In this document: piece by piece, positions 1 through 64,000 of the stretch
Position numbering within the stretch: position 1 is the first letter of the stretch
How the letters are laid out: each line of letters opens with the position of its first letter
Source: Armatimonadota bacterium
GTDB taxonomy: Bacteria; Armatimonadota; Fimbriimonadia; Fimbriimonadales; Fimbriimonadaceae
DNA: 64,000 nt
Direction: 5' to 3'
NCBI GenBank assembly: GCA_018268355.1
Contig: JAFDWR010000001.1
Coordinates: 769,858 to 833,857, forward strand
The notes under the pieces: model-generated
What the model was told of the DNA's origin: nothing
The model's database searches: none
What the model saw: the letters and a program-made list of their open reading frames with translations, nothing else
Made by a program: the position numbers and the translations under genes

Positions 1-1
1 T

Positions 2-1525
2 AAGGCTGAAGTTGAGTGCGAAGCCCTGCGAAAGAACGGTGAGCGGTTCTTTGTCCAGCTCGTGCTCGTTCCCAGCTACGACAAGGCCCAGCAGCTGAAC
101 GCGTACCACGTCTTTATGAAGGACATTACGGAACGTAAGCGACTCGAGAAAGAGATCGCCTACAAGGCGTTCCACGATAGTCTTTGCGGCCTTCCGAACC
201 GGCTTCTCTTCACCAACCGCGTCCAGCAGGGCCTTGCCCGTGCCCACCGCGAAGGTGAGTTTGTGGCGGTCATGTTCATCGACCTCGACAACTTCAAGGT
301 CGTCAACGACTCGCTCGGCCACGAAGCGGGCGACGAACTGCTCAAGACGGTCGCCAAGCGGCTGCAGGAAGCGGTCCGTCCCGGCGATACCGTTGCGCGA
401 ATGGGCGGCGACGAGTTCACCGTCCTCCTTGAGCGGCTCCCGAACGCCGACGAGGCGATGCGCGTTGCCAACCGCATTGTCCAGGCGATGTCGCTACCCG
501 TCCACTTGCCCGAGAACCGCGAGATTTTCGTCACCTGCTCGGTCGGTATCGCGCTCAACTCGGACGACTGTAAGTCCACCGAAGAGCTTCTCCGCGATGC
601 CGACACCGCGATGTATGAGGCGAAAACGCGCGGTAAGGCAGGCTACGTGGTCTTCGACCGCTCGATGAACGAGAGCGTCGTGGAACGACTGGAGATCGAA
701 ACCGGTCTGCGCCGCGCGGTCGAAAACGGCGAGTTCATCGTCTACTACCAACCGATCGTCGACCTCAAATCGGGTGCAATCTCGGGCGCGGAAGCCCTTG
801 TTCGATGGGTCCACCCCGAGCGCGGCATGGTTCCGCCCGGCAAGTTCATCCCCATCGCCGAGGAAACCGGCCTCATTTCGCCGATCGGCTACTGGGTGCT
901 CGAGCGGTCGTGTGAATACGCGAAGGTCATCAACGACCGACAAGGCCCATCCGACCCGTTCGTGATGAGCGTCAATTTGTCCACGCGCCAGCTCCAGCAG
1001 TTCGACTGCGTTGACCGCGTCCGCGAGATCCTCACCATCACCGGTCTTGACCCGCACCACCTCAAGCTCGAGGTCACCGAAAGCGCGATGATGGACGACA
1101 TGGAAGCGATCATCTCGAAGCTGGATGACCTGCGAAAGCTCGGCATTCAACTCGCGATCGACGACTTCGGAACTGGCTATTCGTCGCTCAGCTACCTTCG
1201 TCGACTGCCCGTCAACACCGTCAAGATCGACCGCTCGTTTGTCTGCGTCATGGGTATCGAGGCCGAACCGACCGCGATTGTCAGCGCGATCGTCACCCTC
1301 TGCCACGCGCTTAACCTCACCGTCACCGGTGAAGGCATCGAGAACGAAATGCAGATGTCACAGCTCCAAGAAGTGGGCTGCGATTACGGCCAGGGCTACC
1401 TCTTCAGCAAGCCGATCAACGCGCACGACTTCGATCTGCTGCTCGACATGGTCCGCAAGAGCCAAGCGCCGACCTCAAGTTCGGTGCCGAGCATCGAAGA
1501 CGTCGCGTACCACCCGGCCGCCTAA
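2..1525 (+). CDS. PAS-GGDEF-EAL cyclic-di-GMP protein (5' end outside window)
   Basis: Cyclic-di-GMP turnover enzyme. The frame is open from base 2, so the gene begins upstream; the first in-window GTG (62) lies inside a PAS/PAC-like tail that ends in a DITERKRLEKEI linker. The GGDEF domain has an intact GGDEF signature (RMGGDEF) with an RxxD inhibitory site (RPGD) exactly five residues before it, so product inhibition is expected. The EAL domain keeps EALVRW, LEVTES, DDFGTGYSSLSYL, KIDRSF and EGIE, so the phosphodiesterase residues look complete. Both activities are possible; which dominates cannot be read from sequence. The stop overlaps the stop of the convergent oxidoreductase gene by a few bases, with no terminator between them. 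Confidence 0.95.
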   Translation, partial: KAEVECEALRKNGERFFVQLVLVPSYDKAQQLNAYHVFMKDITERKRLEKEIAYKAFHDSLCGLPNRLLFTNRVQQGLARAHREGEFVAVMFIDLDNFKVVNDSLGHEAGDELLKTVAKRLQEAVRPGDTVARMGGDEFTVLLERLPNADEAMRVANRIVQAMSLPVHLPENREIFVTCSVGIALNSDDCKSTEELLRDADTAMYEAKTRGKAGYVVFDRSMNESVVERLEIETGLRRAVENGEFIVYYQPIVDLKSGAISGAEALVRWVHPERGMVPPGKFIPIAEETGLISPIGYWVLERSCEYAKVINDRQGPSDPFVMSVNLSTRQLQQFDCVDRVREILTITGLDPHHLKLEVTESAMMDDMEAIISKLDDLRKLGIQLAIDDFGTGYSSLSYLRRLPVNTVKIDRSFVCVMGIEAEPTAIVSAIVTLCHALNLTVTGEGIENEMQMSQLQEVGCDYGQGYLFSKPINAHDFDLLLDMVRKSQAPTSSSVPSIEDVAYHPAA

Positions 1526-2643
1526 ACCGTCGCGACCCAGGCCCGCGACTCGTGGCTTCGCTCGACTGCTTCGAGTACGCGCTGGGTCCTCAGACCGTCG
1601 TTGAAGTTCGGGTTGAGCGGTTCGCCGCGCTCCATCGCCTGAATAAAGCCTGCGACCAAGTTGATGAAGGTGTGCTCGTAGCCGATGATGTGGCCGCTCG
1701 GCCAATAGGTGCCGCCGTAAGGGTGGGGCTGGTCGGTCACGTTGATGACGGTGAATCCTTGGGCATCGTCCGCCGCGGTTCGATCAAAGAACTGAAGCTC
1801 GTTCATCCGTTCCAGGTTGAAGACCGCCGAGCCCTTGCTGCCGTTGACCTCGATGCAGTTGTAGTTCTTGCGGCCCGCCGCGAAGCGGCTCGCCTCGATG
1901 GAGCCGATTGCGCCGGATTCGAATCGCAACAGCGCAAGGGCGGCATCGTCAACATCCACCTCGCCGGTTTTGGAAGGGTCGTCGGGCAAGGGGCGCTCGG
2001 TGATGAAGGTGCGCATGAGGCCCGAGACCTCGGTGAGGCCGCCGACCAAGAAGTGCGCCAGGTCGATGAGGTGGGCGTTGAGGTCGCCGTGCGCACCGGT
2101 GCCGGTTTGGGACTTCTGAAGTCGCCAGACTCGCGGGAAGCTGGGCGAAAGGATCCAATCCTGCAGGTAGACCGCACGGAAGTGGTAGATCTGGCCGATC
2201 CGTCCATCGTCGATCATGCGGCGAAGCAGCTGGATCGCGGGGACGGCCCGGTAGTTGTGAAAAAGCCCGTGGGCGGCGCCGGTGCGGGTCACCGCTTCAA
2301 CCATCGACTCTGCCTCGGCGAGGGTGTTGCCCAGCGGCTTTTCGCACCACACCGCCTTCCCTGCCTCAGCGGCAGCAATCGCCATCGGCGCATGGAGGTG
2401 GCCCGGGGTCGAGACGTCGATGACGTCGATCTCGGGGTTCTCGATGACCTTGCGCCAATCGCGCTCGGCATGGGTCCAGCCGAGTTGCCTCGCCGATTCC
2501 TCCACGCCTTCCGACCGACCGCAAAGCGTGTGGAGGTGCACCTGAACCGGCAGATCGAAAAACCGATTCACCTGCCGATAGGCATTGGAATGGGCCTTCC
2601 CCATGAATCCGTGGCCGATTTGGGCGATGTTCAGCGTGCGCAT
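1522..2643 (-). CDS. Gfo/Idh/MocA family NAD(P)-dependent oxidoreductase
   Basis: 373 aa. The N-terminal Rossmann fold starts IAQIGHGFMGKAH (a GxGxxG-type motif). The middle CEKPLG motif carries the family's conserved Lys-Pro, followed by the C-terminal substrate domain with GAHGDLNAHLIDLAHFL, where His/Asp residues usually form the active site. Members oxidise or reduce sugars, inositols and related polyols; the substrate here is not predictable. The gene is alone, with L-serine dehydratase upstream on the same strand at a 150-bp gap. That gap is AT-rich just before the start and is the likely promoter. Length is normal for the family. Confidence 0.93.
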   Translation of the reverse strand: MRTLNIAQIGHGFMGKAHSNAYRQVNRFFDLPVQVHLHTLCGRSEGVEESARQLGWTHAERDWRKVIENPEIDVIDVSTPGHLHAPMAIAAAEAGKAVWCEKPLGNTLAEAESMVEAVTRTGAAHGLFHNYRAVPAIQLLRRMIDDGRIGQIYHFRAVYLQDWILSPSFPRVWRLQKSQTGTGAHGDLNAHLIDLAHFLVGGLTEVSGLMRTFITERPLPDDPSKTGEVDVDDAALALLRFESGAIGSIEASRFAAGRKNYNCIEVNGSKGSAVFNLERMNELQFFDRTAADDAQGFTVINVTDQPHPYGGTYWPSGHIIGYEHTFINLVAGFIQAMERGEPLNPNFNDGLRTQRVLEAVERSHESRAWVATV

Positions 2644-2796
2644 AACTTATTTTCTCAATTTTCAAACTTTTTCGGCCCGCCCACGGAACAAGCCCGCAGG
2701 ATTTGTCGTCACGGCATTTTGTAAAGGCAAAACACGCTTAGAGGTCGACTTTGAATGGCTCATTGGAGAGCTGTTTGAGCGGCCTCTTTTGCTGTC

Positions 2797-4245
2797 TCAG
2801 CATTCGGCAACCGCGACCGAGACGTTCACCGCCAAACCACCTTCCGAGGTCTCCTTGTAACGGTGGTTCATGTCGAGCGCGGTTTGCCACATCGTTCGAA
2901 TCACGTCATCGAGGCTGACCTTGGCATCTTCGGGGTTGCTGGCGAGGGCAATCTGGGCGGCGGTGATCGCCTTCATCGCGCCCATCGTGTTTCGCTCGAT
3001 GCACGGCGCTTGGACCAGGCCTCCAATCGGATCGCAAGTCATGCCGAGGTGGTGTTCCATCGCGATTTCGGCGGCCATCAGGCTCCGCGCGGTGTCGCCA
3101 CCCATGACGTAGCAAAGTGCAGCCGCCGCCATCGCCGAGCTCACGCCGATTTCGGCCTGGCATCCACCCATCGCTGCGCTGATCGTCGCGCCTTTCTTGA
3201 ACAAGCTGCCGATCTCGCCTGAGACGAGCAGGAACTTCTCCATCATGCTCAGGCCCTCCGCGCTCGTGACCTCGCCGAGGTCCTCGGGCAGGCTGTGGGG
3301 CTGGTCAAGGAAGCTGAGGGCATACATGAGCACGGCGGGAATGACGCCGGCGGCTCCGTTGGTCGGTGCGGTGACGACGCGGCCAAAGGCAGCGTTTTCT
3401 TCGTTCACCGCGAGGGCAAAGCAGCTCACCCAACTGACCGTGTTTCGGAAATCCGGCTTGTGGGCATCGACGACCTTGAAGAACTCGTCAGGTTCATTCG
3501 GGACCTCGCCGAGGGTGGAAGTTGCCATCTTTGCCGCGCGGCGGACGACGCCGAGCCCACCGGGGAGGATGCCCTCCGTGCGGCACCCGCGCCAAATGCA
3601 GTCGCGCATGACCGTCCAAATCCGGGCAAGTCCCTGCCGAATCTCGGTCGACGACCGCCAGGTGAGCTCGTTACGGAAGACGACTTCGGCGAGGTCGATG
3701 CCGTCGCGCTCGCAATACGCGCTGAGCTGGGCCGCCTCGTCGATCGGATAAGGCAGCTGGACCAGCTGGCGGTCGGCCGCCCCTTCGCCTTCTTCGACCA
3801 CGAATCCACCGCCGACAGAGTAGTAGCTTCGAAGCACCCGCTCGCCCGAGTCGAGCATCGCGAGGAACCGGACTCCGTTGGGGTGGCCGAGCAGGCACTC
3901 GTCGAAGTGGAAAACGACGTCGCGCGTGTAGTCGAACGGCACTGTTTCGCCGGTTCCGAGGCGGAGGGTGTTGGCGGATTTCAGGCTCTCGAATCGGTCG
4001 AGCAGTCCTTCGACGACGCAGGTCTCGGGGTCCTCGCCCTGGAGTCCCATGAGCACGGCGAGGTCGGTGCCGTGGCCGATTCCCGTCTTCGCGAGCGAGC
4101 CGTACAGGTGGGCTTGCACCGACTGGACACCGGTCGCGGGGAGCTCGCGCAAGAATCGCTCGGCGGCCCGCCAAGGCCCCATCGTGTGCGAGCTGGACGG
4201 GCCGACGCCCACCTTGAACATGTCGAAGACGCTGATCGACTCCAC
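2797..4245 (-). CDS. sdaA: L-serine ammonia-lyase (iron-sulfur, single chain)
   Basis: 482 aa; deaminates L-serine to pyruvate and ammonia. It is a single-chain fusion of the beta and alpha domains. The N-terminal [12 protein letters not shown] motif is the classic serine-dehydratase beta-domain signature; the C-terminal half has [17 protein letters not shown], with cysteines expected to ligate the catalytic 4Fe-4S cluster. The GTG start at 4245 is supported by homology at residue 1 ([20 protein letters not shown]) and by a TACTCT box 7 nt upstream (minus strand 4258-4253), consistent with leaderless transcription. No regulatory gene is adjacent. Confidence 0.95.
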
Positions 4246-4335
4246 GGGCTAGAGAGTACACCCTATACCCATTCCTAAACAAAGCGATGAAGCGAGGGAA
4301 CTTCCGGGCCGTTCAGCACATAATCCAAGGTAGGC

Positions 4336-4782
4336 ATGCGAGCCATGAGAACCCTTCTCTATATGGTCCTCGTCGCTGCGCTCACGGTGGCGCAGTTGCC
4401 CGCCGTTGCCCTTGCCTCGGCCAAAAAGCCAGCCTGCAACATGGCTTGTTGCCAGCCGAAGTTTGAGCCAGAACCGCCCAAGGCCGACAGCTGCTGCCCA
4501 TCGATGAAGGCCGCCGCGCCGAAGCCAAAGCCAAAGGCCGACCGCTGTGGCTGCGAGATCAAGCCCGCGCCGAAGGCGCCGCACCCCGCAGCGATCGAAC
4601 CCGCGACCTTCCCACGGGTCCAAGTTGACGCGCTCATCATGCCCGTCGGCCCCGTCCAGCTTCTGCTGGCGGAAGCGGCACCGACATCCAGCCCCGTTCG
4701 TCCCCGCCTCAACACCGGTCCACCCGGCGCAGGCTATCTGCGTGATCACTCCGGCCTTGCGCCGCCCCTCCTGAACGTCTGA
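4336..4782 (+). CDS. Small secreted Cys/Pro/Lys-rich protein, putative metal binding
   Basis: 148 aa, not matched to a family I know. The signal peptide covers residues 1-27 (TLLYMVLVAALTVA then a cleavable AVALAS). Immediately after it are seven cysteines in about 40 residues (C34, C38, C39, C53, C54, C71, C73: CxxxCC, CC and CxC patterns) separated by Lys/Pro-rich linkers, and then a cysteine-free tail. Paired cysteines in an exported protein suggest soft-metal binding or disulfide structure. It is the first gene of the 4336-8570 cluster and lies 56 bp before the next gene. A second ATG at residue 4 (4345) is an equally good start. Confidence 0.72.
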   Translation: MRAMRTLLYMVLVAALTVAQLPAVALASAKKPACNMACCQPKFEPEPPKADSCCPSMKAAAPKPKPKADRCGCEIKPAPKAPHPAAIEPATFPRVQVDALIMPVGPVQLLLAEAAPTSSPVRPRLNTGPPGAGYLRDHSGLAPPLLNV

Positions 4783-4838
4783 GCTTCACCCCCTCGCCCG
4801 GACGCCCGGGCGCACGTTCAGTCCTTCAGGAGACCCTT

Positions 4839-5999
4839 TTGATCGTCCAACTCATTCTCGCCATCCTATTCGTCAGGCCCTTTGGCCCGCCCGCCAAGGC
4901 CGAACCCACCCTCACCAAGGTCCGCTTCGACCGCTACGAGGCCACCCTCCGCGTGCCCGACGAGGGCATCTTCGCCGGTGAGGAGATCGACGTGGAGTTC
5001 CGCGTTGTCGACACCACCCAGAAAGACCCCGTCGAGGACGGCTTCAAAGGGGTCGGCGGCATCGAGGCGACCGCCAAGATCACGATGCCCAGCATGCAGG
5101 GAATGCCGGCCGCGCTGCCAAAGGTCCACCGCGAAGGCGTCCCTGGCGACTACGGAATCGAGGCCTACTTCCCGCACGGCGGCGGCTACCAGATCGACCT
5201 TGATCTTCGGTTCCCCTCCGGCGAGCGGCACCCGGTGCAGTTCCTCGTTGACGTTCGCGACGAGCGCAAGACGCCCTCCACCCGGCGCGAGCCTTACCTT
5301 CTCAAGATCACGGGCGGGCCGAAGAACGTGCTCGCGAAAGCGCTGATTCCGCTCCAGATGCAGATCGTCGATCGCAAGACCGGCCTCCCCACGACCTCGT
5401 TCGACACCGCCCACGAAAAGAAGTTTCACCTGCTCATCGCGAGCAAGGACCTCAATTGGTTCCTCCACGAGCACCCGACGATGGACGCGGGCGGCAACTG
5501 GTCGGTCCCGGTTCGCTTCCCTGCCGGTGGCGAATATTGGGTCTATGCCGACGTTGCCCCGAGCGGTCGGGGATCGCGCGTCCTCATCGCCAAGTACAAG
5601 GTGAGCGGCCCGAAACCGACCTGGGACACCCGGCTCCTCCGCAGCACCAAGGCGGCTGATGGCGGCCTCCGCGGCGAGCTCAGCACGCTAGAACCCATTG
5701 TCATCGGCATGCGCGCGACCCTGCAAGTCAAGCTCTTCGATGCGAAGACCGGAAAGCCGGCCGGTGACACCGTGCCATGGCTGGGCGCGGCGGGTCACAT
5801 TATGATCTTCCACCGCGACGGCCAAACCGTGGTCCACAGCCACCCCGCCGAAGACAAGGAAAGCGCGGCCCTCGTCAAGCGCGGCATCGTCCGCTTTAGC
5901 GGTCGGTTCCCGCGCCCCGGTCGCTACAAGGTTTATGCCCAGTTCGATTGGCGCGGCAAGGTCCGCACCCTCGGCTTTACGATTGAGGTGAAAGAATGA
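4839..5999 (+). CDS. Exported beta-sandwich protein with two HxH motifs, putative metal-handling
   Basis: 386 aa. The TTG start at 4839 is preceded by an AGGAG ribosome-binding site at about 4828-4832. A short signal peptide (LILAILFVRPFGPPAKA) leads into an all-beta protein. Two similar modules each contain a loop with paired histidines: FLHEHPT around residues 208-214 (H210, H212) and VVHSHPA around 331-337 (H333, H335), each followed by a strand of the type FPxxGxYxVYA. This layout resembles periplasmic FixH/YtkA-like domains found near copper proteins, but I cannot assign the family firmly. The stop overlaps the next start (ATGA). Confidence 0.7.
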   Translation: MIVQLILAILFVRPFGPPAKAEPTLTKVRFDRYEATLRVPDEGIFAGEEIDVEFRVVDTTQKDPVEDGFKGVGGIEATAKITMPSMQGMPAALPKVHREGVPGDYGIEAYFPHGGGYQIDLDLRFPSGERHPVQFLVDVRDERKTPSTRREPYLLKITGGPKNVLAKALIPLQMQIVDRKTGLPTTSFDTAHEKKFHLLIASKDLNWFLHEHPTMDAGGNWSVPVRFPAGGEYWVYADVAPSGRGSRVLIAKYKVSGPKPTWDTRLLRSTKAADGGLRGELSTLEPIVIGMRATLQVKLFDAKTGKPAGDTVPWLGAAGHIMIFHRDGQTVVHSHPAEDKESAALVKRGIVRFSGRFPRPGRYKVYAQFDWRGKVRTLGFTIEVKE

Positions 6000-6445
6000 A
6001 ATCTGTCCTTTTGGTCTCGCTGATCGCTCTGACGACACTCGCCCTTGCCCACGAGGCGGACTGCCCCTATTGCAAGATGAAGGTGGTCCAAAACACGAAG
6101 GACCAGGACAACGAGGTCGTCGTGAAGTTTGGCAACAAGCGGATCGAGTATCGCTGCCTCAGCTGCGTCATCCTCGACCAGGGCCGCTACAAGAGTGACC
6201 TCGTTGTCTATGCCCCGAGCGAGAAGGTCGGTGAACCCGTCATTTTGCGTCGCACCGCCGGAAAGTGGACCGGTCCCGAGGGCGCGGTCTTCCTTCATGG
6301 TTTCAAGAAGCACGACGAGTGTGCCCTCTTCTCCCGTGCGTTCATCGACCGCAAGGGTTGGGACGCTTACCTTTTGAAGCATCCGAACCCGACCGCGAAG
6401 CCGCTCACCCTGGCCGAGTTCATCGCTGAGGTCACCAAAAAGTGA
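5996..6445 (+). CDS. NosL-like exported metal-binding protein
   Basis: 149 aa. The signal peptide is residues 1-18 (ends TLALA before HEAD). The mature N-terminus has C23-P-Y-C26-K-M28, then RCLSC at 54-57, and later HDECALFSRAF, ending in a helical segment (PLTLAEFIAEV). A CxxC-x-Met followed by beta strands recalls NosL, the Cu(I) lipoprotein of nitrous-oxide reductase assembly, but the protein has no lipobox and no nos genes are nearby, so NosL-like is as far as I go. The C-terminus of the next gene carries the same motifs in the same order. Overlaps both neighbours by 4 bp. Confidence 0.65.
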   Translation: MKSVLLVSLIALTTLALAHEADCPYCKMKVVQNTKDQDNEVVVKFGNKRIEYRCLSCVILDQGRYKSDLVVYAPSEKVGEPVILRRTAGKWTGPEGAVFLHGFKKHDECALFSRAFIDRKGWDAYLLKHPNPTAKPLTLAEFIAEVTKK

Positions 6446-7896
6446 TCCTTGTTGTCACCTTGAGCCTGTTGGCCGCACCGCCGATTCCCGCCTGGATGAG
6501 CCGTCCCGGTGCGGATGCGGTGAGCTATCGCCGGGGTTCTTACAACTTCGCGATCCACGGCATTCCGCGGCTCGCGCGGGACATGTATGGCACGGGGGTC
6601 GGTCACGCCGTCGCCTACGAAGCGCTTGCCACGGGTCGTGCGGCGAACCTGGAGTCCACGGTCTACGACCAGATCCAGCGCGCGCTCAAGGCACCGCCTG
6701 GCTTACCGATTGACGAGAACGTGCTCTCGCCCGTCTTTTCGCGCCGCTATGGCAGCCTAGAGAAGGTCTTCGATTGGGCGCACACCTTGCACTTCCAGAC
6801 CATCGACGTGCTCATGCATCCCGGCTGGGCCGAGGCTCGCCGCGACCAAGAGATCGAGCGTCTTTGGGCCAACTATCAGGCCCAGCCCTTCGCGATCACC
6901 GGATTGCCGATGAACATGGACTGGCTGGATTCGATGCCGTATTCGGCCCGGTTCCGAACCAAGTTTCCGAAGGTGAACGGCCTGTTTTGGGGCTATCACT
7001 GGCTTCAGACCAGCGTCTACGACATGCTCTTTCGCGTGAACTCGAAGGACCAGGCGCCGCAATATGAGGTGCTCGGCGACCGCTACCACGCGGTGGAGCT
7101 GCTCAAGACGAACCGCGAAGTCATGCCGATGACCGCCGAGCTTAGCCCGAGGTTTTCGAAGCGATTCCCGCAGATCGCGAACGCCTTTGACAACCTCCAC
7201 ATGCTCCACGACAACGTGAACGACATCCTGGCCTCGGACGAGTTCACCCCGGGGCAAAAGAAGGCGATGATCGACGAGGCGATTGTCCGCGTGCTCGCCT
7301 CGACCCACCAGGGCGAGACCGCGGGCACCGGCGAAGCCCAGGGACTCCACGACCACCGCCACCCGCCGAGCCAACCCGGCATGGGATGGATGCGCGGGAT
7401 GGAAGACGACGTCATGTACATGTCGGGCATGGGGTGGATGGACATGAGCGTGTGTTCGCATTGCTCGGTTCCGCTTCCCGAGGGGCCGATCTGGGGCGCG
7501 ACGGTCTCCGCCGACGGTTGGACGATGACGGTTCGATGCCTCATGTGTGCCCGCGACATGGCCGCGGAAACGCCGGGCCGGGCGATCATCCGCGCCGCCA
7601 CCGAGGACCCGAATCGCCTCCTCGTGCTCATCTCGGACGACGAGGGCAACCTTTCGAGCAACATCCCGGGCGTTGTCTTCCTCGAGGAGATGGGCGAGCA
7701 CCCGGAATGTGCCGCTTGGTCGCGCGCCTTCACCTCGCGGGCGGCGTTTGACCGCTTTGTCGCGGAGCATCCTGAGTTCAAATCCGCCGAACCCTTCACC
7801 CTTGCCGAGTGGCAAAAGCGCAACGCGGGTCGGCCGATGACCTATCGCAAGATCGACCGGCCAAGCCCCTACATCAAGCCGGGCGGTGGGCGATGA
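6442..7896 (+). CDS. Exported protein with Met/His-rich linker and C-terminal NosL-like module
   Basis: 484 aa, GTG start overlapping the previous stop (GTGA). After a short hydrophobic leader (ILVVTLSLLAAPPIPA), residues 20-290 are a mostly helical domain I do not recognise, with LHMLHDNVNDIL near its end. Residues 305-312 are His-rich (LHDHRHPP) and about 314-335 hold eight methionines, a Cu(I)-type Met motif. C338-S-H-C341, RCLMC (366-369), HPECAAWSRAF and a terminal PFTLAEW follow, copying the neighbour at 5996-6445. The protein looks like a fusion of a novel domain with a metal-binding module. The C-terminal tail ends in KPGGGR; ATGA overlaps the next gene. Confidence 0.68.
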   Translation: MILVVTLSLLAAPPIPAWMSRPGADAVSYRRGSYNFAIHGIPRLARDMYGTGVGHAVAYEALATGRAANLESTVYDQIQRALKAPPGLPIDENVLSPVFSRRYGSLEKVFDWAHTLHFQTIDVLMHPGWAEARRDQEIERLWANYQAQPFAITGLPMNMDWLDSMPYSARFRTKFPKVNGLFWGYHWLQTSVYDMLFRVNSKDQAPQYEVLGDRYHAVELLKTNREVMPMTAELSPRFSKRFPQIANAFDNLHMLHDNVNDILASDEFTPGQKKAMIDEAIVRVLASTHQGETAGTGEAQGLHDHRHPPSQPGMGWMRGMEDDVMYMSGMGWMDMSVCSHCSVPLPEGPIWGATVSADGWTMTVRCLMCARDMAAETPGRAIIRAATEDPNRLLVLISDDEGNLSSNIPGVVFLEEMGEHPECAAWSRAFTSRAAFDRFVAEHPEFKSAEPFTLAEWQKRNAGRPMTYRKIDRPSPYIKPGGGR

Positions 7897-8570
7897 GGGT
7901 TCCCCTTGGTGTTCTTGCTCTGGGTTTGGCGGTTGTTGGGGTCGCGAGCGACCACAACAACATCGACAAGGAGCGTCCGCTGCGGTTCGATGACGCCTAT
8001 TCGATTGCCCTTGGGGGCCTCGAATTCCAGAACGGCCTTCGCTACGATCCCGCGCGGCGCTCGTGGTTTGGCCGGTCGGAATTGCAGATCGGCTTCGCCC
8101 GTAACCGCGACCTCAGCATCGGCTGGGAGCCGTTTTCTGCCCCGGGACAAGGCCTGCGCAGTGGAGCGCTTGAGCTTTCGTACTTTGAGACCTTGCGCCG
8201 GGAGACCGAGGGATTCCCTGCCATCGGCTATCGCGCCGAGGTGTCGTCGACTGGCGGTCAGCCCGAGGCGCGGCTACGCGGCATCGCGACGCGGCTGCTT
8301 TCCGGGGCCGCAAAGGTCCACCTGAACCTTGACCTCGGGTTGAACTCACGCCGCCGGGGGACGTTCGGGGGGATCGTCGGCTTTTCCCTGCCCCAGGGGT
8401 ACCACACCACCTACCTCGGCGAGATCGGCTGGGCGTCGGGGGAAAAGGGTGGCTTTGTCGGGGTCGGGATGCGGCGGCAGATGTCCACCCGAGGGGTCCT
8501 CGACCTTGGGGTCGAGGCTTCGACGGTTGGTCGGTTCCGGTTCACTGTCGGGTTCTCGCTGGGACTGTGA
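7893..8570 (+). CDS. Putative outer-membrane beta-barrel protein of the metal cluster
   Basis: 225 aa from the ATG at 7893, which overlaps the previous stop; a longer open frame runs back to 7809 but lacks a signal peptide. The signal peptide is MRVPLGVLALGLAVVGVA-S. The rest alternates polar and hydrophobic residues in short strands (ELQIGFARNRDLSIGW, ALELSYFETLRRE, GGFVGVGMRRQMS, DLGVEAS) and ends RFRFTVGFSLGL, a C-terminus typical of outer-membrane barrels. As the last gene of the operon it could be the outer-membrane exit or docking point for the upstream periplasmic proteins. Function is not known. Confidence 0.68.
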   Translation: MRVPLGVLALGLAVVGVASDHNNIDKERPLRFDDAYSIALGGLEFQNGLRYDPARRSWFGRSELQIGFARNRDLSIGWEPFSAPGQGLRSGALELSYFETLRRETEGFPAIGYRAEVSSTGGQPEARLRGIATRLLSGAAKVHLNLDLGLNSRRRGTFGGIVGFSLPQGYHTTYLGEIGWASGEKGGFVGVGMRRQMSTRGVLDLGVEASTVGRFRFTVGFSLGL

Positions 8571-8675
8571 GAGGGGGCGTGTTCCGGACACATGGGTGAC
8601 ACCTGCGCTGGGGCAGTTGCGGGGCTTGCGCGCAAAATTGGCCTCGACTTCGCGCTCTCAGGCTCCGCGCCCCCC

Positions 8676-8704
8676 TTGCAGGAGCCTGATGGCAGGGGTA
8701 TAAT
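8676..8704 (+). promoter_or_regulatory. Sigma-70-type promoter of tRNA-Glu
   Basis: A TTGCAG -35 box (8676-8681) and a perfect TATAAT -10 box (8699-8704) are separated by 17 bp. Predicted initiation near 8711 is about 11 nt before the mature tRNA. This is the clearest consensus promoter in the window. Confidence 0.85.
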
Positions 8705-8721
8705 TCGACCTCGCGAAGCAC

Positions 8722-8797
8722 GCTCCGGTCGTCTAGCGGTTAGGACATCGCCCTTTCACGGCGAAGGTCGCGGGTTCGAATCCCGTCCGGAGTACCA
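8722..8797 (+). tRNA. tRNA-Glu (anticodon TTC)
   Basis: 76 nt with encoded CCA. The acceptor stem GCTCCGG pairs with CCGGAGT (first pair G-U). The D arm is GTCTAGCGGTTAGGAC, the anticodon stem TCGCC/GGCGA encloses the loop CTTTCAC with anticodon TTC, and the T arm contains GGTTCGAATCC. Discriminator A then CCA end at 8797. A consensus promoter lies just upstream. No duplicate of its 3' end was seen in the window, so there is no visible attachment site. Confidence 0.97.
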
Positions 8798-8958
8798 ATC
8801 CCCTTTTGAACCTGATGCGTCCATTCGGACGTCGCCTTGCCCGCCGAGTCAAAAAGCGAAGTCATCCCTCGATGCCATTCGCAGCTCCAACGAACATCAC
8901 CGCAAGGTCCACAGCACCGCCGACAAACGGCAGATTCACTCCACGTGAAAGTGTACGA

Positions 8959-9876
8959 CTACTTTTTCAACCGAGTTTTGCCGCGCTTGGTAGCTTCCTT
9001 GTGGAAGTTAACGAGCTCAAATTCTGGCGAGGCCTCAACGAACTGCTGCAACAAGGGGATGTGGCCACTTCCGAAGATAACGAGCACGCGATCGGAACTG
9101 GTTGGATTCGTTTTCAGGATGTTGTTATAAATTCTGAGATTCCTGTTGTACCATTGCAACGAGACCGCATCCGGGCCATTGTTGTTTGAGGTCTTTAGCC
9201 ATCCGCTCACAAAGTATTCACCTAGATTCCTCTTCAGGTTTCGAGGGTCATTTTCATAAATCAGCTGATCCAGGATCGTGTTGCTCTTCAATAGCCCCGT
9301 TTTGTAGATGCGCCAAGTAGCATATTGGCTTGCATAAGCTTCGTATTTGGCTGCATCGAGGTAAAAAGCTTCATCCCAGAGATTGTTGATTGCAGGGTAC
9401 TTTGCAGCATTGTCTTGCGCGTAGTTCGTGGCATCGACGGCATACACCCGCTGGTGGTTAAGAACTTTTGCCAGTCGCAAACCAATTTGCACCACCTCGC
9501 TGCGATTGCGATTTTGTTCACCTAGTTTGTAGGACGCAAACAGCTTGTCTAGCTCGGCTTGGCTACTAGCTTCAAGACAAATCTTTGTCGGCTTGAAACC
9601 CTTAAGAACTTCGACCGAATTGATAATCTCTTTTTGACGTTTCTCCGAAAGGACGTCCACCATATCCTGTTTGGCAATCTTGTGTGAATCAAGGTTGGGG
9701 TAATCAAAGTGCCAAACTCCCAGAAGCATCACTTTTGTGGGCGGCTTCTTCGCCTGAATCAAGAAGTCATCGGCGTACTTGACTGGAGGTGCTTTCTTTG
9801 CTCCAACCGGGCGCGTTTGCGCCATCGACCAATGTCCCATGCAGAGGGAGATGCTGAGAATGATTGCTTTTGTGAT
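8959..9876 (-). CDS. DUF5694 family protein (TraB/GumN-like), probably exported
   Basis: About 305 aa from a proposed ATC codon at 9876, or 293 aa from the first ATG at 9840. The body is typical of DUF5694: VMLLGVWHFDYP near the N-terminus, CLEASSQAELDKLF, and a C-terminal VLVIFGSGHIPLLQQF, resembling the erythromycin-esterase/TraB/GumN superfamily; biochemical role unknown. Starting at ATG 9840 cuts off a signal-peptide-like segment (TKAIILSISLC) that is encoded in frame just upstream, and a GGAGG box (9887-9883) lies 6 nt before ATC 9876. Base composition is visibly AT-richer than flanking genes, suggesting recent acquisition next to tRNA-Glu. Confidence 0.78.
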   Translation of the reverse strand: MTKAIILSISLCMGHWSMAQTRPVGAKKAPPVKYADDFLIQAKKPPTKVMLLGVWHFDYPNLDSHKIAKQDMVDVLSEKRQKEIINSVEVLKGFKPTKICLEASSQAELDKLFASYKLGEQNRNRSEVVQIGLRLAKVLNHQRVYAVDATNYAQDNAAKYPAINNLWDEAFYLDAAKYEAYASQYATWRIYKTGLLKSNTILDQLIYENDPRNLKRNLGEYFVSGWLKTSNNNGPDAVSLQWYNRNLRIYNNILKTNPTSSDRVLVIFGSGHIPLLQQFVEASPEFELVNFHKEATKRGKTRLKK

Positions 9877-10327
9877 TTGAATCCTCCAGACTGGGGCGAC
9901 TTTACCCGCCTACGCTGGGGCACGGGTTTGAGGTTCCCGCGTGCTCGGTGAACTCTGATTTGGTGCCCGGTGTTCCGCACGGCTGAAGGCGGTCCGCCAG
10001 CCGCTGCTGCAACAGTTCTGCATCGAATCGACGCAGAAGCCGCCGGTTGAGACCACCACTTAGACAGGACGTCATCGGGGACTTTGCTCGAGCAGCAGCT
10101 AGGCCGGCCAGTTCCGCCGCCTCATCCGTCCTCGCGGATCCACAACGCCTGGATCTTGCCCTTCGAGCCCAGGTCCATCGAGATCTGTTGAGCTAGATGG
10201 CCAGAGACCACCCGGCACGTGTTCCCTCTAAACAGGTTGCCCCTAGGCTCCCGAAAGAGCCTGAGAATTGCGGTCCAAAAGGAGATGTGCTCAAAACGCA
10301 CCACGTTACTGGCTTAGCATCCGGAGG
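9877..10327. other. Gene-poor stretch of 450 bp
   Basis: No gene is supported here. The only open frame of note is a 60-codon minus-strand reading (10304-10122) ending ISMDLGSKGKIQALWIREDG, which has protein-like composition near its end but no ribosome-binding site or family match; it could be the worn tail of a lost gene. Composition is mixed, between the AT-rich DUF5694 gene and the GC-rich backbone. No terminator hairpin with a T tract was seen. Confidence 0.4.
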
Positions 10328-11725
10328 TCAATCTTCCTCCTCGACACCGGAGCCTTGGACTCGTCCCTTCTCATCGAGGACGAGCGTGATGATCAGAGTC
10401 GTCTTACCGTACTTAACACGATAAACTGCCGCCTCCTTGTTCATGGCAATCGGTTCAATCAGTGTCCTTTGACCATAAGCCCGGAGGTCTTTGGAGAACT
10501 CCGCAACCTGCTTCTTCGTCCAAACCTCCTGCATTGCCGGCGTCATGATTTGAGCCGGGATGGCGTCGTCACCATCCAGAAGTTTGATGAGGGCAGCAGT
10601 AAGCGCGGGAGCGGTGTCGGGCACGGCAGCGGGCGGAACAATTCTAACGTCCGGGACGTACAGGGTGGCGATCTTTCGAGAGAGTCGGTGCGGGTCCGGT
10701 GTGTTCGAATTTGCTAGCACGATGACCGCCAAGTGATCATCTGGGAAGCGACGATAACTGGCCGCAAATCCGGGCATACCTCCGCTATGGCCCATATACG
10801 TATGACCATTGATCACCGGAACCATCCACCCGAATCCGTAGTCTGTCTTTGAGCCGTCTTTCAAGACGCCCGACGCCCACATCTGCTTCTTAATGTGAGA
10901 ACTCAGGACTTTGTCTTCGTCCAGGGCTGCGTTCCACTTGACCATGTCAGTCAGCGAAACATAGACTCCAGAAGAACCTGCGGCCCGTGAAGTTGGGGGT
11001 TCCCAAGGCTGATTCAAGAACTTTCCATCGTTAATGAAGTAACCAGCAGCGCGATTTTTCACGATCTCACTATCGCTGATGATCCTGGCCGTCGCCATTC
11101 CCGCGGGCTTGAAGAGCAGTTCAGAAAGCAGTTCTCCTCTTGGTTTGCCACTCACTTTGGAACACATGTAGCCAAGCGTTACGTAACCGACATTGCTATA
11201 GCTCCACTTCTCGCCGGGCGCGAACTCGAGCGGGATGTCGCGCAGTGTCTTGATGAGCTCCGCTTCAGTGATATCTGTTTGCCGATCTATTCTGTTGGGA
11301 AAATCGCGAGGAATACCGCTCGTATGCGCGAGCATATGGCGAACCGTTACCTTGTCCCAAGCCATCGGAGCCTCAGGCAAGTAGGTTCGGATCGATTCAT
11401 CCAACTTCACCTTCCCCGCCTCGACCAGTTTCATCACGAGAGAAGCCGTGAACAATTTCCCTACCGACCCGATCTCAAAGACGGTCGATGGGGTTACCTT
11501 TATCTGGTGCTCAACGTTCGCATACCCATAGCCTTTGAGCTTGATCACCTTGCCGTTTCGGATCACCGCTACGCTCATCCCAGGCACCCCTGACTTCTTC
11601 ATTTCGTGCAGCACAAGGTCATCAACCTTGTCCGCGCGGGCCGTAGCAGGGGCAAGGACGAGGGCCGAAAGCAGCAAAGCCGATCGCCCGGAGGAACAGC
11701 GCGCGAGATTCCGAGAACGTGCCAT
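10328..11725 (-). CDS. Serine hydrolase, beta-lactamase (class C)/penicillin-binding-like family
   Basis: 465 aa from ATG 11725, chosen because it opens a signal peptide (SALLLSALVLAPATARA). The longer frame to 11785 adds residues without a signal. Active-site motifs of the class C/EstB superfamily are present: SVGK (SxxK nucleophile), YSN in KWSYSNVGYV, and HSGG in place of KTG. A C-terminal domain of about 100 residues follows the catalytic part. Likely substrates are esters or D-amino-acid peptides rather than antibiotics; this is inference. It lies 70 bp downstream of an AraC regulator on the same strand, which may control it. Confidence 0.9.
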   Translation of the reverse strand: MARSRNLARCSSGRSALLLSALVLAPATARADKVDDLVLHEMKKSGVPGMSVAVIRNGKVIKLKGYGYANVEHQIKVTPSTVFEIGSVGKLFTASLVMKLVEAGKVKLDESIRTYLPEAPMAWDKVTVRHMLAHTSGIPRDFPNRIDRQTDITEAELIKTLRDIPLEFAPGEKWSYSNVGYVTLGYMCSKVSGKPRGELLSELLFKPAGMATARIISDSEIVKNRAAGYFINDGKFLNQPWEPPTSRAAGSSGVYVSLTDMVKWNAALDEDKVLSSHIKKQMWASGVLKDGSKTDYGFGWMVPVINGHTYMGHSGGMPGFAASYRRFPDDHLAVIVLANSNTPDPHRLSRKIATLYVPDVRIVPPAAVPDTAPALTAALIKLLDGDDAIPAQIMTPAMQEVWTKKQVAEFSKDLRAYGQRTLIEPIAMNKEAAVYRVKYGKTTLIITLVLDEKGRVQGSGVEEED

Positions 11726-11794
11726 GCCAAGATTCTGAGGCAAGTCGCCGCGAGAATCTAGACGAATCCAAGCCTTCTTTGGCACTCAGCGAGT

Positions 11795-12586
11795 CTACAG
11801 GGCTTTCCGATATGAAAGGGGGGTTCGACCCGTGTGCAGTCTAAATGTTCTCGTGAAGTGGCTCTGATCAACAAATCCGGTAGCTGAGGCAATGGCGCCG
11901 ATGGACATGTCGGAGCTTTCCAATAGGTGTCGAGCATGGGCAATCCTTAGACAACGGCCGTATTCCCCTATACTCTTGCCGAACTGCCTCCGGAACGTCT
12001 TCGCCAAGTGGGCCGGATGAACTCCGACTTCGGCCGCGATCTGGCTCACGGTCAACGCCTCAGAGAGGTCCTCATGCAACAGCTCGCGGGCTCTTTCCAG
12101 CCAGCGCGGACTCCGAGCAGCTAGTTCGTTATGGGTCCGGTCGCGATAGAGGGACACAAGCATCTCCATCGCAAGCGACTCCAGCATCATCGGAGTAAAG
12201 CGGTCGGGCTTTCGAAGCTCCTGATAGGCCGAGGAAAGAAGCGCCTTGAGCGGATGCTGGCTGCTGAAGATGGCGTCGCCGCCGACAGGAGGATACGCTT
12301 CGTTCTGGATCTCGCCGATCTCGACGGTCAGTGCAAGCGCCCAGTCGCGAAAAACGTTTGAATGGACCGACCCGGCCGGAACACATCCAGCCGCTTGTGG
12401 TGAGATGTACAAGGTCTTAAGCCCGGAACTGTGCTCTATCGCACCGTCCAAGCAAAGGATCAAGTGGTGCTCAGCATGGGCGTGCGCCGACATTCGATAA
12501 TCACCGGGATACCCAATGATGGAACAATTGATGGACCCGGCTCGAGTATCGGAGAACACGATTGGTTGAACGGGTGCTTCCGCCAT
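11795..12586 (-). CDS. AraC family transcriptional regulator
   Basis: 263 aa. The N-terminal cupin-like ligand domain (HAHAEHHLILCLDG, residues about 30-45) is followed by the C-terminal AraC/XylS double helix-turn-helix: LTVSQIAAEVGVHPAHLAKT and MSIGAIASATGFVDQSHFTR, with the usual TP-x-x-YR ending (TPLSYRKAL). It should bind DNA as a dimer in response to a small molecule. The adjacent co-directional serine hydrolase is a plausible target. No operator was identified. Confidence 0.93.
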   Translation of the reverse strand: MAEAPVQPIVFSDTRAGSINCSIIGYPGDYRMSAHAHAEHHLILCLDGAIEHSSGLKTLYISPQAAGCVPAGSVHSNVFRDWALALTVEIGEIQNEAYPPVGGDAIFSSQHPLKALLSSAYQELRKPDRFTPMMLESLAMEMLVSLYRDRTHNELAARSPRWLERARELLHEDLSEALTVSQIAAEVGVHPAHLAKTFRRQFGKSIGEYGRCLRIAHARHLLESSDMSIGAIASATGFVDQSHFTRTFRLHTGRTPLSYRKAL

Positions 12587-12622
12587 GATTAGGATCGACG
12601 ACTCCAGGAGTTCAAAGCAACC

Positions 12623-13363
12623 TTACCCTAAGGTAGTGTCTTGAACGCGACTGATAGGAAACACCTCGACGTCAACCCCGTAAGAGACGCAGACATGCTC
12701 CCACTCGCCGGCGGGGACCCAGGGGTCGGTGAGCGTCTGCTCACAGAGGCTCACCCGCGCAGGGGCGATGGAATACGGGTCGTGGAACACCCGCCCGCTA
12801 AACAGCTTGCCCCTGCGCTCGGCATACAGCAGGTATCGCTCGACGAGCCAAAAGTCAAAGGTCCCCGGCGCGGCGGGAGCTGGGTCACCGGTCACCTGGG
12901 CCTCAATCTGGACCATTGCGCGGAAGTCGCGGGCCCGCCTTGAGGCATACCGCAGTTCGTCTCCCACCCTTGAGGTCTGCATCATCGCGTGGTGATACGG
13001 CAGCGAGTAGAAGGTCCGGGCAAAGGCGCACGCCGCCCACCGCGCGGCCTCGAGGCTAAAGAACCAGACCCCCGGCTGCCCGTTCCGAGTGACATAGGTG
13101 CGGACGTTGGTTTCGGGGAAAGCGCTGAGCCACGGGACGGCGGGCAGCTTCGCGGGGCGAATCCCCTCCATTCGGAACGGCACGAGCCCGATCCACGCCT
13201 CGCCCTCCCAAAGGTCGAGCTCCAGCCCTTTTGGGATCAGTTTTCGGAGAGCGTCTGGGTCCACCCGGCGGTGGAGAAAGAGCAGGTCGCGCCACGATTG
13301 AAGCATCGCCACCCGCTGGTCGGGCCGCCTCCGCAGGGCTAGGAGTTGATCGGTGATGCTCAT
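12623..13363 (-). CDS. DUF2071 (YqjF-like) family protein
   Basis: 246 aa. Matches the DUF2071 pattern throughout: QSWRDLLFLHRRVDPDALRKLIP near the start, then EGEAWIGLVPFRMEGIRP, ETNVRTYV, GVWFFSLEAARW and the C-terminal FLVERYLLYA-like segment. Function of the family is unknown, though its fold is related to acetoacetate decarboxylase. Divergent from the DJ-1/PfpI gene. A TAGTAT box lies 15 nt before the start, a possible -10 element. Confidence 0.88.
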   Translation of the reverse strand: MSITDQLLALRRRPDQRVAMLQSWRDLLFLHRRVDPDALRKLIPKGLELDLWEGEAWIGLVPFRMEGIRPAKLPAVPWLSAFPETNVRTYVTRNGQPGVWFFSLEAARWAACAFARTFYSLPYHHAMMQTSRVGDELRYASRRARDFRAMVQIEAQVTGDPAPAAPGTFDFWLVERYLLYAERRGKLFSGRVFHDPYSIAPARVSLCEQTLTDPWVPAGEWEHVCVSYGVDVEVFPISRVQDTTLG

Positions 13364-13460
13364 GAGGGCTCTCGATTGATACTACGAACCGTACCGCTTC
13401 GATGGTCAAAGACGAGCCTTTTGCCCCCAAGGCTGCCCTGCGCCAAGCCACAATCATGAA

Positions 13461-14087
13461 ATGACTGCCGGTGTGCTCATCTTTGACCAAGCCGAAGAGC
13501 TCGACCTCGTCGGGCCGTGGGAGATGCTCACGATGTGGAAGCAGGTGGCGGGCGGGCCGGAGTGCCTGATCGTCGCCGAGAAAGTGGGTCCGGTGACCTG
13601 CGCGAAGGGGCTGACGCTCCTTCCCCACGCCAGCTTTGACGACTGCCCGACGCTCGACCTGCTCGTTGTCCCCGGTGGTCGCGGGACGCGGCGCGAGGTG
13701 CACAATCCGGCGATCCTAGACTTCATCCGTCAGCGGGCAGAAGGGTGCCAGTTGGCGCTTTCGGTTTGCACCGGGGCGTTCTTGCTCCAGGCGGCGGGGC
13801 TGCTCGATGGCAAGCGCGCGACGACGCACTGGGAGTCGCTCGACCGGCTCCGCGCGCTGCCGGGAGTGGAAGTGCTGGAGGAGCGGTTCACGGTCGACGG
13901 GAAGATATGGACGTCGGCGGGCGTGTCGGCGGGAATCGATATGACCCTCGCCGCGATTGCCCACCTCGCGGGCGACGAGGTGGCGGGCAAGGTGCAGCTC
14001 CATGCCGAGTACTTCCCTTCCGACGCCCGATATGGCGGCGAGTCGGTGGCGGCATACCTGCCGCGGTATGCGCGGCAGGGGGACTGA
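13461..14087 (+). CDS. DJ-1/PfpI family protein (isonitrile hydratase/GATase1-like)
   Basis: 208 aa. Begins GVLIFDQAEELDLVGPWEML, where the glutamates near the start fit the conserved acidic residue of the family, and has the nucleophile elbow LSVCTGAFLLQAAGLLDG with its active-site Cys, followed by ATTHWESLD. This pattern is shared by InhA-type isonitrile hydratases and the N-terminal part of GlxA-like regulators, but the C-terminal helix-turn-helix of the latter is absent. The natural substrate is uncertain. No operon partner. Confidence 0.88.
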   Translation: MTAGVLIFDQAEELDLVGPWEMLTMWKQVAGGPECLIVAEKVGPVTCAKGLTLLPHASFDDCPTLDLLVVPGGRGTRREVHNPAILDFIRQRAEGCQLALSVCTGAFLLQAAGLLDGKRATTHWESLDRLRALPGVEVLEERFTVDGKIWTSAGVSAGIDMTLAAIAHLAGDEVAGKVQLHAEYFPSDARYGGESVAAYLPRYARQGD

Positions 14088-14093
14088 GGCAGG

Positions 14094-14245
14094 GCCATTT
14101 TCCCCGCCCGGCCCGTGCCTCGCCCTCGTCGCCTTTGGCTCCTCCGCCCTCGGGCGGGGGGAATGGCCCCAAAGCACGATTTGCCGCAATGACCATCACG
14201 GGGACAGCAGCGGGCCGGGCGGGGGGGAATCTCGCCAACCACCCC
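14094..14245. repeat. Dispersed intergenic repeat, copy A
   Basis: Shares two modules with copy B (21797-21943). Module 1 (about 14162-14245) matches copy B on the opposite strand, including GGTCAT, CGGCAAA and CGTGCTTTGGGGC blocks. Module 2 (about 14102-14161) matches in the same strand (CCTCGTCGCC, GGCTCCTCCGCCCTCGGGCG) and is bounded by complementary ends CCCCGCCCG and CGGGCGGGG. The relative orientation of the two modules therefore differs between copies. Confidence 0.75.
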
Positions 14246-14272
14246 ATCCTCCTGTAGACTAAGTCCCAACCC

Positions 14273-15040
14273 ATGCAAACGGCGACCTCCATTCGGCAAA
14301 CCTTCGAAGACCAAGGCTTCTTCCTCGCAAAGGGGCTGCTGCGCCACCGGGTCGCTGAACTCGAGACCGAATTCGACCGGATCGTCGGCCAACTCATGGC
14401 GAGCGGCGAGGACATCAATGCGCGCTGGGGCGGCGCCGAGGCCGACCGGATCGGCGGCGCGAACACCGTGGTCCTCCACACCCACAACGTCCAGCAATAC
14501 TCCGCCGCCTGGACCCGCGCGCTCCTCGATGAGGCCTTCCTCAATGTCGCCGAGGCGATTGTTGGCCCCGAAATCGTGCTCCACCACACCAAGCTGTTCC
14601 AGAAGCCGGCCGAACTCGGCGCGCCCTTCCCCATGCACCAAGACTGGGAATACTTCCCGTTCGAAAACGACACGATGATGGCGGGCATCATCCACGTTTC
14701 CGATGCCACTGACGCGATGGGTTGCCTTCGAGTCTATCCGGGCTCCCATAAGCTCGGAAGGCTCAGCTCGGCCCAAGGTTGGAGTGAAAAGCTCGTCACC
14801 GACTACCCGATTGAACGCGCCACGCCGCTCGAGGCCGAACCTGGCGACGTCCTCTTCTTCCACTACCTCACCATCCACGGATCAATGCCCAATCGGTCCG
14901 ATCGGGTGCGCAAGACGGTACTCGCCCAACTCCACTCGGGTTCCGACCGAATGGAGCCGAGCTCCCACCCCTATGAGGGCCTCGTGCTACGCGGTTGGAA
15001 CCACGCGATGACCCGCGAGAACGCTAACCGCGCGAAGTAG
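14273..15040 (+). CDS. Phytanoyl-CoA dioxygenase (PhyH) family protein
   Basis: 255 aa Fe(II)/2-oxoglutarate-dependent oxygenase. The double-stranded beta-helix fold shows the HxD metal motif in MHQDWEYFPF and the distal histidine in LTIHGSMPNRSDRVRKTVLAQ, with the downstream Arg that usually holds 2-oxoglutarate; GCLRVYPGSHK is the typical loop. It could hydroxylate a lipid or small metabolite; substrate unknown. A TAGACT box sits 12 nt upstream of the ATG (14255-14260). The next gene is convergent at a 2-bp gap. Confidence 0.9.
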   Translation: MQTATSIRQTFEDQGFFLAKGLLRHRVAELETEFDRIVGQLMASGEDINARWGGAEADRIGGANTVVLHTHNVQQYSAAWTRALLDEAFLNVAEAIVGPEIVLHHTKLFQKPAELGAPFPMHQDWEYFPFENDTMMAGIIHVSDATDAMGCLRVYPGSHKLGRLSSAQGWSEKLVTDYPIERATPLEAEPGDVLFFHYLTIHGSMPNRSDRVRKTVLAQLHSGSDRMEPSSHPYEGLVLRGWNHAMTRENANRAK

Positions 15041-15042
15041 CC

Positions 15043-15594
15043 CTACCAGAACTTCCACCAAGGCTTCTTCTTCGGCTGGTTGAGGTCGTCAATGACCCGT
15101 TGAACGTTGACCATCCCACCAGCGAAAGCATCGACCGCAGCGGCATAGCCCTGGGAGAGCACAAGAATCTCGCCCTGCTGCGGGTCAAAGGCAACAAATC
15201 CGGTCTCACGCTGAATGATCCTGAGGTAATCCCAAACCTCGCGGAAAACCTCCCGCGCCTTGTCCCCATTGTGCCAATAGGCGATGGAAACTCCCGCCTC
15301 ATCATCATCAAGGTGAATCTGAACACCAGCGGCGTCATTGTTCAGCTCGATGTGGCGGGATCGCCGCTTGGCTTCCTCGACCGAGATATTAAGCTCCGCC
15401 GCAATATCCTCATCGTCAACCTCGAATACCTCGAGGTTGGGGAACTTGGCGACGAGGGCATCTGCCGTGCGCCGCTTCATCGCCTCCTTTTCGGGGTCAT
15501 AGGGCTTTTCTCGATCAAAATCTTCGTCGTTCGTCGCGACTTCATAGGGGTCTTCCCCTTCCTTCACTCGGACCAGATTGATGTCATAGCTCAT
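15043..15594 (-). CDS. Conserved hypothetical acidic protein
   Basis: 183 aa, family not recognised. Strongly acidic N-terminal half (VKEGEDPYEVATNDEDFD, EVFEVDDEDIAAELNISVEEA), a central strand-rich part (GVQIHLDDDEAGVSIAYWHNG) and a tryptophan-rich basic end (KKPWWKFW). No signal peptide or membrane segment, so cytoplasmic. The pattern of a short domain with predicted alternating strands and helices resembles small immunity-type or SMI1-like proteins, but that is only an impression. A TAAGGT box lies 6 nt before the ATG, which also doubles as a weak ribosome-binding site. Confidence 0.7.
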   Translation of the reverse strand: MSYDINLVRVKEGEDPYEVATNDEDFDREKPYDPEKEAMKRRTADALVAKFPNLEVFEVDDEDIAAELNISVEEAKRRSRHIELNNDAAGVQIHLDDDEAGVSIAYWHNGDKAREVFREVWDYLRIIQRETGFVAFDPQQGEILVLSQGYAAAVDAFAGGMVNVQRVIDDLNQPKKKPWWKFW

Positions 15595-15636
15595 CGTCTC
15601 ACCTTACTTCGATACTTAGAGCATAGCAGAAGAGGG

Positions 15637-16665
15637 TCAGCGTTGGAAGAGCCGTTCGACGAGCCAGTAGCTGCCCGCCATGCCGATCATGATCGAAGCG
15701 GTAGTGAGGGTCCAGCGCCGTGCCCTTGGCCAAAAGCGAGTAATCAAGGCGACCAGCCCGCCCGCCAATGCAAGGATCAACAGTTGACCCATCTCGATCC
15801 CAAGATTGAACATCAGAACCGGGACAAAGAGGTCGAACCCGCTCAGCCCCACCGCGCTCATGCCGCCCGCAAAGCCGAATCCGTGAATGAGGCCAAAACC
15901 GAACGCAAGACCGAACGCCATCGGGCTCCGATCGGTCGCTTCTGGCTTTGACTGCCGGCGATAGGCCTCCAGCGCGAGCAAGACGATGCTCAGCGCAATG
16001 AGCGGCTCGATAACCCTCATCCAAGGTCGCACCCAGCCGAATTGAACGAGCATCAAGGTGATCGTGTGGGCAATGCTGAACCCAGTGACAAGCTCGAAGA
16101 GCTTCTTGAATCGACCGCCGATGATGACCAGACCGCAAATGAAGAGGATGTGATCGGGGCCGCTGAGGATGTGCTCAATTCCCTCGGTGATGAAGTTCGA
16201 AGCCCCCGCTTTCGCTTGGCTCCCGGTTCCCGCGCCGATGAGGCGCTCTTCGGTCAATTCGTTGCCTACCCGGCGGGTCAACAGCGTCCGCGAGGCCTCA
16301 TCTTCGGGATAGAACTTCTTCTTTACGTCGAGGACCCCGATCGGAAGCTTCGTCGTCCCCGTCCAGGTGAGCATGTCGGCACCCGAGTCGACGACGAGCT
16401 CACCCTTGTCAAAGGTGAACGGCCTCCCTTCTCCGAGGACCTCAAGGCGGCTGCGCACCGCAAGGTCAAGGTCCGCCGGGGTCGGTTTTGGGCCGAGTCG
16501 CGCACGCTCAACAAGGCGGCTGACCGGCGTCATCACGCGGATCGTCGTTCCCGAAGGCGTCTGCTGCAGCTCGATTCCGGTCAGGCCGATGTCATGGGCC
16601 AGCCCCAGCGCCGCCATCCAGAAGATGGCGAGCACAAAGGCAAGCCGAGACGCCAACCGGCTCAT
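15637..16665 (-). CDS. HupE/UreJ-like membrane protein
   Basis: 342 aa. A signal peptide (LAFVLAIFWMAALGLA) is followed by an extracytoplasmic domain of about 130 residues, then a membrane domain with the HupE/UreJ_2 signature ITEGIEHILSGPDHILFICGL and conserved GFSIAHTITL, GFGLIHGFGFAGGM. Family members are thought to move Ni or Co; the fused extracellular domain is the type seen in many environmental bacteria with no hydrogenase or urease. Last gene of the 15637-21533 operon, overlapping the upstream metallophosphatase by ATGA. Confidence 0.9.
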   Translation of the reverse strand: MSRLASRLAFVLAIFWMAALGLAHDIGLTGIELQQTPSGTTIRVMTPVSRLVERARLGPKPTPADLDLAVRSRLEVLGEGRPFTFDKGELVVDSGADMLTWTGTTKLPIGVLDVKKKFYPEDEASRTLLTRRVGNELTEERLIGAGTGSQAKAGASNFITEGIEHILSGPDHILFICGLVIIGGRFKKLFELVTGFSIAHTITLMLVQFGWVRPWMRVIEPLIALSIVLLALEAYRRQSKPEATDRSPMAFGLAFGFGLIHGFGFAGGMSAVGLSGFDLFVPVLMFNLGIEMGQLLILALAGGLVALITRFWPRARRWTLTTASIMIGMAGSYWLVERLFQR

Positions 16666-18002
16666 CGACCCTTGAGTTCGAATGAGTCGGCAATCGAGCC
16701 GTTGGCCGAGACGGGCAGAGACTTCACGTACTCCAACTTAGCACGTTCGGGTCCAACCGTCACCCGGATATGACCCGAACTACCGAGGAGCTTCCCGGAC
16801 TTGTAGCCGTAACCTTCTGCGCTGTTCGTGTTGCCTCGCGAGGCGCTTGGCTGGGGCACTTCGAGATACGTGATCCCGTCGCGTTCTTGGCGCACATACA
16901 GGTGGTCGTGACCGTGAAACAGGGCGGTGACCCCGTACTTAACCATCAGCTCGTGGATCGGCTCCGCCCAACCACTTCGCTGCTTGGAAAAGTCGACCTT
17001 GTTGCCCCATTCAAACTTGTCCGAGGCCTCCACGCCACCGCGCGCCTCGCGACCGAAGCCGCCGACCAGGTGGTGGATAAAGATGAACTTGTACTTCGAG
17101 TTCGACGTCTTCAGCACCTTCTCAAACCAGCGAAACTGAGTCTCGCCCAGGGTCCAATTCCAGCCGTCCTCGTCGCTGCGCGTTTTGGTGGTCGTCGCCA
17201 CAAACGGGTCAAGAACGATGAACGTCGCGTCGCCCCACTTCCAGGAGTAGTAAAGGCCCCGGCGGGGTGCTCCTGAATAGAAGTCGTCCGGACTGATGAC
17301 GGGAAAGTTGGCTTCGCGCTGCGCCTGCGACCATTCCGTGCTCGAGATGCCACCGCGGCCGCGCCATCCCACTTCGCCGTCGTGATTACCGAGGCAAAGG
17401 AAGACCGACATCGCTTGGCCGGGAATCGAGAACCAATACCGCTGGGCCTGATACTGCTTAAGCGCGTCCTCCGGCTTTGGATACTTGTCCACCATGAACG
17501 TGTCGCCGAGGTCCACGAGGAAGTCGGGCCGGTCCTTTACGATGTTCCGAAGGGTCCGCTCGTAAACCTGGGTGTCAGTGTTACCATCCAGGTGCGAGTC
17601 GGCTTGGAAGACAAAGGTGAACGGCTCGCTCGCCTTGCGTGCGGTCTGAAACTCGCCGCTCAGCTTTTCCTCGCCCATCTGGAGGTCGTACCGGTACCGT
17701 GCGCTGGCTTGAAGCTTGGTCAGCCGAACCGGCAGCGGCACCCCTTCTTTCAGGGTCACGGTTTGAGTCTTGGGCGGTTGTTTGTCCGCGCCGTAGGTGA
17801 GCGTGGCCGTGCCCGCCGTGCTCGCGAGCACCGAAAGGGTGATCGACGACGTCGTCGGCGCGCCTGCAATCACATTCAGCTTTGAGGCCGGATATTCGGT
17901 CCGAAAAACGGGCGGGGGTCCGCCGCGACCGCCTTGCTGGACGAAGGCTGCACCGATGCCAATGGCAATCGCCCCGCTAACGAGAAGGATGGGAAGTCTC
18001 AT
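16662..18002 (-). CDS. Exported metallophosphatase, purple-acid-phosphatase-like (copy B)
   Basis: 446 aa from ATG 18002, which overlaps the upstream stop and opens a signal anchor (MRLPILLVSGAIAIGIGAAF). The longer frame to 18122 is an out-of-operon extension. An N-terminal fibronectin-III-like domain (to about residue 120) precedes a calcineurin-like phosphoesterase core with all metal ligands: QADSH, LGDTF, LGNHDGE, FIHH and HGHDHLY. It probably hydrolyses phosphate esters outside the cytoplasm. It is a clear paralogue of the protein at 20052-21533; both share YERTL, KYKF and EWG blocks in the same order. Confidence 0.9.
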   Translation of the reverse strand: MRLPILLVSGAIAIGIGAAFVQQGGRGGPPPVFRTEYPASKLNVIAGAPTTSSITLSVLASTAGTATLTYGADKQPPKTQTVTLKEGVPLPVRLTKLQASARYRYDLQMGEEKLSGEFQTARKASEPFTFVFQADSHLDGNTDTQVYERTLRNIVKDRPDFLVDLGDTFMVDKYPKPEDALKQYQAQRYWFSIPGQAMSVFLCLGNHDGEVGWRGRGGISSTEWSQAQREANFPVISPDDFYSGAPRRGLYYSWKWGDATFIVLDPFVATTTKTRSDEDGWNWTLGETQFRWFEKVLKTSNSKYKFIFIHHLVGGFGREARGGVEASDKFEWGNKVDFSKQRSGWAEPIHELMVKYGVTALFHGHDHLYVRQERDGITYLEVPQPSASRGNTNSAEGYGYKSGKLLGSSGHIRVTVGPERAKLEYVKSLPVSANGSIADSFELKGR

Positions 18003-18682
18003 GAGTGGGGCGCTCCCGAAACGTCGAGTTCTGGCTTGGTCGTCCACCGCGGTTTCCAGTCTGGCCGTTCGATCTTCGTCCGGAAGATCACGGTGTTGTC
18101 GAGGTCGAGGTCCTTGGTCCAAATGAACTTGGCGCTGCCGAAGTCGGCCCGGTAGAACGACTCCTTCGGGTTCACGCGCTCGGTCGTGTACTCCGTCGCG
18201 TTCTCCCAGGTCGAGTCGTCGAAGTCCTTCGCGTACCAGTTGGCGGGCAAGGGCTGGCGGCTCACCTTGGGCGATTGGACGTCCCGGTTAAGCGGCCCCG
18301 TGAAGAACGACTTGGCCTTCCAATTCTCGGTGGTGACGGTCCCGTCGGCAAACTTCAGGATGAACCCGCCGTCGCCGATGTGATCGCCATATTCGAGCCC
18401 CGTTTTGGGGTCGGCATTGTCCTTCGCGAGTACGGCAATCGTCATTGGGTACTCGGGCAAGATGTCGAATGACATCACGTTGTGGGGCAAGAAGTCGATC
18501 GAGTCGACCGCAACCGGCTTGCCGTTGATGTACAGCATGAACCAGTTGTCCGCATAGACATTCGCCTGGATCGTGTCGCCCGCGGTCGGCTTGACCACAC
18601 CGCGCTGGCTCAGCGTCCAAACCCCGGCCGAGGTTGCCAATGCCCCTACGAGGAGGCCGCAGATGAACTTGGCGTCTGCCAT
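17999..18682 (-). CDS. Membrane-anchored protein of unknown family in the YHYH operon
   Basis: 227 aa from ATG 18682 (ATGA overlap with the upstream stop; a longer frame exists but is a shadow of the upstream gene). One N-terminal membrane segment (FICGLLVGALATSAGVWTL) anchors a beta-rich domain with ANVYADNWFMLYINGKPV and later FDDSTWENATEYTTE, which resemble galactose-binding-like sandwich segments. The lack of cysteines and the aromatic-rich strands suit an extracytoplasmic role. No enzyme motif seen. Its fixed place between the YHYH protein and the second phosphatase suggests a shared substrate or complex. Confidence 0.75.
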   Translation of the reverse strand: MADAKFICGLLVGALATSAGVWTLSQRGVVKPTAGDTIQANVYADNWFMLYINGKPVAVDSIDFLPHNVMSFDILPEYPMTIAVLAKDNADPKTGLEYGDHIGDGGFILKFADGTVTTENWKAKSFFTGPLNRDVQSPKVSRQPLPANWYAKDFDDSTWENATEYTTERVNPKESFYRADFGSAKFIWTKDLDLDNTVIFRTKIERPDWKPRWTTKPELDVSGAPHS

Positions 18683-20055
18683 CAGCCCTCCAACTCGCTG
18701 CCGCTGAGCTTGCCGTCGCCGTTCTTGTCCTGCTTGCGGAACATGCGCATCATCGAGTCGGTGATCTCCTTCTCGGTGAGCTTGCCGTCGGAATTCATGT
18801 CCAACTCTTTGGCGTGAACCTTGATGAATCCGCCGATCGCCAGCCGCACGGTGGGTAGCTTGGGCAGCTTTTCCATGTCGATGAACTCCGCGCCTTGCGA
18901 GTATTGCTTGAACGATTCCTTGCACTGGTCGATGACCTCTTGAGTCGAGACCTCGCCGTCCTTGTTCGTGTCGAGCTCCTTGGCATGGTCGACAAACCAC
19001 GGCTTCCTTGGTCCGGGAGGCGGTCCCAGTTGGCCGCCACCGCCGCCAGGCCCACCCTTATCGGGGCCACCTTGTCCGGGGCCGCCGCCCTGGTCAGGGC
19101 CCTTCCGTCCGCCGTTTCCGCCCCCGCGGCCCGGGCGGCCACGATAGGTTTCGGTGCGCACGGCGCCATTGCGATCCACGTAGTCGAACTTGACCGACCC
19201 ATCGGCGAGGATCTCGTAATTGACCTTCTCGGTCGCCCCGTCGATGGTGTAGGTCAGCGAATAGGACTTGAGGGGATTCACCGTTTTGAAGTCAGTGATC
19301 TTTGCCCCGCGCAGCGGCGGCATCGCCGGGCGCGGACTCTGGGCGCGCGGCTGGGGATCGACTTGCCCATCGCGGTCAGTCACCTCGCCGTGGAAGCCGC
19401 CATTGATGTAGGGGTAGTTCTTGGTCGCGTGGTAGTGATAGCCAATGCTCGTGGTGTGGCCGTTGAACTGATCGAGGTCCTTCGGGGTCTTGCCATCGGG
19501 CTCGGTGTAGCCATAGATCGGGTAGCCATCGAGCGCGTAGGCGACGGGAACCTTGGTGCCGATCTTCTCCTGGAGGATCACCGGTGCGATGTGATAGTGG
19601 TAGTCGTCGCTCCGGCCGCAGTGACCGCCGTACTTGTCGAGCTCACCGGCGAGAAATGTATCGGTTCGACCGTCATTCTTGATCGGATTGAAGATCGGAA
19701 CACCGTTCGCGGCAATCGCAATCGCGCCCCGGAAGAAGTGGTCTTTCGCGCTCAGAGGGTTCTTCGCGGGCACCGGATTGAGCGGAAACTGCCACGCGTT
19801 CGCGCCCGTGTACTTTTGGGGCAGCGGGACTTGCTGTTGCCAAGCCGTGATGCCGATCATCATCGGATGGTCGGGGATGCCGTTCGATTCGACGTAGAAA
19901 TTGGTCTCGTCCGAGCGCGTTTTCACCGTGTCGGAGTACTTCTCAAACGTCTTTTGGATCTCGTTGGCACGCTGCTTCGATTGGAGCGCATGGTAGCCGC
20001 CCGCAACGCCAGAAACGGCGAAGAGGGCGAGGATGAGAATGGGTTGTCCTTTCAT
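18682..20055 (-). CDS. YHYH-domain protein with C-terminal EF-hands
   Basis: 457 aa. A signal-like segment at the start (ILILALFAVSGVAGGYHAL) is followed by a YHYH domain that contains the signature twice (DDYHYHIAP and SIGYHYHAT) along with GHCG and DGYPIYGY, typical of this family of unknown function. A Gly/Pro-rich linker around residues 300-345 leads to at least three canonical calcium loops: DTNKDGEVSTQE, DMNSDGKLTEKE and DKNGDGKLSGSE. Probably a secreted, Ca-binding protein. Overlaps both neighbours by ATGA. Confidence 0.9.
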   Translation of the reverse strand: MKGQPILILALFAVSGVAGGYHALQSKQRANEIQKTFEKYSDTVKTRSDETNFYVESNGIPDHPMMIGITAWQQQVPLPQKYTGANAWQFPLNPVPAKNPLSAKDHFFRGAIAIAANGVPIFNPIKNDGRTDTFLAGELDKYGGHCGRSDDYHYHIAPVILQEKIGTKVPVAYALDGYPIYGYTEPDGKTPKDLDQFNGHTTSIGYHYHATKNYPYINGGFHGEVTDRDGQVDPQPRAQSPRPAMPPLRGAKITDFKTVNPLKSYSLTYTIDGATEKVNYEILADGSVKFDYVDRNGAVRTETYRGRPGRGGGNGGRKGPDQGGGPGQGGPDKGGPGGGGGQLGPPPGPRKPWFVDHAKELDTNKDGEVSTQEVIDQCKESFKQYSQGAEFIDMEKLPKLPTVRLAIGGFIKVHAKELDMNSDGKLTEKEITDSMMRMFRKQDKNGDGKLSGSELEG

Positions 20056-21533
20056 GACTTGGCTCCTTTCGGTTTGACTTCGTAGCTGTAGGCGATTTCG
20101 CCATGCTCGTGACCGTCGACTTCCGCGCTCGGCTCATAGGCGCGGACGTATTCAATCTTTGCGCGGTCGGGAGCGATGCTCACCTTCACCAGGCCCGCGC
20201 CGGGGACCTTGTTACCCGTGCGATAGGCGTCGCCGTTGATGAGGCTGTTCGTCGGGTCGGCGGGACATGGGCAGCTCTGGTAGATCACGCCGTCAAGCTC
20301 TTGCTTGCAGAAGATGTGGTCGTGGCCTTGGAAGAAGATGCTCACGCCCGACTTCACAAAGAGTTGGTGGATGGGAAGGTCCCAGCCTGGTCGCTGCCGC
20401 TTGAACTCATCATCTCCGCCGCGGCCCTTGCCGCCCCATTCGAAGATTCCGGCGTTCTCAACGCCGCCGCGTCCGGTTCCGTTCACGTGGTGGGCAAAGA
20501 CAAACTTGTACTTCGCTTTACTCTCCATCAGCGTCTTGGTCAGCCAGCGATACTGGGCGTCGCCGAGCGTGATGTTCCACATGTTGCGTCCCGCCTTGCC
20601 ACCGCCTTCCTGCTTCGGACCCTTGCCCGCCGCGTTGTCGACCGGTCCATTCGAATGCCAATAGGGGTCGATGGTGACAAAGAGCGCATCGCCCCAGGTC
20701 CAAGCGAAGTAGTTGCGCAAGAGGCCGATGTGTTCAACTTTCTCGCTGTTTCCGGTGTAAAAGGTGTCGGGCGCGGGCTGGAGGTAGTTCCGGTTGCGCG
20801 CGTTTTGCACCATCACGCCGAGGCTGTTCGGGGTGCCGTCGAGGTTGGCCTTTGCGGCCTGTTCGTGGTTGCCATTGACCAGGAAAAGCGGCGAGGAGTG
20901 AGCGACGAGGCCCAGGTAAGGCACCTGCTTCGCGTACACCCCATCGACGGTTTGCAGGGTGCGCTCGCGAAGGGTGTCCACGCTGAAGTCATCGCCGAGG
21001 CAGATGAAGAAGTCCGGCTTCAGGGTTGCCGCGGTAAGGAGGGTCCGCTCATAGAGGCTCGGGACGTTCATCTTCGGGTTGCGCTCGGGGTGGGAGTCGC
21101 CTTGGACGATGAACGTGAACGGCTTGCCGGCCGAGCGTTGGGTTTGGAAGTGGTAGGTCGGGCTGACGGTTTCGCCGTCCGACTTGCGTAGACTTACCTG
21201 GTAAGAATACGAGGTGTCGGGCTTCAGGCCCTCAAGGATGAAGTGTTTGGGTTCACTCGCTTTGACCGTGATTGGCTCGGACTGGCTGCTCATCGCCTTG
21301 CCCTCGGGCCCAAACTTGAGGGTGGCGGTGGCGTCGCTCTTCAGGTGGAACGTGAAGCCCATCGAGGTCCGCTCGGGAGTGCCGAGAAGGACGCGGCCTT
21401 CGTTCCAACCGACGCTGGGCGGTGGGAATGGCCTTCCCTGCCCTCCGCCGCCGCCGCGACCTTGGAGAGTGCCAAGCGTGGCAAGACCGACCAGGCTCGT
21501 TGCGCCCAGGACCGAGAGGAAAGCAAGCTTCAT
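20052..21533 (-). CDS. Exported metallophosphatase, purple-acid-phosphatase-like (copy A)
   Basis: 493 aa; first gene of the five-gene operon. The signal peptide (FLSVLGATSLVGLATLG) is followed by a Gly-rich stretch, a fibronectin-III-like domain (VGWNEGRVLLGTPE to about residue 130) and the calcineurin-like core with QGDSHPE, LGDDFSVD, NGNHEQ, AHHVNG and QGHDHIF. Residues that bind the dinuclear metal centre appear complete. Paralogous to the protein encoded at 16662-18002. Start ATG 21533 has no strong ribosome-binding site; the upstream 400 bp hold a repeat and a terminator-like hairpin of the opposite strand. Confidence 0.92.
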   Translation of the reverse strand: MKLAFLSVLGATSLVGLATLGTLQGRGGGGGQGRPFPPPSVGWNEGRVLLGTPERTSMGFTFHLKSDATATLKFGPEGKAMSSQSEPITVKASEPKHFILEGLKPDTSYSYQVSLRKSDGETVSPTYHFQTQRSAGKPFTFIVQGDSHPERNPKMNVPSLYERTLLTAATLKPDFFICLGDDFSVDTLRERTLQTVDGVYAKQVPYLGLVAHSSPLFLVNGNHEQAAKANLDGTPNSLGVMVQNARNRNYLQPAPDTFYTGNSEKVEHIGLLRNYFAWTWGDALFVTIDPYWHSNGPVDNAAGKGPKQEGGGKAGRNMWNITLGDAQYRWLTKTLMESKAKYKFVFAHHVNGTGRGGVENAGIFEWGGKGRGGDDEFKRQRPGWDLPIHQLFVKSGVSIFFQGHDHIFCKQELDGVIYQSCPCPADPTNSLINGDAYRTGNKVPGAGLVKVSIAPDRAKIEYVRAYEPSAEVDGHEHGEIAYSYEVKPKGAKS

Positions 21534-21759
21534 TGAGAGGGAGTAACGCTGCCAGGGTCTCCGGGTTCAGTGGCCGGACGACTTTTGTGGGATTGTTGCG
21601 GCGGCCTAACATTCGGGTAGCCAGTGGCAAGCATCTCGTCCTCCCGCGACGATCACGTGGGACGTTGAGGGTAACGGCCAGATCCGGTTCGCCGACGACT
21701 CCGTCCTTCCGTTCCAGAACTTCAACTTCGAGCTCCAAGCTCGGGTTGTGGTGTTTGAC

Positions 21760-21781
21760 GGGTGGCCCTTCCGGGCCACCC
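21760..21781 (+). terminator. Terminator-like hairpin
   Basis: A 9-bp perfect stem GGGTGGCCC/GGGCCACCC around a TTCC tetraloop, followed by GTTTTGG. Its short T run makes it a moderate intrinsic terminator on the plus strand. No intact gene precedes it, which hints at a lost gene upstream (see findings). Confidence 0.55.
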
Positions 21782-21796
21782 GTTTTGGTGTTTGGG

Positions 21797-21943
21797 GGTG
21801 GTGGGTTCGGGGATTCTTTGCCCCAGCCCGGCCTGTCCCCGAAATGGTCATGGCGGCAAAACGTGCTTTGGGGCAGTGAAGCCCCCGCCCGGCCCGGTGC
21901 CATGCCCTCGTCGCCTGCGGCTCCTCCGCCCTCGGGCGGGGGG
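21797..21943. repeat. Dispersed intergenic repeat, copy B
   Basis: Contains ATGGTCATGGCGGCAAAACG and CGTGCTTTGGGGC (module 1, about 21797-21876, same modules as copy A but on the opposite strand) and the GC-rich module 2 (about 21882-21943) ending CTCGGGCGGGGGG, in the same strand as copy A. It ends 3 bp before the stop of the DUF1275 gene. Confidence 0.75.
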
Positions 21944-21945
21944 AC

Positions 21946-22602
21946 CTACGTCGCCGGCGACACCGAAGCGGGCCGCAAGGTCCGCGAATAAGCCCAAAGC
22001 GCGGCCGCGCCCGCGACTGCCGGCCAAAGCGTCAGCGCCCGAAGCTGCTCGTGGCCGAGCGCCCCGAGGATCGCCCCCACAACCAGCCCTAGCCAATGGA
22101 TCGCATAGGGCGTCCAGCTCATCTTCGAGCCACCGAAGAACGACAACGCGACCTGCTGGCCAAGCTTCACTAGCGTGCCCGTCATGTAGGTCAAGCCGAT
22201 CGTCACCTCGCCATCACGCTGGAAAACCGCATTCTCGGCCCCCATCGCGACAACCAACAAGGCCGTGCTGAGCGAAGGAACCCCGAACGTGTGCAAAACC
22301 GCCGCGAGCAAGAGCGTCCCGAGGACAAAGAGGAGGACCGCCGGCTTGTGACGATGGCTGTACCACCGTGCCACCACCGAACCGAGCACCACGCCGAGGA
22401 CAAACAGGCCGATCAAGCCAAGGATGAGGCCCATCGCCACCCAGCGGCCTTCCGCCGCGGCAATGCTCAGCCTCGTCGAGTTGCCGCTCATGAACGAGAC
22501 AAACAGTCCTCCCGTGCCGAGGAACCCGCTAGCGTCCACATAGCCCGCCAAACAAGAGAGGCCAACCGCAAGTCGAATCGCTCGACGGTCGTAGCTGGTC
22601 AC
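21946..22602 (-). CDS. DUF1275 (YoaK-like) membrane protein
   Basis: 218 aa from GTG 22602 (GGAAG box 9 nt upstream); an ATG at 22647 would give 233 aa but puts the start in the divergent promoter region. Six or seven membrane segments. Motifs of the family are present: LAGYVDASGFL near the start, FVSFMSGNSTRL and GAENAVFQRDGEVTIGLTYMTG. Function of DUF1275 is unknown; a transport role is assumed in the literature. Divergent from the SRPBCC/ArsR pair. Confidence 0.9.
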   Translation of the reverse strand: MTSYDRRAIRLAVGLSCLAGYVDASGFLGTGGLFVSFMSGNSTRLSIAAAEGRWVAMGLILGLIGLFVLGVVLGSVVARWYSHRHKPAVLLFVLGTLLLAAVLHTFGVPSLSTALLVVAMGAENAVFQRDGEVTIGLTYMTGTLVKLGQQVALSFFGGSKMSWTPYAIHWLGLVVGAILGALGHEQLRALTLWPAVAGAAALWAYSRTLRPASVSPAT

Positions 22603-22694
22603 ACGAGAATTCTTCCATATCTTGTGAAATCCCACAAAGAAGAGCAACCGAATTGTTGCCTTTTTATTGTATGATGCCTTTCAGGAGTTGCTCC

Positions 22695-23120
22695 ATGAAC
22701 CAAGCAGTACAAGACTTCATCGAACGAAAGATCGTCATCAACGCGCCCATCGAGCGCGTCTACCAAGGCCTCCAAGAGGACTTTCTCGGCAAGATCGTGG
22801 GCGAGCGCGTCCCCGGCAGCCACGTCTATTTCAACTTTGGCGAATGGGGCAACTCCAGTGCCCACATCATCGACGTCCAGCCGCCGACCTACTTCTCCTA
22901 TCGCTGGGTTCCGGGCACCATCTACGAGGGCGACATCTATGAGATGGGCTGCACGCTCGTCGAATTCAAGCTCGCCGAGGTCGAAGGTGGCACCGAGCTG
23001 ACCGTCTTCGAAAGCGGCTTTGCTTCCCTGCCCGCCGAAAGGTACCAAGAGGCGATGGACAACAACTCTGCCGGATGGGATGAAGAGATTGCTGGCCTCG
23101 TTGAATATCTAAAGAAGTAA
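22695..23120 (+). CDS. SRPBCC/AHSA1-like ligand-binding protein
   Basis: 141 aa from ATG 22695, preceded by a TCAGGAG ribosome-binding site (22681-22687); an upstream frame to 22653 has no such site. The helix-grip fold typical of the family is apparent: KIVINAPIERVYQGL at the start, TYFSYRWVPGTIYEGD in the middle and a long C-terminal helix (YQEAMDNNSAGWDEEIAGLVEYL). It is translationally coupled (TAATG) to an ArsR-type regulator, a common pairing where the SRPBCC protein and repressor are one module. Confidence 0.88.
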   Translation: MNQAVQDFIERKIVINAPIERVYQGLQEDFLGKIVGERVPGSHVYFNFGEWGNSSAHIIDVQPPTYFSYRWVPGTIYEGDIYEMGCTLVEFKLAEVEGGTELTVFESGFASLPAERYQEAMDNNSAGWDEEIAGLVEYLKK

Positions 23121-23443
23121 TGGCGGTTGCTGACGTTTTTCGCGCGCTGGGAGATCCGATTCGGCTGGAAATGGTCCAGCGGCTCTCCCGGTCGCGCCGT
23201 CAGAAGATCGCCGCCCTTTCGAATGGCCTTGGGATCACTCGCCAAGGTGCGCGTCGGCATCTCCAGGTGCTTGCCGATGCCGAACTCGTCCGCCTGGAGC
23301 CCTCGGGCCGCGATGTCTGGGTGGAACTCGACCCAATCAGTCTCGACCGGGCGCGTGGGTTCATCGCCGAACTCGAACGGCAATGGGATGTCCGGCTGGA
23401 AGCCCTCAAGCGGTCGATCGAAGGCGAGCCCCCTTCCGAATGA
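23120..23443 (+). CDS. ArsR-family winged-helix regulator
   Basis: 107 aa. Typical layout: VFRALGDPIRLEMVQRL at the start and a recognition-helix region GITRQGARRHLQVLADAELV, then a wing. The metal-binding ELCVCDL motif is absent, so it is the non-metal type that usually pairs with SRPBCC proteins, as here. Start codon overlaps the upstream stop. Probably represses its own operon. Confidence 0.92.
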   Translation: MAVADVFRALGDPIRLEMVQRLSRSRRQKIAALSNGLGITRQGARRHLQVLADAELVRLEPSGRDVWVELDPISLDRARGFIAELERQWDVRLEALKRSIEGEPPSE

Positions 23444-23458
23444 GGTCAGAATGAAGCC

Positions 23459-24313
23459 ATGGCAGTGAAGGTGATTCGACAACCAAGCGGGATCCAAGAC
23501 CCGGTTGCGATCTCACCCGCCCTCGTGGCCGATTGGCTGGTCAAATTCCTCCAGGGCGAGCTGAAGGTGCGTCGAAACATCCACCGTGGGGTGCTCGGCC
23601 TTTCGGGAGGGGTGGATAGCGCGGTCGTGGCCTACCTGCTCGCGCGCGCCCTCGGCCCCGAAAACGTCTTCGCCTTCAAGATGCCCTACAAGCTGAGCTC
23701 GCAGGAGTCACTGGACCATGCCGCCCTGGTTGAAAAGGACCTCGGCATCACCGCCCGCACCATCGAGATCACGGGGATGGTCGATGGCTACCTCTCGACC
23801 GCCGAACCTGACATCTCCCCCGCCCGGCTCGGAAACGTCTGTGCCCGCTGCCGCATGATCGTGCTGTTTGACCAATCCGCCAAACTCGGCGGACTCCCGA
23901 TTGGCACCGGTAACAAGAGCGAGCGGCTCTTTGGCTACTACACCTGGCACGCGGATGACTCTCCGCCGATCAACCCGCTCGGTGATTTGCTGAAGACTCA
24001 GGTTTGGGAACTCGCCCGCCACCTCGGCGTCCCCGACGCGATTGTGAATAAGCCCGCGAGTGCGGACCTCATCAAAGGCCAAACCGACGAAGGCGACTTT
24101 GGCATCAAGTACGCGGAAGCCGACCCGATCCTCCACTACCTCACGCTCGGATTCCCGAAGGAGAAAATCGTGGAGCTCGGGTTCGACCTCGACAAGGTCG
24201 ACCTGGTTTGGAAAAAGGTCGATGGCACCCATTGGAAGCGAAAGCTCCCGACGGTGGCAATGATGTCGAGCGCGGCAATCGGCGAGTTCTACCTGCGCCC
24301 GGTTGACTATTGA
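23459..24313 (+). CDS. nadE: NH3-dependent NAD+ synthetase
   Basis: 284 aa. Converts nicotinic acid adenine dinucleotide to NAD+ using ammonia and ATP. The ATP-pyrophosphatase loop GLSGGVDSAVVAYL is intact, followed by ICARxR-like NVCARCRMIVLFDQ, GTGNKSERLFGYYT and KPASADLIKGQTDEGDFG, all family landmarks. It has no N-terminal glutaminase domain, so it should use ammonia directly. It starts 15 bp after the ArsR stop and probably shares its transcript. Confidence 0.95.
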   Translation: MAVKVIRQPSGIQDPVAISPALVADWLVKFLQGELKVRRNIHRGVLGLSGGVDSAVVAYLLARALGPENVFAFKMPYKLSSQESLDHAALVEKDLGITARTIEITGMVDGYLSTAEPDISPARLGNVCARCRMIVLFDQSAKLGGLPIGTGNKSERLFGYYTWHADDSPPINPLGDLLKTQVWELARHLGVPDAIVNKPASADLIKGQTDEGDFGIKYAEADPILHYLTLGFPKEKIVELGFDLDKVDLVWKKVDGTHWKRKLPTVAMMSSAAIGEFYLRPVDY

Positions 24314-24341
24314 GCCTGAAGGGCTTGCCTCCAGGCTCAAT
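24309..24341. terminator. Bidirectional terminator-like hairpin between convergent genes
   Basis: A 10-bp perfect stem ATTGAGCCTG/CAGGCTCAAT with a 13-nt loop, at the end of nadE and just beyond the lipoprotein gene on the other strand. The T-tract is weak. Confidence 0.6.
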
Positions 24342-24349
24342 AATTCGGC

Positions 24350-24952
24350 TTACTTCTTCTTGCGAACCACGGTCAGCGTGATCTTGGTGACGGTTTCCTT
24401 CGCATCACGATTCGCCATCACCGAGACCGTCGCACCGTCCGCGAGCTCGCCGGTGAGCATCGACGACTTCGCGCTGTCGGTGTTGCTGTTCATCGTGTTG
24501 TTCGCCTTTGCCAGCTTGCCCTTGTAGAACTCGACGACCTTCTCGGGGTCATCCGAGGTCTCGAGTCCAAGCGCCATCGACTTCCCTTCCGGGGTGTCGA
24601 CATTGAGGCTCGAGTCCTTCACCACGGTCGCGCCTGGATAGAACGGCAGGCCGAGAGTCGCTTCATTCATCCCGCTGGTATCCACCGTGGTCGTTTTGCC
24701 ATCCTTATCGGTCGCCTGCCATCCCTTCTCATTGCCGGAGAACTGAGTTCCCTTGTCGTCGGTCATCTTGAAGTTCTTGCCGTCGCCTTCCATGGAGATC
24801 TTCTCGCCGTTCGGGCCAGTCGCCTCCATCTTCGTGCCGTCGCCGCTCACGGAGATCTTTTCACCGTTGGGGCCGGTGACCACCGTTTCTGAGGACTTGC
24901 ATCCAACGATGAGAAGCGCTGCGAGAGCCGAGAGAAGCCAAACCTTTTGCAT
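24350..24952 (-). CDS. Lipoprotein with tandem GPNGEKIS repeats
   Basis: 200 aa from ATG 24952; an earlier in-frame start (24970) would add six residues. The start is backed by a TACAAT box 6 nt upstream. Lipobox LLIVGC at about residues 12-17. Right after it are two copies of a roughly 20-residue repeat (TGPNGEKISVSGDG and TGPNGEKISMEGDG) and a looser third (KMTDDKGTQFSGNEKG), suggesting a short repeated beta arm. The C-terminal domain (GLPFYPGATVVKDSS ... VEFYKGKL) looks like small secreted domains of unknown function. Probably anchored in an envelope membrane. Confidence 0.82.
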   Translation of the reverse strand: MQKVWLLSALAALLIVGCKSSETVVTGPNGEKISVSGDGTKMEATGPNGEKISMEGDGKNFKMTDDKGTQFSGNEKGWQATDKDGKTTTVDTSGMNEATLGLPFYPGATVVKDSSLNVDTPEGKSMALGLETSDDPEKVVEFYKGKLAKANNTMNSNTDSAKSSMLTGELADGATVSVMANRDAKETVTKITLTVVRKKK

Positions 24953-25014
24953 GCCCTCATTGTAGGTCACGCGGGCGGTTTTCGCCTAGTGTGGGTAGGT
25001 ATTCTGCCCTCATC

Positions 25015-25707
25015 ATGCTGACCACCCTTTTCGCCGCCTCGGTGCTGCTCCGCGATCCCCAGATATCGATCAAGGAGATCAAAGCAGGAACCGGCGCTCC
25101 CGCCGTTGCCAAGGACCGCGTGGTGGTCCAATACACCGGCAAGCTCAACGACGGCAAGGTGTTCGATTCCAGCGTGAAATCGGCTCCGCTCGTCGTCACC
25201 CTTGGGGCCAAAGAGGTCATCGCCGGGTTCGATCAGGGTCTCAACGGCATGAAGCTGGGTGGCAAGCGAACGATCACGATTCCGCCCGAGCTTGGCTACG
25301 GCGCGCAGGCCCTCGACGGCATCCCCGCCAACTCCACGCTCAACTTTGACGTCGAGATCCTTGCGATTGAACGCCCCGCCGACAAGCCCAAGATCACCCT
25401 GAAGGTGCTCGCGAAGGGCACCGGCGAACCGGGCAAACCGGGCGAAGAGATCTTCGTCCACTACCGGGTCACCTTCGTCAACGACGTCCTCATCCAAGAC
25501 AGCAAGGAGTCGAAGAAGCCGCTTAACATCATCGTGGGGCAAGAAAAGTTCATTCCGGGCTTTATCGAAGGCCTGAAGGACATCCGGCTCGGCGAAAAGC
25601 GTTCGATCTATATCCCGTCGGCGCTCGCCTACGGTGCTCGCGAGCGCGGTCCGATCCCCCCGAACAGCCCCTTGAAGTTCGAGATCGAACGGGTGGTCAA
25701 GCCTTGA
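25015..25707 (+). CDS. Exported FKBP-type peptidyl-prolyl isomerase, two domains
   Basis: 230 aa from ATG 25015 (short signal, TTLFAASVLL); a GTG at 24991 is possible. Domain 1 (about residues 30-115) has the FKBP landmarks VVVQYTGKLNDGKVFDSS, IAGFDQGLNGMKLGGKR and IPPELGYGA. Domain 2 (about 130-225) repeats them less exactly (VHYRVTFVNDVLIQDS, IPGFIEGLKDIRLGEKR, IPSALAYGARERG). Both Tyr/Asp/Phe pocket positions are better kept in domain 1. A TATTCT box lies 9 nt upstream. Overlaps the next FKBP gene. Confidence 0.92.
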   Translation: MLTTLFAASVLLRDPQISIKEIKAGTGAPAVAKDRVVVQYTGKLNDGKVFDSSVKSAPLVVTLGAKEVIAGFDQGLNGMKLGGKRTITIPPELGYGAQALDGIPANSTLNFDVEILAIERPADKPKITLKVLAKGTGEPGKPGEEIFVHYRVTFVNDVLIQDSKESKKPLNIIVGQEKFIPGFIEGLKDIRLGEKRSIYIPSALAYGARERGPIPPNSPLKFEIERVVKP

Positions 25708-26015
25708 TCAGCGTTCACGAGATTGAAACCGGCACCGGCGAAGTTGTCCGCGAGGGCGACCTTGTTGAAGTCGGCTATCGCGGCACCTTTCCCGACGGAC
25801 GGCTCTTCGACGAAGGCGCTTTTGAGTTCACCCTCGGCGCAGGTATGGTGATCGGCGGCTTCGACCTTGGCGTGCTTGGCATGCGGGTCGGCGGCCAGCG
25901 AAAGATCACGGTTCCGCCCGAACTTGGCTACGGCGAACGCGGCGCACCGCCCACGATTCCACCTCACGCCACCCTCGTCTTCGAAGTCACGGTCCTAGGA
26001 CTACGGAGAAACTAG
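25704..26015 (+). CDS. FKBP-type peptidyl-prolyl isomerase, single domain
   Basis: 103 aa. The TTG start at 25704 overlaps the upstream stop (TTGA). One complete domain: VEVGYRGTFPDGRLFDEG, IGGFDLGVLGMRVGGQRK, VPPELGYGERGAPPTIPP. No signal peptide visible, so it may be cytoplasmic while its partner is exported, or the short N-terminus may be translationally coupled to the exported gene. Together with the previous gene this makes three FKBP domains in one transcript. Confidence 0.9.
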   Translation: MISVHEIETGTGEVVREGDLVEVGYRGTFPDGRLFDEGAFEFTLGAGMVIGGFDLGVLGMRVGGQRKITVPPELGYGERGAPPTIPPHATLVFEVTVLGLRRN

Positions 26016-26047
26016 CCTCGCTCGCGCGTTGATTTCTTGACCAGGCC

Positions 26048-26731
26048 ATGCAACAGATTCTTCACTTCATCACGCACATCGACGAGTTCATCAAGCAGAT
26101 GATCAGCAACTATGGCACCTGGACCTATGCGATCATGGCGTTGATCTTGTTCATGGAGACCGGGTTCGTCGTCACCCCGTTCCTGCCTGGCGACACTCTG
26201 CTCTTTGCCGTCGGCCTCTTTTCGAACCCGATTGGTGGCGGCACCATCTCGCTGAACATTTACATCGTGCTGCTCGTTTGCACCCTTGCCCCGCTGCTCG
26301 GCGACAACTGCAACTACTGGCTCGGCCGCACGATTGGCAGCCGCATTGCCAACAAGCCCGGCTCCAAGCTCGCTCCGAAGATCGAGAAGACCCAGGCTTA
26401 CTTTGCAAAGTACGGGCCCAAGACCATCGTCATTGCCCGTTGGATCCCCATCGTTCGCACCTTTGCGCCGTTCGTCGCGGGAATCGGAAAAATGCCCTAC
26501 GGACAGTTCTTCCGCTTCAGCGCGCTTGGCGCGATCCTATGGGTTTGGGTCTGCGTCCTCGCGGGCTACTTCCTCGGCACCATCCCGGCGGTGAAGAACA
26601 ACTTTGAGTTCGCGATGCTCGGACTGGTTGCGGTTTCGCTCATCCCGGTTGGGATCGAGATCGTCAAGCACCGACGCGACGCCAAGGCCGACCGAGAAGC
26701 AGCAGCACAGGCCGAAACTCAAAACGGATAG
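26048..26731 (+). CDS. DedA family membrane protein
   Basis: 227 aa. Several membrane segments and the DedA/VTT landmarks: LFMETGFVVTPFLPGDTLLFAVG, GDNCNYWLGRTIG, FAKYGPKTIVIARWIPIVRTFAPFVAGIGKM. The conserved Glu and the two Arg in the re-entrant region (RWIPIVRTFAPF) are kept. Members are lipid transporters/scramblases linked to undecaprenyl-phosphate and phosphatidylethanolamine recycling. Cytoplasmic C-terminal tail is charged. Confidence 0.93.
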   Translation: MQQILHFITHIDEFIKQMISNYGTWTYAIMALILFMETGFVVTPFLPGDTLLFAVGLFSNPIGGGTISLNIYIVLLVCTLAPLLGDNCNYWLGRTIGSRIANKPGSKLAPKIEKTQAYFAKYGPKTIVIARWIPIVRTFAPFVAGIGKMPYGQFFRFSALGAILWVWVCVLAGYFLGTIPAVKNNFEFAMLGLVAVSLIPVGIEIVKHRRDAKADREAAAQAETQNG

Positions 26732-26741
26732 ACTAGCGGCG

Positions 26742-27281
26742 ATGAATCGTGCACTGATCCTTCCTTTGGTCAGCCTCTGCGGACTCTCGGCGCTTTCTTC
26801 CGCCCAAATTAGCGGCGAGAAGATCGGCCTGCGCGTTCGAGTAGGCCTCCAGTTCGGCGTCGGCTTCCCCCAGACCAACAACACCAACGGCAACCTGAAC
26901 GGTCCCGAATTCGGCCTCGAGTTCCCGATCTCCAGCAACCCCGGCGGCTGGGAGTATGGCATCGCCGCCTCTGCTCTTCTCGGTGGCAGCCTTGCGGGCG
27001 GTACCGACGGGTACGTCTATCGCTTCGGCTTCACCGGCCGCAAGATGATCGGCAAGGACGCCTACTACCGACTCGGTATCGGTATGGGACAGGCCACGCC
27101 GAAGGGCAACACGCTGTTCAAGGCACGCGCGAACGTTTACGGCTCGCTGAGCTATGGCTTCCGCCTCGGCTCGTCGCCGAAGTTCCTCGGCAAGACCGAT
27201 CCCTTCGTCGAGATCACCGTCTACGGTTCGCCGCGACGCGAGCTCAGCGGCTTCGGCGTCGGGCTTTCGCTCGGCTTCTAA
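26742..27281 (+). CDS. Exported putative beta-barrel/outer-membrane protein
   Basis: 179 aa from ATG 26742, which opens a signal peptide (ILPLVSLCGLSALSSA). A TAGACT box lies 7 nt upstream (26729-26734), so it may be transcribed separately from dedA. The mature part has alternating strands (LRVRVGLQFGVGFPQTNN, VYRFGFTGRKMIGK) and ends SGFGVGLSLGF, with the aromatic final residue typical of outer-membrane barrels. No specific family is recognised. Convergent with the exonuclease III gene at an 8-bp gap. Confidence 0.7.
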   Translation: MNRALILPLVSLCGLSALSSAQISGEKIGLRVRVGLQFGVGFPQTNNTNGNLNGPEFGLEFPISSNPGGWEYGIAASALLGGSLAGGTDGYVYRFGFTGRKMIGKDAYYRLGIGMGQATPKGNTLFKARANVYGSLSYGFRLGSSPKFLGKTDPFVEITVYGSPRRELSGFGVGLSLGF

Positions 27282-27289
27282 GAACCCTT

Positions 27290-28063
27290 TTACCAATCAA
27301 GCTCAGCGATCACAAACGTGTGGTCGCTGGGCTTTTCTCTTTGCCGAGCCTCAAGGTCGATCCGGCACGAGCTCAGGCAACCGACGAGCGGTTCGGTGAG
27401 ATAGATGTGGTCAATGCGCCACCCGATTCCGCGGGCGACCGCGCGCGGCTGCACGAAGTCCCAGTATGAGAACTCCTTGGCGTCGGGGTGGAGATGCCGA
27501 AAGGCATCGGTGAGGCCAAACTCGAGGATGCGGTCGAGGCGCACGAACTCATCGGGGTGGTGACCCACACCACCAAGCACCTTCGCAGAGTCAAAGACGT
27601 CGATCGGCTTCGGCGCGATGTTGATGTCGCCCAGCCAGACCAGCGGCTCGTCGGGAGTGTGTCGTTCGCGCAGGAGATGGGCGAACCGGTCGAGCCAGCG
27701 CATCTTGTAAGTCCACTTGTCCGAGCCGACCGAATTGCCGTTCGGCACGTACGTGTTGATCACCCGCAGACCCGCGATTGACGCGCTGATGATGCGGGCG
27801 TCGGTCGGGAAAAGGTCGTCCATGAACCCGGAAACCACGTCTTCGGGCGGCTCCACCGACACGATGGCGACGCCGTTCCACGCCTTTTGGCCATGCAGCG
27901 CGAGGTGGTAGCCCCGCTGCTCGAACTCGTCACGCGGAAACTTGTCGTCCTCGACCTTGGTCTCCTGAATGCAGAGAATGTCGGGCTCGTTCTCGTCGAT
28001 CCATTCCAGCAAGCGAGGCATTCTCGCGCGAACCGAAGCGGCATTGTAGGTGGCGATCTTCAT
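27290..28063 (-). CDS. xth: Exodeoxyribonuclease III (AP endonuclease)
   Basis: 257 aa. Endonuclease/exonuclease/phosphatase fold: KIATYNAASVRAR at the start, the metal-binding Glu in CIQETKVED, WLGDINIAP, and the C-terminal SDH catalytic triad (KPSDHTFVIAELDW). Repairs abasic sites and trims 3' ends. Starts within the stop of the upstream GNAT gene (ATGA). Confidence 0.95.
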   Translation of the reverse strand: MKIATYNAASVRARMPRLLEWIDENEPDILCIQETKVEDDKFPRDEFEQRGYHLALHGQKAWNGVAIVSVEPPEDVVSGFMDDLFPTDARIISASIAGLRVINTYVPNGNSVGSDKWTYKMRWLDRFAHLLRERHTPDEPLVWLGDINIAPKPIDVFDSAKVLGGVGHHPDEFVRLDRILEFGLTDAFRHLHPDAKEFSYWDFVQPRAVARGIGWRIDHIYLTEPLVGCLSSCRIDLEARQREKPSDHTFVIAELDW

Positions 28064-28995
28064 GGCGCGAGCTGGAGGGTCGCCCCGACGTAGTGCCGCG
28101 TGGGCGTGAAGCCATGTCGGCCGTAGAAGTCACCGAGCGTCGTCCAGTCGATGATGCAGCGCCTACCGCCGCGCCGTTGGAGCTCCAGCAGTCCCGCCGC
28201 GAGCATGCCGTCACCCAGGCCCATGCCGCGGATGTCTTTAGCGACGCCGATCGGCCCCAGCGAGCACCAATTCGGCCCGAGGGAGTTGTGCCAAACCGCG
28301 CCGCCGATCGGGTTCTTTGCCCCTTCGTTTTGGATCAGCGCAAAGCCAACGCACCGCTCGCCGATGAAGCCCGCCATGACCGTCTGCGGACCCTCGATCT
28401 TCACCTGACCAAGCACGTCGAACTTCCACCGCGCAGGAAACTCGGCATCAAAGAAGGCGGTCACCGCAGGAACGTCTTCCGGACGCATGACTCTAAACTC
28501 GGCCCCTTCGGGCAGGCCCTTCGGCCACGAATAGTCGACGAGGTCGCGCTCAAGGTCGAACGAAACCGGACCTTCCTCGAACCCATTGACCATCAGGAAG
28601 CTGCGCAGGGCATGGAACCCTTCTGGGCATCCCGGGAAGAAGTGGCCGTTGTCCATCCCAAAGGCGAGCGCCTGCGCGCCGCGATTCTTGAGGACCTGCT
28701 TGGCGTGCGAGAGCAGATCGACCGCCGAATCCGCCTCCTTGTACGCAATCGATTGGAGGTGGAACACGTCGATGTTCGGCCCGGCATAAAGGTCGCCCGC
28801 CGACCGCTTGATCGTCACGAAACCGAGGATTTCATCGTCGCGCACGTTGATGGCCGACGCGCCCCAGTCGAAGAGATCATGGCCGACGGTCTTACTCTTG
28901 AACGTGGCGACGTCCATCGAGAACTCGGCGGGATAGTACGAGTTCCAGAGCTGGACCAACGCATCAAAGTCTGCGTGGCGAAAACTCAGCAGCAT
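28060..28995 (-). CDS. GNAT-family N-acetyltransferase
   Basis: 311 aa. The C-terminal half is a clear GNAT domain with CSLGPIGVAKDIRGMGLGDGML, the acetyl-CoA pyrophosphate-binding loop (Q/RxxGxG/A), and a final FYGRHGFTPTRHYVGATL. The N-terminal half is probably a second, degenerate GNAT fold (RHADFDALVQLWNSYYP; DEILGFVTIKRSAG). Substrate unknown. Likely co-transcribed with xth. An AGAAGG box sits just before the start. Confidence 0.85.
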   Translation of the reverse strand: MLLSFRHADFDALVQLWNSYYPAEFSMDVATFKSKTVGHDLFDWGASAINVRDDEILGFVTIKRSAGDLYAGPNIDVFHLQSIAYKEADSAVDLLSHAKQVLKNRGAQALAFGMDNGHFFPGCPEGFHALRSFLMVNGFEEGPVSFDLERDLVDYSWPKGLPEGAEFRVMRPEDVPAVTAFFDAEFPARWKFDVLGQVKIEGPQTVMAGFIGERCVGFALIQNEGAKNPIGGAVWHNSLGPNWCSLGPIGVAKDIRGMGLGDGMLAAGLLELQRRGGRRCIIDWTTLGDFYGRHGFTPTRHYVGATLQLAP

Positions 28996-28999
28996 CCTT

Positions 29000-29521
29000 C
29001 TAGTTTGCCTTGCTTTCTTGTTGCGCGGCTGTCCGAAGGTGATTGCCGTAGAGCGTGAGCGCCTCGCGCGACCGGTGCATGCGCGAGATCATCATGCCGT
29101 CATCGTGGGCGAGGAAGTCGGCCAGCGTCGGCGGCGCGATGAGCGCCTCGAAGGCATCTGCCCCCGAGAACCGGAACTTCTCCGCAATCTCCGCGTCCTC
29201 TTGGGTCGGGTGGAGGTAAGCGCAGAGGAATCGGCGAAGAGGCGCGTAGTTCTCAATCATCCAGCGGCGGCAGCGGGCATATTGCCGTTCCAAGTGGACG
29301 GCCGGGCCGTACTGAGCGGCATCGCAGAGCGTCTCGATGAGATCCTCATACATCGCGTAGAAGGTCACGAGCTGGCCCCGGCGCTCCTCGATGGAGAGCG
29401 GTGCTTCGGCGGCGTCAAAGGACCTATCTTGAGCCGAACGTTGGGTTCGGACCCGAGCGATCAAGTCCCACAACGAGGCCGGCAGAGCCGTTGACGGTGC
29501 AGTTTCAACGCCTAATCTCAT
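29000..29521 (-). CDS. Hypothetical helical protein
   Basis: 173 aa, family not recognised. No signal peptide or membrane segment. It is strongly helical with a Tyr/Arg-rich middle (MYEDLIETLCDAAQYGPAVHLERQYARCRRWMIENY is best viewed by position, about residues 55-95). It starts 2 bp after the DUF1844 gene's stop and ends just before the GNAT gene, so it sits in the same transcript. Confidence 0.65.
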   Translation of the reverse strand: MRLGVETAPSTALPASLWDLIARVRTQRSAQDRSFDAAEAPLSIEERRGQLVTFYAMYEDLIETLCDAAQYGPAVHLERQYARCRRWMIENYAPLRRFLCAYLHPTQEDAEIAEKFRFSGADAFEALIAPPTLADFLAHDDGMMISRMHRSREALTLYGNHLRTAAQQESKAN

Positions 29522-29522
29522 C

Positions 29523-29798
29523 CTAAGTACCTTCCTTGCTTTTCTCCACGTAGTTCATGCGCAGATCGCGAATCAGGCCCTGGACCTTGCGACGATCATC
29601 GTCATCCAGCTGTCCCTCAATCGCCCCACCCAGAGCGGCCACCGCGTCAATCGCGAGCCTCGCCTGGGCCAAATCCTTTGCAATCGTCTTTGCAATCGGA
29701 TCCGGAACGAGCCCAAGCTTCACCCATGCGAGCTCCGCCAACTGTTCGAGGCAGATGCTGATGACGGTTTCAACCTGGATCGGCTGGCCTTGCTCCAT
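29523..29798 (-). CDS. DUF1844 family protein
   Basis: 91 aa. Matches DUF1844 along its length: VISICLEQLAELAWVKLGLVP, DLAQARLAIDAVAALGGAIE, RRKVQGLIRDLRMNYVEK. Small helical protein of unknown role, often encoded near housekeeping genes. Upstream of a hypothetical helical protein and downstream of the histidine kinase at a 19-bp gap. Confidence 0.92.
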   Translation of the reverse strand: MEQGQPIQVETVISICLEQLAELAWVKLGLVPDPIAKTIAKDLAQARLAIDAVAALGGAIEGQLDDDDRRKVQGLIRDLRMNYVEKSKEGT

Positions 29799-29817
29799 GA
29801 ACTATCGATAGAGACGA

Positions 29818-31083
29818 CTAGCCCTCAGAAATGGATGCTCCGAGCGGCAACTTGACGGTAAATGTTGAGCCCCGATTCAGGGCGCTTTCGACGGTGATCT
29901 CCCCGCCGTGCGATTCAACGATGTTCTTCACGATGCTCAGCCCTAGGCCGGTACCGCCGAGGGTGCGAGAACGCCCACGATCCACACGATAAAACCGCTC
30001 GAAAACGCGCTGGTGGTGGTCACTGGGTATGCCGATCCCGGTGTCGGCGACGGTGACCATCGCCTCATCTTCGCTTGCCGAGACCGAAACCTTCACGGAG
30101 CCCGCCTGCGTGTAGTTGATTGCGTTGTCGACGAGGTTGATCGCGACCTGGGTCATCTGGGCCGTGTTTGCCTCAATCACGAGGTGTTCGGGCCCTTCGA
30201 ACGTGAGTTCCAGCTCCTTCTCGGCGGCCTTCGACTGGAACTGGTTGACCACGTTCGAGAAGACTTCGACCACGTCGCACGGGGCCTTGCGCACGGGGTT
30301 GGATTCCGCCGAGCTGAGCGTGAGGAGGTCGCTGGTGATGCCGGAAAGGCGGTCCACCTCTTCGATCACCTTGCCGAGGTAGCGCTCAAAGAGCTCTTTG
30401 TCCTTGCCCTTGTCATCGAGAAGCGTCTCCGCCATCGCCCGAATGAGGGTGAGCGGCGTGCGTAACTCGTGAGAGACGTTCGAGACGAAGTCGGTTCGCA
30501 CCCGCTCCAGGCGGCGCAGGTCGGTGATCTCGACCACGGTGACAAACACGCGTCCGGGGAGCGATTCGACCGACCAAGCCTTCGCAAGGCCGACGCGGTC
30601 GGTGGGATAGGCAAACGTAAGCTCGGCGTTTTGCTCCGTTCGGTCACGACCGGCGAGCAGGGCGAGCTGTTCGAGGTCGTAGTTCAGCGTGATCGCGAGG
30701 AGAGACCTCCCGGCGGGGTCCTGGGTTCGAAACATCTCCTTCGCGGCGCGGTTGGCATAGGAGATCGTGGCGCGCTCATCGCAAACGAGGATCGCGACGT
30801 CCATTCCCTCCCCCAAGGCGTCGACGTTCTGCCGTTGTCGCTCCAGGTCCTCTTGGAGCAGCTTCAGCCGCCCCTCGCCCTGAAGTCGGTCCTCCTCGCG
30901 CTGCGACTGCTCGTTGGTAAAGAGCACGATGGCAATCACGGCAAGGCCCAAGCTCGCCCAGGCGAGCAGGTCCTGCAGAATCTCCGATCGGCCAGTCACG
31001 CTGGTCACGATGAGGCCCAACCCGGCAGCAACGACCGCCGCCCAGAGCCATCTTCCCGAATGATTTGGCTTTACAGGACCCAT
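29818..31083 (-). CDS. Membrane-bound sensor histidine kinase (PhoR/WalK-like)
   Basis: 421 aa. Two N-terminal membrane helices (about residues 12-30 and 40-56), a coiled segment, a PAS domain (VAILVCDERATISYANRAAKEMF), then HisKA with phospho-acceptor FVSNVSHELRTPLTLIRAMAE and an HATPase_c domain with N box NLVDNAINYT, G1 DTGIGIP and G2 GGTGLGLSIVKNIVE. All catalytic motifs are intact. No response-regulator gene is adjacent, so the partner lies elsewhere. The architecture matches phosphate or envelope-stress sensors, but the ligand cannot be told. Confidence 0.94.
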   Translation of the reverse strand: MGPVKPNHSGRWLWAAVVAAGLGLIVTSVTGRSEILQDLLAWASLGLAVIAIVLFTNEQSQREEDRLQGEGRLKLLQEDLERQRQNVDALGEGMDVAILVCDERATISYANRAAKEMFRTQDPAGRSLLAITLNYDLEQLALLAGRDRTEQNAELTFAYPTDRVGLAKAWSVESLPGRVFVTVVEITDLRRLERVRTDFVSNVSHELRTPLTLIRAMAETLLDDKGKDKELFERYLGKVIEEVDRLSGITSDLLTLSSAESNPVRKAPCDVVEVFSNVVNQFQSKAAEKELELTFEGPEHLVIEANTAQMTQVAINLVDNAINYTQAGSVKVSVSASEDEAMVTVADTGIGIPSDHHQRVFERFYRVDRGRSRTLGGTGLGLSIVKNIVESHGGEITVESALNRGSTFTVKLPLGASISEG

Positions 31084-31125
31084 CCAAGGTCAAAGACGAA
31101 CCTAAGTGCCTAGTAGACTCTGAGT

Positions 31126-31626
31126 GTGTCTGGGCTTAACGTCGGCGTGATTGGAATTGGGAATCCGCACTATGCGCTCACCGTGATTGGCTCGCTCGCC
31201 TGCTTCTATCCCGAGCGACCTTGGCGACTTCGGCTGTGGGACGACGACGCCGAACTCGCCGAGCTGTACTATCAGGTCTCGGAGCGCGTTTGGGGCGCGG
31301 GACGGACGGGCGCGATTGTCGAGGTCGTCGGCACAATCGCGGAGACGGTCCGCGATGCCCAGCGCGTCATCATGATGGTTGACCATCCCGCTTCCCCGGC
31401 TTACACCTGGACCGAAGATGCCCTCCAAACCCAAGAATCACGCGTTTTGAGCCTGATTCACCCGCGCAAGGGCTGGGAATCGCTCGCCCCTGCGCTGCCG
31501 CGCGAAGAGGGTGAACGGGTTTCGCTGCTCCACAAGGCGAACCGCCTTGCGAGCGGCGACGAAGACCCCGCGCCTTGGCTTTGGAACTTCGAGCGAAGCC
31601 CGATTCGGCAGTGGCTTGAAAGTTAG
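31126..31626 (+). CDS. Hypothetical protein with Rossmann-like N-terminus
   Basis: 166 aa from GTG 31126. The start is strongly suggested by a TAGACT box six nt upstream (31114-31119) and no ribosome-binding site. The N-terminal NVGVIGIGNPHYALTVIGSL resembles the NAD-binding start of glycoside hydrolase family 4, but the rest of that family's long body is missing. No match to a family I know. It is convergent with the Mrp gene (4-bp overlap of stops). Confidence 0.68.
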   Translation: MSGLNVGVIGIGNPHYALTVIGSLACFYPERPWRLRLWDDDAELAELYYQVSERVWGAGRTGAIVEVVGTIAETVRDAQRVIMMVDHPASPAYTWTEDALQTQESRVLSLIHPRKGWESLAPALPREEGERVSLLHKANRLASGDEDPAPWLWNFERSPIRQWLES

Positions 31627-32714
31627 ACCGGCCGCTCGTCGAGCGTCCCAACCTGGGTGAGATCGCGGCGCGTCATCGCGAGGATCGACGCTTGCTGGGC
31701 GACCTTTCCGGCAATCGTGGCAAAGGCCCTTGCCTGCTGGGAATCGGGATTCGCGAGGATGCTCGGCTTGCCCTCGTCGCTCGCCGCGCTGATCGCGGGG
31801 TCAAGCGGCAACGAGCCCAGATAAGGCACCTTCAGCTCGCCCGCCAGCGTCTCCCCCGACGTTCCCTTAAAAACCTGGATGACCTGGCCCGTCGCAGGGT
31901 CGGTAAAGCCCGCCATGTTCTCGATCACGCCCATGATCGGCGAATTCAGCCGGCGGAAGAGGTGGACGGCCTTGCCCGCGATGTTCGCGGCAACGTTGTG
32001 GGGAGTCGTGACGATCACGACGCCGGTAAGCGGGACCAGTTGGGCGAGTGACATCGGCGCATCGCCGGTTCCGGGAGGCAGGTCGACGATCAGGTAGTCA
32101 AGGTCGCCCCAATCGACGTCAGCCAGAAGCTGGCGAACCGTCCCCGCCACCATCGGCCCGCGCCAAAGCACGGCTTGGCTGTCATCAAGCAAGAAGCCCA
32201 GCGACATCATCTTCACGCCGTAGCGAAGGATCGGGATGATTTTGTTGCCGTTCGTGGTCGGCTTTTCGTCTTCCGCGCCCACCATGAGCGGGATGCTCGG
32301 ACCATAAACGTCGGCATCAAGCAGGCCGACCTTCGCGCCGGTCTGGGCGAGGGCGACGGCAAGGTTGACCGTGACGGTGCTCTTCCCTACTCCGCCCTTG
32401 CCCGAGGCGACCGCGATGACGTGGTTCACCTGGGGGATCAGCTGGTCGTTGAGGGTGTCGCGCTGGCGAACCCGCGCGGTCATCTCAACCGCGACATGGT
32501 CCACTCCATCCAGCGCGGAAACGACGTCGATGCACTGCTGGTGAAGTTCCTCCTTCACCGGGCAGGCCGGAGTCGTTAGCTCGACGGTGAAGGAGACGTT
32601 CCCGCCCTCAATCACGAGGTCCTTGACGAAGCCAAGCTTGACGATATCGGTTCGAAGATCGGGATCTTGGACCTGGCTGAGGGCTTCGAGAACCTGGGAA
32701 TCAGAAACGGGCAT
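31623..32714 (-). CDS. mrp: Mrp/ApbC-type iron-sulfur cluster carrier ATPase
   Basis: 363 aa. N-terminal MIP18/DUF59 domain (residues 5-80, LSQVQDPDLRTDIVKLGFVKD), then a P-loop ATPase with deviant Walker A ASGKGGVGKSTVTVNLAVALA and GDAPMSLAQLVPLTGVVIVTTPH. Conserved Cys pair for cluster binding is not obvious: the usual CxxC near the C-terminus is absent (a finding). Delivers Fe-S clusters to apo-proteins in characterised homologues. A single gene, with a DUF6941-like gene behind it. Confidence 0.92.
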   Translation of the reverse strand: MPVSDSQVLEALSQVQDPDLRTDIVKLGFVKDLVIEGGNVSFTVELTTPACPVKEELHQQCIDVVSALDGVDHVAVEMTARVRQRDTLNDQLIPQVNHVIAVASGKGGVGKSTVTVNLAVALAQTGAKVGLLDADVYGPSIPLMVGAEDEKPTTNGNKIIPILRYGVKMMSLGFLLDDSQAVLWRGPMVAGTVRQLLADVDWGDLDYLIVDLPPGTGDAPMSLAQLVPLTGVVIVTTPHNVAANIAGKAVHLFRRLNSPIMGVIENMAGFTDPATGQVIQVFKGTSGETLAGELKVPYLGSLPLDPAISAASDEGKPSILANPDSQQARAFATIAGKVAQQASILAMTRRDLTQVGTLDERPV

Positions 32715-32731
32715 TGAACTGTTCTACGATG

Positions 32732-33136
32732 CTAGCGGCTTGCTTTGACGACCTTTACGGCAAGAGGCTCGGAATGTCGGAGCTCGCCATCGACGAACAT
32801 CTGCACTTGATAGGTGCCTGCGCGCTGGAGCCTCATGCCGCCAATGCCAATGCTAAGGAACAGCGTGGGGCCGTCGCCGTCGGGGTCTTGGTCGATCCGC
32901 AGCGGACTTTCGAGCTGCATGCCAATCGTTCCGTCGGGCTCGACGAGGCGAAATTCAACCTTGAGCTCGGTGCGGACCTCGGCGTTCGTGAACGAAACCT
33001 GGGCGACGAGAAAGAACGGGGGGTGGTCCACCGGCAAGGCCGCGACACGAATGTCATCGAACAAGCCAATCAGAGAATGGCGGCCATTTTCTTGCTTGAC
33101 CACGTACTCACAAAATTTGAGAAGAAAAACCTGCAC
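32732..33136 (-). CDS. DUF6941-like small protein
   Basis: 134 aa from GTG 33136, with a TATGCT box 6 nt upstream. Pattern ENGRHSLIGLFDDIRV near the start, PPFFLVAQVSF and RAGTYQVQMFVDGELRHSEPLAVKVV at the end fits the small beta-sandwich family now labelled DUF6941; I am moderately sure. Function unknown; such proteins are often encoded alone in Armatimonadota and related phyla. It lies just before mrp on the same strand. Confidence 0.68.
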   Translation of the reverse strand: MQVFLLKFCEYVVKQENGRHSLIGLFDDIRVAALPVDHPPFFLVAQVSFTNAEVRTELKVEFRLVEPDGTIGMQLESPLRIDQDPDGDGPTLFLSIGIGGMRLQRAGTYQVQMFVDGELRHSEPLAVKVVKASR

Positions 33137-33185
33137 AGCTTCAGCATAGCCGCATCTCTAGGCTGCTTGCAGGGGGGAGGAAGGG

Positions 33186-33213
33186 TCCGCCCGGCGCGGA
33201 ATCGCCGGGCGGA
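33186..33213 (-). terminator. Hairpin after the tricorn-like protease gene
   Basis: Perfect 10-bp stem TCCGCCCGGC/GCCGGGCGGA with an 8-nt loop, 9 bp beyond the stop of the minus-strand protease gene. GC-rich with little T tract, so its strength as an intrinsic terminator is uncertain. Confidence 0.55.
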
Positions 33214-33221
33214 TACGGGGC

Positions 33222-36200
33222 TTACTTGCCGCCGATGCGGCCGTTCTTACCGACGACCGGGATGGTGGTTCGAGGCTTCTTCGCAGGAAGCTTCTTCAGC
33301 TGGTCGAGCAGGTATTCCACCGCTCGCTCAAGCTGCGGGTCGCGGCCCTGGGCCACGAGGTCGGGTCGGTTGTCGATGTCGATGTCCGGGTCCACGCCGG
33401 TGTTCTCAGCGACGATCTCGTTGATCTTCGGATCGTAGATGCTGAACTCCGGAGCGGTGAGGAATCCACCATCAACGAGCGGGGCGCTGCCACCGATGCC
33501 GACGAGGCCACCCCAAGTTCGCTTACCGATAAGCGGACCGAGCTTGGCTTCGCGGAACAGATAAGGAAGCATGTCGCCGCCCGATCCGGCGTTCTCGTTG
33601 ATCAGCATGACCTTCGGTCCTTCGATGATCGGCGAGTTCATCGAGTCGCGGGCATTGCGGTTCTGAACCTTCGTTCGCGAGGTTCGCGCCAGCTTTTCGA
33701 CGAAGAACCACGGCAGGTTTCCGCCTCCGTTGTCGCGCTCGTCAACGATGAGCGCTTCCTTGTCGGTCTGGCCGTTGTAGCCGCGAGCAAACCCTTCCGC
33801 ACCCTCGCCCGAGGTATCCGGGACGTGGAGGTAGCCGATGCGACCACCCGAGAGCTTGTTCACCAGCTGGCGTCGCGACTCGACCCACTCGGCGTAGCGG
33901 AGGCCGCCTTCCGAAGCGAGCGGTCGGACTCGGATTTGTCGTGCGCCTGCCATCGTCGGCGTGCTGTTCACCGTGAGGGTGACGTAGCGGTTCACCTTGC
34001 CTTGGAGTCGCGAAGACGGGCTGTGGAGCTCATCAACGCTCTGGCCATCAATCGCGAGGAGGTATTCGCCTTCCTTGACTTCCATGCCGGGCTCGCCGAG
34101 CGGGCCTCGCCGAGACTCATCGTCGTTGAAGCCGCGATAGATCTTCTTGAACTGAACCTTACCGCCGACGGCGACGTAGTCCGCACCGAGAAGGCCGGTC
34201 GGAACCGGTCGGTTGCCCTGGCCGTTGTCGCCACCACCCACGTACGAGTGGCCGGTGCCGAGTTCGCCGATCATCAGACCGAGAACCGTGTTCAGGTCGG
34301 CTCGGCTGTTGACCTCCGAGAGGTAGGCCTCATATCGCTTGCCAACGGCCTTCCAGTCGAGTCCGCGCATGTTGGGATCGTAGTAGTTGTCGCGGTACCA
34401 GCGCCAACCTTCCCAGAAGATCTGCTTCCACTCTTGGCGAGGATCGATGACCGCTTCCACTGCCGAGAGGTCGAGAAGGCCTTGGCCAGGCTGACCGCCC
34501 GGGCGAGCATCGAGGACGCCGATGCGTCCGCCGCCCATCGAGTAGGCGAACTTCGTCATGTTCGCGTTGAACGAGATCGGAACCGGCGGGAAGAGCGGGA
34601 ACGCCTGCTTTGCATTGAGGTCGAACTTCTGCCAACCGCGCTCATTGACCGTGAAGACGCCGTTGCGGGCACCGAGCACGGCGAAGAAATTGCCAGCTTC
34701 CCAAGGAAGCGGGATCGCTCGCTTGGCAATGTTGTCGAAGTCGACGGTGACGGGACCCTGCTTGGGCGGCGCACCTTCTTCGCCTTCTTCATCGTTGCCG
34801 CTGAGGAGCGGGTTACCCGCGCCCTTCTCGAGCGGGAGAACATACACGCGCTGGCCGTTCTTCACGAACAGCGAGATGCCGCCTTCGGTGTCCGGCTCCT
34901 GGTTGAAGGTGCGGCTCGAGATGAAGTAGAGGTACTTGCCGGTGAGGTCAAACGAGACCGCGGTATCAGCATAGAAGCCGTCCGTAATGTCGATCGACTT
35001 ATCGGCGGCGACATCGTAGAAGCAGATCTTCGAGTTGTCCGAGTTGGTGCCGGCGATGTACGCGATGTACTTGCCATCGGGCGACCAGCTGGGCTCGCCA
35101 CCTTGGATCTTCGGATCGACCGTCTTGACCGTCTTCGAAGCGATGTCCACGATGTTGAAAACACCGCTTCGCGAGTTCACGATGATCTTCTTGCCGTCCT
35201 TAGACGGGTTAATTCCGGTAATGCTGCGAACGAGGTTGCCGTTCGTGACCTTCGTGGCTTCGCCACCTTTGCTGGGGCGAACATAGATGTCGTACTCACC
35301 GCTCGCATCGCTGATGTAAGCCAGAGTCTTTCCGTCGCCGAGCCAGTTCGGGAATCGCTCGCGAGCACCCTGGGTTTGGGTCAGGTTGCGAGTGTCACCG
35401 TCGTCGGTGGGAACGTTGAAGAGTTCACCGCGAGCTTCGACTGCGATTCGGGCACCGCTCGGCGAGAGCGAGAAGTCCGTGATGTTGGCGGCGAGGTTTC
35501 GCAGGGCCGGTCGGGCGCGGAGGCTGTCGGTGTAGATGCGCGGGGTCAGCTTCGTGATCGCCTTGCTTGCGATGTCGTACTTCCAGAGGAAGCCGTCGCG
35601 CAGATAGATGATCGACTTGCCGTCGGTCGAAGGCTGCTTGATGTCGGCGTCGTCGAACGTGGTCAGCCGGGTCGTCGACTTCGAATCCGTGTCGTATCGA
35701 TAAAGGTTCAGCGTGCCGTTGTCGCGGTCGCTGATGAAGTAAACCGACTTGCCGACCGCCATCGGGAAGTAGTTCTGCTCGCGCTTGGCGGGGACTTCGC
35801 TGTAAGTGTTCGTCGCGAGGTTGTAGATCGAAATTCGACCCTGGGTACCGCCGCGATACTTGCGCCAGTTGAAGTCGTTCGAGTTCACGCGCTGGTAATA
35901 AACCGTCGAGTTGTCCGCGCCCATCGAACCCGTTCTATATTGGTCAATCGCGGTTCGCGTCGGCAGGCCGCCCTTGGGGCTGATGATCTGGAGTCGCATG
36001 TCGCGACCCGTGGCCTGGCCGGCACCCGAGGCGTACATGATTCGACCATCGGGCGTCCAGTTGGTGACCATATCGGCCTCTGGCTCAAACGTGAGTCGAG
36101 TGGGCTCGCCACCTTCGATCGGGATAACGTAGACATCGGGGTTCCCGTCATACGAGGCGGAAAAGGCGATCATCGACCCGTCGGGCGAGATGCGAGGCTG

Positions 36201-36389
36201 GGTTTCGATGCCCGGACTCGTGGTGAGCTGGCGTGCAACGCTGCCTGGCTCGGTCGAAGCGATCCAAAGGTCGCTTGCATAGCTGAAAACGATGGTGTTT
36301 CCGTGGATGGTCGGGCTGTTGAGCAATCTTGGCTCAGCCGTTGGACCCATGGCCGAGGAGATAACGGTCAAGGCTAGTAGTACGTTCAT
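33222..36389 (-). CDS. Tricorn-like S41 protease with PD40 beta-propellers
   Basis: 1055 aa, exported (signal LLALTVISSAMG). About 15 PD40/TolB-like blades occupy residues 20-650 (repeats such as GNTIVFSYASDLWIAS, SWSPDGKYIAYIAG, FPNWLGDGKTLAYISD). A linker precedes a PDZ domain around 765-850 (GMEVKEGEYLLAIDGQSVDEL) and the S41 protease domain with VDERDNGGGNLPW and NENAGSGGDMLPYLFRE, whose Ser near residue 935 is the likely nucleophile. Degrades peptides to small products in characterised tricorns. The longest gene in the window; the promoter region carries a TTACA/TGTAA palindrome. Confidence 0.94.
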   Translation of the reverse strand: MNVLLALTVISSAMGPTAEPRLLNSPTIHGNTIVFSYASDLWIASTEPGSVARQLTTSPGIETQPRISPDGSMIAFSASYDGNPDVYVIPIEGGEPTRLTFEPEADMVTNWTPDGRIMYASGAGQATGRDMRLQIISPKGGLPTRTAIDQYRTGSMGADNSTVYYQRVNSNDFNWRKYRGGTQGRISIYNLATNTYSEVPAKREQNYFPMAVGKSVYFISDRDNGTLNLYRYDTDSKSTTRLTTFDDADIKQPSTDGKSIIYLRDGFLWKYDIASKAITKLTPRIYTDSLRARPALRNLAANITDFSLSPSGARIAVEARGELFNVPTDDGDTRNLTQTQGARERFPNWLGDGKTLAYISDASGEYDIYVRPSKGGEATKVTNGNLVRSITGINPSKDGKKIIVNSRSGVFNIVDIASKTVKTVDPKIQGGEPSWSPDGKYIAYIAGTNSDNSKICFYDVAADKSIDITDGFYADTAVSFDLTGKYLYFISSRTFNQEPDTEGGISLFVKNGQRVYVLPLEKGAGNPLLSGNDEEGEEGAPPKQGPVTVDFDNIAKRAIPLPWEAGNFFAVLGARNGVFTVNERGWQKFDLNAKQAFPLFPPVPISFNANMTKFAYSMGGGRIGVLDARPGGQPGQGLLDLSAVEAVIDPRQEWKQIFWEGWRWYRDNYYDPNMRGLDWKAVGKRYEAYLSEVNSRADLNTVLGLMIGELGTGHSYVGGGDNGQGNRPVPTGLLGADYVAVGGKVQFKKIYRGFNDDESRRGPLGEPGMEVKEGEYLLAIDGQSVDELHSPSSRLQGKVNRYVTLTVNSTPTMAGARQIRVRPLASEGGLRYAEWVESRRQLVNKLSGGRIGYLHVPDTSGEGAEGFARGYNGQTDKEALIVDERDNGGGNLPWFFVEKLARTSRTKVQNRNARDSMNSPIIEGPKVMLINENAGSGGDMLPYLFREAKLGPLIGKRTWGGLVGIGGSAPLVDGGFLTAPEFSIYDPKINEIVAENTGVDPDIDIDNRPDLVAQGRDPQLERAVEYLLDQLKKLPAKKPRTTIPVVGKNGRIGGK

Positions 36390-36485
36390 AAAGGCAACCT
36401 GCCACTCGCTACACTGGGTGCGGCGAGCCTTCAGACAAGACTACACCACTCAGCATAGGCGAGAGGTACTTGGACCTACGAAGCG

Positions 36486-36498
36486 TTACAAAATGTAA
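36486..36498. promoter_or_regulatory. Palindrome upstream of the tricorn gene
   Basis: TTACA-AAA-TGTAA, a 5-bp perfect inverted repeat with a 3-nt centre, in the 116-bp gap between the tricorn gene and the unknown protein at 36506. Could bind a dimeric regulator; no regulator gene is next to it. Low confidence. Confidence 0.3.
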
Positions 36499-36505
36499 GT
36501 TCCGG

Positions 36506-37126
36506 TTACGGTCGCGAACCTTCGGAATTTGGGTCGAAGACGTCGCAACTCCAAACAACCATCACTTCACAAGCGCCGTTGCCCGAATCTTCTCTCGTCA
36601 AACTCGATTTCCAGTGCCATCCATCCGGCCGGTGGATTTCGACGAGCCAACCGCGCAACCGCACAAATTGGCCGACCTTCACGCGCAGGAGGTCGCCCTT
36701 GACCATGTCCGTCTCGGGGATCAGGTGCATGTTCGCGATGAGGTCGGCGACGTCGGAGATGTCGAACGTCATCTCGCCCTTCGGCATGAATGTGGCAAAC
36801 CGGTCCGAAATGGAGATGTTCATCTGGTCGACGTTCGCCTGGTCGGAGGCTGAGCTCCATCCGACACAAAAATCAATCGGCGAGAGCTCGGCTTCGGTGC
36901 CATAGCCGTACCGCTGGGTATCCAGGACCCTCGCCCGGATGTCGTAGTCGGCAAGGGGCGTGATCGTGAAGTCGCCCATCTTGAACGGCTCCTTGGTCGC
37001 GGGCGTCTGGAGCGGGGCAAGCCGCGAGCGTACGCCCGGAGCATAGCGAATCGGCCGGTTGAGCCACTTGGGCACCCCGACGCAAAGGCAAATGATGCCA
37101 ATAAGAACCCAAAGTCCCCGGCTCAC
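36506..37126 (-). CDS. Membrane-anchored hypothetical protein
   Basis: 206 aa, GTG start at 37126. A single N-terminal membrane helix (LWVLIGIICLCVGVPKWL) followed by an extracytoplasmic domain with MGDFTITPLADYDIRARVLD and a tryptophan-rich end (LVEIHRPDGWHWKSSLTRED). The pattern (lines of beta strands, GxFVRLRGWLVEI) looks like a small nuclease- or OB-like fold but no family is recognised. It ends 117 bp before the tricorn gene on the same strand. Confidence 0.7.
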   Translation of the reverse strand: MSRGLWVLIGIICLCVGVPKWLNRPIRYAPGVRSRLAPLQTPATKEPFKMGDFTITPLADYDIRARVLDTQRYGYGTEAELSPIDFCVGWSSASDQANVDQMNISISDRFATFMPKGEMTFDISDVADLIANMHLIPETDMVKGDLLRVKVGQFVRLRGWLVEIHRPDGWHWKSSLTREDSGNGACEVMVVWSCDVFDPNSEGSRP

Positions 37127-37138
37127 TGCCTAAGTTTC

Positions 37139-37172
37139 GGGTTGGCGGAGAGCCCTTTTCCCCCGCCAACCC
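37139..37172 (-). terminator. Terminator-like hairpin after the M28 peptidase gene
   Basis: Perfect 10-bp stem GGGTTGGCGG/CCGCCAACCC with a 14-nt loop just downstream of the M28 stop codon on the minus strand. The loop contains a run of T on the plus strand; a clean U tract after the stem is lacking, so it is a moderate candidate. Confidence 0.55.
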
Positions 37173-37179
37173 ACCAGGC

Positions 37180-38649
37180 TTACTTGGTCTTGCCCGGGAA
37201 TCCGGGGATCGACGCCGGGTTCAACGTGTAGTCGAACTTCGGATAGCGTGGCAAGAGGCCAGGGTTGTTGGCAAGCCGCCAGGCCACCACCGCATGCGAG
37301 ACCGCCGTTTGATCGAGGTAGATCGGAATGACGTACTTCATGTGGTCGTGCTGGGTGTGGTGAATGAAGTTGTAGTTCTGAGCACCGTATTTCTCCACCG
37401 ACGATTCGCTCGTGAAGAATCCCGGCACGCCGACCGCGTTGAACGAGTCCTGGTCGCTGCCGATGCTCGTCTTCGGGTTGGCGCGGACCACGAACTTCAT
37501 CGGAAGATCGGGAAAAGCTTCGACCGCCGGAGCAAAGGCCGCCTCAAGGACCGGGCCCATGTCGGGATGGCCGGTATAGCCGCCGTTATAGTTCGAACCG
37601 CCGTCGTCCACAAAGACCGCGCTGATCTTGTCGAGCTCCTTCTCATGCTGGATAACGTAGCTGCGCGAGCCGAAGAGCCCTTGCTCTTCGCCGGTCCAGA
37701 GGATGAAGCGGATCGTGCGCTTGGGCTTGGCCCCCGCTCTCAGGAGCAGGCGCGCGGCTTCCATCGCGGTGCATGAGCCAGTTGCGTTGTCCGAGGCACC
37801 CAGAGAACCCGGGCCATCCCAGCTGTCGAAGTGACCCGAGACGATGACGACCTCATCGGGCTTCTCCGTTCCCGGGATTTCGGCAATGATGTTACTGTTG
37901 ACCACTGGCCCCTTGCGCCATCGCTGGTCGAGGTTGAATTCCAGCTCGATCGGCTTGCCGTCGGTCAGGGCTTTCTGGATGGCGTCGAAGTCGGCCTTGC
38001 GGACGGTCACCGAGCGGTCGGTCGGATGACTTTCAAATGTCTTGTCGCGGAAGTTGCCCGAGGTGATGACGAGGTCACTGCGCGAACCATAGACCCGCCC
38101 TGCGATACCGGCAGCGTCCACCTTGGCGTCGAGGTCAATCTGTGCTTGGACCTCGGGGCTCGGCTTTTCGTTGGCGCGAAGGCGGCGGGGCTGGCGATCC
38201 ATGATCACCCAGGCACCCTTCAGGTCGGCCATTCGCGCGGCGAGCTCTTCGGCGTTCTTGGGATTCAGAACCGCTTTGCCCTTCAGTGGCCCGCGCGTAC
38301 CCTCGCTCCAGCTCGGCGACGTGAACTCAAAGTCGCGCTTTTCCGGGCTGTTCATGCGGCCAAACGAGTTGCGACCGCGATCAAATCCAACCGGGAACGA
38401 ACCCCAGGGCTCGAGATGGACATTCTTGCAGCCCATCTTCTTGAACGTGGCCATCGCCCATTGCGAGGCCTTGTCGAGGTTGGTCGAACTCGTCAGTCGT
38501 GGACCGTATTTCGAGGTGACCTCGGTGAGCATCGCCATGACCTTTGAGTTGGTCTTGGACTCTTTGATGATGGCGGCGACGACGGGGTCGGCCTGAACGG
38601 TTGGGCCCGCGGTCTGTCGGATGAGAAGAAGAGCAAGCGTGGTGATCAT
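37180..38649 (-). CDS. M28-family exported zinc peptidase
   Basis: 489 aa, short signal (ITTLALLLIRQTAGPTVQA). M28 metal ligands are in the usual places: SGHFDSWDGPGSLGASDNATG (His and Asp), LWTGEEQGLFGSRSY (catalytic Glu-Glu), DDGGSNYNGG and HHTQHDHMKYV (late His). A PA-like insert (residues 110-250) precedes the catalytic domain, as in carboxypeptidase Q and glutamate carboxypeptidase relatives. Cleaves peptides or aminoacyl substrates outside the cell. It is followed on the same strand by the unknown membrane protein with a hairpin between them. Confidence 0.93.
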   Translation of the reverse strand: MITTLALLLIRQTAGPTVQADPVVAAIIKESKTNSKVMAMLTEVTSKYGPRLTSSTNLDKASQWAMATFKKMGCKNVHLEPWGSFPVGFDRGRNSFGRMNSPEKRDFEFTSPSWSEGTRGPLKGKAVLNPKNAEELAARMADLKGAWVIMDRQPRRLRANEKPSPEVQAQIDLDAKVDAAGIAGRVYGSRSDLVITSGNFRDKTFESHPTDRSVTVRKADFDAIQKALTDGKPIELEFNLDQRWRKGPVVNSNIIAEIPGTEKPDEVVIVSGHFDSWDGPGSLGASDNATGSCTAMEAARLLLRAGAKPKRTIRFILWTGEEQGLFGSRSYVIQHEKELDKISAVFVDDGGSNYNGGYTGHPDMGPVLEAAFAPAVEAFPDLPMKFVVRANPKTSIGSDQDSFNAVGVPGFFTSESSVEKYGAQNYNFIHHTQHDHMKYVIPIYLDQTAVSHAVVAWRLANNPGLLPRYPKFDYTLNPASIPGFPGKTK

Positions 38650-38673
38650 GGCAATTACGCCTCTAGCTTAACG

Positions 38674-39324
38674 TTAAAGTGGCGGTTTTTTCTTCCTTTT
38701 TGCCTCCATCTTTTCCTGCTCCGCTTCCTGCACCAGGCGCGACATCACGCCCGACGCGCCCTCCGCAATGAACTGGTGCAGGTTGGTCAAGAAGTCCAAA
38801 AAGCTGCCCGAGGATCGCGATGGACCGTAGTCCGCGCGCCGGTAGCGGTAGGACCGGCTGTATCGGAGCGGATTGGCCAAGCGATCAATCTCGTCGCGGT
38901 CTAGCGCCCCTTCCGCCATGATGGCGACCCCTGCCTCCGCCGCAACTCGCTTTGCCTCGTCGGGGGTTTGGTTCTGTAGGTACTCGCGGACGGCAAACGC
39001 CTCGCCACGATCGAGAAACACCCCGCCACAGCCTTCGCATTGCTCGATGAAGATGTTGCGGTTGAACTGGAAGGGCACCTCGGGCATGACCGTGCTGCAC
39101 ATCGGACACAGCACCGCTCGTTCCTTCTGCTCGCTCGGCAGTGGGGGTGGCCCTTGCGCCTTTGCTTTCGACTCGTAGTCGGCGATGATCGCGGGGTCGA
39201 TCTTCCACAGGCGCATGAACTCGCCAGGGTCGAGCCACTTCCCGCCGCAAGCCTCGCATCGATCCACCCGGAGCTCGCCGAGCATCTCGGATTCCATTCC
39301 GCCCTTACAACGCAGACATTGCAT
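38674..39324 (-). CDS. Double TFIIB-type zinc-ribbon protein
   Basis: 216 aa. Two zf-TFIIB domains: MQCLRCKGG ... DRCEACGGKWLDPGEF at residues 1-36 and LCPMCSTVMPEV ... EQCEGCGGVFLDRGEAF at about 72-110. The C-terminal half is basic and rich in Arg/Tyr/Ser, then helical (KMEAKRKKKPPL). Proteins of this type are small zinc-binding factors of unknown role. A divergent promoter pair with the GDSL gene: TAGAAT box at 39345-39340, start codon 15 nt later. Confidence 0.9.
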   Translation of the reverse strand: MQCLRCKGGMESEMLGELRVDRCEACGGKWLDPGEFMRLWKIDPAIIADYESKAKAQGPPPLPSEQKERAVLCPMCSTVMPEVPFQFNRNIFIEQCEGCGGVFLDRGEAFAVREYLQNQTPDEAKRVAAEAGVAIMAEGALDRDEIDRLANPLRYSRSYRYRRADYGPSRSSGSFLDFLTNLHQFIAEGASGVMSRLVQEAEQEKMEAKRKKKPPL

Positions 39325-39373
39325 GGTTCTTTTCCGCCCATTCTAGTCCGAATCAGGCTAGACTAAGGCCAGG

Positions 39374-40267
39374 ATGAGGAGACAATTTCTTTTGCTTGCC
39401 CTGGTTGCCGTCACGGCGTCGGGCTATTCGCAGATCACCTCCATGGTCACCTTTGGCGACAGCCTGAGTGACACCGGAAACGTGAACAACTTGACCTTCG
39501 GCGCCTCGCCGGGAGCCGGTTACTTCCAAGGCCGTTATTCAAATGGCCCGGTTTGGATCGAGAACCTCGCGTCGTCGCGTGGCCTCCCGATGAACCCGAG
39601 CCGACTGGGCGGAACGAACTATGCCCACGGCGGCGCTCAATCGGGCACCGGCAACGTGAACGTGATCATTCCGAACATGCTCACCCAGGTCAGCAGCTAC
39701 CTCGGCTCTAACACGCCGAACGCGAGCACCCTTTTCACGATCTTCATTGGTGGTAACGACTACCTGAACGGGGCAACGAACCCCGCAGTGCCGGTCGGCA
39801 ACATCCAGACCGCGATCACGAACCTTTACAACGCAGGTGCGCGGCAGTTCCTCGTTCCCGGCCTCCCGCTTCTCGGCTACATCCCGACCTATGTCGGTGG
39901 TCCGAACCAGGCCGGCGCCAACGCCCTTTCGGCAGCGCACAACTCTGCGCTCCAGTCGATGCTTGGCACGCTTCAAGGCTCGCTGTCGGGTAGCTCGATG
40001 ATCTACCTTGATGTCGCCGCGATCTTCGAGAACGTCCGCTTGAACCCGGGGAATTTTGGCCTCACCAACGTGACCCAGCCCGCGTTTGTGAATGGAACGC
40101 CGGTCTCGAACCCGGATCAGTATCTCTTCTGGGACAACATTCACCCAACGCGCATCGGCCACCAGATCCTTGGCAACGCCGCGATTGCTGCCGTGCCCGA
40201 GCCGACGACCATGGTCGCCCTTGGCCTTGGCGCGCTTGCGATGCTCCGCCGGCGACGGGCTCGCTAA
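39374..40267 (+). CDS. GDSL/SGNH hydrolase with PEP-CTERM-type sorting tail
   Basis: 297 aa. A signal peptide (FLLLALVAVTASGYS) leads to an SGNH hydrolase domain with FGDSLSDTGN (Ser nucleophile), FIGGNDYLNG (Asn), and WDNIHPTRIGH (catalytic Asp/His). It is probably a secreted lipase/esterase or thermolabile-haemolysin-like enzyme. The tail VPEPTTMVALGLGALAMLRR plus further Arg is a PEP-CTERM-type sorting signal, needing an exosortase that is not in this window. A TAGACT box at 39359-39364 lies 9 nt before the ATG. Confidence 0.93.
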   Translation: MRRQFLLLALVAVTASGYSQITSMVTFGDSLSDTGNVNNLTFGASPGAGYFQGRYSNGPVWIENLASSRGLPMNPSRLGGTNYAHGGAQSGTGNVNVIIPNMLTQVSSYLGSNTPNASTLFTIFIGGNDYLNGATNPAVPVGNIQTAITNLYNAGARQFLVPGLPLLGYIPTYVGGPNQAGANALSAAHNSALQSMLGTLQGSLSGSSMIYLDVAAIFENVRLNPGNFGLTNVTQPAFVNGTPVSNPDQYLFWDNIHPTRIGHQILGNAAIAAVPEPTTMVALGLGALAMLRRRRAR

Positions 40268-40293
40268 AGCCCAAGCCTCGCAAACAGAAAAAG

Positions 40294-40320
40294 GGCCGGT
40301 CTTCTCTTCGAAGACCGGCC
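40294..40320. terminator. Strong bidirectional intrinsic terminator
   Basis: 11-bp perfect stem GGCCGGTCTTC/GAAGACCGGCC around a 5-nt loop, followed by TTTCTT on the plus strand and preceded by GAAAAAG, giving a U tract on both strands. It serves the convergent GDSL and PEP-CTERM genes. Confidence 0.9.
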
Positions 40321-40348
40321 TTTCTTGTTGGTGGATAAGAGTAGTGTC

Positions 40349-41446
40349 TTACGCCTTCTTCGATCGTCGCTTTCGGATGAGAGCGACGGCGCCGAGGCCA
40401 AGAGCGACCATCGTACCGGGCTCAGGCACCGGAGCGGCGACCATGCTGATTCCGCGGAAGGCAGTGTTGGTGCCTGCGTTGAACAGGTTTGCACCGACGG
40501 TTCCGTTGATCGTCGCGTTGTAGCCCGAGGTGTCGGTCAGCTTAGCAACGCCGGTCGAGTTGGTGATGTAGAGGTCAACGCCAGCCGCGCCGTTGTCGAC
40601 CGCGACGAGGTTCTGGGGAGCGCCCGTACCTGCAGCGACCGAACCGTTCGCCACCCAGTTGGTGCCGTCGAACGAGTACTTGCGGATGAGGTTCTCAACC
40701 GTGCTGATCGCGTAGACGACGTCCGAACCGGTCACGCCGGCGCTGAGGTCGAGGAACGAGTAACCGTTGATCGCGTCAGCGGTGGTCAGCGTGGCGACGG
40801 CAGTCGGAGTGGTGACACCGGTCGGGAGGACGCCGTAGGACTGCAGCTTGTTCGTCACTGCGGTCGAACCGTTCGATCCGTAGAGGACGTTGTCTCGCAG
40901 CATGACCTGTCGGCTGTTTCGAGCGTCAACGACGGTCGAGGTCGTGGCCGAACCGGCCGAAGCGACGTAGCGGACAGCACCAGCGGTGGCGAAGTAGAAG
41001 CTCGAACCGTTGTCGGTCGTTGCACTTCGGGTTGCGCTCGCGGTGGCGTCGGTGACTTCGGTCGAGGTGTCAAGCACGCCGCCGAGGGTCAGAGTCCCGA
41101 GGATCTTGTTCGAGGCGTTGAAGCCCGAAGCGGTACCCAGGGTCGTCTTGTAACCAGCGAAGACAAATCGCGAGCCGTCTTGCGAAAGCGAAAGGACGCC
41201 TTCGGTCGTCGAGTTGCCGGTGAGAGCAAAGGTCGGCGCGCCAGCCGTGCTGAGGCTGAACGTCTGGACCAGCGTTCCCGAGGTGGTGTACTCGTCGATG
41301 AAGACTGCGGTGGCTGCGGTGCCGAGAGCGGCCGAGCCGTCGCCCGAGCGAACCATAACGAGGTTGCCGGCCGTAATCGGGGCGGCAAAGGCGGCCGAGC
41401 TAACAAGAGCAAGCGCCGTGAGACCGAGAAGTCGTCGTGAAATCAT
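40349..41446 (-). CDS. PEP-CTERM-type exported protein
   Basis: 365 aa. Cleavable signal (LLGLTALALVSSAAFA) and the sorting tail VPEPGTMVALGLGAVALIRK plus Lys/Arg at the end, nearly identical to the tail of the GDSL hydrolase. The body is very rich in Thr/Ser/Ala/Gly with repetitive strand segments (SQDGSRFVFAGYKTTLG, VVYAISTVENLIRKYSFDG), suggesting a beta-propeller-like secreted surface protein; no enzyme motif. A TTAGAGGAG ribosome-binding site precedes the ATG. Confidence 0.9.
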   Translation of the reverse strand: MISRRLLGLTALALVSSAAFAAPITAGNLVMVRSGDGSAALGTAATAVFIDEYTTSGTLVQTFSLSTAGAPTFALTGNSTTEGVLSLSQDGSRFVFAGYKTTLGTASGFNASNKILGTLTLGGVLDTSTEVTDATASATRSATTDNGSSFYFATAGAVRYVASAGSATTSTVVDARNSRQVMLRDNVLYGSNGSTAVTNKLQSYGVLPTGVTTPTAVATLTTADAINGYSFLDLSAGVTGSDVVYAISTVENLIRKYSFDGTNWVANGSVAAGTGAPQNLVAVDNGAAGVDLYITNSTGVAKLTDTSGYNATINGTVGANLFNAGTNTAFRGISMVAAPVPEPGTMVALGLGAVALIRKRRSKKA

Positions 41447-41498
41447 TTTTCTCCTCTAACTACCAAACAAGGCACTCTGAGCACAGAATGCATTGAGA

Positions 41499-41528
41499 AT
41501 TATGCGGCCTCGGGACCACGGGAAACAA
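41499..41528 (-). promoter_or_regulatory. Promoter candidate for the PEP-CTERM gene
   Basis: On the minus strand, TTGTTT (41528-41523) and CATAAT (41504-41499) are separated by 18 bp, about 50 bp before the start. Moderate match to a sigma-70 promoter. Confidence 0.5.
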
Positions 41529-41628
41529 CCCAAAATGTGACACTCACCATCGAATCACGCAACATTTCTAGTAAATTCACCTGGGGATTTCTCGGAGGCA
41601 GCCAGAATGCCATACTTCAGGCATCCCC

Positions 41629-42993
41629 ATGAGCGACTTGTTGCCGATTCTTGATGGTGCCACCGAAGACCCGATTCAGCGCGTTCTCCATCGAGCCCCG
41701 AGCCAAGATTCGTCCCTGATCGACACCGTCGCCAGCATCATCGACGATGTCCGTCGGCGCGGCGATGCTGCCCTTCTTGAAAGCGCGCGCAAGTTCGACG
41801 CTCCTGACCTCCAGGACCTCTGGGTGAGCGACGCCGAGGTGCAGTCGGCCACGCTGGAACCGCACCAAGTTGAGGCGCTCGAACTCGCGGGCACCCGCAT
41901 CGGCGTTTTCCACGCGATGCAACTTCGCGCGCTGACCATGATGATGCAGAGCGAGGAGATTGGCGCCAATCCGCTCATCGAGGTCACTCGGCAGTTCTCG
42001 TGGACCATCCCAGCGGCGGGCAAAGATGAACCCGGAACCGGGCGAATTGGCCAGCGATTGGTCCCCGTTCGGCGTGCGGGTGTCTACGTCCCCGGTGGAG
42101 CGGCGGCCTACCCGAGTTCGGTCCTCATGAACGCGATCCCGGCCCGGACCGCCGGCGTTCTCGACGTCATCCTCGCCTCACCGGCGCGCCGCGACGGCTC
42201 AATCCACCCCGCCGTCCTCCAAGCGGGCAAGCTGGTCGCCGCTGATGGCCTGCTGAAGGTCGGCGGCGCCGCAGCGATTGCCGCCCTTGCCCTCGGCACC
42301 GAGTCGGTCCAGCGCGTCGATGTCATTGTCGGCCCGGGTAACAAGTGGGTCAACGAAGCCAAGCGGCAGCTCTGGGGCCAGGTCGGCCTTGACGGCTACG
42401 CCGGGCCAAGCGAAGTCGCGGTTCTCGTCGATGGCAGTGCGAATCCCGCCTGGGCGGCGGCGGACCTCATCACCCAGGTCGAACACGCGCCCGACAATGC
42501 GGCCTTCCTCGTTTCGCTGAGCAGGCACACGCTCGAAGCGGTCCTCGCCGAAGTCGAGAAGCAGCTTCAAACCGCGCCTAGAGCGGCGACGATCCGCCAA
42601 GCCTTGAAGGATAACTCGCTCGCCGTGGTCGCGAAGGACAAGGAGCAGGCCTACGACTTCCTCAACGCGCTCGCGCCCGAGCACCTGACCCTCAGCGTCG
42701 AGAACCCCGAGGCAGCGGCGAGCCGAATCGTGAACGCAGGCTGCATCCTCCTCGGCGAACACACGCCCGAGAGCGCAGGCGACTTTGTCATCGGCCCGAG
42801 CCACACGCTTCCGACCTCCGGTGCGGCCCGGTTCTCTTCACCGGTAAACGTGATGAGCTTCATGCGGTTCCAGAGCATCTCTCAGCTGAGTCCGACCGAC
42901 CTCGCGCAGCTCATTCCTACCATTGAGACCTTCGCCGAGATGGAAGACTTCCCTGCCCACGGCGCGGCGGCAACGATCCGCCGAGACAGGTAA
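41629..42993 (+). CDS. hisD: Histidinol dehydrogenase
   Basis: 454 aa, two-step oxidation of L-histidinol to L-histidine. Landmarks: VPVRRAGVYVPGGAAAYPSSVLM, VDVIVGPGNKWVNEAKRQL, GYAGPSEVAVLVDGSANP, ITQVEHAPDNAAFLVS (Gln and His zinc ligands) and GPSHTLPTSGAARFSSPVNV. The last zinc-ligand region reads MEDFPAHGAAATIRR, with the expected His. Slightly longer than the usual ~430. The other his genes are not here; the following genes are unrelated transporters. Confidence 0.96.
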   Translation: MSDLLPILDGATEDPIQRVLHRAPSQDSSLIDTVASIIDDVRRRGDAALLESARKFDAPDLQDLWVSDAEVQSATLEPHQVEALELAGTRIGVFHAMQLRALTMMMQSEEIGANPLIEVTRQFSWTIPAAGKDEPGTGRIGQRLVPVRRAGVYVPGGAAAYPSSVLMNAIPARTAGVLDVILASPARRDGSIHPAVLQAGKLVAADGLLKVGGAAAIAALALGTESVQRVDVIVGPGNKWVNEAKRQLWGQVGLDGYAGPSEVAVLVDGSANPAWAAADLITQVEHAPDNAAFLVSLSRHTLEAVLAEVEKQLQTAPRAATIRQALKDNSLAVVAKDKEQAYDFLNALAPEHLTLSVENPEAAASRIVNAGCILLGEHTPESAGDFVIGPSHTLPTSGAARFSSPVNVMSFMRFQSISQLSPTDLAQLIPTIETFAEMEDFPAHGAAATIRRDR

Positions 42994-43010
42994 GATCGCG
43001 GGTCAGAAAG

Positions 43011-43874
43011 ATGGGTTCAGTTGGCTTTGTTGGTTTAGGCACGATGGGCGGGCCAATGGCCGGACATCTCGTTCGCGCGGGCTTGGACGTCGTCGTCTGG
43101 AACCGCACGGTTGAGAAGTCGGCCCCTATCCGTGAGGCCGGCGCGAAAGTCGCCCCGAGTCTTGCCGACCTTGCCGATCGTTGCGACGTCATTTTCGTCT
43201 GCGTCAATCGGTCGGAAGACGTTCGAGAGTGCCTGCGCGAGATGATCCAACACGCCGCCCCGGGCACCCTCTTTGTTGACCATTCGACGATCTCGCCGAT
43301 GGCCGCGCAATCGTTTGCGACCGAACTTAGAGCCCACGGCATGCAGTTCGTCGATGCCCCGATCACCGGTGGCTCGATGGGCGCACAAAAGGGCACCCTC
43401 ACCGTCTTTTGCGGCGGCGATGAGGACGCGGTGGCGAAGGCGATCGAGACCATGAAGCCCTATTCCGGCCGAGCGGAGCGGGTTGGGCCCTCGGGTTCGG
43501 GCCAGATGATGAAGCTCGCGAACCAGATGGCGGTCGGCGGCGCCCTCCTTGCTCTTTGCGAGTCGATGGCCTTCTGCGAGCGAGCCGGGCTCGACCTCGA
43601 ACAAGCGATGTCGATGATCGGCAGCGGCGCAGGAGGTAGCTGGGCGTTCCAGAACTACGGCCCCAAGCTGCTCAACCGCGATTGGAGGCCCGGATTTAGC
43701 ATCAAGAACCAGCGCAAGGACTTTGGCTATTGCCGCGAGGCCGCCCGGAGCCTCGGCGCGAAAATCCCTGCCACCGAGCTCTGCGACCTTCTCCTAAGCG
43801 AGCTGGACCATGCGGGTCGCGGCGAGGAGACCACCGCTGCCCTCTTTGACGGCTACTTAAAAGGAGGCGAATGA
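43011..43874 (+). CDS. 3-hydroxyisobutyrate dehydrogenase-like NAD(P) oxidoreductase
   Basis: 287 aa. N-terminal GFVGLGTMGGPMAGHLVRAG (Rossmann, beta-hydroxyacid dehydrogenase signature), FVDHSTISP, DAPITGGSMGAQKGTLTVF and the catalytic Lys in GSGQMMKLANQMAVGG. Oxidises a 3-hydroxy acid such as 3-hydroxyisobutyrate, tartronate semialdehyde or 2-hydroxy-3-oxopropionate. It overlaps the first gene of the ABC importer (ATGA), so it could act on the imported compound or its breakdown product. Confidence 0.92.
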   Translation: MGSVGFVGLGTMGGPMAGHLVRAGLDVVVWNRTVEKSAPIREAGAKVAPSLADLADRCDVIFVCVNRSEDVRECLREMIQHAAPGTLFVDHSTISPMAAQSFATELRAHGMQFVDAPITGGSMGAQKGTLTVFCGGDEDAVAKAIETMKPYSGRAERVGPSGSGQMMKLANQMAVGGALLALCESMAFCERAGLDLEQAMSMIGSGAGGSWAFQNYGPKLLNRDWRPGFSIKNQRKDFGYCREAARSLGAKIPATELCDLLLSELDHAGRGEETTAALFDGYLKGGE

Positions 43875-45370
43875 GCTACGCGGTCGAGATGATCGGGATC
43901 GGTAAGTCGTTTGGCGATGTTCGCGCCCTCGACGACGTCACCCTCCAAGTTCAGGCGGGCACCCTCCACGCCGTGGTCGGCGAAAATGGTGCGGGCAAAA
44001 CGACCCTGATGCGCGCGCTTTATGGCGCGATGCGGCCCGACCAAGGTTCGATTGTCCTTGAGGGCAAGCCGGTGAACTTTCGATCGAGCCGTGAGGCGAT
44101 CGCGGCGGGGGTCGGCATGGTCAGCCAGCACTACGCGATCATCCCCGAGCTCACTTGCCTGGAAAACCTGATTCTCGGTGCAGAAGGTGGCCCCGTTCTG
44201 AGCCTCGCCGCCGCCCAAGAACGCGCCGAGAGCCTCGCCCAAAAGATGGGCTTTCAATTTGACTGGTCAGCCGAAGCGAGCACCCTTAGTCCCGCGGGCG
44301 CGCAGAAGCTCGAGATCCTGAAGCTGCTTTGGCGCGATGCGCGGATCATGATCCTCGACGAGCCGACCGCGATGCTCTCGCCCGCAGATGCGGATGGACT
44401 TTTTGCCTCCCTCACCGAGCTCGTGAAGGGCGGGGCAACGATTCTCCTGGTCACCCACCGCCTGCCCGAGGTCATGGATTACTGCCAGCATGTGACCACC
44501 CTTCGCGCCGGGGTCCGGGTTGACGATCGGCCCACCTCGACGACGACCTCGAAAGAGCTCGCTCGCCAAATCGTCGGTGGCGATGTCATCGAGCCGATCC
44601 CGCGCACTCACGAGATCAGCGCGACCCGGTGCCTGATGGTCAACGACCTCGTCGTCCTCGGCGACCGCAAAGACGAAGCCCTCAAGGGGGTTTCGCTCCA
44701 AGTTTCAGAGGGTGAACTGGTCGGTATAGCGGGAGTTGATGGCAGCGGTCAGCGCGAACTGTTCCAAGCTATCGTTGGGGTTCGATCGCCGGTGAAAGGC
44801 ACGATTTCGATTGGCGGGCAACGTTCGGAAGGGGCAACGCCCTGGGAGCGCATCGAGCGCGGACTGCGCACGATTCCCGAAGACCGGCACGAAGAGGCGA
44901 TCATCGAAGATTGGAGCCTTGTCGACAACGCCGCCCTCGGTCTCCAGCGGCTCGCCCCTTTTGCCCGCGGCAAGACCCTCGACCGCAAGGAAATGGAGCG
45001 GCTGGCCCTCATGATGGCGGACCGATTCAACACGAAGCGCGGCTCGTTCGAGGAGTCGATCCACTCGCTCTCCGGCGGTAATCAGCAGCGATTTGTGGCG
45101 GGAAGGGCCCTTGAACTTTCACCGAAGGTCCTCCTAGCCTTCCAACCCGCGCGGGGCCTCGACCTCAACGCAACCGAGAGGGTCTATGCGGGAATCCGCG
45201 AGGCTTGCGCCGCGGGAGCGGGCGCACTCGTGGTCAGCTTTGACCTTGATGAGCTGCTTTCGCACTGCGACCGCGTCATCGTCATGAACCTTGGGCGAGT
45301 CTTTGAGCCGCCCGCCGACAAGGCCCTCGACCGCGAGGTCATCGGCCAGCTCATGGTAGGTGCGGGATGA
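43871..45370 (+). CDS. ABC-type nucleoside/sugar importer, duplicated ATPase subunit
   Basis: 499 aa with two nucleotide-binding domains. Domain 1: VVGENGAGKTTLMRALYG, LSPAGAQKLEILKLLW, ILDEPTAMLSP. Domain 2: VAGVDGSGQRELFQ-like AGVDGSGQRELFQAIVG, SLSGGNQQRFVAGRAL, and an aberrant Walker B LLAFQPARGLDLN. This layout is that of YufO/BmpB-type nucleoside importer ATPases, where the second domain is degenerate. Overlaps the dehydrogenase and the first permease by ATGA. Confidence 0.93.
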   Translation: MSYAVEMIGIGKSFGDVRALDDVTLQVQAGTLHAVVGENGAGKTTLMRALYGAMRPDQGSIVLEGKPVNFRSSREAIAAGVGMVSQHYAIIPELTCLENLILGAEGGPVLSLAAAQERAESLAQKMGFQFDWSAEASTLSPAGAQKLEILKLLWRDARIMILDEPTAMLSPADADGLFASLTELVKGGATILLVTHRLPEVMDYCQHVTTLRAGVRVDDRPTSTTTSKELARQIVGGDVIEPIPRTHEISATRCLMVNDLVVLGDRKDEALKGVSLQVSEGELVGIAGVDGSGQRELFQAIVGVRSPVKGTISIGGQRSEGATPWERIERGLRTIPEDRHEEAIIEDWSLVDNAALGLQRLAPFARGKTLDRKEMERLALMMADRFNTKRGSFEESIHSLSGGNQQRFVAGRALELSPKVLLAFQPARGLDLNATERVYAGIREACAAGAGALVVSFDLDELLSHCDRVIVMNLGRVFEPPADKALDREVIGQLMVGAG

Positions 45371-46365
45371 CCCGGCGCGTCAAACTCATCATCCTCGCGG
45401 TGACCCTGATCCTCGTCGTGCTGCTCAGCCTGCAGCTCAGCGGTCAGTCGATGTTTGCGGCCTTGAAGGGCCTCTTGGGCGGAAGCTTGGGAAGCCTCGC
45501 CAATATAAGCGGGACCCTCAAAGAGACGACGCCGCTGCTCATGCTCGGCGTGGGCGTCTACCTTGCCCTTCGGGCCGGGCTTTTCAACATCGGCATCGAG
45601 GGACAGTACACGGTCGGTGCGCTCGCTTGCAGTGCGGTGGTGACGCGGGTCGGTGGCGTTCCCGGGATGCTGCTCGGACTAGGGGCGGGCATTGCGGCGG
45701 GAGCCGCTTGGGCCTACCTTCCGGGTTGGATCAAGGCCGTCCGCGGCGGGCATGAGGTCATCACGACGATCATGCTCAACAACGTCGCGCTGTATTTGTC
45801 GAGCTACCTCATCGCCGGTCCCATGAAGCCCGCCGACGCGGGCTATCCGATCACCGCCGAACCGAAGGCGGGGACTATGCTGCCGGTGTTCAAGTTTGGA
45901 TCGCTTCAGATCAGCGTCACCTTGATTTTGGGGATCATCGCGGTCGTTGTGCTTCGCCGCTGGCTCCAGCGCAGCGTTGCGGGCTATGAACTCCAGGCCA
46001 CTGGTGCCAATCCTCGCGCCGGGTCGTACGCCGGCATCAATGTCAAGTCTGTCACCATCCGGGCGATGCTCGTCAGTGGTGCGATTGGCGGCCTCGCGGG
46101 TGCGTTCCAGCTTCTCACCTTCCAACCCAAATTCCAGGAAGGCTTTAGCAGCGGCTACGGCTATGACGCCCTCGGTGTGGCCTTGCTCGCGAGTTCGTCG
46201 CCCTACCTTCTCGTTCCCGCCGCCTTTTTCTTTGGACTGCTCAACAAGGGTGGCCAGGTGATCGCCCTCGACGGCATCCCGAAAGGCGTGACGAGCATCG
46301 TCCTCGCCTGTGTGGTGATCTTCGTGGCCGCGCTCCGGTACCAAAAGGAGGCGGTGAATGATTAA
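45367..46365 (+). CDS. ABC importer permease (BPD_transp_2), first
   Basis: 332 aa, eight or more membrane segments. The typical motif GLFNIGIEGQYTVGALACS, GGHEVITTIMLNNVALYLSSYL and YAGINVKSVTIRAMLVSGAIGGLAG places it with the nucleoside/basic-membrane-protein-linked importer permeases (YufP type). Forms a heterodimer with the next gene. An 8-bp overlap with it indicates translational coupling. Confidence 0.93.
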   Translation: MTRRVKLIILAVTLILVVLLSLQLSGQSMFAALKGLLGGSLGSLANISGTLKETTPLLMLGVGVYLALRAGLFNIGIEGQYTVGALACSAVVTRVGGVPGMLLGLGAGIAAGAAWAYLPGWIKAVRGGHEVITTIMLNNVALYLSSYLIAGPMKPADAGYPITAEPKAGTMLPVFKFGSLQISVTLILGIIAVVVLRRWLQRSVAGYELQATGANPRAGSYAGINVKSVTIRAMLVSGAIGGLAGAFQLLTFQPKFQEGFSSGYGYDALGVALLASSSPYLLVPAAFFFGLLNKGGQVIALDGIPKGVTSIVLACVVIFVAALRYQKEAVND

Positions 46366-47245
46366 CACGCTCATCATCCTCGTCGCCTCTTCCCTGCTCA
46401 TCGCGACGCCGTATTTGCTCGCCGCGATGGGTGGCCTCACCAGCGAGCGAGCGGGCGTCATGAACATCGCGCTCGAGGGCAAGATGCTCCTCGGTGCCTG
46501 CTTCTTCTCGGTCGCGGGGATTGCCACCGGCAACGTCTGGATCGGCCTACTCTCGGGCATCGCGGTCTCCACCCTCGCGAGCATCGTCCACTGGGTGCTC
46601 ACCCAGAAGTACCGCGCCGACCACATCATCTCGGGCATGGCGATCAACGTTTTCGCCTTCGGTGTGTCGAGCTTTGTGGTCACCAAGATGGGCGATTCCA
46701 ACGCGAAGGCCCCCTCGTTCCAGAGCATCAACATCGAGCTCGTGAAGAACTTCACCTGGTCGATCAACCCGCTCATGATCGTCGCCCTGGTGATTCCATT
46801 TGCGATGGCGTGGGTGTTTTCCAAGACCCGGATTGGTCTTTGGATCCGCGCGGTCGGCTCCGACCCTGATAAGGCGCGGCTGATGGGCATTCGGCCGACA
46901 ATGGTGCGGCTGAGCGGCCTAATCCTCACCGGAATCTTCACCGGCCTTGCGGGTGCGATCCTCGTCTCCGCGACCGGTCAGTTCAACGAAAAGGTGAGCG
47001 CGGGTAAGGGCTTTATCGGCCTTGCCGCGCTGATCCTCGGCGGATGGCGACCGATTCCCTCACTCGTCGCCGCCCTCGCCTTTGCGTTTTTCGAGACCCT
47101 CCAACAGCAGTTCCAAGGTCAGGCGGTGATGGGCCTCACCCTCCCGCCCGAGTTCTGGCAGAGCCTTCCTTATCTCGCCACCGTGATTGCACTGGGAGGA
47201 TTTGTCCGCAAAACCCGTCCACCTGCTGGAATGGGCAAACCGTAA
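46358..47245 (+). CDS. ABC importer permease (BPD_transp_2), second
   Basis: 295 aa. Hydrophobic; ERAGVMNIALEGKMLLGACFF and YRADHIISGMAINVFAFGVSSF, ending LPYLATVIALGGFVRKTRPP. YufQ type. The substrate-binding lipoprotein (BMP family) usually encoded beside these genes is absent from the window, so it is encoded elsewhere or a different binding protein is used. Confidence 0.93.
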   Translation: MINTLIILVASSLLIATPYLLAAMGGLTSERAGVMNIALEGKMLLGACFFSVAGIATGNVWIGLLSGIAVSTLASIVHWVLTQKYRADHIISGMAINVFAFGVSSFVVTKMGDSNAKAPSFQSINIELVKNFTWSINPLMIVALVIPFAMAWVFSKTRIGLWIRAVGSDPDKARLMGIRPTMVRLSGLILTGIFTGLAGAILVSATGQFNEKVSAGKGFIGLAALILGGWRPIPSLVAALAFAFFETLQQQFQGQAVMGLTLPPEFWQSLPYLATVIALGGFVRKTRPPAGMGKP

Positions 47246-47246
47246 C

Positions 47247-47915
47247 ATGACACTTCTCACTGCGTTCATCCTGCTTGGCTCAGGACCCACAAAGCCAAAG
47301 CCGATCGAAGTCACCGTCACCGCGACCGCGGAGGCCAAGAAGGTCCTCGCGGTTTCGTATCAGAAGTTCCTTTCAATGAAGTCGCTGACCTACGACTACG
47401 ACATCGATGAGAAAGGAACCGCGTGGTTCACCCCCAGCGCGGCCCGACAGGTCAGCCCGGCGGGCGAATGGGTCTATCGCAACGGCATCCTCACAATTCG
47501 AACGTCAAAGGGAGCCTTCCAAGGGCGAATCCAGCTCGGCCGTGTGCCTGCTTTCGCCTCTCGGGCGGGGATGCGGGTGGAAACCCAGCTGCTCCACCTC
47601 CTTGGTGCGCGGGTGCCGATCAACGAGCTCATCGCGCGGAACAGCAAGGTGCGCGTGACCGGCAACGTGGTCCTCGGCAAGCAGAGGGCGCAGATCCTCG
47701 AGATCGATTCCTCAAAGAACCTGCTCTCGGTGGCCCTGCGCAGCTCGGACGGCATGATCCTGACGTCGCACACGACGATCAAGGGCGCGGATGGCGCGCG
47801 GATCCCGGGCGCGACCGCGCGTTACACGTCGGTCCAGCTCAACGGAGCTTGGTCGCCGAAGGCGTGGCCGCTGCCTAAGGGTCCCTATCAGCCGATTTCG
47901 AAGCTGATGAAGTAA
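47247..47915 (+). CDS. Exported hypothetical protein, LolA-like
   Basis: 222 aa from ATG 47247 (upstream 60 bp in frame belong to the permease end). Short hydrophobic leader MTLLTAFILLGSG. The following domain reads like LolA/DUF2092-type lipid-carrier folds: AKKVLAVSYQKFLSMKSLTYDYDIDE, then RGNGILTIRTSKG-type strands and PYQPISKLMK at the end. The assignment is tentative. Likely in the importer transcript. The strong terminator follows immediately. Confidence 0.66.
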   Translation: MTLLTAFILLGSGPTKPKPIEVTVTATAEAKKVLAVSYQKFLSMKSLTYDYDIDEKGTAWFTPSAARQVSPAGEWVYRNGILTIRTSKGAFQGRIQLGRVPAFASRAGMRVETQLLHLLGARVPINELIARNSKVRVTGNVVLGKQRAQILEIDSSKNLLSVALRSSDGMILTSHTTIKGADGARIPGATARYTSVQLNGAWSPKAWPLPKGPYQPISKLMK

Positions 47916-47938
47916 GCCCATCGGGACCCACAAAGCCA

Positions 47939-47968
47939 AGGGTCGAGCTTGTCACCAAGCTCGACCCT
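47939..47968 (+). terminator. Strong intrinsic terminator
   Basis: 13-bp perfect stem AGGGTCGAGCTTG/CAAGCTCGACCCT with a TCAC loop, followed by CTGTTTTTT. Ends the importer operon (43011-47915). Confidence 0.93.
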
Positions 47969-47988
47969 CTGTTTTTTCTAGACCTAGC

Positions 47989-49257
47989 TTAGCGAGTGGC
48001 GGGCCACTTCTTCAGGTAGTCGCGAGCGGCGATCCAAGCCGAGTCGACTTCGCCCTGCTTCAGGAACGGGGTCATGTTCTTGATCTCGAGGTTCGGCTGG
48101 ACGCCGTTGCCCTCAAGTCGAATGCCGTTCAAGGTCACGTAGTCTTGCACCGGATACTGCAGCGCATAGCTCGTGCCGGGGATCGGGCGGATGTAGCTGA
48201 CGAGCACTGCGCCCGCCGACTTCATGCCGATGATCGGGCACTTAAGAACGTCGCGCAGAGCGGCCGCGCTGATCTCGGAAGCGCTACCCGAACCCTGGTC
48301 AACGAGGACGGCAAGGTTGCCCTTCCAGGTGACGCGTCGGTTCTGATAGATCTTCGTCTTGCGGTCGGTCCAGTTAACGAGGCCGCGATAGTCGGTGGCC
48401 TTACCCTTCTGGTCGTTGACCCACTGGTCAAACATCTGCTTGTCGACCATCGCCCCAATCGGCGTTCGGTCGGGGAGGAACATGCCCAGCATGTGGTTCA
48501 TGTTGAGGACCGCGCCGCCGCCATTTCCGCGAAGGTCGATGAGGAGGTTCTTGGCCTTCGCCGCCTCCTTCACGAGGCTTTCCATTCGCTCGCGGTTGTA
48601 GCTGAGGTCGAAGGTGTAAACGCGAAGAACGGCGGTCTCGCCGTCAATCCAGTTCAGCTCTTCCGGTCGGACGGTCGAGAACTTGCGGCGGATGATCGTG
48701 TATTCCTTGATCGAGCCGTTCGCCTTCTTCACCTTGATGACGACAGGGGTGCCTTCCTTTCCGGCGATTTGTCCGGGGCCGTCGAGCTTCTTACCGTCGG
48801 CCTCGATCATGAGGTCGCCCACTTCGATCCCGGCTGCCTGTGCCGGTGCATCGGGAACGAGTCCAGTGATGAGGATGCCGTCCTTCTGCGGGCTGATTCG
48901 CACGCCGATGCCCACCGTGCTCGCGTCGCGGCGAGCGTTGACCATCTGCGGGGTGTGGAGGGTGATGTGGCTAAAGCCGAACTTCCTCAGCGCACCCTCG
49001 ATTGCATTGCCGAACTCGCCGTCGTTGGCGGCCTTGTCGATATTCGGCATCGCCTCCTTGAGGAAGGATTCAAACTTGGTGAAGTCAACCCCGGGGACAT
49101 ACGCCGACTTCTCCAGCATGTCTTGGATCGAAGAGACGACGGTCTTCTTCGTTTCCGCGAACGCAGGATCGACGGGAGCCGCGGCGGATGCGCCTTGTGC
49201 GGGGCTCAGAGAGATCACCGCAGTCAGGGCGGCGAGGGAAAGGAGCAACTTCTTCAT
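47989..49257 (-). CDS. S41-family exported serine protease with PDZ domain
   Basis: 422 aa. Signal peptide (KLLLSLAALTAVISLSPAQG). PDZ domain at about 125-190 (LVPDAPAQAAGIEVGDLMIEAD), then S41 core with LLIDLRGNGGGAVLNMNHML and VLVDQGSGSASEISAAALRDV, the latter carrying the catalytic Ser. Related to C-terminal processing proteases but with a divergent N-terminus. A second S41 enzyme (tricorn-like) is encoded at 33222-36389. Its operon partners are unclear. Confidence 0.93.
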   Translation of the reverse strand: MKKLLLSLAALTAVISLSPAQGASAAAPVDPAFAETKKTVVSSIQDMLEKSAYVPGVDFTKFESFLKEAMPNIDKAANDGEFGNAIEGALRKFGFSHITLHTPQMVNARRDASTVGIGVRISPQKDGILITGLVPDAPAQAAGIEVGDLMIEADGKKLDGPGQIAGKEGTPVVIKVKKANGSIKEYTIIRRKFSTVRPEELNWIDGETAVLRVYTFDLSYNRERMESLVKEAAKAKNLLIDLRGNGGGAVLNMNHMLGMFLPDRTPIGAMVDKQMFDQWVNDQKGKATDYRGLVNWTDRKTKIYQNRRVTWKGNLAVLVDQGSGSASEISAAALRDVLKCPIIGMKSAGAVLVSYIRPIPGTSYALQYPVQDYVTLNGIRLEGNGVQPNLEIKNMTPFLKQGEVDSAWIAARDYLKKWPATR

Positions 49258-49344
49258 GGTGCTATCTGGTGACAGTGTATATCGCAGTGGGCGGGAAGTG
49301 AGTTCCCTACTCTACTTAAACGCAGGTTAGGCAGGAGAGTTCTC

Positions 49345-49653
49345 CTATTCTTCGGCGACCTCGACGTGAATCCCGATGGTTCGGATGATTTCCGCCGCTT
49401 CGTTGCACTCTTCTTCCCCGCCATGGTGCACGACCGAAGAGCCGAGGTTATCGATCTCCCAAGTCTCTTCCCAGGCCTCGTCGATGTCACATCCAGTGGC
49501 CTTCATGAGGATCATCATCACCTCTTCGTAGGTGTTGGTGTCGTTGTTGAAGACGGTCACGATCCATCGACCCGAACCCGGCCCTTCTTCGAGCAGTTCG
49601 GGAAGGGACTTGATGAGGGTTCCGGGTGCGGCAGCCTTGATCAGTCCGCCCAC
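49345..49653 (-). CDS. ClpS-like adaptor, divergent copy
   Basis: 102 aa from a GTG start at 49653. ClpS fold: WIVTVFNNDTNTYEEVMMIL, then a helix and CNEAAEIIRTIGIHVE. Compared with canonical ClpS, the N-degron pocket is altered: NDD is NND, the Met after Thr is Tyr, and the key His (in VHxxG) is Asp (WEIDNLG). It overlaps the next gene by about 13 bp. It may bind a different degron, or may have lost degron binding. Confidence 0.8.
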   Translation of the reverse strand: MGGLIKAAAPGTLIKSLPELLEEGPGSGRWIVTVFNNDTNTYEEVMMILMKATGCDIDEAWEETWEIDNLGSSVVHHGGEEECNEAAEIIRTIGIHVEVAEE

Positions 49654-49928
49654 TCCGGACTAACCTCCGTCTTCACGCCGATGCTTGAGATCACCTTTGC
49701 CACCATGCGGCACTCCTCTTCCGAGGCGAAGTGAACCGGTGCCTTGCCGAAGTTGTGCGCCTCCCAGGTTTCAATCGCCGCTTCTTCCTGCGAGCACTTT
49801 GTCGCCTGGATGAGGATGCGGATCACCGAATAGATCGGGGTGACGTCATCGTTGAACAGGGTCACCATCCATCGCTTCGTGTTCACCTCGGGGGTGGTGA
49901 CTTCGGGGGAGATCAGGGGCAAACTCAT
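49641..49928 (-). CDS. ClpS-like adaptor, pocket-intact copy
   Basis: 95 aa. WMVTLFNDDVTPIYSVIRIL contains the NDD motif, and AHNFGKAPVHF keeps the His that contacts the N-terminal residue in ClpS. It likely hands N-end-rule substrates to ClpA/ClpC, although the hydrophobic Met of the pocket is Thr. Upstream box AGAGGAAGAAT serves as ribosome-binding site; TAAAAT before it may be the -10. Encoded upstream of the divergent copy on the same strand. Confidence 0.85.
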   Translation of the reverse strand: MSLPLISPEVTTPEVNTKRWMVTLFNDDVTPIYSVIRILIQATKCSQEEAAIETWEAHNFGKAPVHFASEEECRMVAKVISSIGVKTEVSPEWAD

Positions 49929-49954
49929 GACGATTCTTCCTCTATTTTAGTCGG

Positions 49955-51844
49955 TTATAGCTTGCGGACGCGAATTTGGCCGCTGGAATCGCGCTCAATC
50001 ACCGCATCCACGCCCAGCTTCTCGAACTCGGCATCGGGGAGCGACTTCGGGAACATGAGCATGTTGCCGTTCGCGGGGGTCGCGCTGTCGCCGCCCACCG
50101 CCTCGTCGAGCCGCTCCTTTACCGACTTCGTGATGATCGAATCGTAACCGCCTGCCTCGCGGATGCCGAACAGCGCGCACAGGTTCGGCGGCATCACCGC
50201 GTTGGCGCGGGTCCATGTGTCCCAGGCAGGGTTGATCACCGCGACGCGGCCCACCTGCGGCATCTCGAACCCGAGCTTATCGAAGGTCGGCCCCGTGCGA
50301 ACGCCGGGGCCCGCGATCAGCGCATAGCCGACCACCCCCGCGAGAAGCACCGGCGTCGGCTTTCGGTCGCGGTAGATCCAGTAGCCGACCAAGCCCACGC
50401 CAACCAGCGCGAGGAGCGCGGAAATGCCGAGGAATCCCGCCGAATCTGCCTTCATCAGCGCACTGAAGTCGGCCGCCGTCAGCCCGCGCAGAGGGCGCAT
50501 CCCGTCGAGGCCGAATTTGACGATGTAAATGCTGCCGATCACCAACGCGCCGAGCGCAACGAGTGGCCCGAACCGCCGCTTTTGCTTGTTTCCTTCGTCG
50601 GCGTGGCTGGCGACCACTCCTGCGATCACGGAACCGGCGAGGATGAAGAGGAAGATGATTCGCGCCGGTGAGCCCGTCGCCGACCAACCCGGCACGAGGA
50701 AGTACGGCAACCTCAGGAGCGGGGTGCTGAGGCTAAACAGGAACCCGACCGTCCCCACGATGAGGAGCGGCAACAGCGGTTTCCAATAGGCCGCCTTTCG
50801 GCGCGCACAGAAGACGAGGCCGAGGATGAGCGGCCCGAGGCCGAGGGCCGACTCCGCGTAGTTCGCGCCGTTCTTCACGAGGGCAGGCCAGTAGCTCGAG
50901 ATCGGGAACGGGGTTTCGATGCCTTCGATGCTTTTCGCCGCGTTGCCGACGAGGTCGGGGACGGCGAGGCCAACCAATTCCCAGCCCCGGAGTCCCGCGC
51001 TCTCGTAACCCTGGTAACCCGCTTCCGAGGCAGCACCCGATCGATGGCTGTGGGAGCCGTGGTTGAGAACTGGGAAGAGCTGAGCACTCGCCAAGAGCAG
51101 GCCGAGCAAGATGCCGACAAGCACCGACGTGGGTCGCCAAACCTTCGTCGTGAACGCCTTGGCCAGGGTGTAAACGACGATCGCGAGGAGCGAATAGGCG
51201 AGGACTTGGAGATGTCCCGCGGTGGTGGCGAGGCCAACCATGAGGCTGGTCATGACGACCGGGAGCCAGCGGTCTGTCCGCGACCACGCCCGCTCGATCC
51301 ACACCAGCGCCCAGGGCAGCCAGCAGATCGTGCTCACCACGCTGGCAAGCGGCGTCCACGAGAGGCAAAACGGACTCAGAGCGAAGGCGCACCCGGCAAG
51401 CGTTGCACCGAGCTCCGAAGCGCCGAGCTCCTTGGCGAGGGCGCGGCATCCGGTCGCGGCCACCGCCAGGTGGAACCACGCCAAGATCGTGATCGCGATC
51501 ACATAAGGCACGTGCAGGATGCCGAGGATGATGTGCGGCGGATAGAGCGCGCCCGATTGGGAGTTCGCGAGGAGGGGCACACCGCCCAGCGTGTAGGGGT
51601 TCCACCACGGAATCTCGAAGCGGCCCCAGGATTCCAGGACGAGCTTTCGCCATGGGGCAAATTGAAGGATCGCATCAGCCTGAAGCACGTCCCATTGCCC
51701 GCGCGGGGCGGGAGTGGACAGCCCCACCATCGGGGCGATCTGGTCCCAAGGACCGATGCCTTCGCCGCCAAAAATCGCTCGCCACAAAGGCAAGATCGGC
51801 AGAAGGATGAGTCCAAGAAGGGAGAGGCTGATCCGCTTCATCAA
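49955..51844 (-). CDS. YfhO-like polytopic membrane protein
   Basis: 629 aa from TTG 51844, or 628 from the ATG one codon later. About twelve membrane segments; the N-terminal extracellular loop (APRGQWDVLQADAILQFAPW, then PWWNPYTLGGVPLLANSQSG) is the YfhO/DUF-type glycosyltransferase-like pattern. It has homologues that modify lipid-linked or cell-wall glycans. A TATTCT box lies 7 nt upstream of the TTG (51857-51852), supporting a leaderless TTG start. Divergent from the ABC-2 permease. Confidence 0.85.
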   Translation of the reverse strand: MMKRISLSLLGLILLPILPLWRAIFGGEGIGPWDQIAPMVGLSTPAPRGQWDVLQADAILQFAPWRKLVLESWGRFEIPWWNPYTLGGVPLLANSQSGALYPPHIILGILHVPYVIAITILAWFHLAVAATGCRALAKELGASELGATLAGCAFALSPFCLSWTPLASVVSTICWLPWALVWIERAWSRTDRWLPVVMTSLMVGLATTAGHLQVLAYSLLAIVVYTLAKAFTTKVWRPTSVLVGILLGLLLASAQLFPVLNHGSHSHRSGAASEAGYQGYESAGLRGWELVGLAVPDLVGNAAKSIEGIETPFPISSYWPALVKNGANYAESALGLGPLILGLVFCARRKAAYWKPLLPLLIVGTVGFLFSLSTPLLRLPYFLVPGWSATGSPARIIFLFILAGSVIAGVVASHADEGNKQKRRFGPLVALGALVIGSIYIVKFGLDGMRPLRGLTAADFSALMKADSAGFLGISALLALVGVGLVGYWIYRDRKPTPVLLAGVVGYALIAGPGVRTGPTFDKLGFEMPQVGRVAVINPAWDTWTRANAVMPPNLCALFGIREAGGYDSIITKSVKERLDEAVGGDSATPANGNMLMFPKSLPDAEFEKLGVDAVIERDSSGQIRVRKL

Positions 51845-51875
51845 CCGGAAAAGAATAGCCGGTAAAGTGAATTTG

Positions 51876-52661
51876 ATGGACCGCTATCTACGGGTTTACC
51901 GTACTTTCTTGAGAAGTTCGCTTTCCCGTGAGCTTGAATTTCGGGCCAACTTCTTCGCGAAGGTGCTCCAGAACCTCGCGTGGATGACGTTTTTCCTCCT
52001 CATCCTGTTCATCATCTTCTCCCGCACAAAGAGCGTTGCGGGATGGAACCGGGCGGACTCCATCGTCCTCGCCGGCACCGTCTTTCTCCAGTCGTCGCTC
52101 TCCTCGATGTTCTTTTCGAGCCTGCTGGAGATCCCAGAACACGTTCGAAAAGGGACGCTTGATTTCGTGGTCACCAAGCCGATTGACTCACAGTTTTGGA
52201 TCAGTGCGCGAAGGTTTGAATTTGGACAAATCGGGACTTTCTTCGCGGGGATCGTGCTCGTGATCATCGGCCTGCATCAGGGCAACGTCACCCCCTCGCT
52301 CCTGCAAGTCGGGGCGTTTGCGAGCCTTACGCTGGTGTCGGTCGCGCTCTTCTACTCGCTCAATCTGTCTCTCATGACGCTCGGCATCTGGTGGGTGCGC
52401 GTCGACAACCTTTGGGTGCTCGGCGAGACGATTCGCGAGGTCGTTCGATACCCGATTGACATCTTCCCTTCAGGGGCGGCGAGGTTCCTTACTGTCTATG
52501 TTCCGTTTGCTTTTCTTGGAACGATCCCCGCCAAGATGATCGTCCGCGGCGTCGAACCTGGGCTGTACTTCATGGGCCTCGGCTGGGCGGTGGTCGCGGT
52601 TTTTGCCGCGCGGACGTTCTGGAACTTCGCGCTGAAGCACTATTCCAGCGCGTCGAGTTAG
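51876..52661 (+). CDS. ABC-2-type transporter permease
   Basis: 261 aa from ATG 51876, chosen because a TAAAGT box lies 7 nt upstream and the 54-residue open extension is charged. Six membrane helices; LLEIPEHVRKGTLDFVVTKPIDSQFW and DIFPSGAARFLTVYVPFAFL are typical of the DUF990/COG3694 permease family. Its ATPase and second permease are not in the window. The stop overlaps the convergent ostA-like stop by 4 bp. Confidence 0.88.
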   Translation: MDRYLRVYRTFLRSSLSRELEFRANFFAKVLQNLAWMTFFLLILFIIFSRTKSVAGWNRADSIVLAGTVFLQSSLSSMFFSSLLEIPEHVRKGTLDFVVTKPIDSQFWISARRFEFGQIGTFFAGIVLVIIGLHQGNVTPSLLQVGAFASLTLVSVALFYSLNLSLMTLGIWWVRVDNLWVLGETIREVVRYPIDIFPSGAARFLTVYVPFAFLGTIPAKMIVRGVEPGLYFMGLGWAVVAVFAARTFWNFALKHYSSASS

Positions 52662-54943
52662 CCCCTGCCGGTTCCGGTGCCGATGCCCTGGCCGCGCTGG
52701 CCGATACCGAACGCCGAGTCGAACGGGAACGCCTTGAGCCGGATCATCACTTGGAGCTGTCGACCATTGCGGAAGCCAACCGGGTTGTTGATGTAGGTCG
52801 CCACAAGCTCCGCGCAGTGCAGGTCGTAGGTGAACTGGAAGTGGGTCGCCTCGAACTTCCGCAAGTAGCCGTTATAGCTAAGAATCGAGCTTAGAACTGC
52901 CTTCTTTCCGAGGCGAAGGCCATCGACAAAGAGGTTCAGCGCGGCCCATTGCCGGCGAATGCCGTCATACCGCGCGCCTGCACTGACGAAGGTCTGACCG
53001 GGCCGCCAGGCAAGGTCAAAGCGGATGTTGCTCCAGGCGTTCGCGGTGGGGTCGTAGTTGGCAAGGGTACGGAATGCAAATCGCTGGCTGGGGTTGTATT
53101 CCAGCCGCACGCCCGCCGGTTGCCATGCCGTTTTCTGACCTTGTTCCAGCAAGCGGATGTCGTAGGTCGCTTGTCCACCCGCCGAAAAGCCCCGCCCGAG
53201 GTCGGCGTTCACTTCTCCGCTGACGATGTTGACCGAACCCACACGGTCGATCTGGAGCGGCGTGTAGCCATACGGCTTGAGGTAGTTCCATCGAAGAATT
53301 GCCGACGAACTCTGTCCAAATCGGTAGCTCAGCGCGGGGTTGAAGTTGAGGACGTATTGCGCGGTGTCGTCGCTATAGATGCCCTGGACAAAGCGACCAT
53401 TCCAGTTGAACTGTAGCGGCTTCGTCGAGGTGTCCGCGTGGTTCATCTGGATGTCGAAGTTATAGCGGTTGATCGTCCCGCGGCCAATCGGATCGCGGAA
53501 TTGCCCACCCGAGAGCTCGGTCCGGAAGTCGAACAGCCCCTTCAACCGGTCGTTGAACAGCCGCTTCCCGTCCGAGGTGATCGACACCAGCGGGGTGATG
53601 TCGCTCGCGCCGAAAAAGTTGGCGTTTTCGCCAATCGGGATCGACCGTTGATACTGGAACTGCAGGTTCGCCCGGCTGAGGTCTTGGTCGAGCCGGAACC
53701 GAACGTCGAACTGTTGCCGCTTGACCGGCGATCCCGACTGGAACTGGCTGTCGACGGAACCGTAGTTAAGGGTCAAATCGGACCGCAGCTTCGGGTTCCA
53801 CTGCCGCTGGTCAATCGCGGTGATCGACGTGTTGACGTTCTGAAACGTGTTTTGGCGGTTCTGGGTTCGAAAAAGCGTGATCCCCGAGGTGGCGCGGTCC
53901 TGGCGCAAGTTGTAGCTCAACCGACTCGTGAGGAGCGTGTTGTTCGGCGCATTGACGAAGTTCGTCTTCTGGTAGCTGTTCGAGACCGTAAGCGTCGCGC
54001 GCTCACCGATCTTCTGGGTGTGGTCCTGGTTGAGGTCAACCAGCGGCCGCGGGCCGATCAGCGAATAGGCACGGAGGAAGCCCTGGGATACCGCTGACCG
54101 ATACGCCTGGTCGAGACCAAGGCCAAGCCCAAGCCGCGTGAAGTACTCCACTCGGCCATCGAGGACCTGCCCCACTGACTCGCGGATGCCGAGCCGCGCC
54201 TTGACAAAGTAGCCGACCTCGTCGGTGCGACCCACCTCGGGCAGGTACCGAACGTTCGGGTTGTTGAGCGGGATCGATACGTAGGGCAGCTTAAAGAGCG
54301 TGCGGTTGAACAGCTTGAATCGCGTGTCGCGGAGCACCACGCGCTGGCCGGTCCGGAAGTCCACGCGGTCCGCCTCAATCTCGAAGTGCGGGTGTTCGTG
54401 GTTGCAGGTGGTGAAGGCGGTCTGCTCACCAAACACCCGCTGCGCGCTGCCATAGGTCCGCCCGCCGCGAAGGTAAACGTCGCCCTGAAATCCCTTCCCC
54501 ACCGTCTCGCCTCGGACGTCGGCGTTGCTGTCCTCGGCGACAAAGGTGCGCTTGTCAAAGTCGATGTTAATCAGGTCGCCGGAGACGTTCGCTTCCGCGC
54601 CAAAGAGTCGCACGTTGCCCCGCGCGATGAAGATGTTGGTCCTCAGGTCGCCATAAATCTCGTCGGCAAAGACCTGATAGCCCTTGTAGCGAATCTGGAC
54701 GTTTCCCTTCGCTTCGAGGATCTTGTTCTTGACGCCGCCAAAATCGAGTCGGTCGAGGTAGAGCGTAGGATCGTCGGCCTTCTGCTTGTCCGGCGCGGGC
54801 AGATCACCGGTACGGGTCTTCAGCGGGTCCCGGGCAGGTTGGGTCGGCAAGACCTTGGTCGGCTCGGGGGGTGGCGGCTGCGGGTCTTGGCACCAGCCCG
54901 CGACGGAAAGGGTAGCGAGCGCGGCAACGAGGACGGCCTTCAT
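52658..54943 (-). CDS. LptD/OstA-like outer-membrane protein
   Basis: 761 aa from ATG 54943, which overlaps the upstream stop (ATGA) and opens a signal peptide (AVLVAALATLSVAGWCQ). The N-terminal OstA/LptA-like domain (LDFGGVKNKILEAKGNVQIRYKGYQVFADEI) and the ensuing CNHEHPHFEIEADRVDF with the FNRTLFKLPYVSIPLN strand resemble LptD-type organic-solvent-tolerance proteins. The remaining ~500 residues look like a large beta-barrel. It is in an operon with an LptF/G-like permease, so LPS-like lipid export is inferred. Confidence 0.83.
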   Translation of the reverse strand: MKAVLVAALATLSVAGWCQDPQPPPPEPTKVLPTQPARDPLKTRTGDLPAPDKQKADDPTLYLDRLDFGGVKNKILEAKGNVQIRYKGYQVFADEIYGDLRTNIFIARGNVRLFGAEANVSGDLINIDFDKRTFVAEDSNADVRGETVGKGFQGDVYLRGGRTYGSAQRVFGEQTAFTTCNHEHPHFEIEADRVDFRTGQRVVLRDTRFKLFNRTLFKLPYVSIPLNNPNVRYLPEVGRTDEVGYFVKARLGIRESVGQVLDGRVEYFTRLGLGLGLDQAYRSAVSQGFLRAYSLIGPRPLVDLNQDHTQKIGERATLTVSNSYQKTNFVNAPNNTLLTSRLSYNLRQDRATSGITLFRTQNRQNTFQNVNTSITAIDQRQWNPKLRSDLTLNYGSVDSQFQSGSPVKRQQFDVRFRLDQDLSRANLQFQYQRSIPIGENANFFGASDITPLVSITSDGKRLFNDRLKGLFDFRTELSGGQFRDPIGRGTINRYNFDIQMNHADTSTKPLQFNWNGRFVQGIYSDDTAQYVLNFNPALSYRFGQSSSAILRWNYLKPYGYTPLQIDRVGSVNIVSGEVNADLGRGFSAGGQATYDIRLLEQGQKTAWQPAGVRLEYNPSQRFAFRTLANYDPTANAWSNIRFDLAWRPGQTFVSAGARYDGIRRQWAALNLFVDGLRLGKKAVLSSILSYNGYLRKFEATHFQFTYDLHCAELVATYINNPVGFRNGRQLQVMIRLKAFPFDSAFGIGQRGQGIGTGTGRG

Positions 54944-56013
54944 TCGAGCCGCCTCGCCATGAGCAGTCCGCCGAGTAGGAAGATCAGCACCGGTGCCCAC
55001 GCCGCAATCCACGGCGGAGCGACGCCTTGCTTTCCAAGCACCTGCCCGCTGATCACGTGCAGGTTGTAATAGAGCATGACGACGACCATGCTGAGGAGCA
55101 CGCCGACGAAGGCGCCCGACTTGGCGAACTGGACCGCAAAGATGGGCCCGATGATCGCGAAGACGATGCAGGCGGCGGGGACGCTAAATCGCTGCTGGAG
55201 CTGGACCTCGAGGTCGGTCGTCGAGATGCCGCTCTTCTTACCGTCCTGGATCGCCTGTTGAAGTTGCGCCAGGGATCGCTCTTCCGGCGCCTGGTTGCCG
55301 AGAAGATCAGGCACGGTGATCTTTTGGTTGATCGTCATCACGCCGATGGGCCGGAACGAGGTGACATTCTCGCCTTGGAATACCCACCCGATCGCCTCTT
55401 GCATCGTCCAAACGCCGCGCTGGTACTTGCCCGATTTCGCGCTGATGATCTCGTATTGAAGGGTGCTGAGCCGCTTCATCAGGAACACATCGCGCACGCT
55501 GACCGCGTCGTCTGGCTCCTGGACAATGCTGCCGATATAGGCGACGTACTGGCCGAGCTTGATCGAAACGTTCTCTTTGAAGCTCGGAATTGCACCCGAA
55601 ATGAGGAGCTTTGCGGCGAGATCGTTGTACTTTCGCTCTGCGCGCGGCATGATCTTCTCGGTGACAAAGAAGTTCGCCGCCGCCACCGCGAGGCCCAGGA
55701 TGATCGCAGGCCGGATCACCCGAAACACCGAAATCCCTGCGCCACGCATCGCCACGATTTCTGATTCGCGCTGCAGCCGCGAGAAGCCGAGCGACGAACC
55801 GAGCGAGACCGCCACCGGTAGCGAAAGCTGGAGCCAGGAGGGCGTCTTGTAGATGATCGACTGGGCTACCGCCGCAATTGGAAGGTTGGCGGCGGTGAGA
55901 GTCTTGTAGATGAAGATCAGCTGGTTCGCCGCGAACATGAAGACGACGGAAATCAGCCCGATCAAAAACGGCACAAAAAGCTCTCGCAAAACGTACCGAT
56001 CGAGACGGGTCAT
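54940..56013 (-). CDS. LptF/LptG-family permease
   Basis: 357 aa. TM segments at both ends (LIGLISVVFMFAANQLIFIY; CIVFAIIGPIFAVQFAKSGAFVG) and a periplasmic jelly-roll in the middle, with LDRYVLRELFVPFL at the start and RLQRESEIVAMRGAGISVFRV matching the coupling helix of the LptF/LptG family. It is expected to extract a lipid from the inner membrane and pass it to an LptA-like bridge; here the ostA-like gene follows immediately. A partner permease and the LptB ATPase are not in the window. Confidence 0.92.
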   Translation of the reverse strand: MTRLDRYVLRELFVPFLIGLISVVFMFAANQLIFIYKTLTAANLPIAAVAQSIIYKTPSWLQLSLPVAVSLGSSLGFSRLQRESEIVAMRGAGISVFRVIRPAIILGLAVAAANFFVTEKIMPRAERKYNDLAAKLLISGAIPSFKENVSIKLGQYVAYIGSIVQEPDDAVSVRDVFLMKRLSTLQYEIISAKSGKYQRGVWTMQEAIGWVFQGENVTSFRPIGVMTINQKITVPDLLGNQAPEERSLAQLQQAIQDGKKSGISTTDLEVQLQQRFSVPAACIVFAIIGPIFAVQFAKSGAFVGVLLSMVVVMLYYNLHVISGQVLGKQGVAPPWIAAWAPVLIFLLGGLLMARRLE

Positions 56014-56804
56014 CGCCGCTCACCTGCGGCAAGGGCATAGACCAAGATCCCTGCCACCATGAGGAGGACGCCTCCCGCGCACAAAAAGGCAATCCCGCCC
56101 TCCAATTTCATGAAGATGAGCGGTAGCCCAATCAGCGCAAGCATACACGCTGCCCAAGCCCCCAACCACTGCCGCGCCAACTTCTTCCCCACCCATCGGC
56201 CCGCCAGGTGATCCATGAGGTGCTTGCAACCACACCGCTCGCAGCGCAAGCTTTGCAGCGCGTTCTGGTGCCCGCATTCCAAGCAAGCGAGCGTTGTCGC
56301 AATCGGCAGCTGCGACCGCTTCCACATTGCAATCGAGCGGCGCTCTTCGTAGACGACGTTCCCCGGCATCCCCTCGACCGAGATCTCGGCGAGCGCAATC
56401 GCCGACCCGACGAGGCCACGCTTGTACATGCTCTTCGCCAGCCGGAACATCGCCACCCGGTTGTTGGGGTTCATGAGGATCAGCTCGTACTGGTCCTCAG
56501 CCGCCTCAATCTCCACCTGATCAAGGGCGCGCTGGTTCAAGGCCCGACTCACGGCGGGATACATCATCATCGTGAGCAAGGTGCCGACGAAGAGGACGGG
56601 CGTGAGCCGGGGATCCGGCGGCTTGAGGGCCAGAAAACCGATGACTAGCGCGATAACGATCCCGATGAGGCCGACGAGCGCGTCGATCTCCGCCATCACC
56701 ATCTTTTGAACCAGGTAGAGCACCCAGAAGCCGAGCGGAAGCCAAATTGCGCAGCCCAAGACAATCGTCGAGGGGTGATCAAAAAGGACGTCGCGCAGGC
56801 TCAA
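56010..56804 (-). CDS. Membrane protein with a zinc-ribbon motif
   Basis: 264 aa, TTG start at 56804. Two N-terminal membrane helices (IWLPLGFWVLYLVQKMV; LVGLIGIVIALVIGFLAL), a short helix-repeat segment (ILMNPNNRVAMFRLAKSMY, TPR-like) and a zinc-ribbon-type cluster CLECGHQNALQSLRCERCGC at about 171-190, then two C-terminal membrane helices. No named family. Its position in the lptF/ostA operon suggests an envelope role. ATGA overlap with the permease. Confidence 0.7.
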   Translation of the reverse strand: MSLRDVLFDHPSTIVLGCAIWLPLGFWVLYLVQKMVMAEIDALVGLIGIVIALVIGFLALKPPDPRLTPVLFVGTLLTMMMYPAVSRALNQRALDQVEIEAAEDQYELILMNPNNRVAMFRLAKSMYKRGLVGSAIALAEISVEGMPGNVVYEERRSIAMWKRSQLPIATTLACLECGHQNALQSLRCERCGCKHLMDHLAGRWVGKKLARQWLGAWAACMLALIGLPLIFMKLEGGIAFLCAGGVLLMVAGILVYALAAGERR

Positions 56805-56815
56805 TCTAGACCGTC

Positions 56816-57433
56816 CTAATTGGCTTCAGACTCGGGTTGCTTCCGGACGGAAAACTTGCGCTCCGTCCCTTGGATCAACCGGCTGATGTTGCCCCGATGC
56901 TTCAAGACGATGAAGAGGAAGAGGAGAGCATAAAACGCGACGAGCCGACGGTCTTCGCCGGGCAGAACCCACCCCGCGATCAAGGCACTGAGAACGCCAA
57001 GAATGCTCGAGAGGCTGACGTACCGCGTAATCGCCAGGATAACCAGGAAGAACGAGAATCCGAGGCCGGCGACGAGCGGCGCGGAGCCGAGAACCGCGCC
57101 CAACGTGGTCGAAACGCCCTTTCCGCCCTTGAATCCGAGGAACGGGCTGAGGCTGTGGCCCGCGACGGCAGTGAGGCCAACGAGGAACCAGACCAGCTGG
57201 TCTTGGACCAAGAATCGAACCGCGATGACCGGCGCAAGCCCCTTCAGGACGTCGAGGAGGAAAACGAGGAGCCCCGGCTTCCACCCGCACGATCGCCAGA
57301 CGTTCGTCGCGCCAGGGTTGCCGCTTCCCTCTTTGGTGATGTCGATCCCATAGCGCTTGGCAACCCAAACGCCAAAGGGCAGCGAACCGACGACAAACGC
57401 GGCAACAAAGCATCCAACTAAGGGCCAATTCAT
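56816..57433 (-). CDS. plsY: Glycerol-3-phosphate acyltransferase PlsY
   Basis: 205 aa, integral membrane; first acyl transfer from acyl-phosphate to glycerol-3-phosphate in phospholipid synthesis. Three conserved signatures: SLPFGVWVAKRYGIDITKEG-type loop, GSGNPGATNVWRSCG, and HSLSPFLGFKGGKGVSTTLG. It overlaps the glnE stop by ATGA. No PlsX in the window. Confidence 0.96.
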   Translation of the reverse strand: MNWPLVGCFVAAFVVGSLPFGVWVAKRYGIDITKEGSGNPGATNVWRSCGWKPGLLVFLLDVLKGLAPVIAVRFLVQDQLVWFLVGLTAVAGHSLSPFLGFKGGKGVSTTLGAVLGSAPLVAGLGFSFFLVILAITRYVSLSSILGVLSALIAGWVLPGEDRRLVAFYALLFLFIVLKHRGNISRLIQGTERKFSVRKQPESEAN

Positions 57434-60030
57434 GATCTCAGTCGCTCCAATCCTTCTTCTAGAATGGATCGTATTCGGGTGGTCACCTTTTCGTAGTGAC
57501 CCAGAAACTGATTCGGCTCTCCGAGTCCCATCGCGCGGCCGAGGAGTTGCAGCTTGGTTGGGTTCTCGGGGACAAGGTCGTCGCGGATGCTGAGGAGCCC
57601 AAGCCGGGCGCGAAGGACGCGCAGGAATTGGAAGCCAGAAAGGAGCTCTTCGATCTCCACCGCGTGGATGAGGCGGGCCTGGCCGAGTCGAAGAATCCGG
57701 TCAGGCATGCTGGCCCACTGGGCGGCGCGGGTCGCCCCCGGATAGCGCATTTCGTGAAGCTGGACAAACCATTCGATGTCCGAAAGGCCGCCGTGGCCGA
57801 GCTTGACGTTTCGATTCCGGTGCTGGGGGTTGAGTCGCTCGTTTTCGATCCGGCGCTTCATGTTCTTGAGTTCAGAAAGTCGCTCGGGGGTAAGGGGCTG
57901 GGCAAAGGCGGCCTGGCGAACAATCGTTTCCGCCTCGGGCGCGCCGAAAATCAGTCGCGACGGGACAAGCGCAAACCGCTCCCACATCTCCATCGCCTCG
58001 ACCTCATAAGCCCGGAACCCATCATACGACCGGACGAGGAGACCCTTGCCGCCATCCGGCCGGAGGCGGGCATCAGCCCGCGTCTTCATTCCCGCACGGC
58101 GCAGTTGAGCAAAGAAGGCGAGGACTTCCTTCGCGCTTTCTTCGGCAACTGCCTGTTGCGAGCGATCCTCGGCTAGGAAGATTAGGTCGGCGTCGGAATC
58201 GGGGACCATCTCGCGGCTCCCGAGGCTGCCGAGGGCAAGAATCGACCCTTTGTAGCCAAAGCGGCGCGCCGCATAGCGAATGACGACATCAATGAGGCTG
58301 CTGAGGTTGCCCGCAAGGTCTCGATCGGGCCGAATCACCCACTGACCGCATGTCCGAAACCACTCCAGGGTGATGATCTCGGCGACCTTTTCCAGCGGCA
58401 TGTCAAGAGGAATGTTCGCGATCCGCTCAAGCCCATCGTGCTCCTCCTCAATCTCACCGCTAAGGAGCATCTCGGTCAAAACCACTCGGTCGCGAAAGAA
58501 AGGAACGAGCTCTGGTGCTTCTTCCAGAATCCTCTTCACCCTCGCCAGGCTCCCCTCATTCTCAATGATGCCTTCATAGAACAGTTCTGCCCCGGGAAGG
58601 GCATCTATCCATTGTAGACCGGCAGCGGATTCGGACTCACAGGCCGCCGCGAACAACGCCCTCGGCGAACTCGATGTTTGGTGGCCGAGGAAGTCACTGG
58701 TGAGCGAACGCACGCGCTCCCGGCGATCATTGAGCTGGGCCTGGAGGTCGTCGCCGGTCCGGACCGCCGCCGCCAACCGCGCCCACCCTTCTTCGGTGCT
58801 CGGGAGTTCGTGAGTTTGAAGGTTGTCGTCGAGTTGGAGCCGGTGTTCGACCTTGCGGAACTCGGTGTAGTGGATTGCGAGTTCGCCGCCAACTTCCGCA
58901 GGGATCTCGCCGACGTTGACCGCCGCTGCGAGCGCATCCAAGGTCCCGGTGACCTGCAGCTCAGGGTGGTTTGCCCCCTGGAGGAGCTGGTGGACCTGGG
59001 CAAAGAACTCGATGTCTCGGATGCCGCCCGGTCCGCGCTTGAGGTCGTCGCCTTGGCCAAGAGCGTGGGTGGCGGCTCGCATCGACTGCCATGCCTCCCA
59101 ATCCTCTGGCGACCACGCACGTCGGAAGGCTTCCTCGCGGCGAAGCTGGGTCCACTGCTCCCGCGCATCGCCAAGGTCAAAGAGCACCTTCGAGCGGACC
59201 AAGGCCTGGCGTTCCCAGGCCTCCGCGAAGCGCTGATAGTACTTGATCGCCGAGCCAAGGGTGCGGCACACCGGCCCCGCCGCACCATAGGGCCGCAGCC
59301 GAAGGTCGACGCGGTACAAGGCTCCCCGGCCCATCGGGTCCGAGATCGCCCGGGTGAGCACTTCGCAGTAGCGAGTGAGTTTGCGCTCGTGCGCCTCGGA
59401 GAACTCCTCGCGGGTGAAGTATGCGAGGTCTACGTCGGACGAATAGTTGAGTTCGCGCCCCGCCAGCTTTCCAAAGCCGACGACGGTGAGGGGTGGCGCC
59501 TCCGGGAGCTCGGGGTGCTGGCGCTGGTAGGTCCGCCACGTGGAGATCACCGTCGATTGGATGATCGCGGAGGCGAGGTCGCTGATCTCCTCCCAAACCT
59601 CGGGCTGGGGCCATAGGTCGTTGAGGTCGGCGAGCAAGATGCGGAAGGTCTCGCGCTGCTTCAGGTAACGAAGGCGGTCGAGTTCGTGAGACGGCGAGAT
59701 CGCTTGGGAGAGGAGCCGGTCCGCGTCAAGCCGGTGCTGCGCTTCCGACTTGCGACCAATCGGCTCGAAGGCAATGGAAGCGAATTCTGGGTTTTGGGCA
59801 AGGACGTCGGCTTGTTGCCCGCTCGTGCCGATGAGCCGAATCAGCCGCTCGGCGGCCTCGGGTTGCTCGGTGAGCGCGAGGCCATAGTTGGCGGGCTGGG
59901 ACGTGGCCTCGAGCCACCTGAGCGTGCGCAGCAGTGCAGCCTCGGGGTTGTGGAGGCCGTTCGTCCACGCGGGGTCCCAACGGACGCCGGTCAGTTCGAG
60001 GAAGCGCTCGATCGACGACCCTCCTTGCAC
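57430..60030 (-). CDS. glnE: Glutamate-ammonia-ligase adenylyltransferase/deadenylase GlnE
   Basis: About 866 aa. Attaches and removes AMP on glutamine synthetase. Both nucleotidyltransferase domains show the active-site pattern: GFGKLAGRELNYSSDVDLAYF (N-terminal) and ALGSLGSREMVPDSDADLIF (C-terminal), each with a helical partner domain. The start is uncertain: GTG 60030 lacks a ribosome-binding site, whereas GGAGG (60024-60020) sits 7 nt before an in-frame ATC (60012). The longer 1125-residue reading is a shadow of nth in another frame. Overlaps nth by 40 bp; ATGA overlap with plsY. Confidence 0.93.
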   Translation of the reverse strand: MQGGSSIERFLELTGVRWDPAWTNGLHNPEAALLRTLRWLEATSQPANYGLALTEQPEAAERLIRLIGTSGQQADVLAQNPEFASIAFEPIGRKSEAQHRLDADRLLSQAISPSHELDRLRYLKQRETFRILLADLNDLWPQPEVWEEISDLASAIIQSTVISTWRTYQRQHPELPEAPPLTVVGFGKLAGRELNYSSDVDLAYFTREEFSEAHERKLTRYCEVLTRAISDPMGRGALYRVDLRLRPYGAAGPVCRTLGSAIKYYQRFAEAWERQALVRSKVLFDLGDAREQWTQLRREEAFRRAWSPEDWEAWQSMRAATHALGQGDDLKRGPGGIRDIEFFAQVHQLLQGANHPELQVTGTLDALAAAVNVGEIPAEVGGELAIHYTEFRKVEHRLQLDDNLQTHELPSTEEGWARLAAAVRTGDDLQAQLNDRRERVRSLTSDFLGHQTSSSPRALFAAACESESAAGLQWIDALPGAELFYEGIIENEGSLARVKRILEEAPELVPFFRDRVVLTEMLLSGEIEEEHDGLERIANIPLDMPLEKVAEIITLEWFRTCGQWVIRPDRDLAGNLSSLIDVVIRYAARRFGYKGSILALGSLGSREMVPDSDADLIFLAEDRSQQAVAEESAKEVLAFFAQLRRAGMKTRADARLRPDGGKGLLVRSYDGFRAYEVEAMEMWERFALVPSRLIFGAPEAETIVRQAAFAQPLTPERLSELKNMKRRIENERLNPQHRNRNVKLGHGGLSDIEWFVQLHEMRYPGATRAAQWASMPDRILRLGQARLIHAVEIEELLSGFQFLRVLRARLGLLSIRDDLVPENPTKLQLLGRAMGLGEPNQFLGHYEKVTTRIRSILEEGLERLRS

Positions 60031-60680
60031 ACGGGCCGGAGGACGCAGCCCTCGCAGGTCCACCCCCGGGCCTTGCAGACGTGGCGGCCATGTTGGATGA
60101 GGCCAAGGTGCAGCCGCCCAGCAAGGCTCGGAGGGGTGAGCTTTTGCCAGCGATGCTGGATCGCGGTGAGGCTCGCCTTCGGCGGCACCAGGCCCAGTCG
60201 CCGCGACACTCGCTCGACGTGGGTGTCCACCGGATAGGCAGGCTGTCCGAGGGCAAAAAGTTGGACAATCGCCACCGTTTTCGGCCCCACCCCCACGAGG
60301 TCGCCCAGCCATTCCGAACTCGCCTCGGGGGTCCAATTTCGCAGCGGTTCGAGGGTGACTTTGCCGAACGAGGCCTGGGCCTTCGCCAATGCGCCCAAAA
60401 TCGCACGAGACTTTTGAGTGTGCATGCCCGCTTGGCTGATTTCTTGCCCTAATTCCTCGGGACGCAGCGACAGGAGGCCGCTCCAACCGGGATACTTCGA
60501 CCGCAGTCGAACGTAGCACGGGAACGAATTTCGGTCGGTTGTGTTTTGACTGAGGATACAGCTGACCAACTCGTCGAGAGGGTCTTCGTGAAGCACGATG
60601 GAACTTCCGTGAATCGACTCCAATCGATTCACTAGATCCACGACGGAGGCCTGCGTCCAACGAGGCATCGTTCGGATCAT
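59991..60680 (-). CDS. nth: Endonuclease III-like DNA glycosylase
   Basis: 229 aa from ATG 60680 (another ATG lies at 60668). HhH-GPD glycosylase/AP lyase: LVGVGPKTVAIVQLFALG with catalytic Lys, PVDTHVERVSRRLGL with catalytic Asp, and the C-terminal 4Fe-4S cysteines in CKARGWTCEGCVLRPVC (Cx6Cx2Cx5C). Removes oxidised pyrimidines. First gene of the minus-strand operon running to 52658. Divergent from the lipoprotein at 60719. Confidence 0.94.
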   Translation of the reverse strand: MIRTMPRWTQASVVDLVNRLESIHGSSIVLHEDPLDELVSCILSQNTTDRNSFPCYVRLRSKYPGWSGLLSLRPEELGQEISQAGMHTQKSRAILGALAKAQASFGKVTLEPLRNWTPEASSEWLGDLVGVGPKTVAIVQLFALGQPAYPVDTHVERVSRRLGLVPPKASLTAIQHRWQKLTPPSLAGRLHLGLIQHGRHVCKARGWTCEGCVLRPVCKEGRRSSASSN

Positions 60681-60718
60681 ACCGGCGGGCGGCCTCAATA
60701 TTGACTACAATGCATAAC

Positions 60719-61111
60719 GTGAAGCTTCGGAATCTCCTTGCTGGCCTTGGACTGACCCTCCTGGTGGGCTGTACCAGTGGCGATCGATTGAGCGGAAAGT
60801 GGTTCATCGACAGTGCCCAAACGGTGCTCGTCTTGAACCCAGATGGATCCTACACCTACGACGGCTACTACATGCAGACGCCGTATCAGCTGAAGGGCAA
60901 GTACACCTACGACATGCCGACCCTCACGCTGAAGCCCGACAAGCTCGACATCAAGAATAAGGTCGAGGACTTCTATGTTCAGCGCATGAATAAGGGCCTC
61001 ATGCAGCCGAAGGTCTACAAGGTCAACTGGAAGGACGACAACTTCGCCGTTCTCGACCTTGAAGGTGGTCAGCAGTCCCAGTTGATCCGCGCTTCTTCGA
61101 TTCCCAAGTAG
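60719..61111 (+). CDS. Lipoprotein of unknown family
   Basis: 130 aa from GTG 60719. This start gives a clean lipoprotein leader (MKLRNLLAGLGLTLLVGC, lipobox LVGC) and has a TACAAT box 7 nt upstream (60706-60711); the alternative ATG at 60710 lies within that box. The mature part is a beta-rich domain (SGKWFIDSAQTVLVLNPDGS, KGKYTYDMPTLTLKPD). It looks like small lipocalin-type META/DUF domains but no family is claimed. Six bp before manC; may be in its transcript. Confidence 0.8.
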   Translation: MKLRNLLAGLGLTLLVGCTSGDRLSGKWFIDSAQTVLVLNPDGSYTYDGYYMQTPYQLKGKYTYDMPTLTLKPDKLDIKNKVEDFYVQRMNKGLMQPKVYKVNWKDDNFAVLDLEGGQQSQLIRASSIPK

Positions 61112-61116
61112 GCCTA

Positions 61117-62181
61117 ATGCGTCGCATCGCCGTGATCATGGCCGGAGGAAGTGGAGAGCGGTTTTGGCCGCTTTCGCGCCGTCTGCGGCCCAAGCAGTTG
61201 CTCCGCTTGACTCACCCCGAGCAGACGCTCCTGGAAGAGTCCGCTCGGCGCATCGAGCCGCTCGTCGGGAACGACAGCATCATCGTTGCCACCAACCCGA
61301 TCCTCCAGGCGCCGATCCGGGAGGCGGGCGTGGTCCCGCCAGAGAACGTTTGGGCCGAGCCCGACAAGCGCAACACCCTCGGCTGCCTCGTTTGGACGGC
61401 GGCGATGCTCCGTGCCCGTTACGGCGCTGAGGATGTCGCGGTCGCGATCATCACCGCCGACCACAAGATCGACTCGCCTGATGCTTTCCGTGGGTGTGCT
61501 TCCACCGCGCTCGACATCGCCGAAGCCGAAGGCGCGCTTGTCACGATTGGCATCCGGCCCGACCGCGCTGAAACCGGCTACGGCTACATCGAGTTTGAAT
61601 CGGGATCGCCGGTTGGCGGTGGCTACCGCGTCGCCAGCTTCCGCGAGAAGCCTTCGGCGCACGTCGCGGAAACTTACGTCGCCTCCGGTCGCTACCTCTG
61701 GAACAGCGGCATGTTCTTCTGGACGCTCGATACCTTCGAGCGCGAGCTCAAGGCGGCCCAGCCCGAAGTCTGGACCACGTACCAAAGCCTTTGTGCCGAG
61801 GTCCTCAAGGGTGACTTTGAAGCTGCGGCCGACGTCTTCCGCCAGCTCCCGAATATCTCGATTGACTACGCCCTCATGGAGCGCGCCTCCAATGTCGCCG
61901 TCGTGCCGTCCAACTTCCCGTGGGACGATGTTGGTGCTTGGGACGCCCTCCACCGCACGCTTGAGACCGACGCGAACGGCAACGTCCAGCAAGGCGACAC
62001 CCTGATGCTCGACTGCAACGATTCCATCCTCTTGAACGAGAGCAACGGGATCAAGCTCACTGCGGTGGGCCTGAGCGGCATCGTGGCCATCGTGAGCAAG
62101 GATGCGATCATGCTGTGTCCGGTTGACCAAGTTCAGCGGGTGAAGGAGATCGTCGGTTCCCTGCCCGAGGAGCTGAAATGA
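61117..62181 (+). CDS. manC: Mannose-1-phosphate guanylyltransferase
   Basis: 354 aa nucleotidyltransferase. Signature GGSGERFWPLSRRLRPKQLL (pyrophosphorylase motif), EPDKRNTLGCLVWTAAML and ETGYGYIEFES, SFREKPSA; NLFPWDDVGAW-like SNFPWDDVGAWDALHR near the C-terminus. Makes GDP-mannose. The isomerase domain of bifunctional forms is absent. First of a four-gene nucleotide-sugar operon; ATGA overlap with rmlC-like gene. Confidence 0.94.
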   Translation: MRRIAVIMAGGSGERFWPLSRRLRPKQLLRLTHPEQTLLEESARRIEPLVGNDSIIVATNPILQAPIREAGVVPPENVWAEPDKRNTLGCLVWTAAMLRARYGAEDVAVAIITADHKIDSPDAFRGCASTALDIAEAEGALVTIGIRPDRAETGYGYIEFESGSPVGGGYRVASFREKPSAHVAETYVASGRYLWNSGMFFWTLDTFERELKAAQPEVWTTYQSLCAEVLKGDFEAAADVFRQLPNISIDYALMERASNVAVVPSNFPWDDVGAWDALHRTLETDANGNVQQGDTLMLDCNDSILLNESNGIKLTAVGLSGIVAIVSKDAIMLCPVDQVQRVKEIVGSLPEELK

Positions 62182-62630
62182 CCCAGATCCCCGGTGTTTG
62201 GCTCAAGCCGCTTCAGGTTTACAGCGACGCCCGCGGCTGGCTGCGCGAGCTCTTCCGCGAGGATGAACTTCCGGAGGGCTTCCTGCCTTGCATGGGCTAC
62301 ATCAGCGTGACCCACCCCGGCATCGCGCGCGGCCCCCACGAGCATGTCCACCAGACCGACGGGTTTGCCTTTGTGTTCGGCGATTACGAGCTTCACCTCT
62401 GGGAAAATCGGCCCGGCCACCCCGAATGTCATGAGGTTCACCGCGTCGGCGCGGCGAACCCCACGTTTGTGGTCGTCCCGCCCGGCGTCGTCCACGCCTA
62501 CCGCAACGTTGGCACCGAAGATGCCGCCGTCCTGAACTTTCCGAACCAGCTGTATGCGGGTCGAAACAAGGCGGAACCGGTCGACGAGATTCGCCACGAG
62601 CACGACGAGAACTCGAGGTTCAAGCTATGA
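62178..62630 (+). CDS. dTDP-4-dehydrorhamnose 3,5-epimerase-like cupin
   Basis: 150 aa cupin, shorter than the usual ~180. VYSDARGWLRELFRE, GIARGPHEHVHQTDGFAFVF and PPGVVHAYRNVG fit the RmlC family: the RGxH motif (with His) and a late His/Tyr. The C-terminal extension is short and hydrophilic. Probably makes a 3,5- or 3-epimer of a dTDP-4-keto-6-deoxy sugar. It lies between manC and rmlB, ATGA overlaps on both sides. Confidence 0.85.
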   Translation: MTQIPGVWLKPLQVYSDARGWLRELFREDELPEGFLPCMGYISVTHPGIARGPHEHVHQTDGFAFVFGDYELHLWENRPGHPECHEVHRVGAANPTFVVVPPGVVHAYRNVGTEDAAVLNFPNQLYAGRNKAEPVDEIRHEHDENSRFKL

Positions 62631-63655
62631 GGTTCCTCGTTACCGGCGGCGCGGGGTTCATCGGCTCGGCGTTTGTCCGCGCGGTGCTTAGGGACTTCCC
62701 CACTGCGGAGGTCGTCATCTTTGACGCCCTCACCTATGCCGGAAACCTCTCGACGATCGCCGATGTCCTCGACTCCGGACGAGTGAAGTTCGTTCCGGGC
62801 CGGATTCAGGATGTCGCCTCGGTCGAAGGCACATTCCGCTCGTTTCCGCCGACGCACGTGGTCAACTTTGCGGCCGAAAGCCACAACGACCGGTCGCTCC
62901 TCGATGCGGGCAGCTTCATCCAGACCGACGTCGCCGGCGTCTACGTCCTCCTCGAAGCCTGCCGCAAGTTTGGAGTCGAGCGATTTCTCCAGGTCAGCAC
63001 CGACGAGGTCTTCGGCTCGATCCTCGAAGGCGAATTCACCGAAAGCAGTCCGATTGAGCCGAACACGCCGTATGCGGCGAGCAAGGCAGGCGGCGAGCTC
63101 CAGGTTCGTGCCCACGTCAAGGCGTTCAAAACCCCCGCCCTTGTCACCCACGGCGGCAACTCCTATGGCCCGTTCCACTTCCCTGAGAAGTTGATCCCGT
63201 TCTTCATCGTCCGGCTCATCGACGGAAAGAAGGTCCCGCTTTACGGCGAAGGCGACCAGATTCGCGAGTGGATCCACGTCGACGACCACGCGGAGGGAAT
63301 TCTCCACGCGCTCATGCACGGCACTCCCGGCGAGAGCTACAACGTTGGCGACGTCAACGAGCGGCGCAACCGCGATGTCGTCTCGATTCTCCTCGAAGAG
63401 ACGGGCCGCGACGAGAGCTTCGTCAAGAAGATTCCCGACCCGCGAAAGGGTGCCCACGACGCACGCTATTCGATGAACTGCGACAAGCTTCGCGCCCTCG
63501 GGTGGTCGCCCAAGCGCGAATTCATCGCCTCGCTACGCGAAACCGTGCGTTGGTACCGCGAGAACGAAGCCTGGTGGCGGCCGCTTATCGCCACCGCCGA
63601 CTATCAGTCGTTCATCAAGCGATTTTATGGCCCGAGCCTGGGAGACGACCTATGA
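62627..63655 (+). CDS. rmlB: dTDP-glucose 4,6-dehydratase
   Basis: 342 aa extended [24 protein letters not shown] Rossmann start, [28 protein letters not shown] (catalytic Asp-Glu), [16 protein letters not shown] (Tyr and Lys) and [19 protein letters not shown]. All active-site residues are intact. Converts dTDP-glucose to the 4-keto-6-deoxy sugar in rhamnose-type pathways. Overlaps rmlA by ATGA. Confidence 0.95.
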
Positions 63656-64000
63656 AAGCCCTCATCCTCGCCGGCGGAACCGGTTCCCGGCTTCGGCCCA
63701 TCACCTATTCGATGGCCAAACAGCTTGTGCCAGTGGCGAATAAGCCCGTCATCGAGTTCGGGATTGAGTCGATCCTCCAGGCAGGCGTGACCGAATTCGG
63801 GATCATCATCGGCGACACCGGTGAGGCGGTCAAGGCCGCGGTCGGCGATGGAAGCCGATGGGGCATCAAGATCACCTACATCCCCCAGCCCGCGCCTCTG
63901 GGCCTTGCCCACGCGGTAGCAACGGCGAGGCCGTTCCTTGGCGATGACGACTTCGTCATGTACCTGGGCGACAACATCATCAAATCGAGCGTCCGCAGCC
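63652..64000 (+). CDS. rmlA: Glucose-1-phosphate thymidylyltransferase (3' end outside window)
   Basis: First 116 residues. [20 protein letters not shown] (signature with catalytic Arg and Lys neighbourhood), [19 protein letters not shown] and [11 protein letters not shown] (Asp that binds metal). The sequence resembles the long-chain RmlA group. Makes dTDP-glucose for rmlB. The gene continues beyond the window. Confidence 0.94.

Follow-up and report, generated by a model that had tools for sequence, protein, structure and literature searches.

A conserved five-gene operon of a YHYH protein, two metallophosphoesterases, a CBM67-like protein and an anglerase-type permease: a candidate extracytoplasmic module for metal and phosphoester handling

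Five genes are encoded on the minus strand between positions 21533 and 15637 of the window, the 64,000-nucleotide stretch of Armatimonadota DNA that was analysed, in the order MP1, YHYH protein with EF-hands, 227-aa protein, MP2 and HupE/UreJ-2. All five were found where the first-pass annotation had placed them. Overlaps of 4 bp (ATGA) join MP1 to the YHYH gene, the 227-aa gene to MP2, and MP2 to HupE; the claim that all four junctions are of this kind fails at the YHYH/227-aa junction, which reads TGATG and in which the start codon of the 227-aa gene overlaps the stop codon of YHYH by 1 bp. The start of MP2 is likely to be the ATG at 18002 rather than the upstream TTG of the mechanically called ORF. 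A scan for promoters and terminators gave no promoter match, and terminators at a number expected by chance.

MP1 (493 aa; 20052..21533, minus strand) is a putatively secreted calcineurin-like metallophosphoesterase with a Fn3/Ig domain of purple acid phosphatase type at its N-terminus, and MP2 (446 aa; 16662..18002, minus strand) is a second enzyme of this kind, sharing 34% identity with MP1 across 471 columns. Both pass the Pfam cut-off for Metallophos (PF00149; 44.1 bits for MP2), whilst only MP1 passes that for the purple acid phosphatase N-terminal domain (PF16656). The eight metal-ligand positions of the fold (DxH, GD, GNH, H and GHxH) are present in both, and are intact in 53 of 55 usable MP sequences, as read from alignment columns, which replaced an earlier regex motif test. 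These ligands and the N-terminal domain of MP1 are shared with purple acid phosphatases and PhoD- and calcineurin-like enzymes, but motif I is DSH (DxH) and not DxG, and both proteins lack the GDxxY tyrosine that characterises true purple acid phosphatases (they read GDDFS and GDTFM). A true purple acid phosphatase identity is therefore not supported, and as this tyrosine is absent the pair are better named generic binuclear metallophosphoesterases. A phmmer search of MP2 against PDB chains found no match at E 0.1. In the tree MP1 and MP2 form two old orthologue groups common to several phyla, with support of 99/99 for the MP1 clade across phyla; the placement of the sequence from locus L147 is a trimming artefact.

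The YHYH protein (457 aa; 18682..20055, minus strand) scores 51.5 bits against PF14240, which has a cut-off of 25. Alignments and an AF2 model (pLDDT 92.8) place the YHYH domain proper at residues 37-250 (19306..19947), and a tail at about residues 360-457 (18685..18978) is defined by alignment and by EF-hand_1 matches in 3 stretches. The GGH, DDYHYH, NGH, YHYH and GFHG motifs were invariant among close relatives in two alignments. The fold matches phage YHYH proteins at E values of 5e-8 and 3e-4 (the second being named as such), but the type seen here is a divergent subfamily, which matches only approximately the first 110 of the 193 profile positions and carries, besides a C-terminal beta-meander, a second YHYH motif and a GFHG motif that are both conserved. 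A PDB fold search with the whole model matched only this beta-meander (226-285), weakly, with a best Z of 6.6, and allowed no assignment. The relevant YHYH literature found consists of phage papers and one mention of abundance; the phage proteins are predicted to be a Zn hydrolase (PMC7824862) or a host-recognition domain (PMC7029224). In relatives a PEBP domain takes the place of the EF-hand tail, or a metallophosphatase or sulfatase follows it, and fusions of YHYH to a metallophosphatase (L084), to a sulfatase (L085) and often to PEBP were observed. A lanmodulin or lanthanide-binding role was considered for the tail and rejected, as the NCBIfam equivalog scored 21.8 against 135 bits and the EF-hand loops lack the typical proline, leaving generic EF-hand similarity. 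The YHYH protein is best read as an unassigned metalloprotein.

The 227-aa protein (17999..18682, minus strand), which appears to be anchored at its N-terminus, has no match in Pfam or NCBIfam. It models as a CBM67-like domain (AF2, pLDDT 83.6): the fold search found a jelly roll of galactose-binding type that resembles the SaRha78A CBM67 domain (3w5n; Z 10.3, rmsd 3.1, 119 residues), followed by 6kc2 (Z 9.4), with other rows at Z of 4.5 or less, and there was a weak profile match to 2okx (E 0.0028). Asp45-Asn46 is invariant in the alignment and, by range offset, lies near residues 179-180 of 3w5n, which we take to have a ligand role there, in the calcium-dependent binding of L-rhamnose by CBM67. 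Despite the fold match at Z 9-10 over approximately 120 residues to the CBM67/GH78 rhamnosidase domain and to the Pleurotus ostreatus lectin, it differs from both in standing alone, anchored and without a catalytic domain, and sequence similarity is weak. The gene is carried by 12 genomes, all 12 of which are among the 18 with an operon-type YHYH (p 3e-17, relatedness ignored). What had been described as a membrane-anchored sandwich protein of no known role is thus not wholly obscure, as the model gives it a carbohydrate-binding-type fold.

These lectin-like folds raise the alternative that the operon processes polysaccharide, in which the CBM67-like protein, the phosphatases and, in relatives, sulfatases would remove phosphate and sulfate groups from an acidic polysaccharide that perhaps contains rhamnose, and YHYH would cleave or bind the same glycan, as has been proposed in phage tails. 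The YHYH-sulfatase fusion, a sulfatase-MP2 pair at locus L183 and the structural resemblance between YHYH and phage proteins are consistent with this, but it is quite improbable, as no glycoside hydrolase or polysaccharide lyase is prominent among the recurrent neighbour clusters and the final gene of the operon is left unexplained.

This final gene encodes a HupE/UreJ-2 permease (342 aa; 15637..16665, minus strand) with an N-terminal domain that appears to be extracytoplasmic, which scores 139.5 bits against PF13795 (cut-off 24.5) over residues 158-308. It begins with a signal-like stretch, MSRLASRLAFVLAIFWMAALGLA, followed by HDIGL, and the AxA motif suggests cleavage as ALA|HD, such that His24 (codon 16594..16596) would be the first residue of the mature protein and act as a mono-histidine brace. 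This histidine is invariant in 20/20 aligned homologues. It is general to the PF13795 proteins examined here and is also carried by the control proteins, so it was rejected as a distinguishing mark of YHYH clusters. The anglerases, described in 2025, have as their signature a histidine at the mature N-terminus with which Cu2+ or Ni2+ is bound; two Ang domains bind Cu2+ with a Kd of 62-74 nM, and Ang-1 also binds Ni2+ (PMC12537917). The protein resembles Anglerase-HupE/UreJ-2 (Ang-1/Ang-2) in combining a signal peptide, the invariant His1, an extracytoplasmic domain and a PF13795 permease in a single chain, although anglerases were described from Pseudomonadota and Actinomycetota in a paper that does not mention YHYH (PMC12537917). 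A profile of the HupE homologues matched no Ang structure among solved chains.

Because the extra domain fits the anglerase description, Cu or Ni suits transport better than calcium, whose part is probably confined to the EF-hands and perhaps the CBM67-like protein. The first-pass annotation had named calcium, or Ni/Co, as the divalent metal; Ni is kept, now alongside Cu, and calcium is the poorer fit for the transported ion. Classically, permeases of the HupE type import Ni or Co, which counts against Cu, whilst the genome search found no urease and no NiFe hydrogenase, which weakens Ni without proving Cu.

The 291 genomes compared within the phylum contain 68 YHYH genes, and 24 of these lie no more than 6 kb from a PF13795 gene; the expected number is approximately 0.2, and the association is not due to chance. 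The order MP1-YHYH-(227)-MP2-HupE is conserved in close relatives, and looser versions of the cluster occur across Planctomycetota, Verrucomicrobiota and Acidobacteriota. The neighbourhood comparison of YHYH, metallophosphatase and HupE genes proposed in the first-pass annotation therefore shows recurrence in four phyla, YHYH genes elsewhere not consistently lacking these partners, and this supports its view that the genes are functionally linked and apparently extracytoplasmic, with phosphatases on one side and divalent metal on the other. The parts are nevertheless separable, since MP pairs are also found in genomes without YHYH, and a HupE match was present at only 5 of 80 wider loci within the flanks examined.

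Two-component genes lie 89-221 bp from the cluster at 9 loci and are mostly closest to heavy-metal models; the sensor kinases score under the curated cut-offs, and the kinases from two of the closest relatives had no match at E 1e-40. PhoB/PhoR models also match these regulators, although below the heavy-metal models. This and the presence of two intact, putatively secreted metallophosphoesterases would suit a classical phosphate-scavenging operon, induced at low phosphate, in which the metal-related parts are incidental. Such an operon seems hardly likely here, as no phosphate transporter or Pho gene is prominent among the recurrent neighbour clusters, metal-binding proteins are the partners that recur most strongly, and in Planctomycetota the cluster adjoins an ECF sigma factor and an anti-sigma-like gene. 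Control of the operon by phosphate starvation is not supported.

The metal-related genes could instead serve the enzymes of the operon itself, with HupE and YHYH acquiring the active-site metal and inserting it into MP1 and MP2 (or sulfatases in relatives), and YHYH being a metallochaperone and not an enzyme. YHYH is histidine-rich and is fused to or adjoins different metallohydrolases, and 33 of the 92 YHYH proteins, none of them from the family represented in the window, have a predicted mature start of HxGH type, against approximately 1% of other ORFs. A permease of the HupE/UreJ type would be expected to import into the cytoplasm, yet MP1 and MP2 appear to be secreted, and the PEBP fusions are left unexplained; moreover, we know of no metallophosphoesterase elsewhere that needs a dedicated chaperone. 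It is in favour of such a supply role that neighbours of anglerases are often metal-dependent enzymes (PMC12537917); overall we consider the role rather unlikely. Metallophosphatases are the commonest named neighbours of Ang-2 (PMC12537917), which also suits the coupling of metal and phosphoester handling set out next.

Our preferred reading, to which we give a probability of roughly 45%, is that the five genes specify a module outside the cytoplasm, held near glycan, in which metal handling and the cleavage of phosphoesters are coupled. MP1 and MP2 would free phosphate from phosphorylated substrates, which are probably polymers or material at the surface, whilst the anchored CBM67-like protein would keep the complex at the glycan. 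The YHYH protein, as a histidine/aspartate metalloprotein, may hydrolyse the same material in a metal-dependent way or may donate metal to the phosphatases, with its EF-hands providing calcium-dependent stability or docking. A transition metal, most likely Cu but possibly Ni or Co, would be captured by the mature N-terminal histidine of the anglerase and then pass through the permease. Gene order, overlaps, fusions and the conservation of the genes, active sites and His24 are shown, whereas export, the formation of a complex, the substrate, the metal, the direction of its transport and the role of YHYH are inferred. The regulators closest to heavy-metal models and the HxGH starts of other YHYH proteins also speak for this coupling; the YHYH protein of the window has no such start itself, which counts against it. 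The parts of the module belong to known families, and no description of the module itself was found in the literature. It is doubtful, if conceivable, that they form a hitherto undescribed system, spanning several phyla, in which two phosphatases and a YHYH metalloenzyme with a novel fold act on phosphorylated material that binds metal and is held by glycan, so that phosphate and metal are liberated together and the metal is taken up by the anglerase permease.

The orphan YHYH family thereby gains a consistent bacterial gene context, which in several phyla of poorly cultured bacteria links it to metallophosphatases and to the recently described anglerase importers of metal, and whether YHYH acts as a hydrolase dependent on metal or carries metal becomes directly testable. 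In the plasmid collection YHYH adjoins PEBP (L154 and L155) and HupE (L157), which is supportive and carries no phosphatase link. In some genomes that lack YHYH, a protein with a sub-threshold match to LTXXQ/Metal_resist is encoded beside the phosphatase gene, which is in keeping with the preferred reading.

The five genes lie on the minus strand and overlap successively by 4, 1, 4 and 4 bp, in the order of the secreted metallophosphoesterase MP1 (20052-21533; PAP-N and Metallophos by Pfam), the YHYH protein (18682-20055; YHYH and three EF-hand stretches), the anchored 227-aa protein (17999-18682; no Pfam assignment), the second phosphatase MP2 (16662-18002; Metallophos) and the permease HupE/UreJ-2 (15637-16665; HupE_UreJ_2). 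The first-pass annotation described all junctions as ATGA, which is correct for the three 4 bp overlaps but not for YHYH/227-aa, where the overlap is 1 bp (TGATG). A scan at the operon gave no promoter-like site and only a chance-level count of terminator-like sites, and operon status therefore rests on the overlaps and on conservation. Two copies of an interspersed repeat flank the region (14102-14207 and 21833-21950), with inverted arms of 42 nt that are 90% complementary, and direct repeats.

The genome carrying the operon is 2.7 Mb and 97.7% complete, and the named tree members of its family are Fimbriimonadaceae, Armatimonadota. Its relatives preserve the order MP1-YHYH-MP2, and several have the HupE and 227-aa genes downstream of MP2. 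When 68 YHYH matches were compared with 55 PF13795 (HupE/UreJ-2) matches in 291 genomes of the phylum, 24 of the 68 had a PF13795 gene within 6 kb, against ~0.2 expected. The 227-aa gene is present in 12 genomes of this sample, all 12 among the 18 with an operon-type YHYH (hypergeometric p 3e-17, kinship of genomes ignored), and lies within 4 kb of YHYH in eight and elsewhere in the same genome in four. MP2-like genes occur in 29 genomes, 17 of these with operon-type YHYH. The window's genome also has a second, different YHYH gene (G000:C4:577519-577833), and no counterpart of the other operon genes lies within ~10 kb of it.

Scanning ~85,000 species genomes yielded at least 447 relatives, and the best 80 loci belong to Planctomycetota, Verrucomicrobiota, Acidobacteriota and Armatimonadota, with a few bins labelled otherwise. 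Flank matches in these 80 (tblastn) were MP2-type in at least 33, MP1-type in at least 11, 227-aa-type in at least 32, PEBP in at least 38 and HupE in at least 5, all lower bounds because many contigs are short. One well-supported branch (99/99) of the phosphatase tree separates MP1 from MP2, with several phyla on each side; judged from this tree, the pair is old rather than recently duplicated. Five Verrucomicrobia loci (L095, L089, L093, L099 and L152) have an additional gene of the YHYH type immediately upstream of the operon-type one; in L095 this additional gene is canonical.

Fusions provide strong evidence for joint action of the fused parts. A single 961-aa frame (locus L084) joins YHYH and EF-hands to a metallophosphatase, and a 1064-aa frame (L085:3415-6609) joins YHYH and an EF-hand to a sulfatase, both being single MAG cases in which assembly errors are possible; in other lineages a PEBP domain replaces the EF-hand tail. 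PEBP-family genes also adjoin YHYH genes on Rhodobacterales plasmids (L154, L155), in agreement with these fusions.

Our preferred reading, held at slightly below even odds (about 0.45), is an extracytoplasmic module in which the secreted phosphatases and YHYH, as a metalloprotein, would work jointly at a site held on a glycan, while the anglerase-type permease would capture and import a transition metal. All parts have known families, and for Ang-2 a link between HupE and metallophosphatases had already been noted. The literature searched, which covered few subscription journals, did not describe the five-part module or its spread, nor the YHYH fusions or the CBM67-like assignment.

All eight ligand positions are intact in 53 of 55 usable phosphatase sequences, and MP1 and MP2 lack the GDxxY tyrosine known from purple acid phosphatases. 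Plain phosphate scavenging by these enzymes is one rival explanation. Next to MP1, the MP2 homologues L082:14254-15678 and L087:14181-15671 are degenerate, with several metal ligands lost (GD to GN, GNH to GVH, GHDH to AHDN), and are probably, from their sequences, a dead partner enzyme. In genomes without YHYH, another gene lies beside or between metallophosphatase genes (L177:10299-11564, L181:4498-5844, L184:5007-5633), and the two tested (L177, L181) gave a weak C-terminal LTXXQ or Metal_resist match.

With a pLDDT of 92.8, the YHYH model is of high confidence, and it matches models of phage YHYH proteins. A review of jumbo phages predicts that YHYH is a hydrolase with a Zn site formed by three histidines and one aspartate (PMC7824862). 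The core had no clear PDB relative in a fold search of the whole model, which was dominated by the C-terminal meander. HxGHxH-like motifs after a signal-like stretch start 33 of 92 operon-type YHYH proteins, compared with 28 of the 2520 other ORFs, among which are also YHYH proteins. For the 227-aa model (pLDDT 83.6) the best structural match is the rhamnosidase 3w5n, which bears a CBM67 (Z 10.3, rmsd 3.1 over 119 residues), followed by the Pleurotus lectin (Z 9.4), all further rows having Z of 4.5 or less; CBM67 is reported to be calcium-dependent (PMC4690510). Polysaccharide processing is another rival to the phosphatase and metal-import module.

An invariant histidine follows the AxA-type end of the signal in the HupE protein. 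It is this feature that led to the discovery of anglerase domains on HupE/UreJ-2 permeases; two of these domains bind Cu2+ at 62-74 nM, one of them also Ni2+, and metallophosphatases are the commonest named Ang-2 neighbours (PMC12537917). Control PF13795 proteins distant from YHYH share this histidine, which is therefore a mark of the family and not of the cluster. Supply of metal to MP1 and MP2 themselves is a further rival; this, phosphate scavenging and polysaccharide processing are not mutually exclusive. Neither urease nor NiFe hydrogenase was found in the window's genome, which is weak evidence against nickel as the metal. An OmpR-type regulator lies 89-221 bp from the cluster at nine loci, and the tested regulator and most of the kinases score best against heavy-metal NCBIfam models, all below cut-off. 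At fifteen loci, mostly planctomycete, an ECF sigma factor lies ~1 kb from the cluster with an anti-sigma-like gene between.
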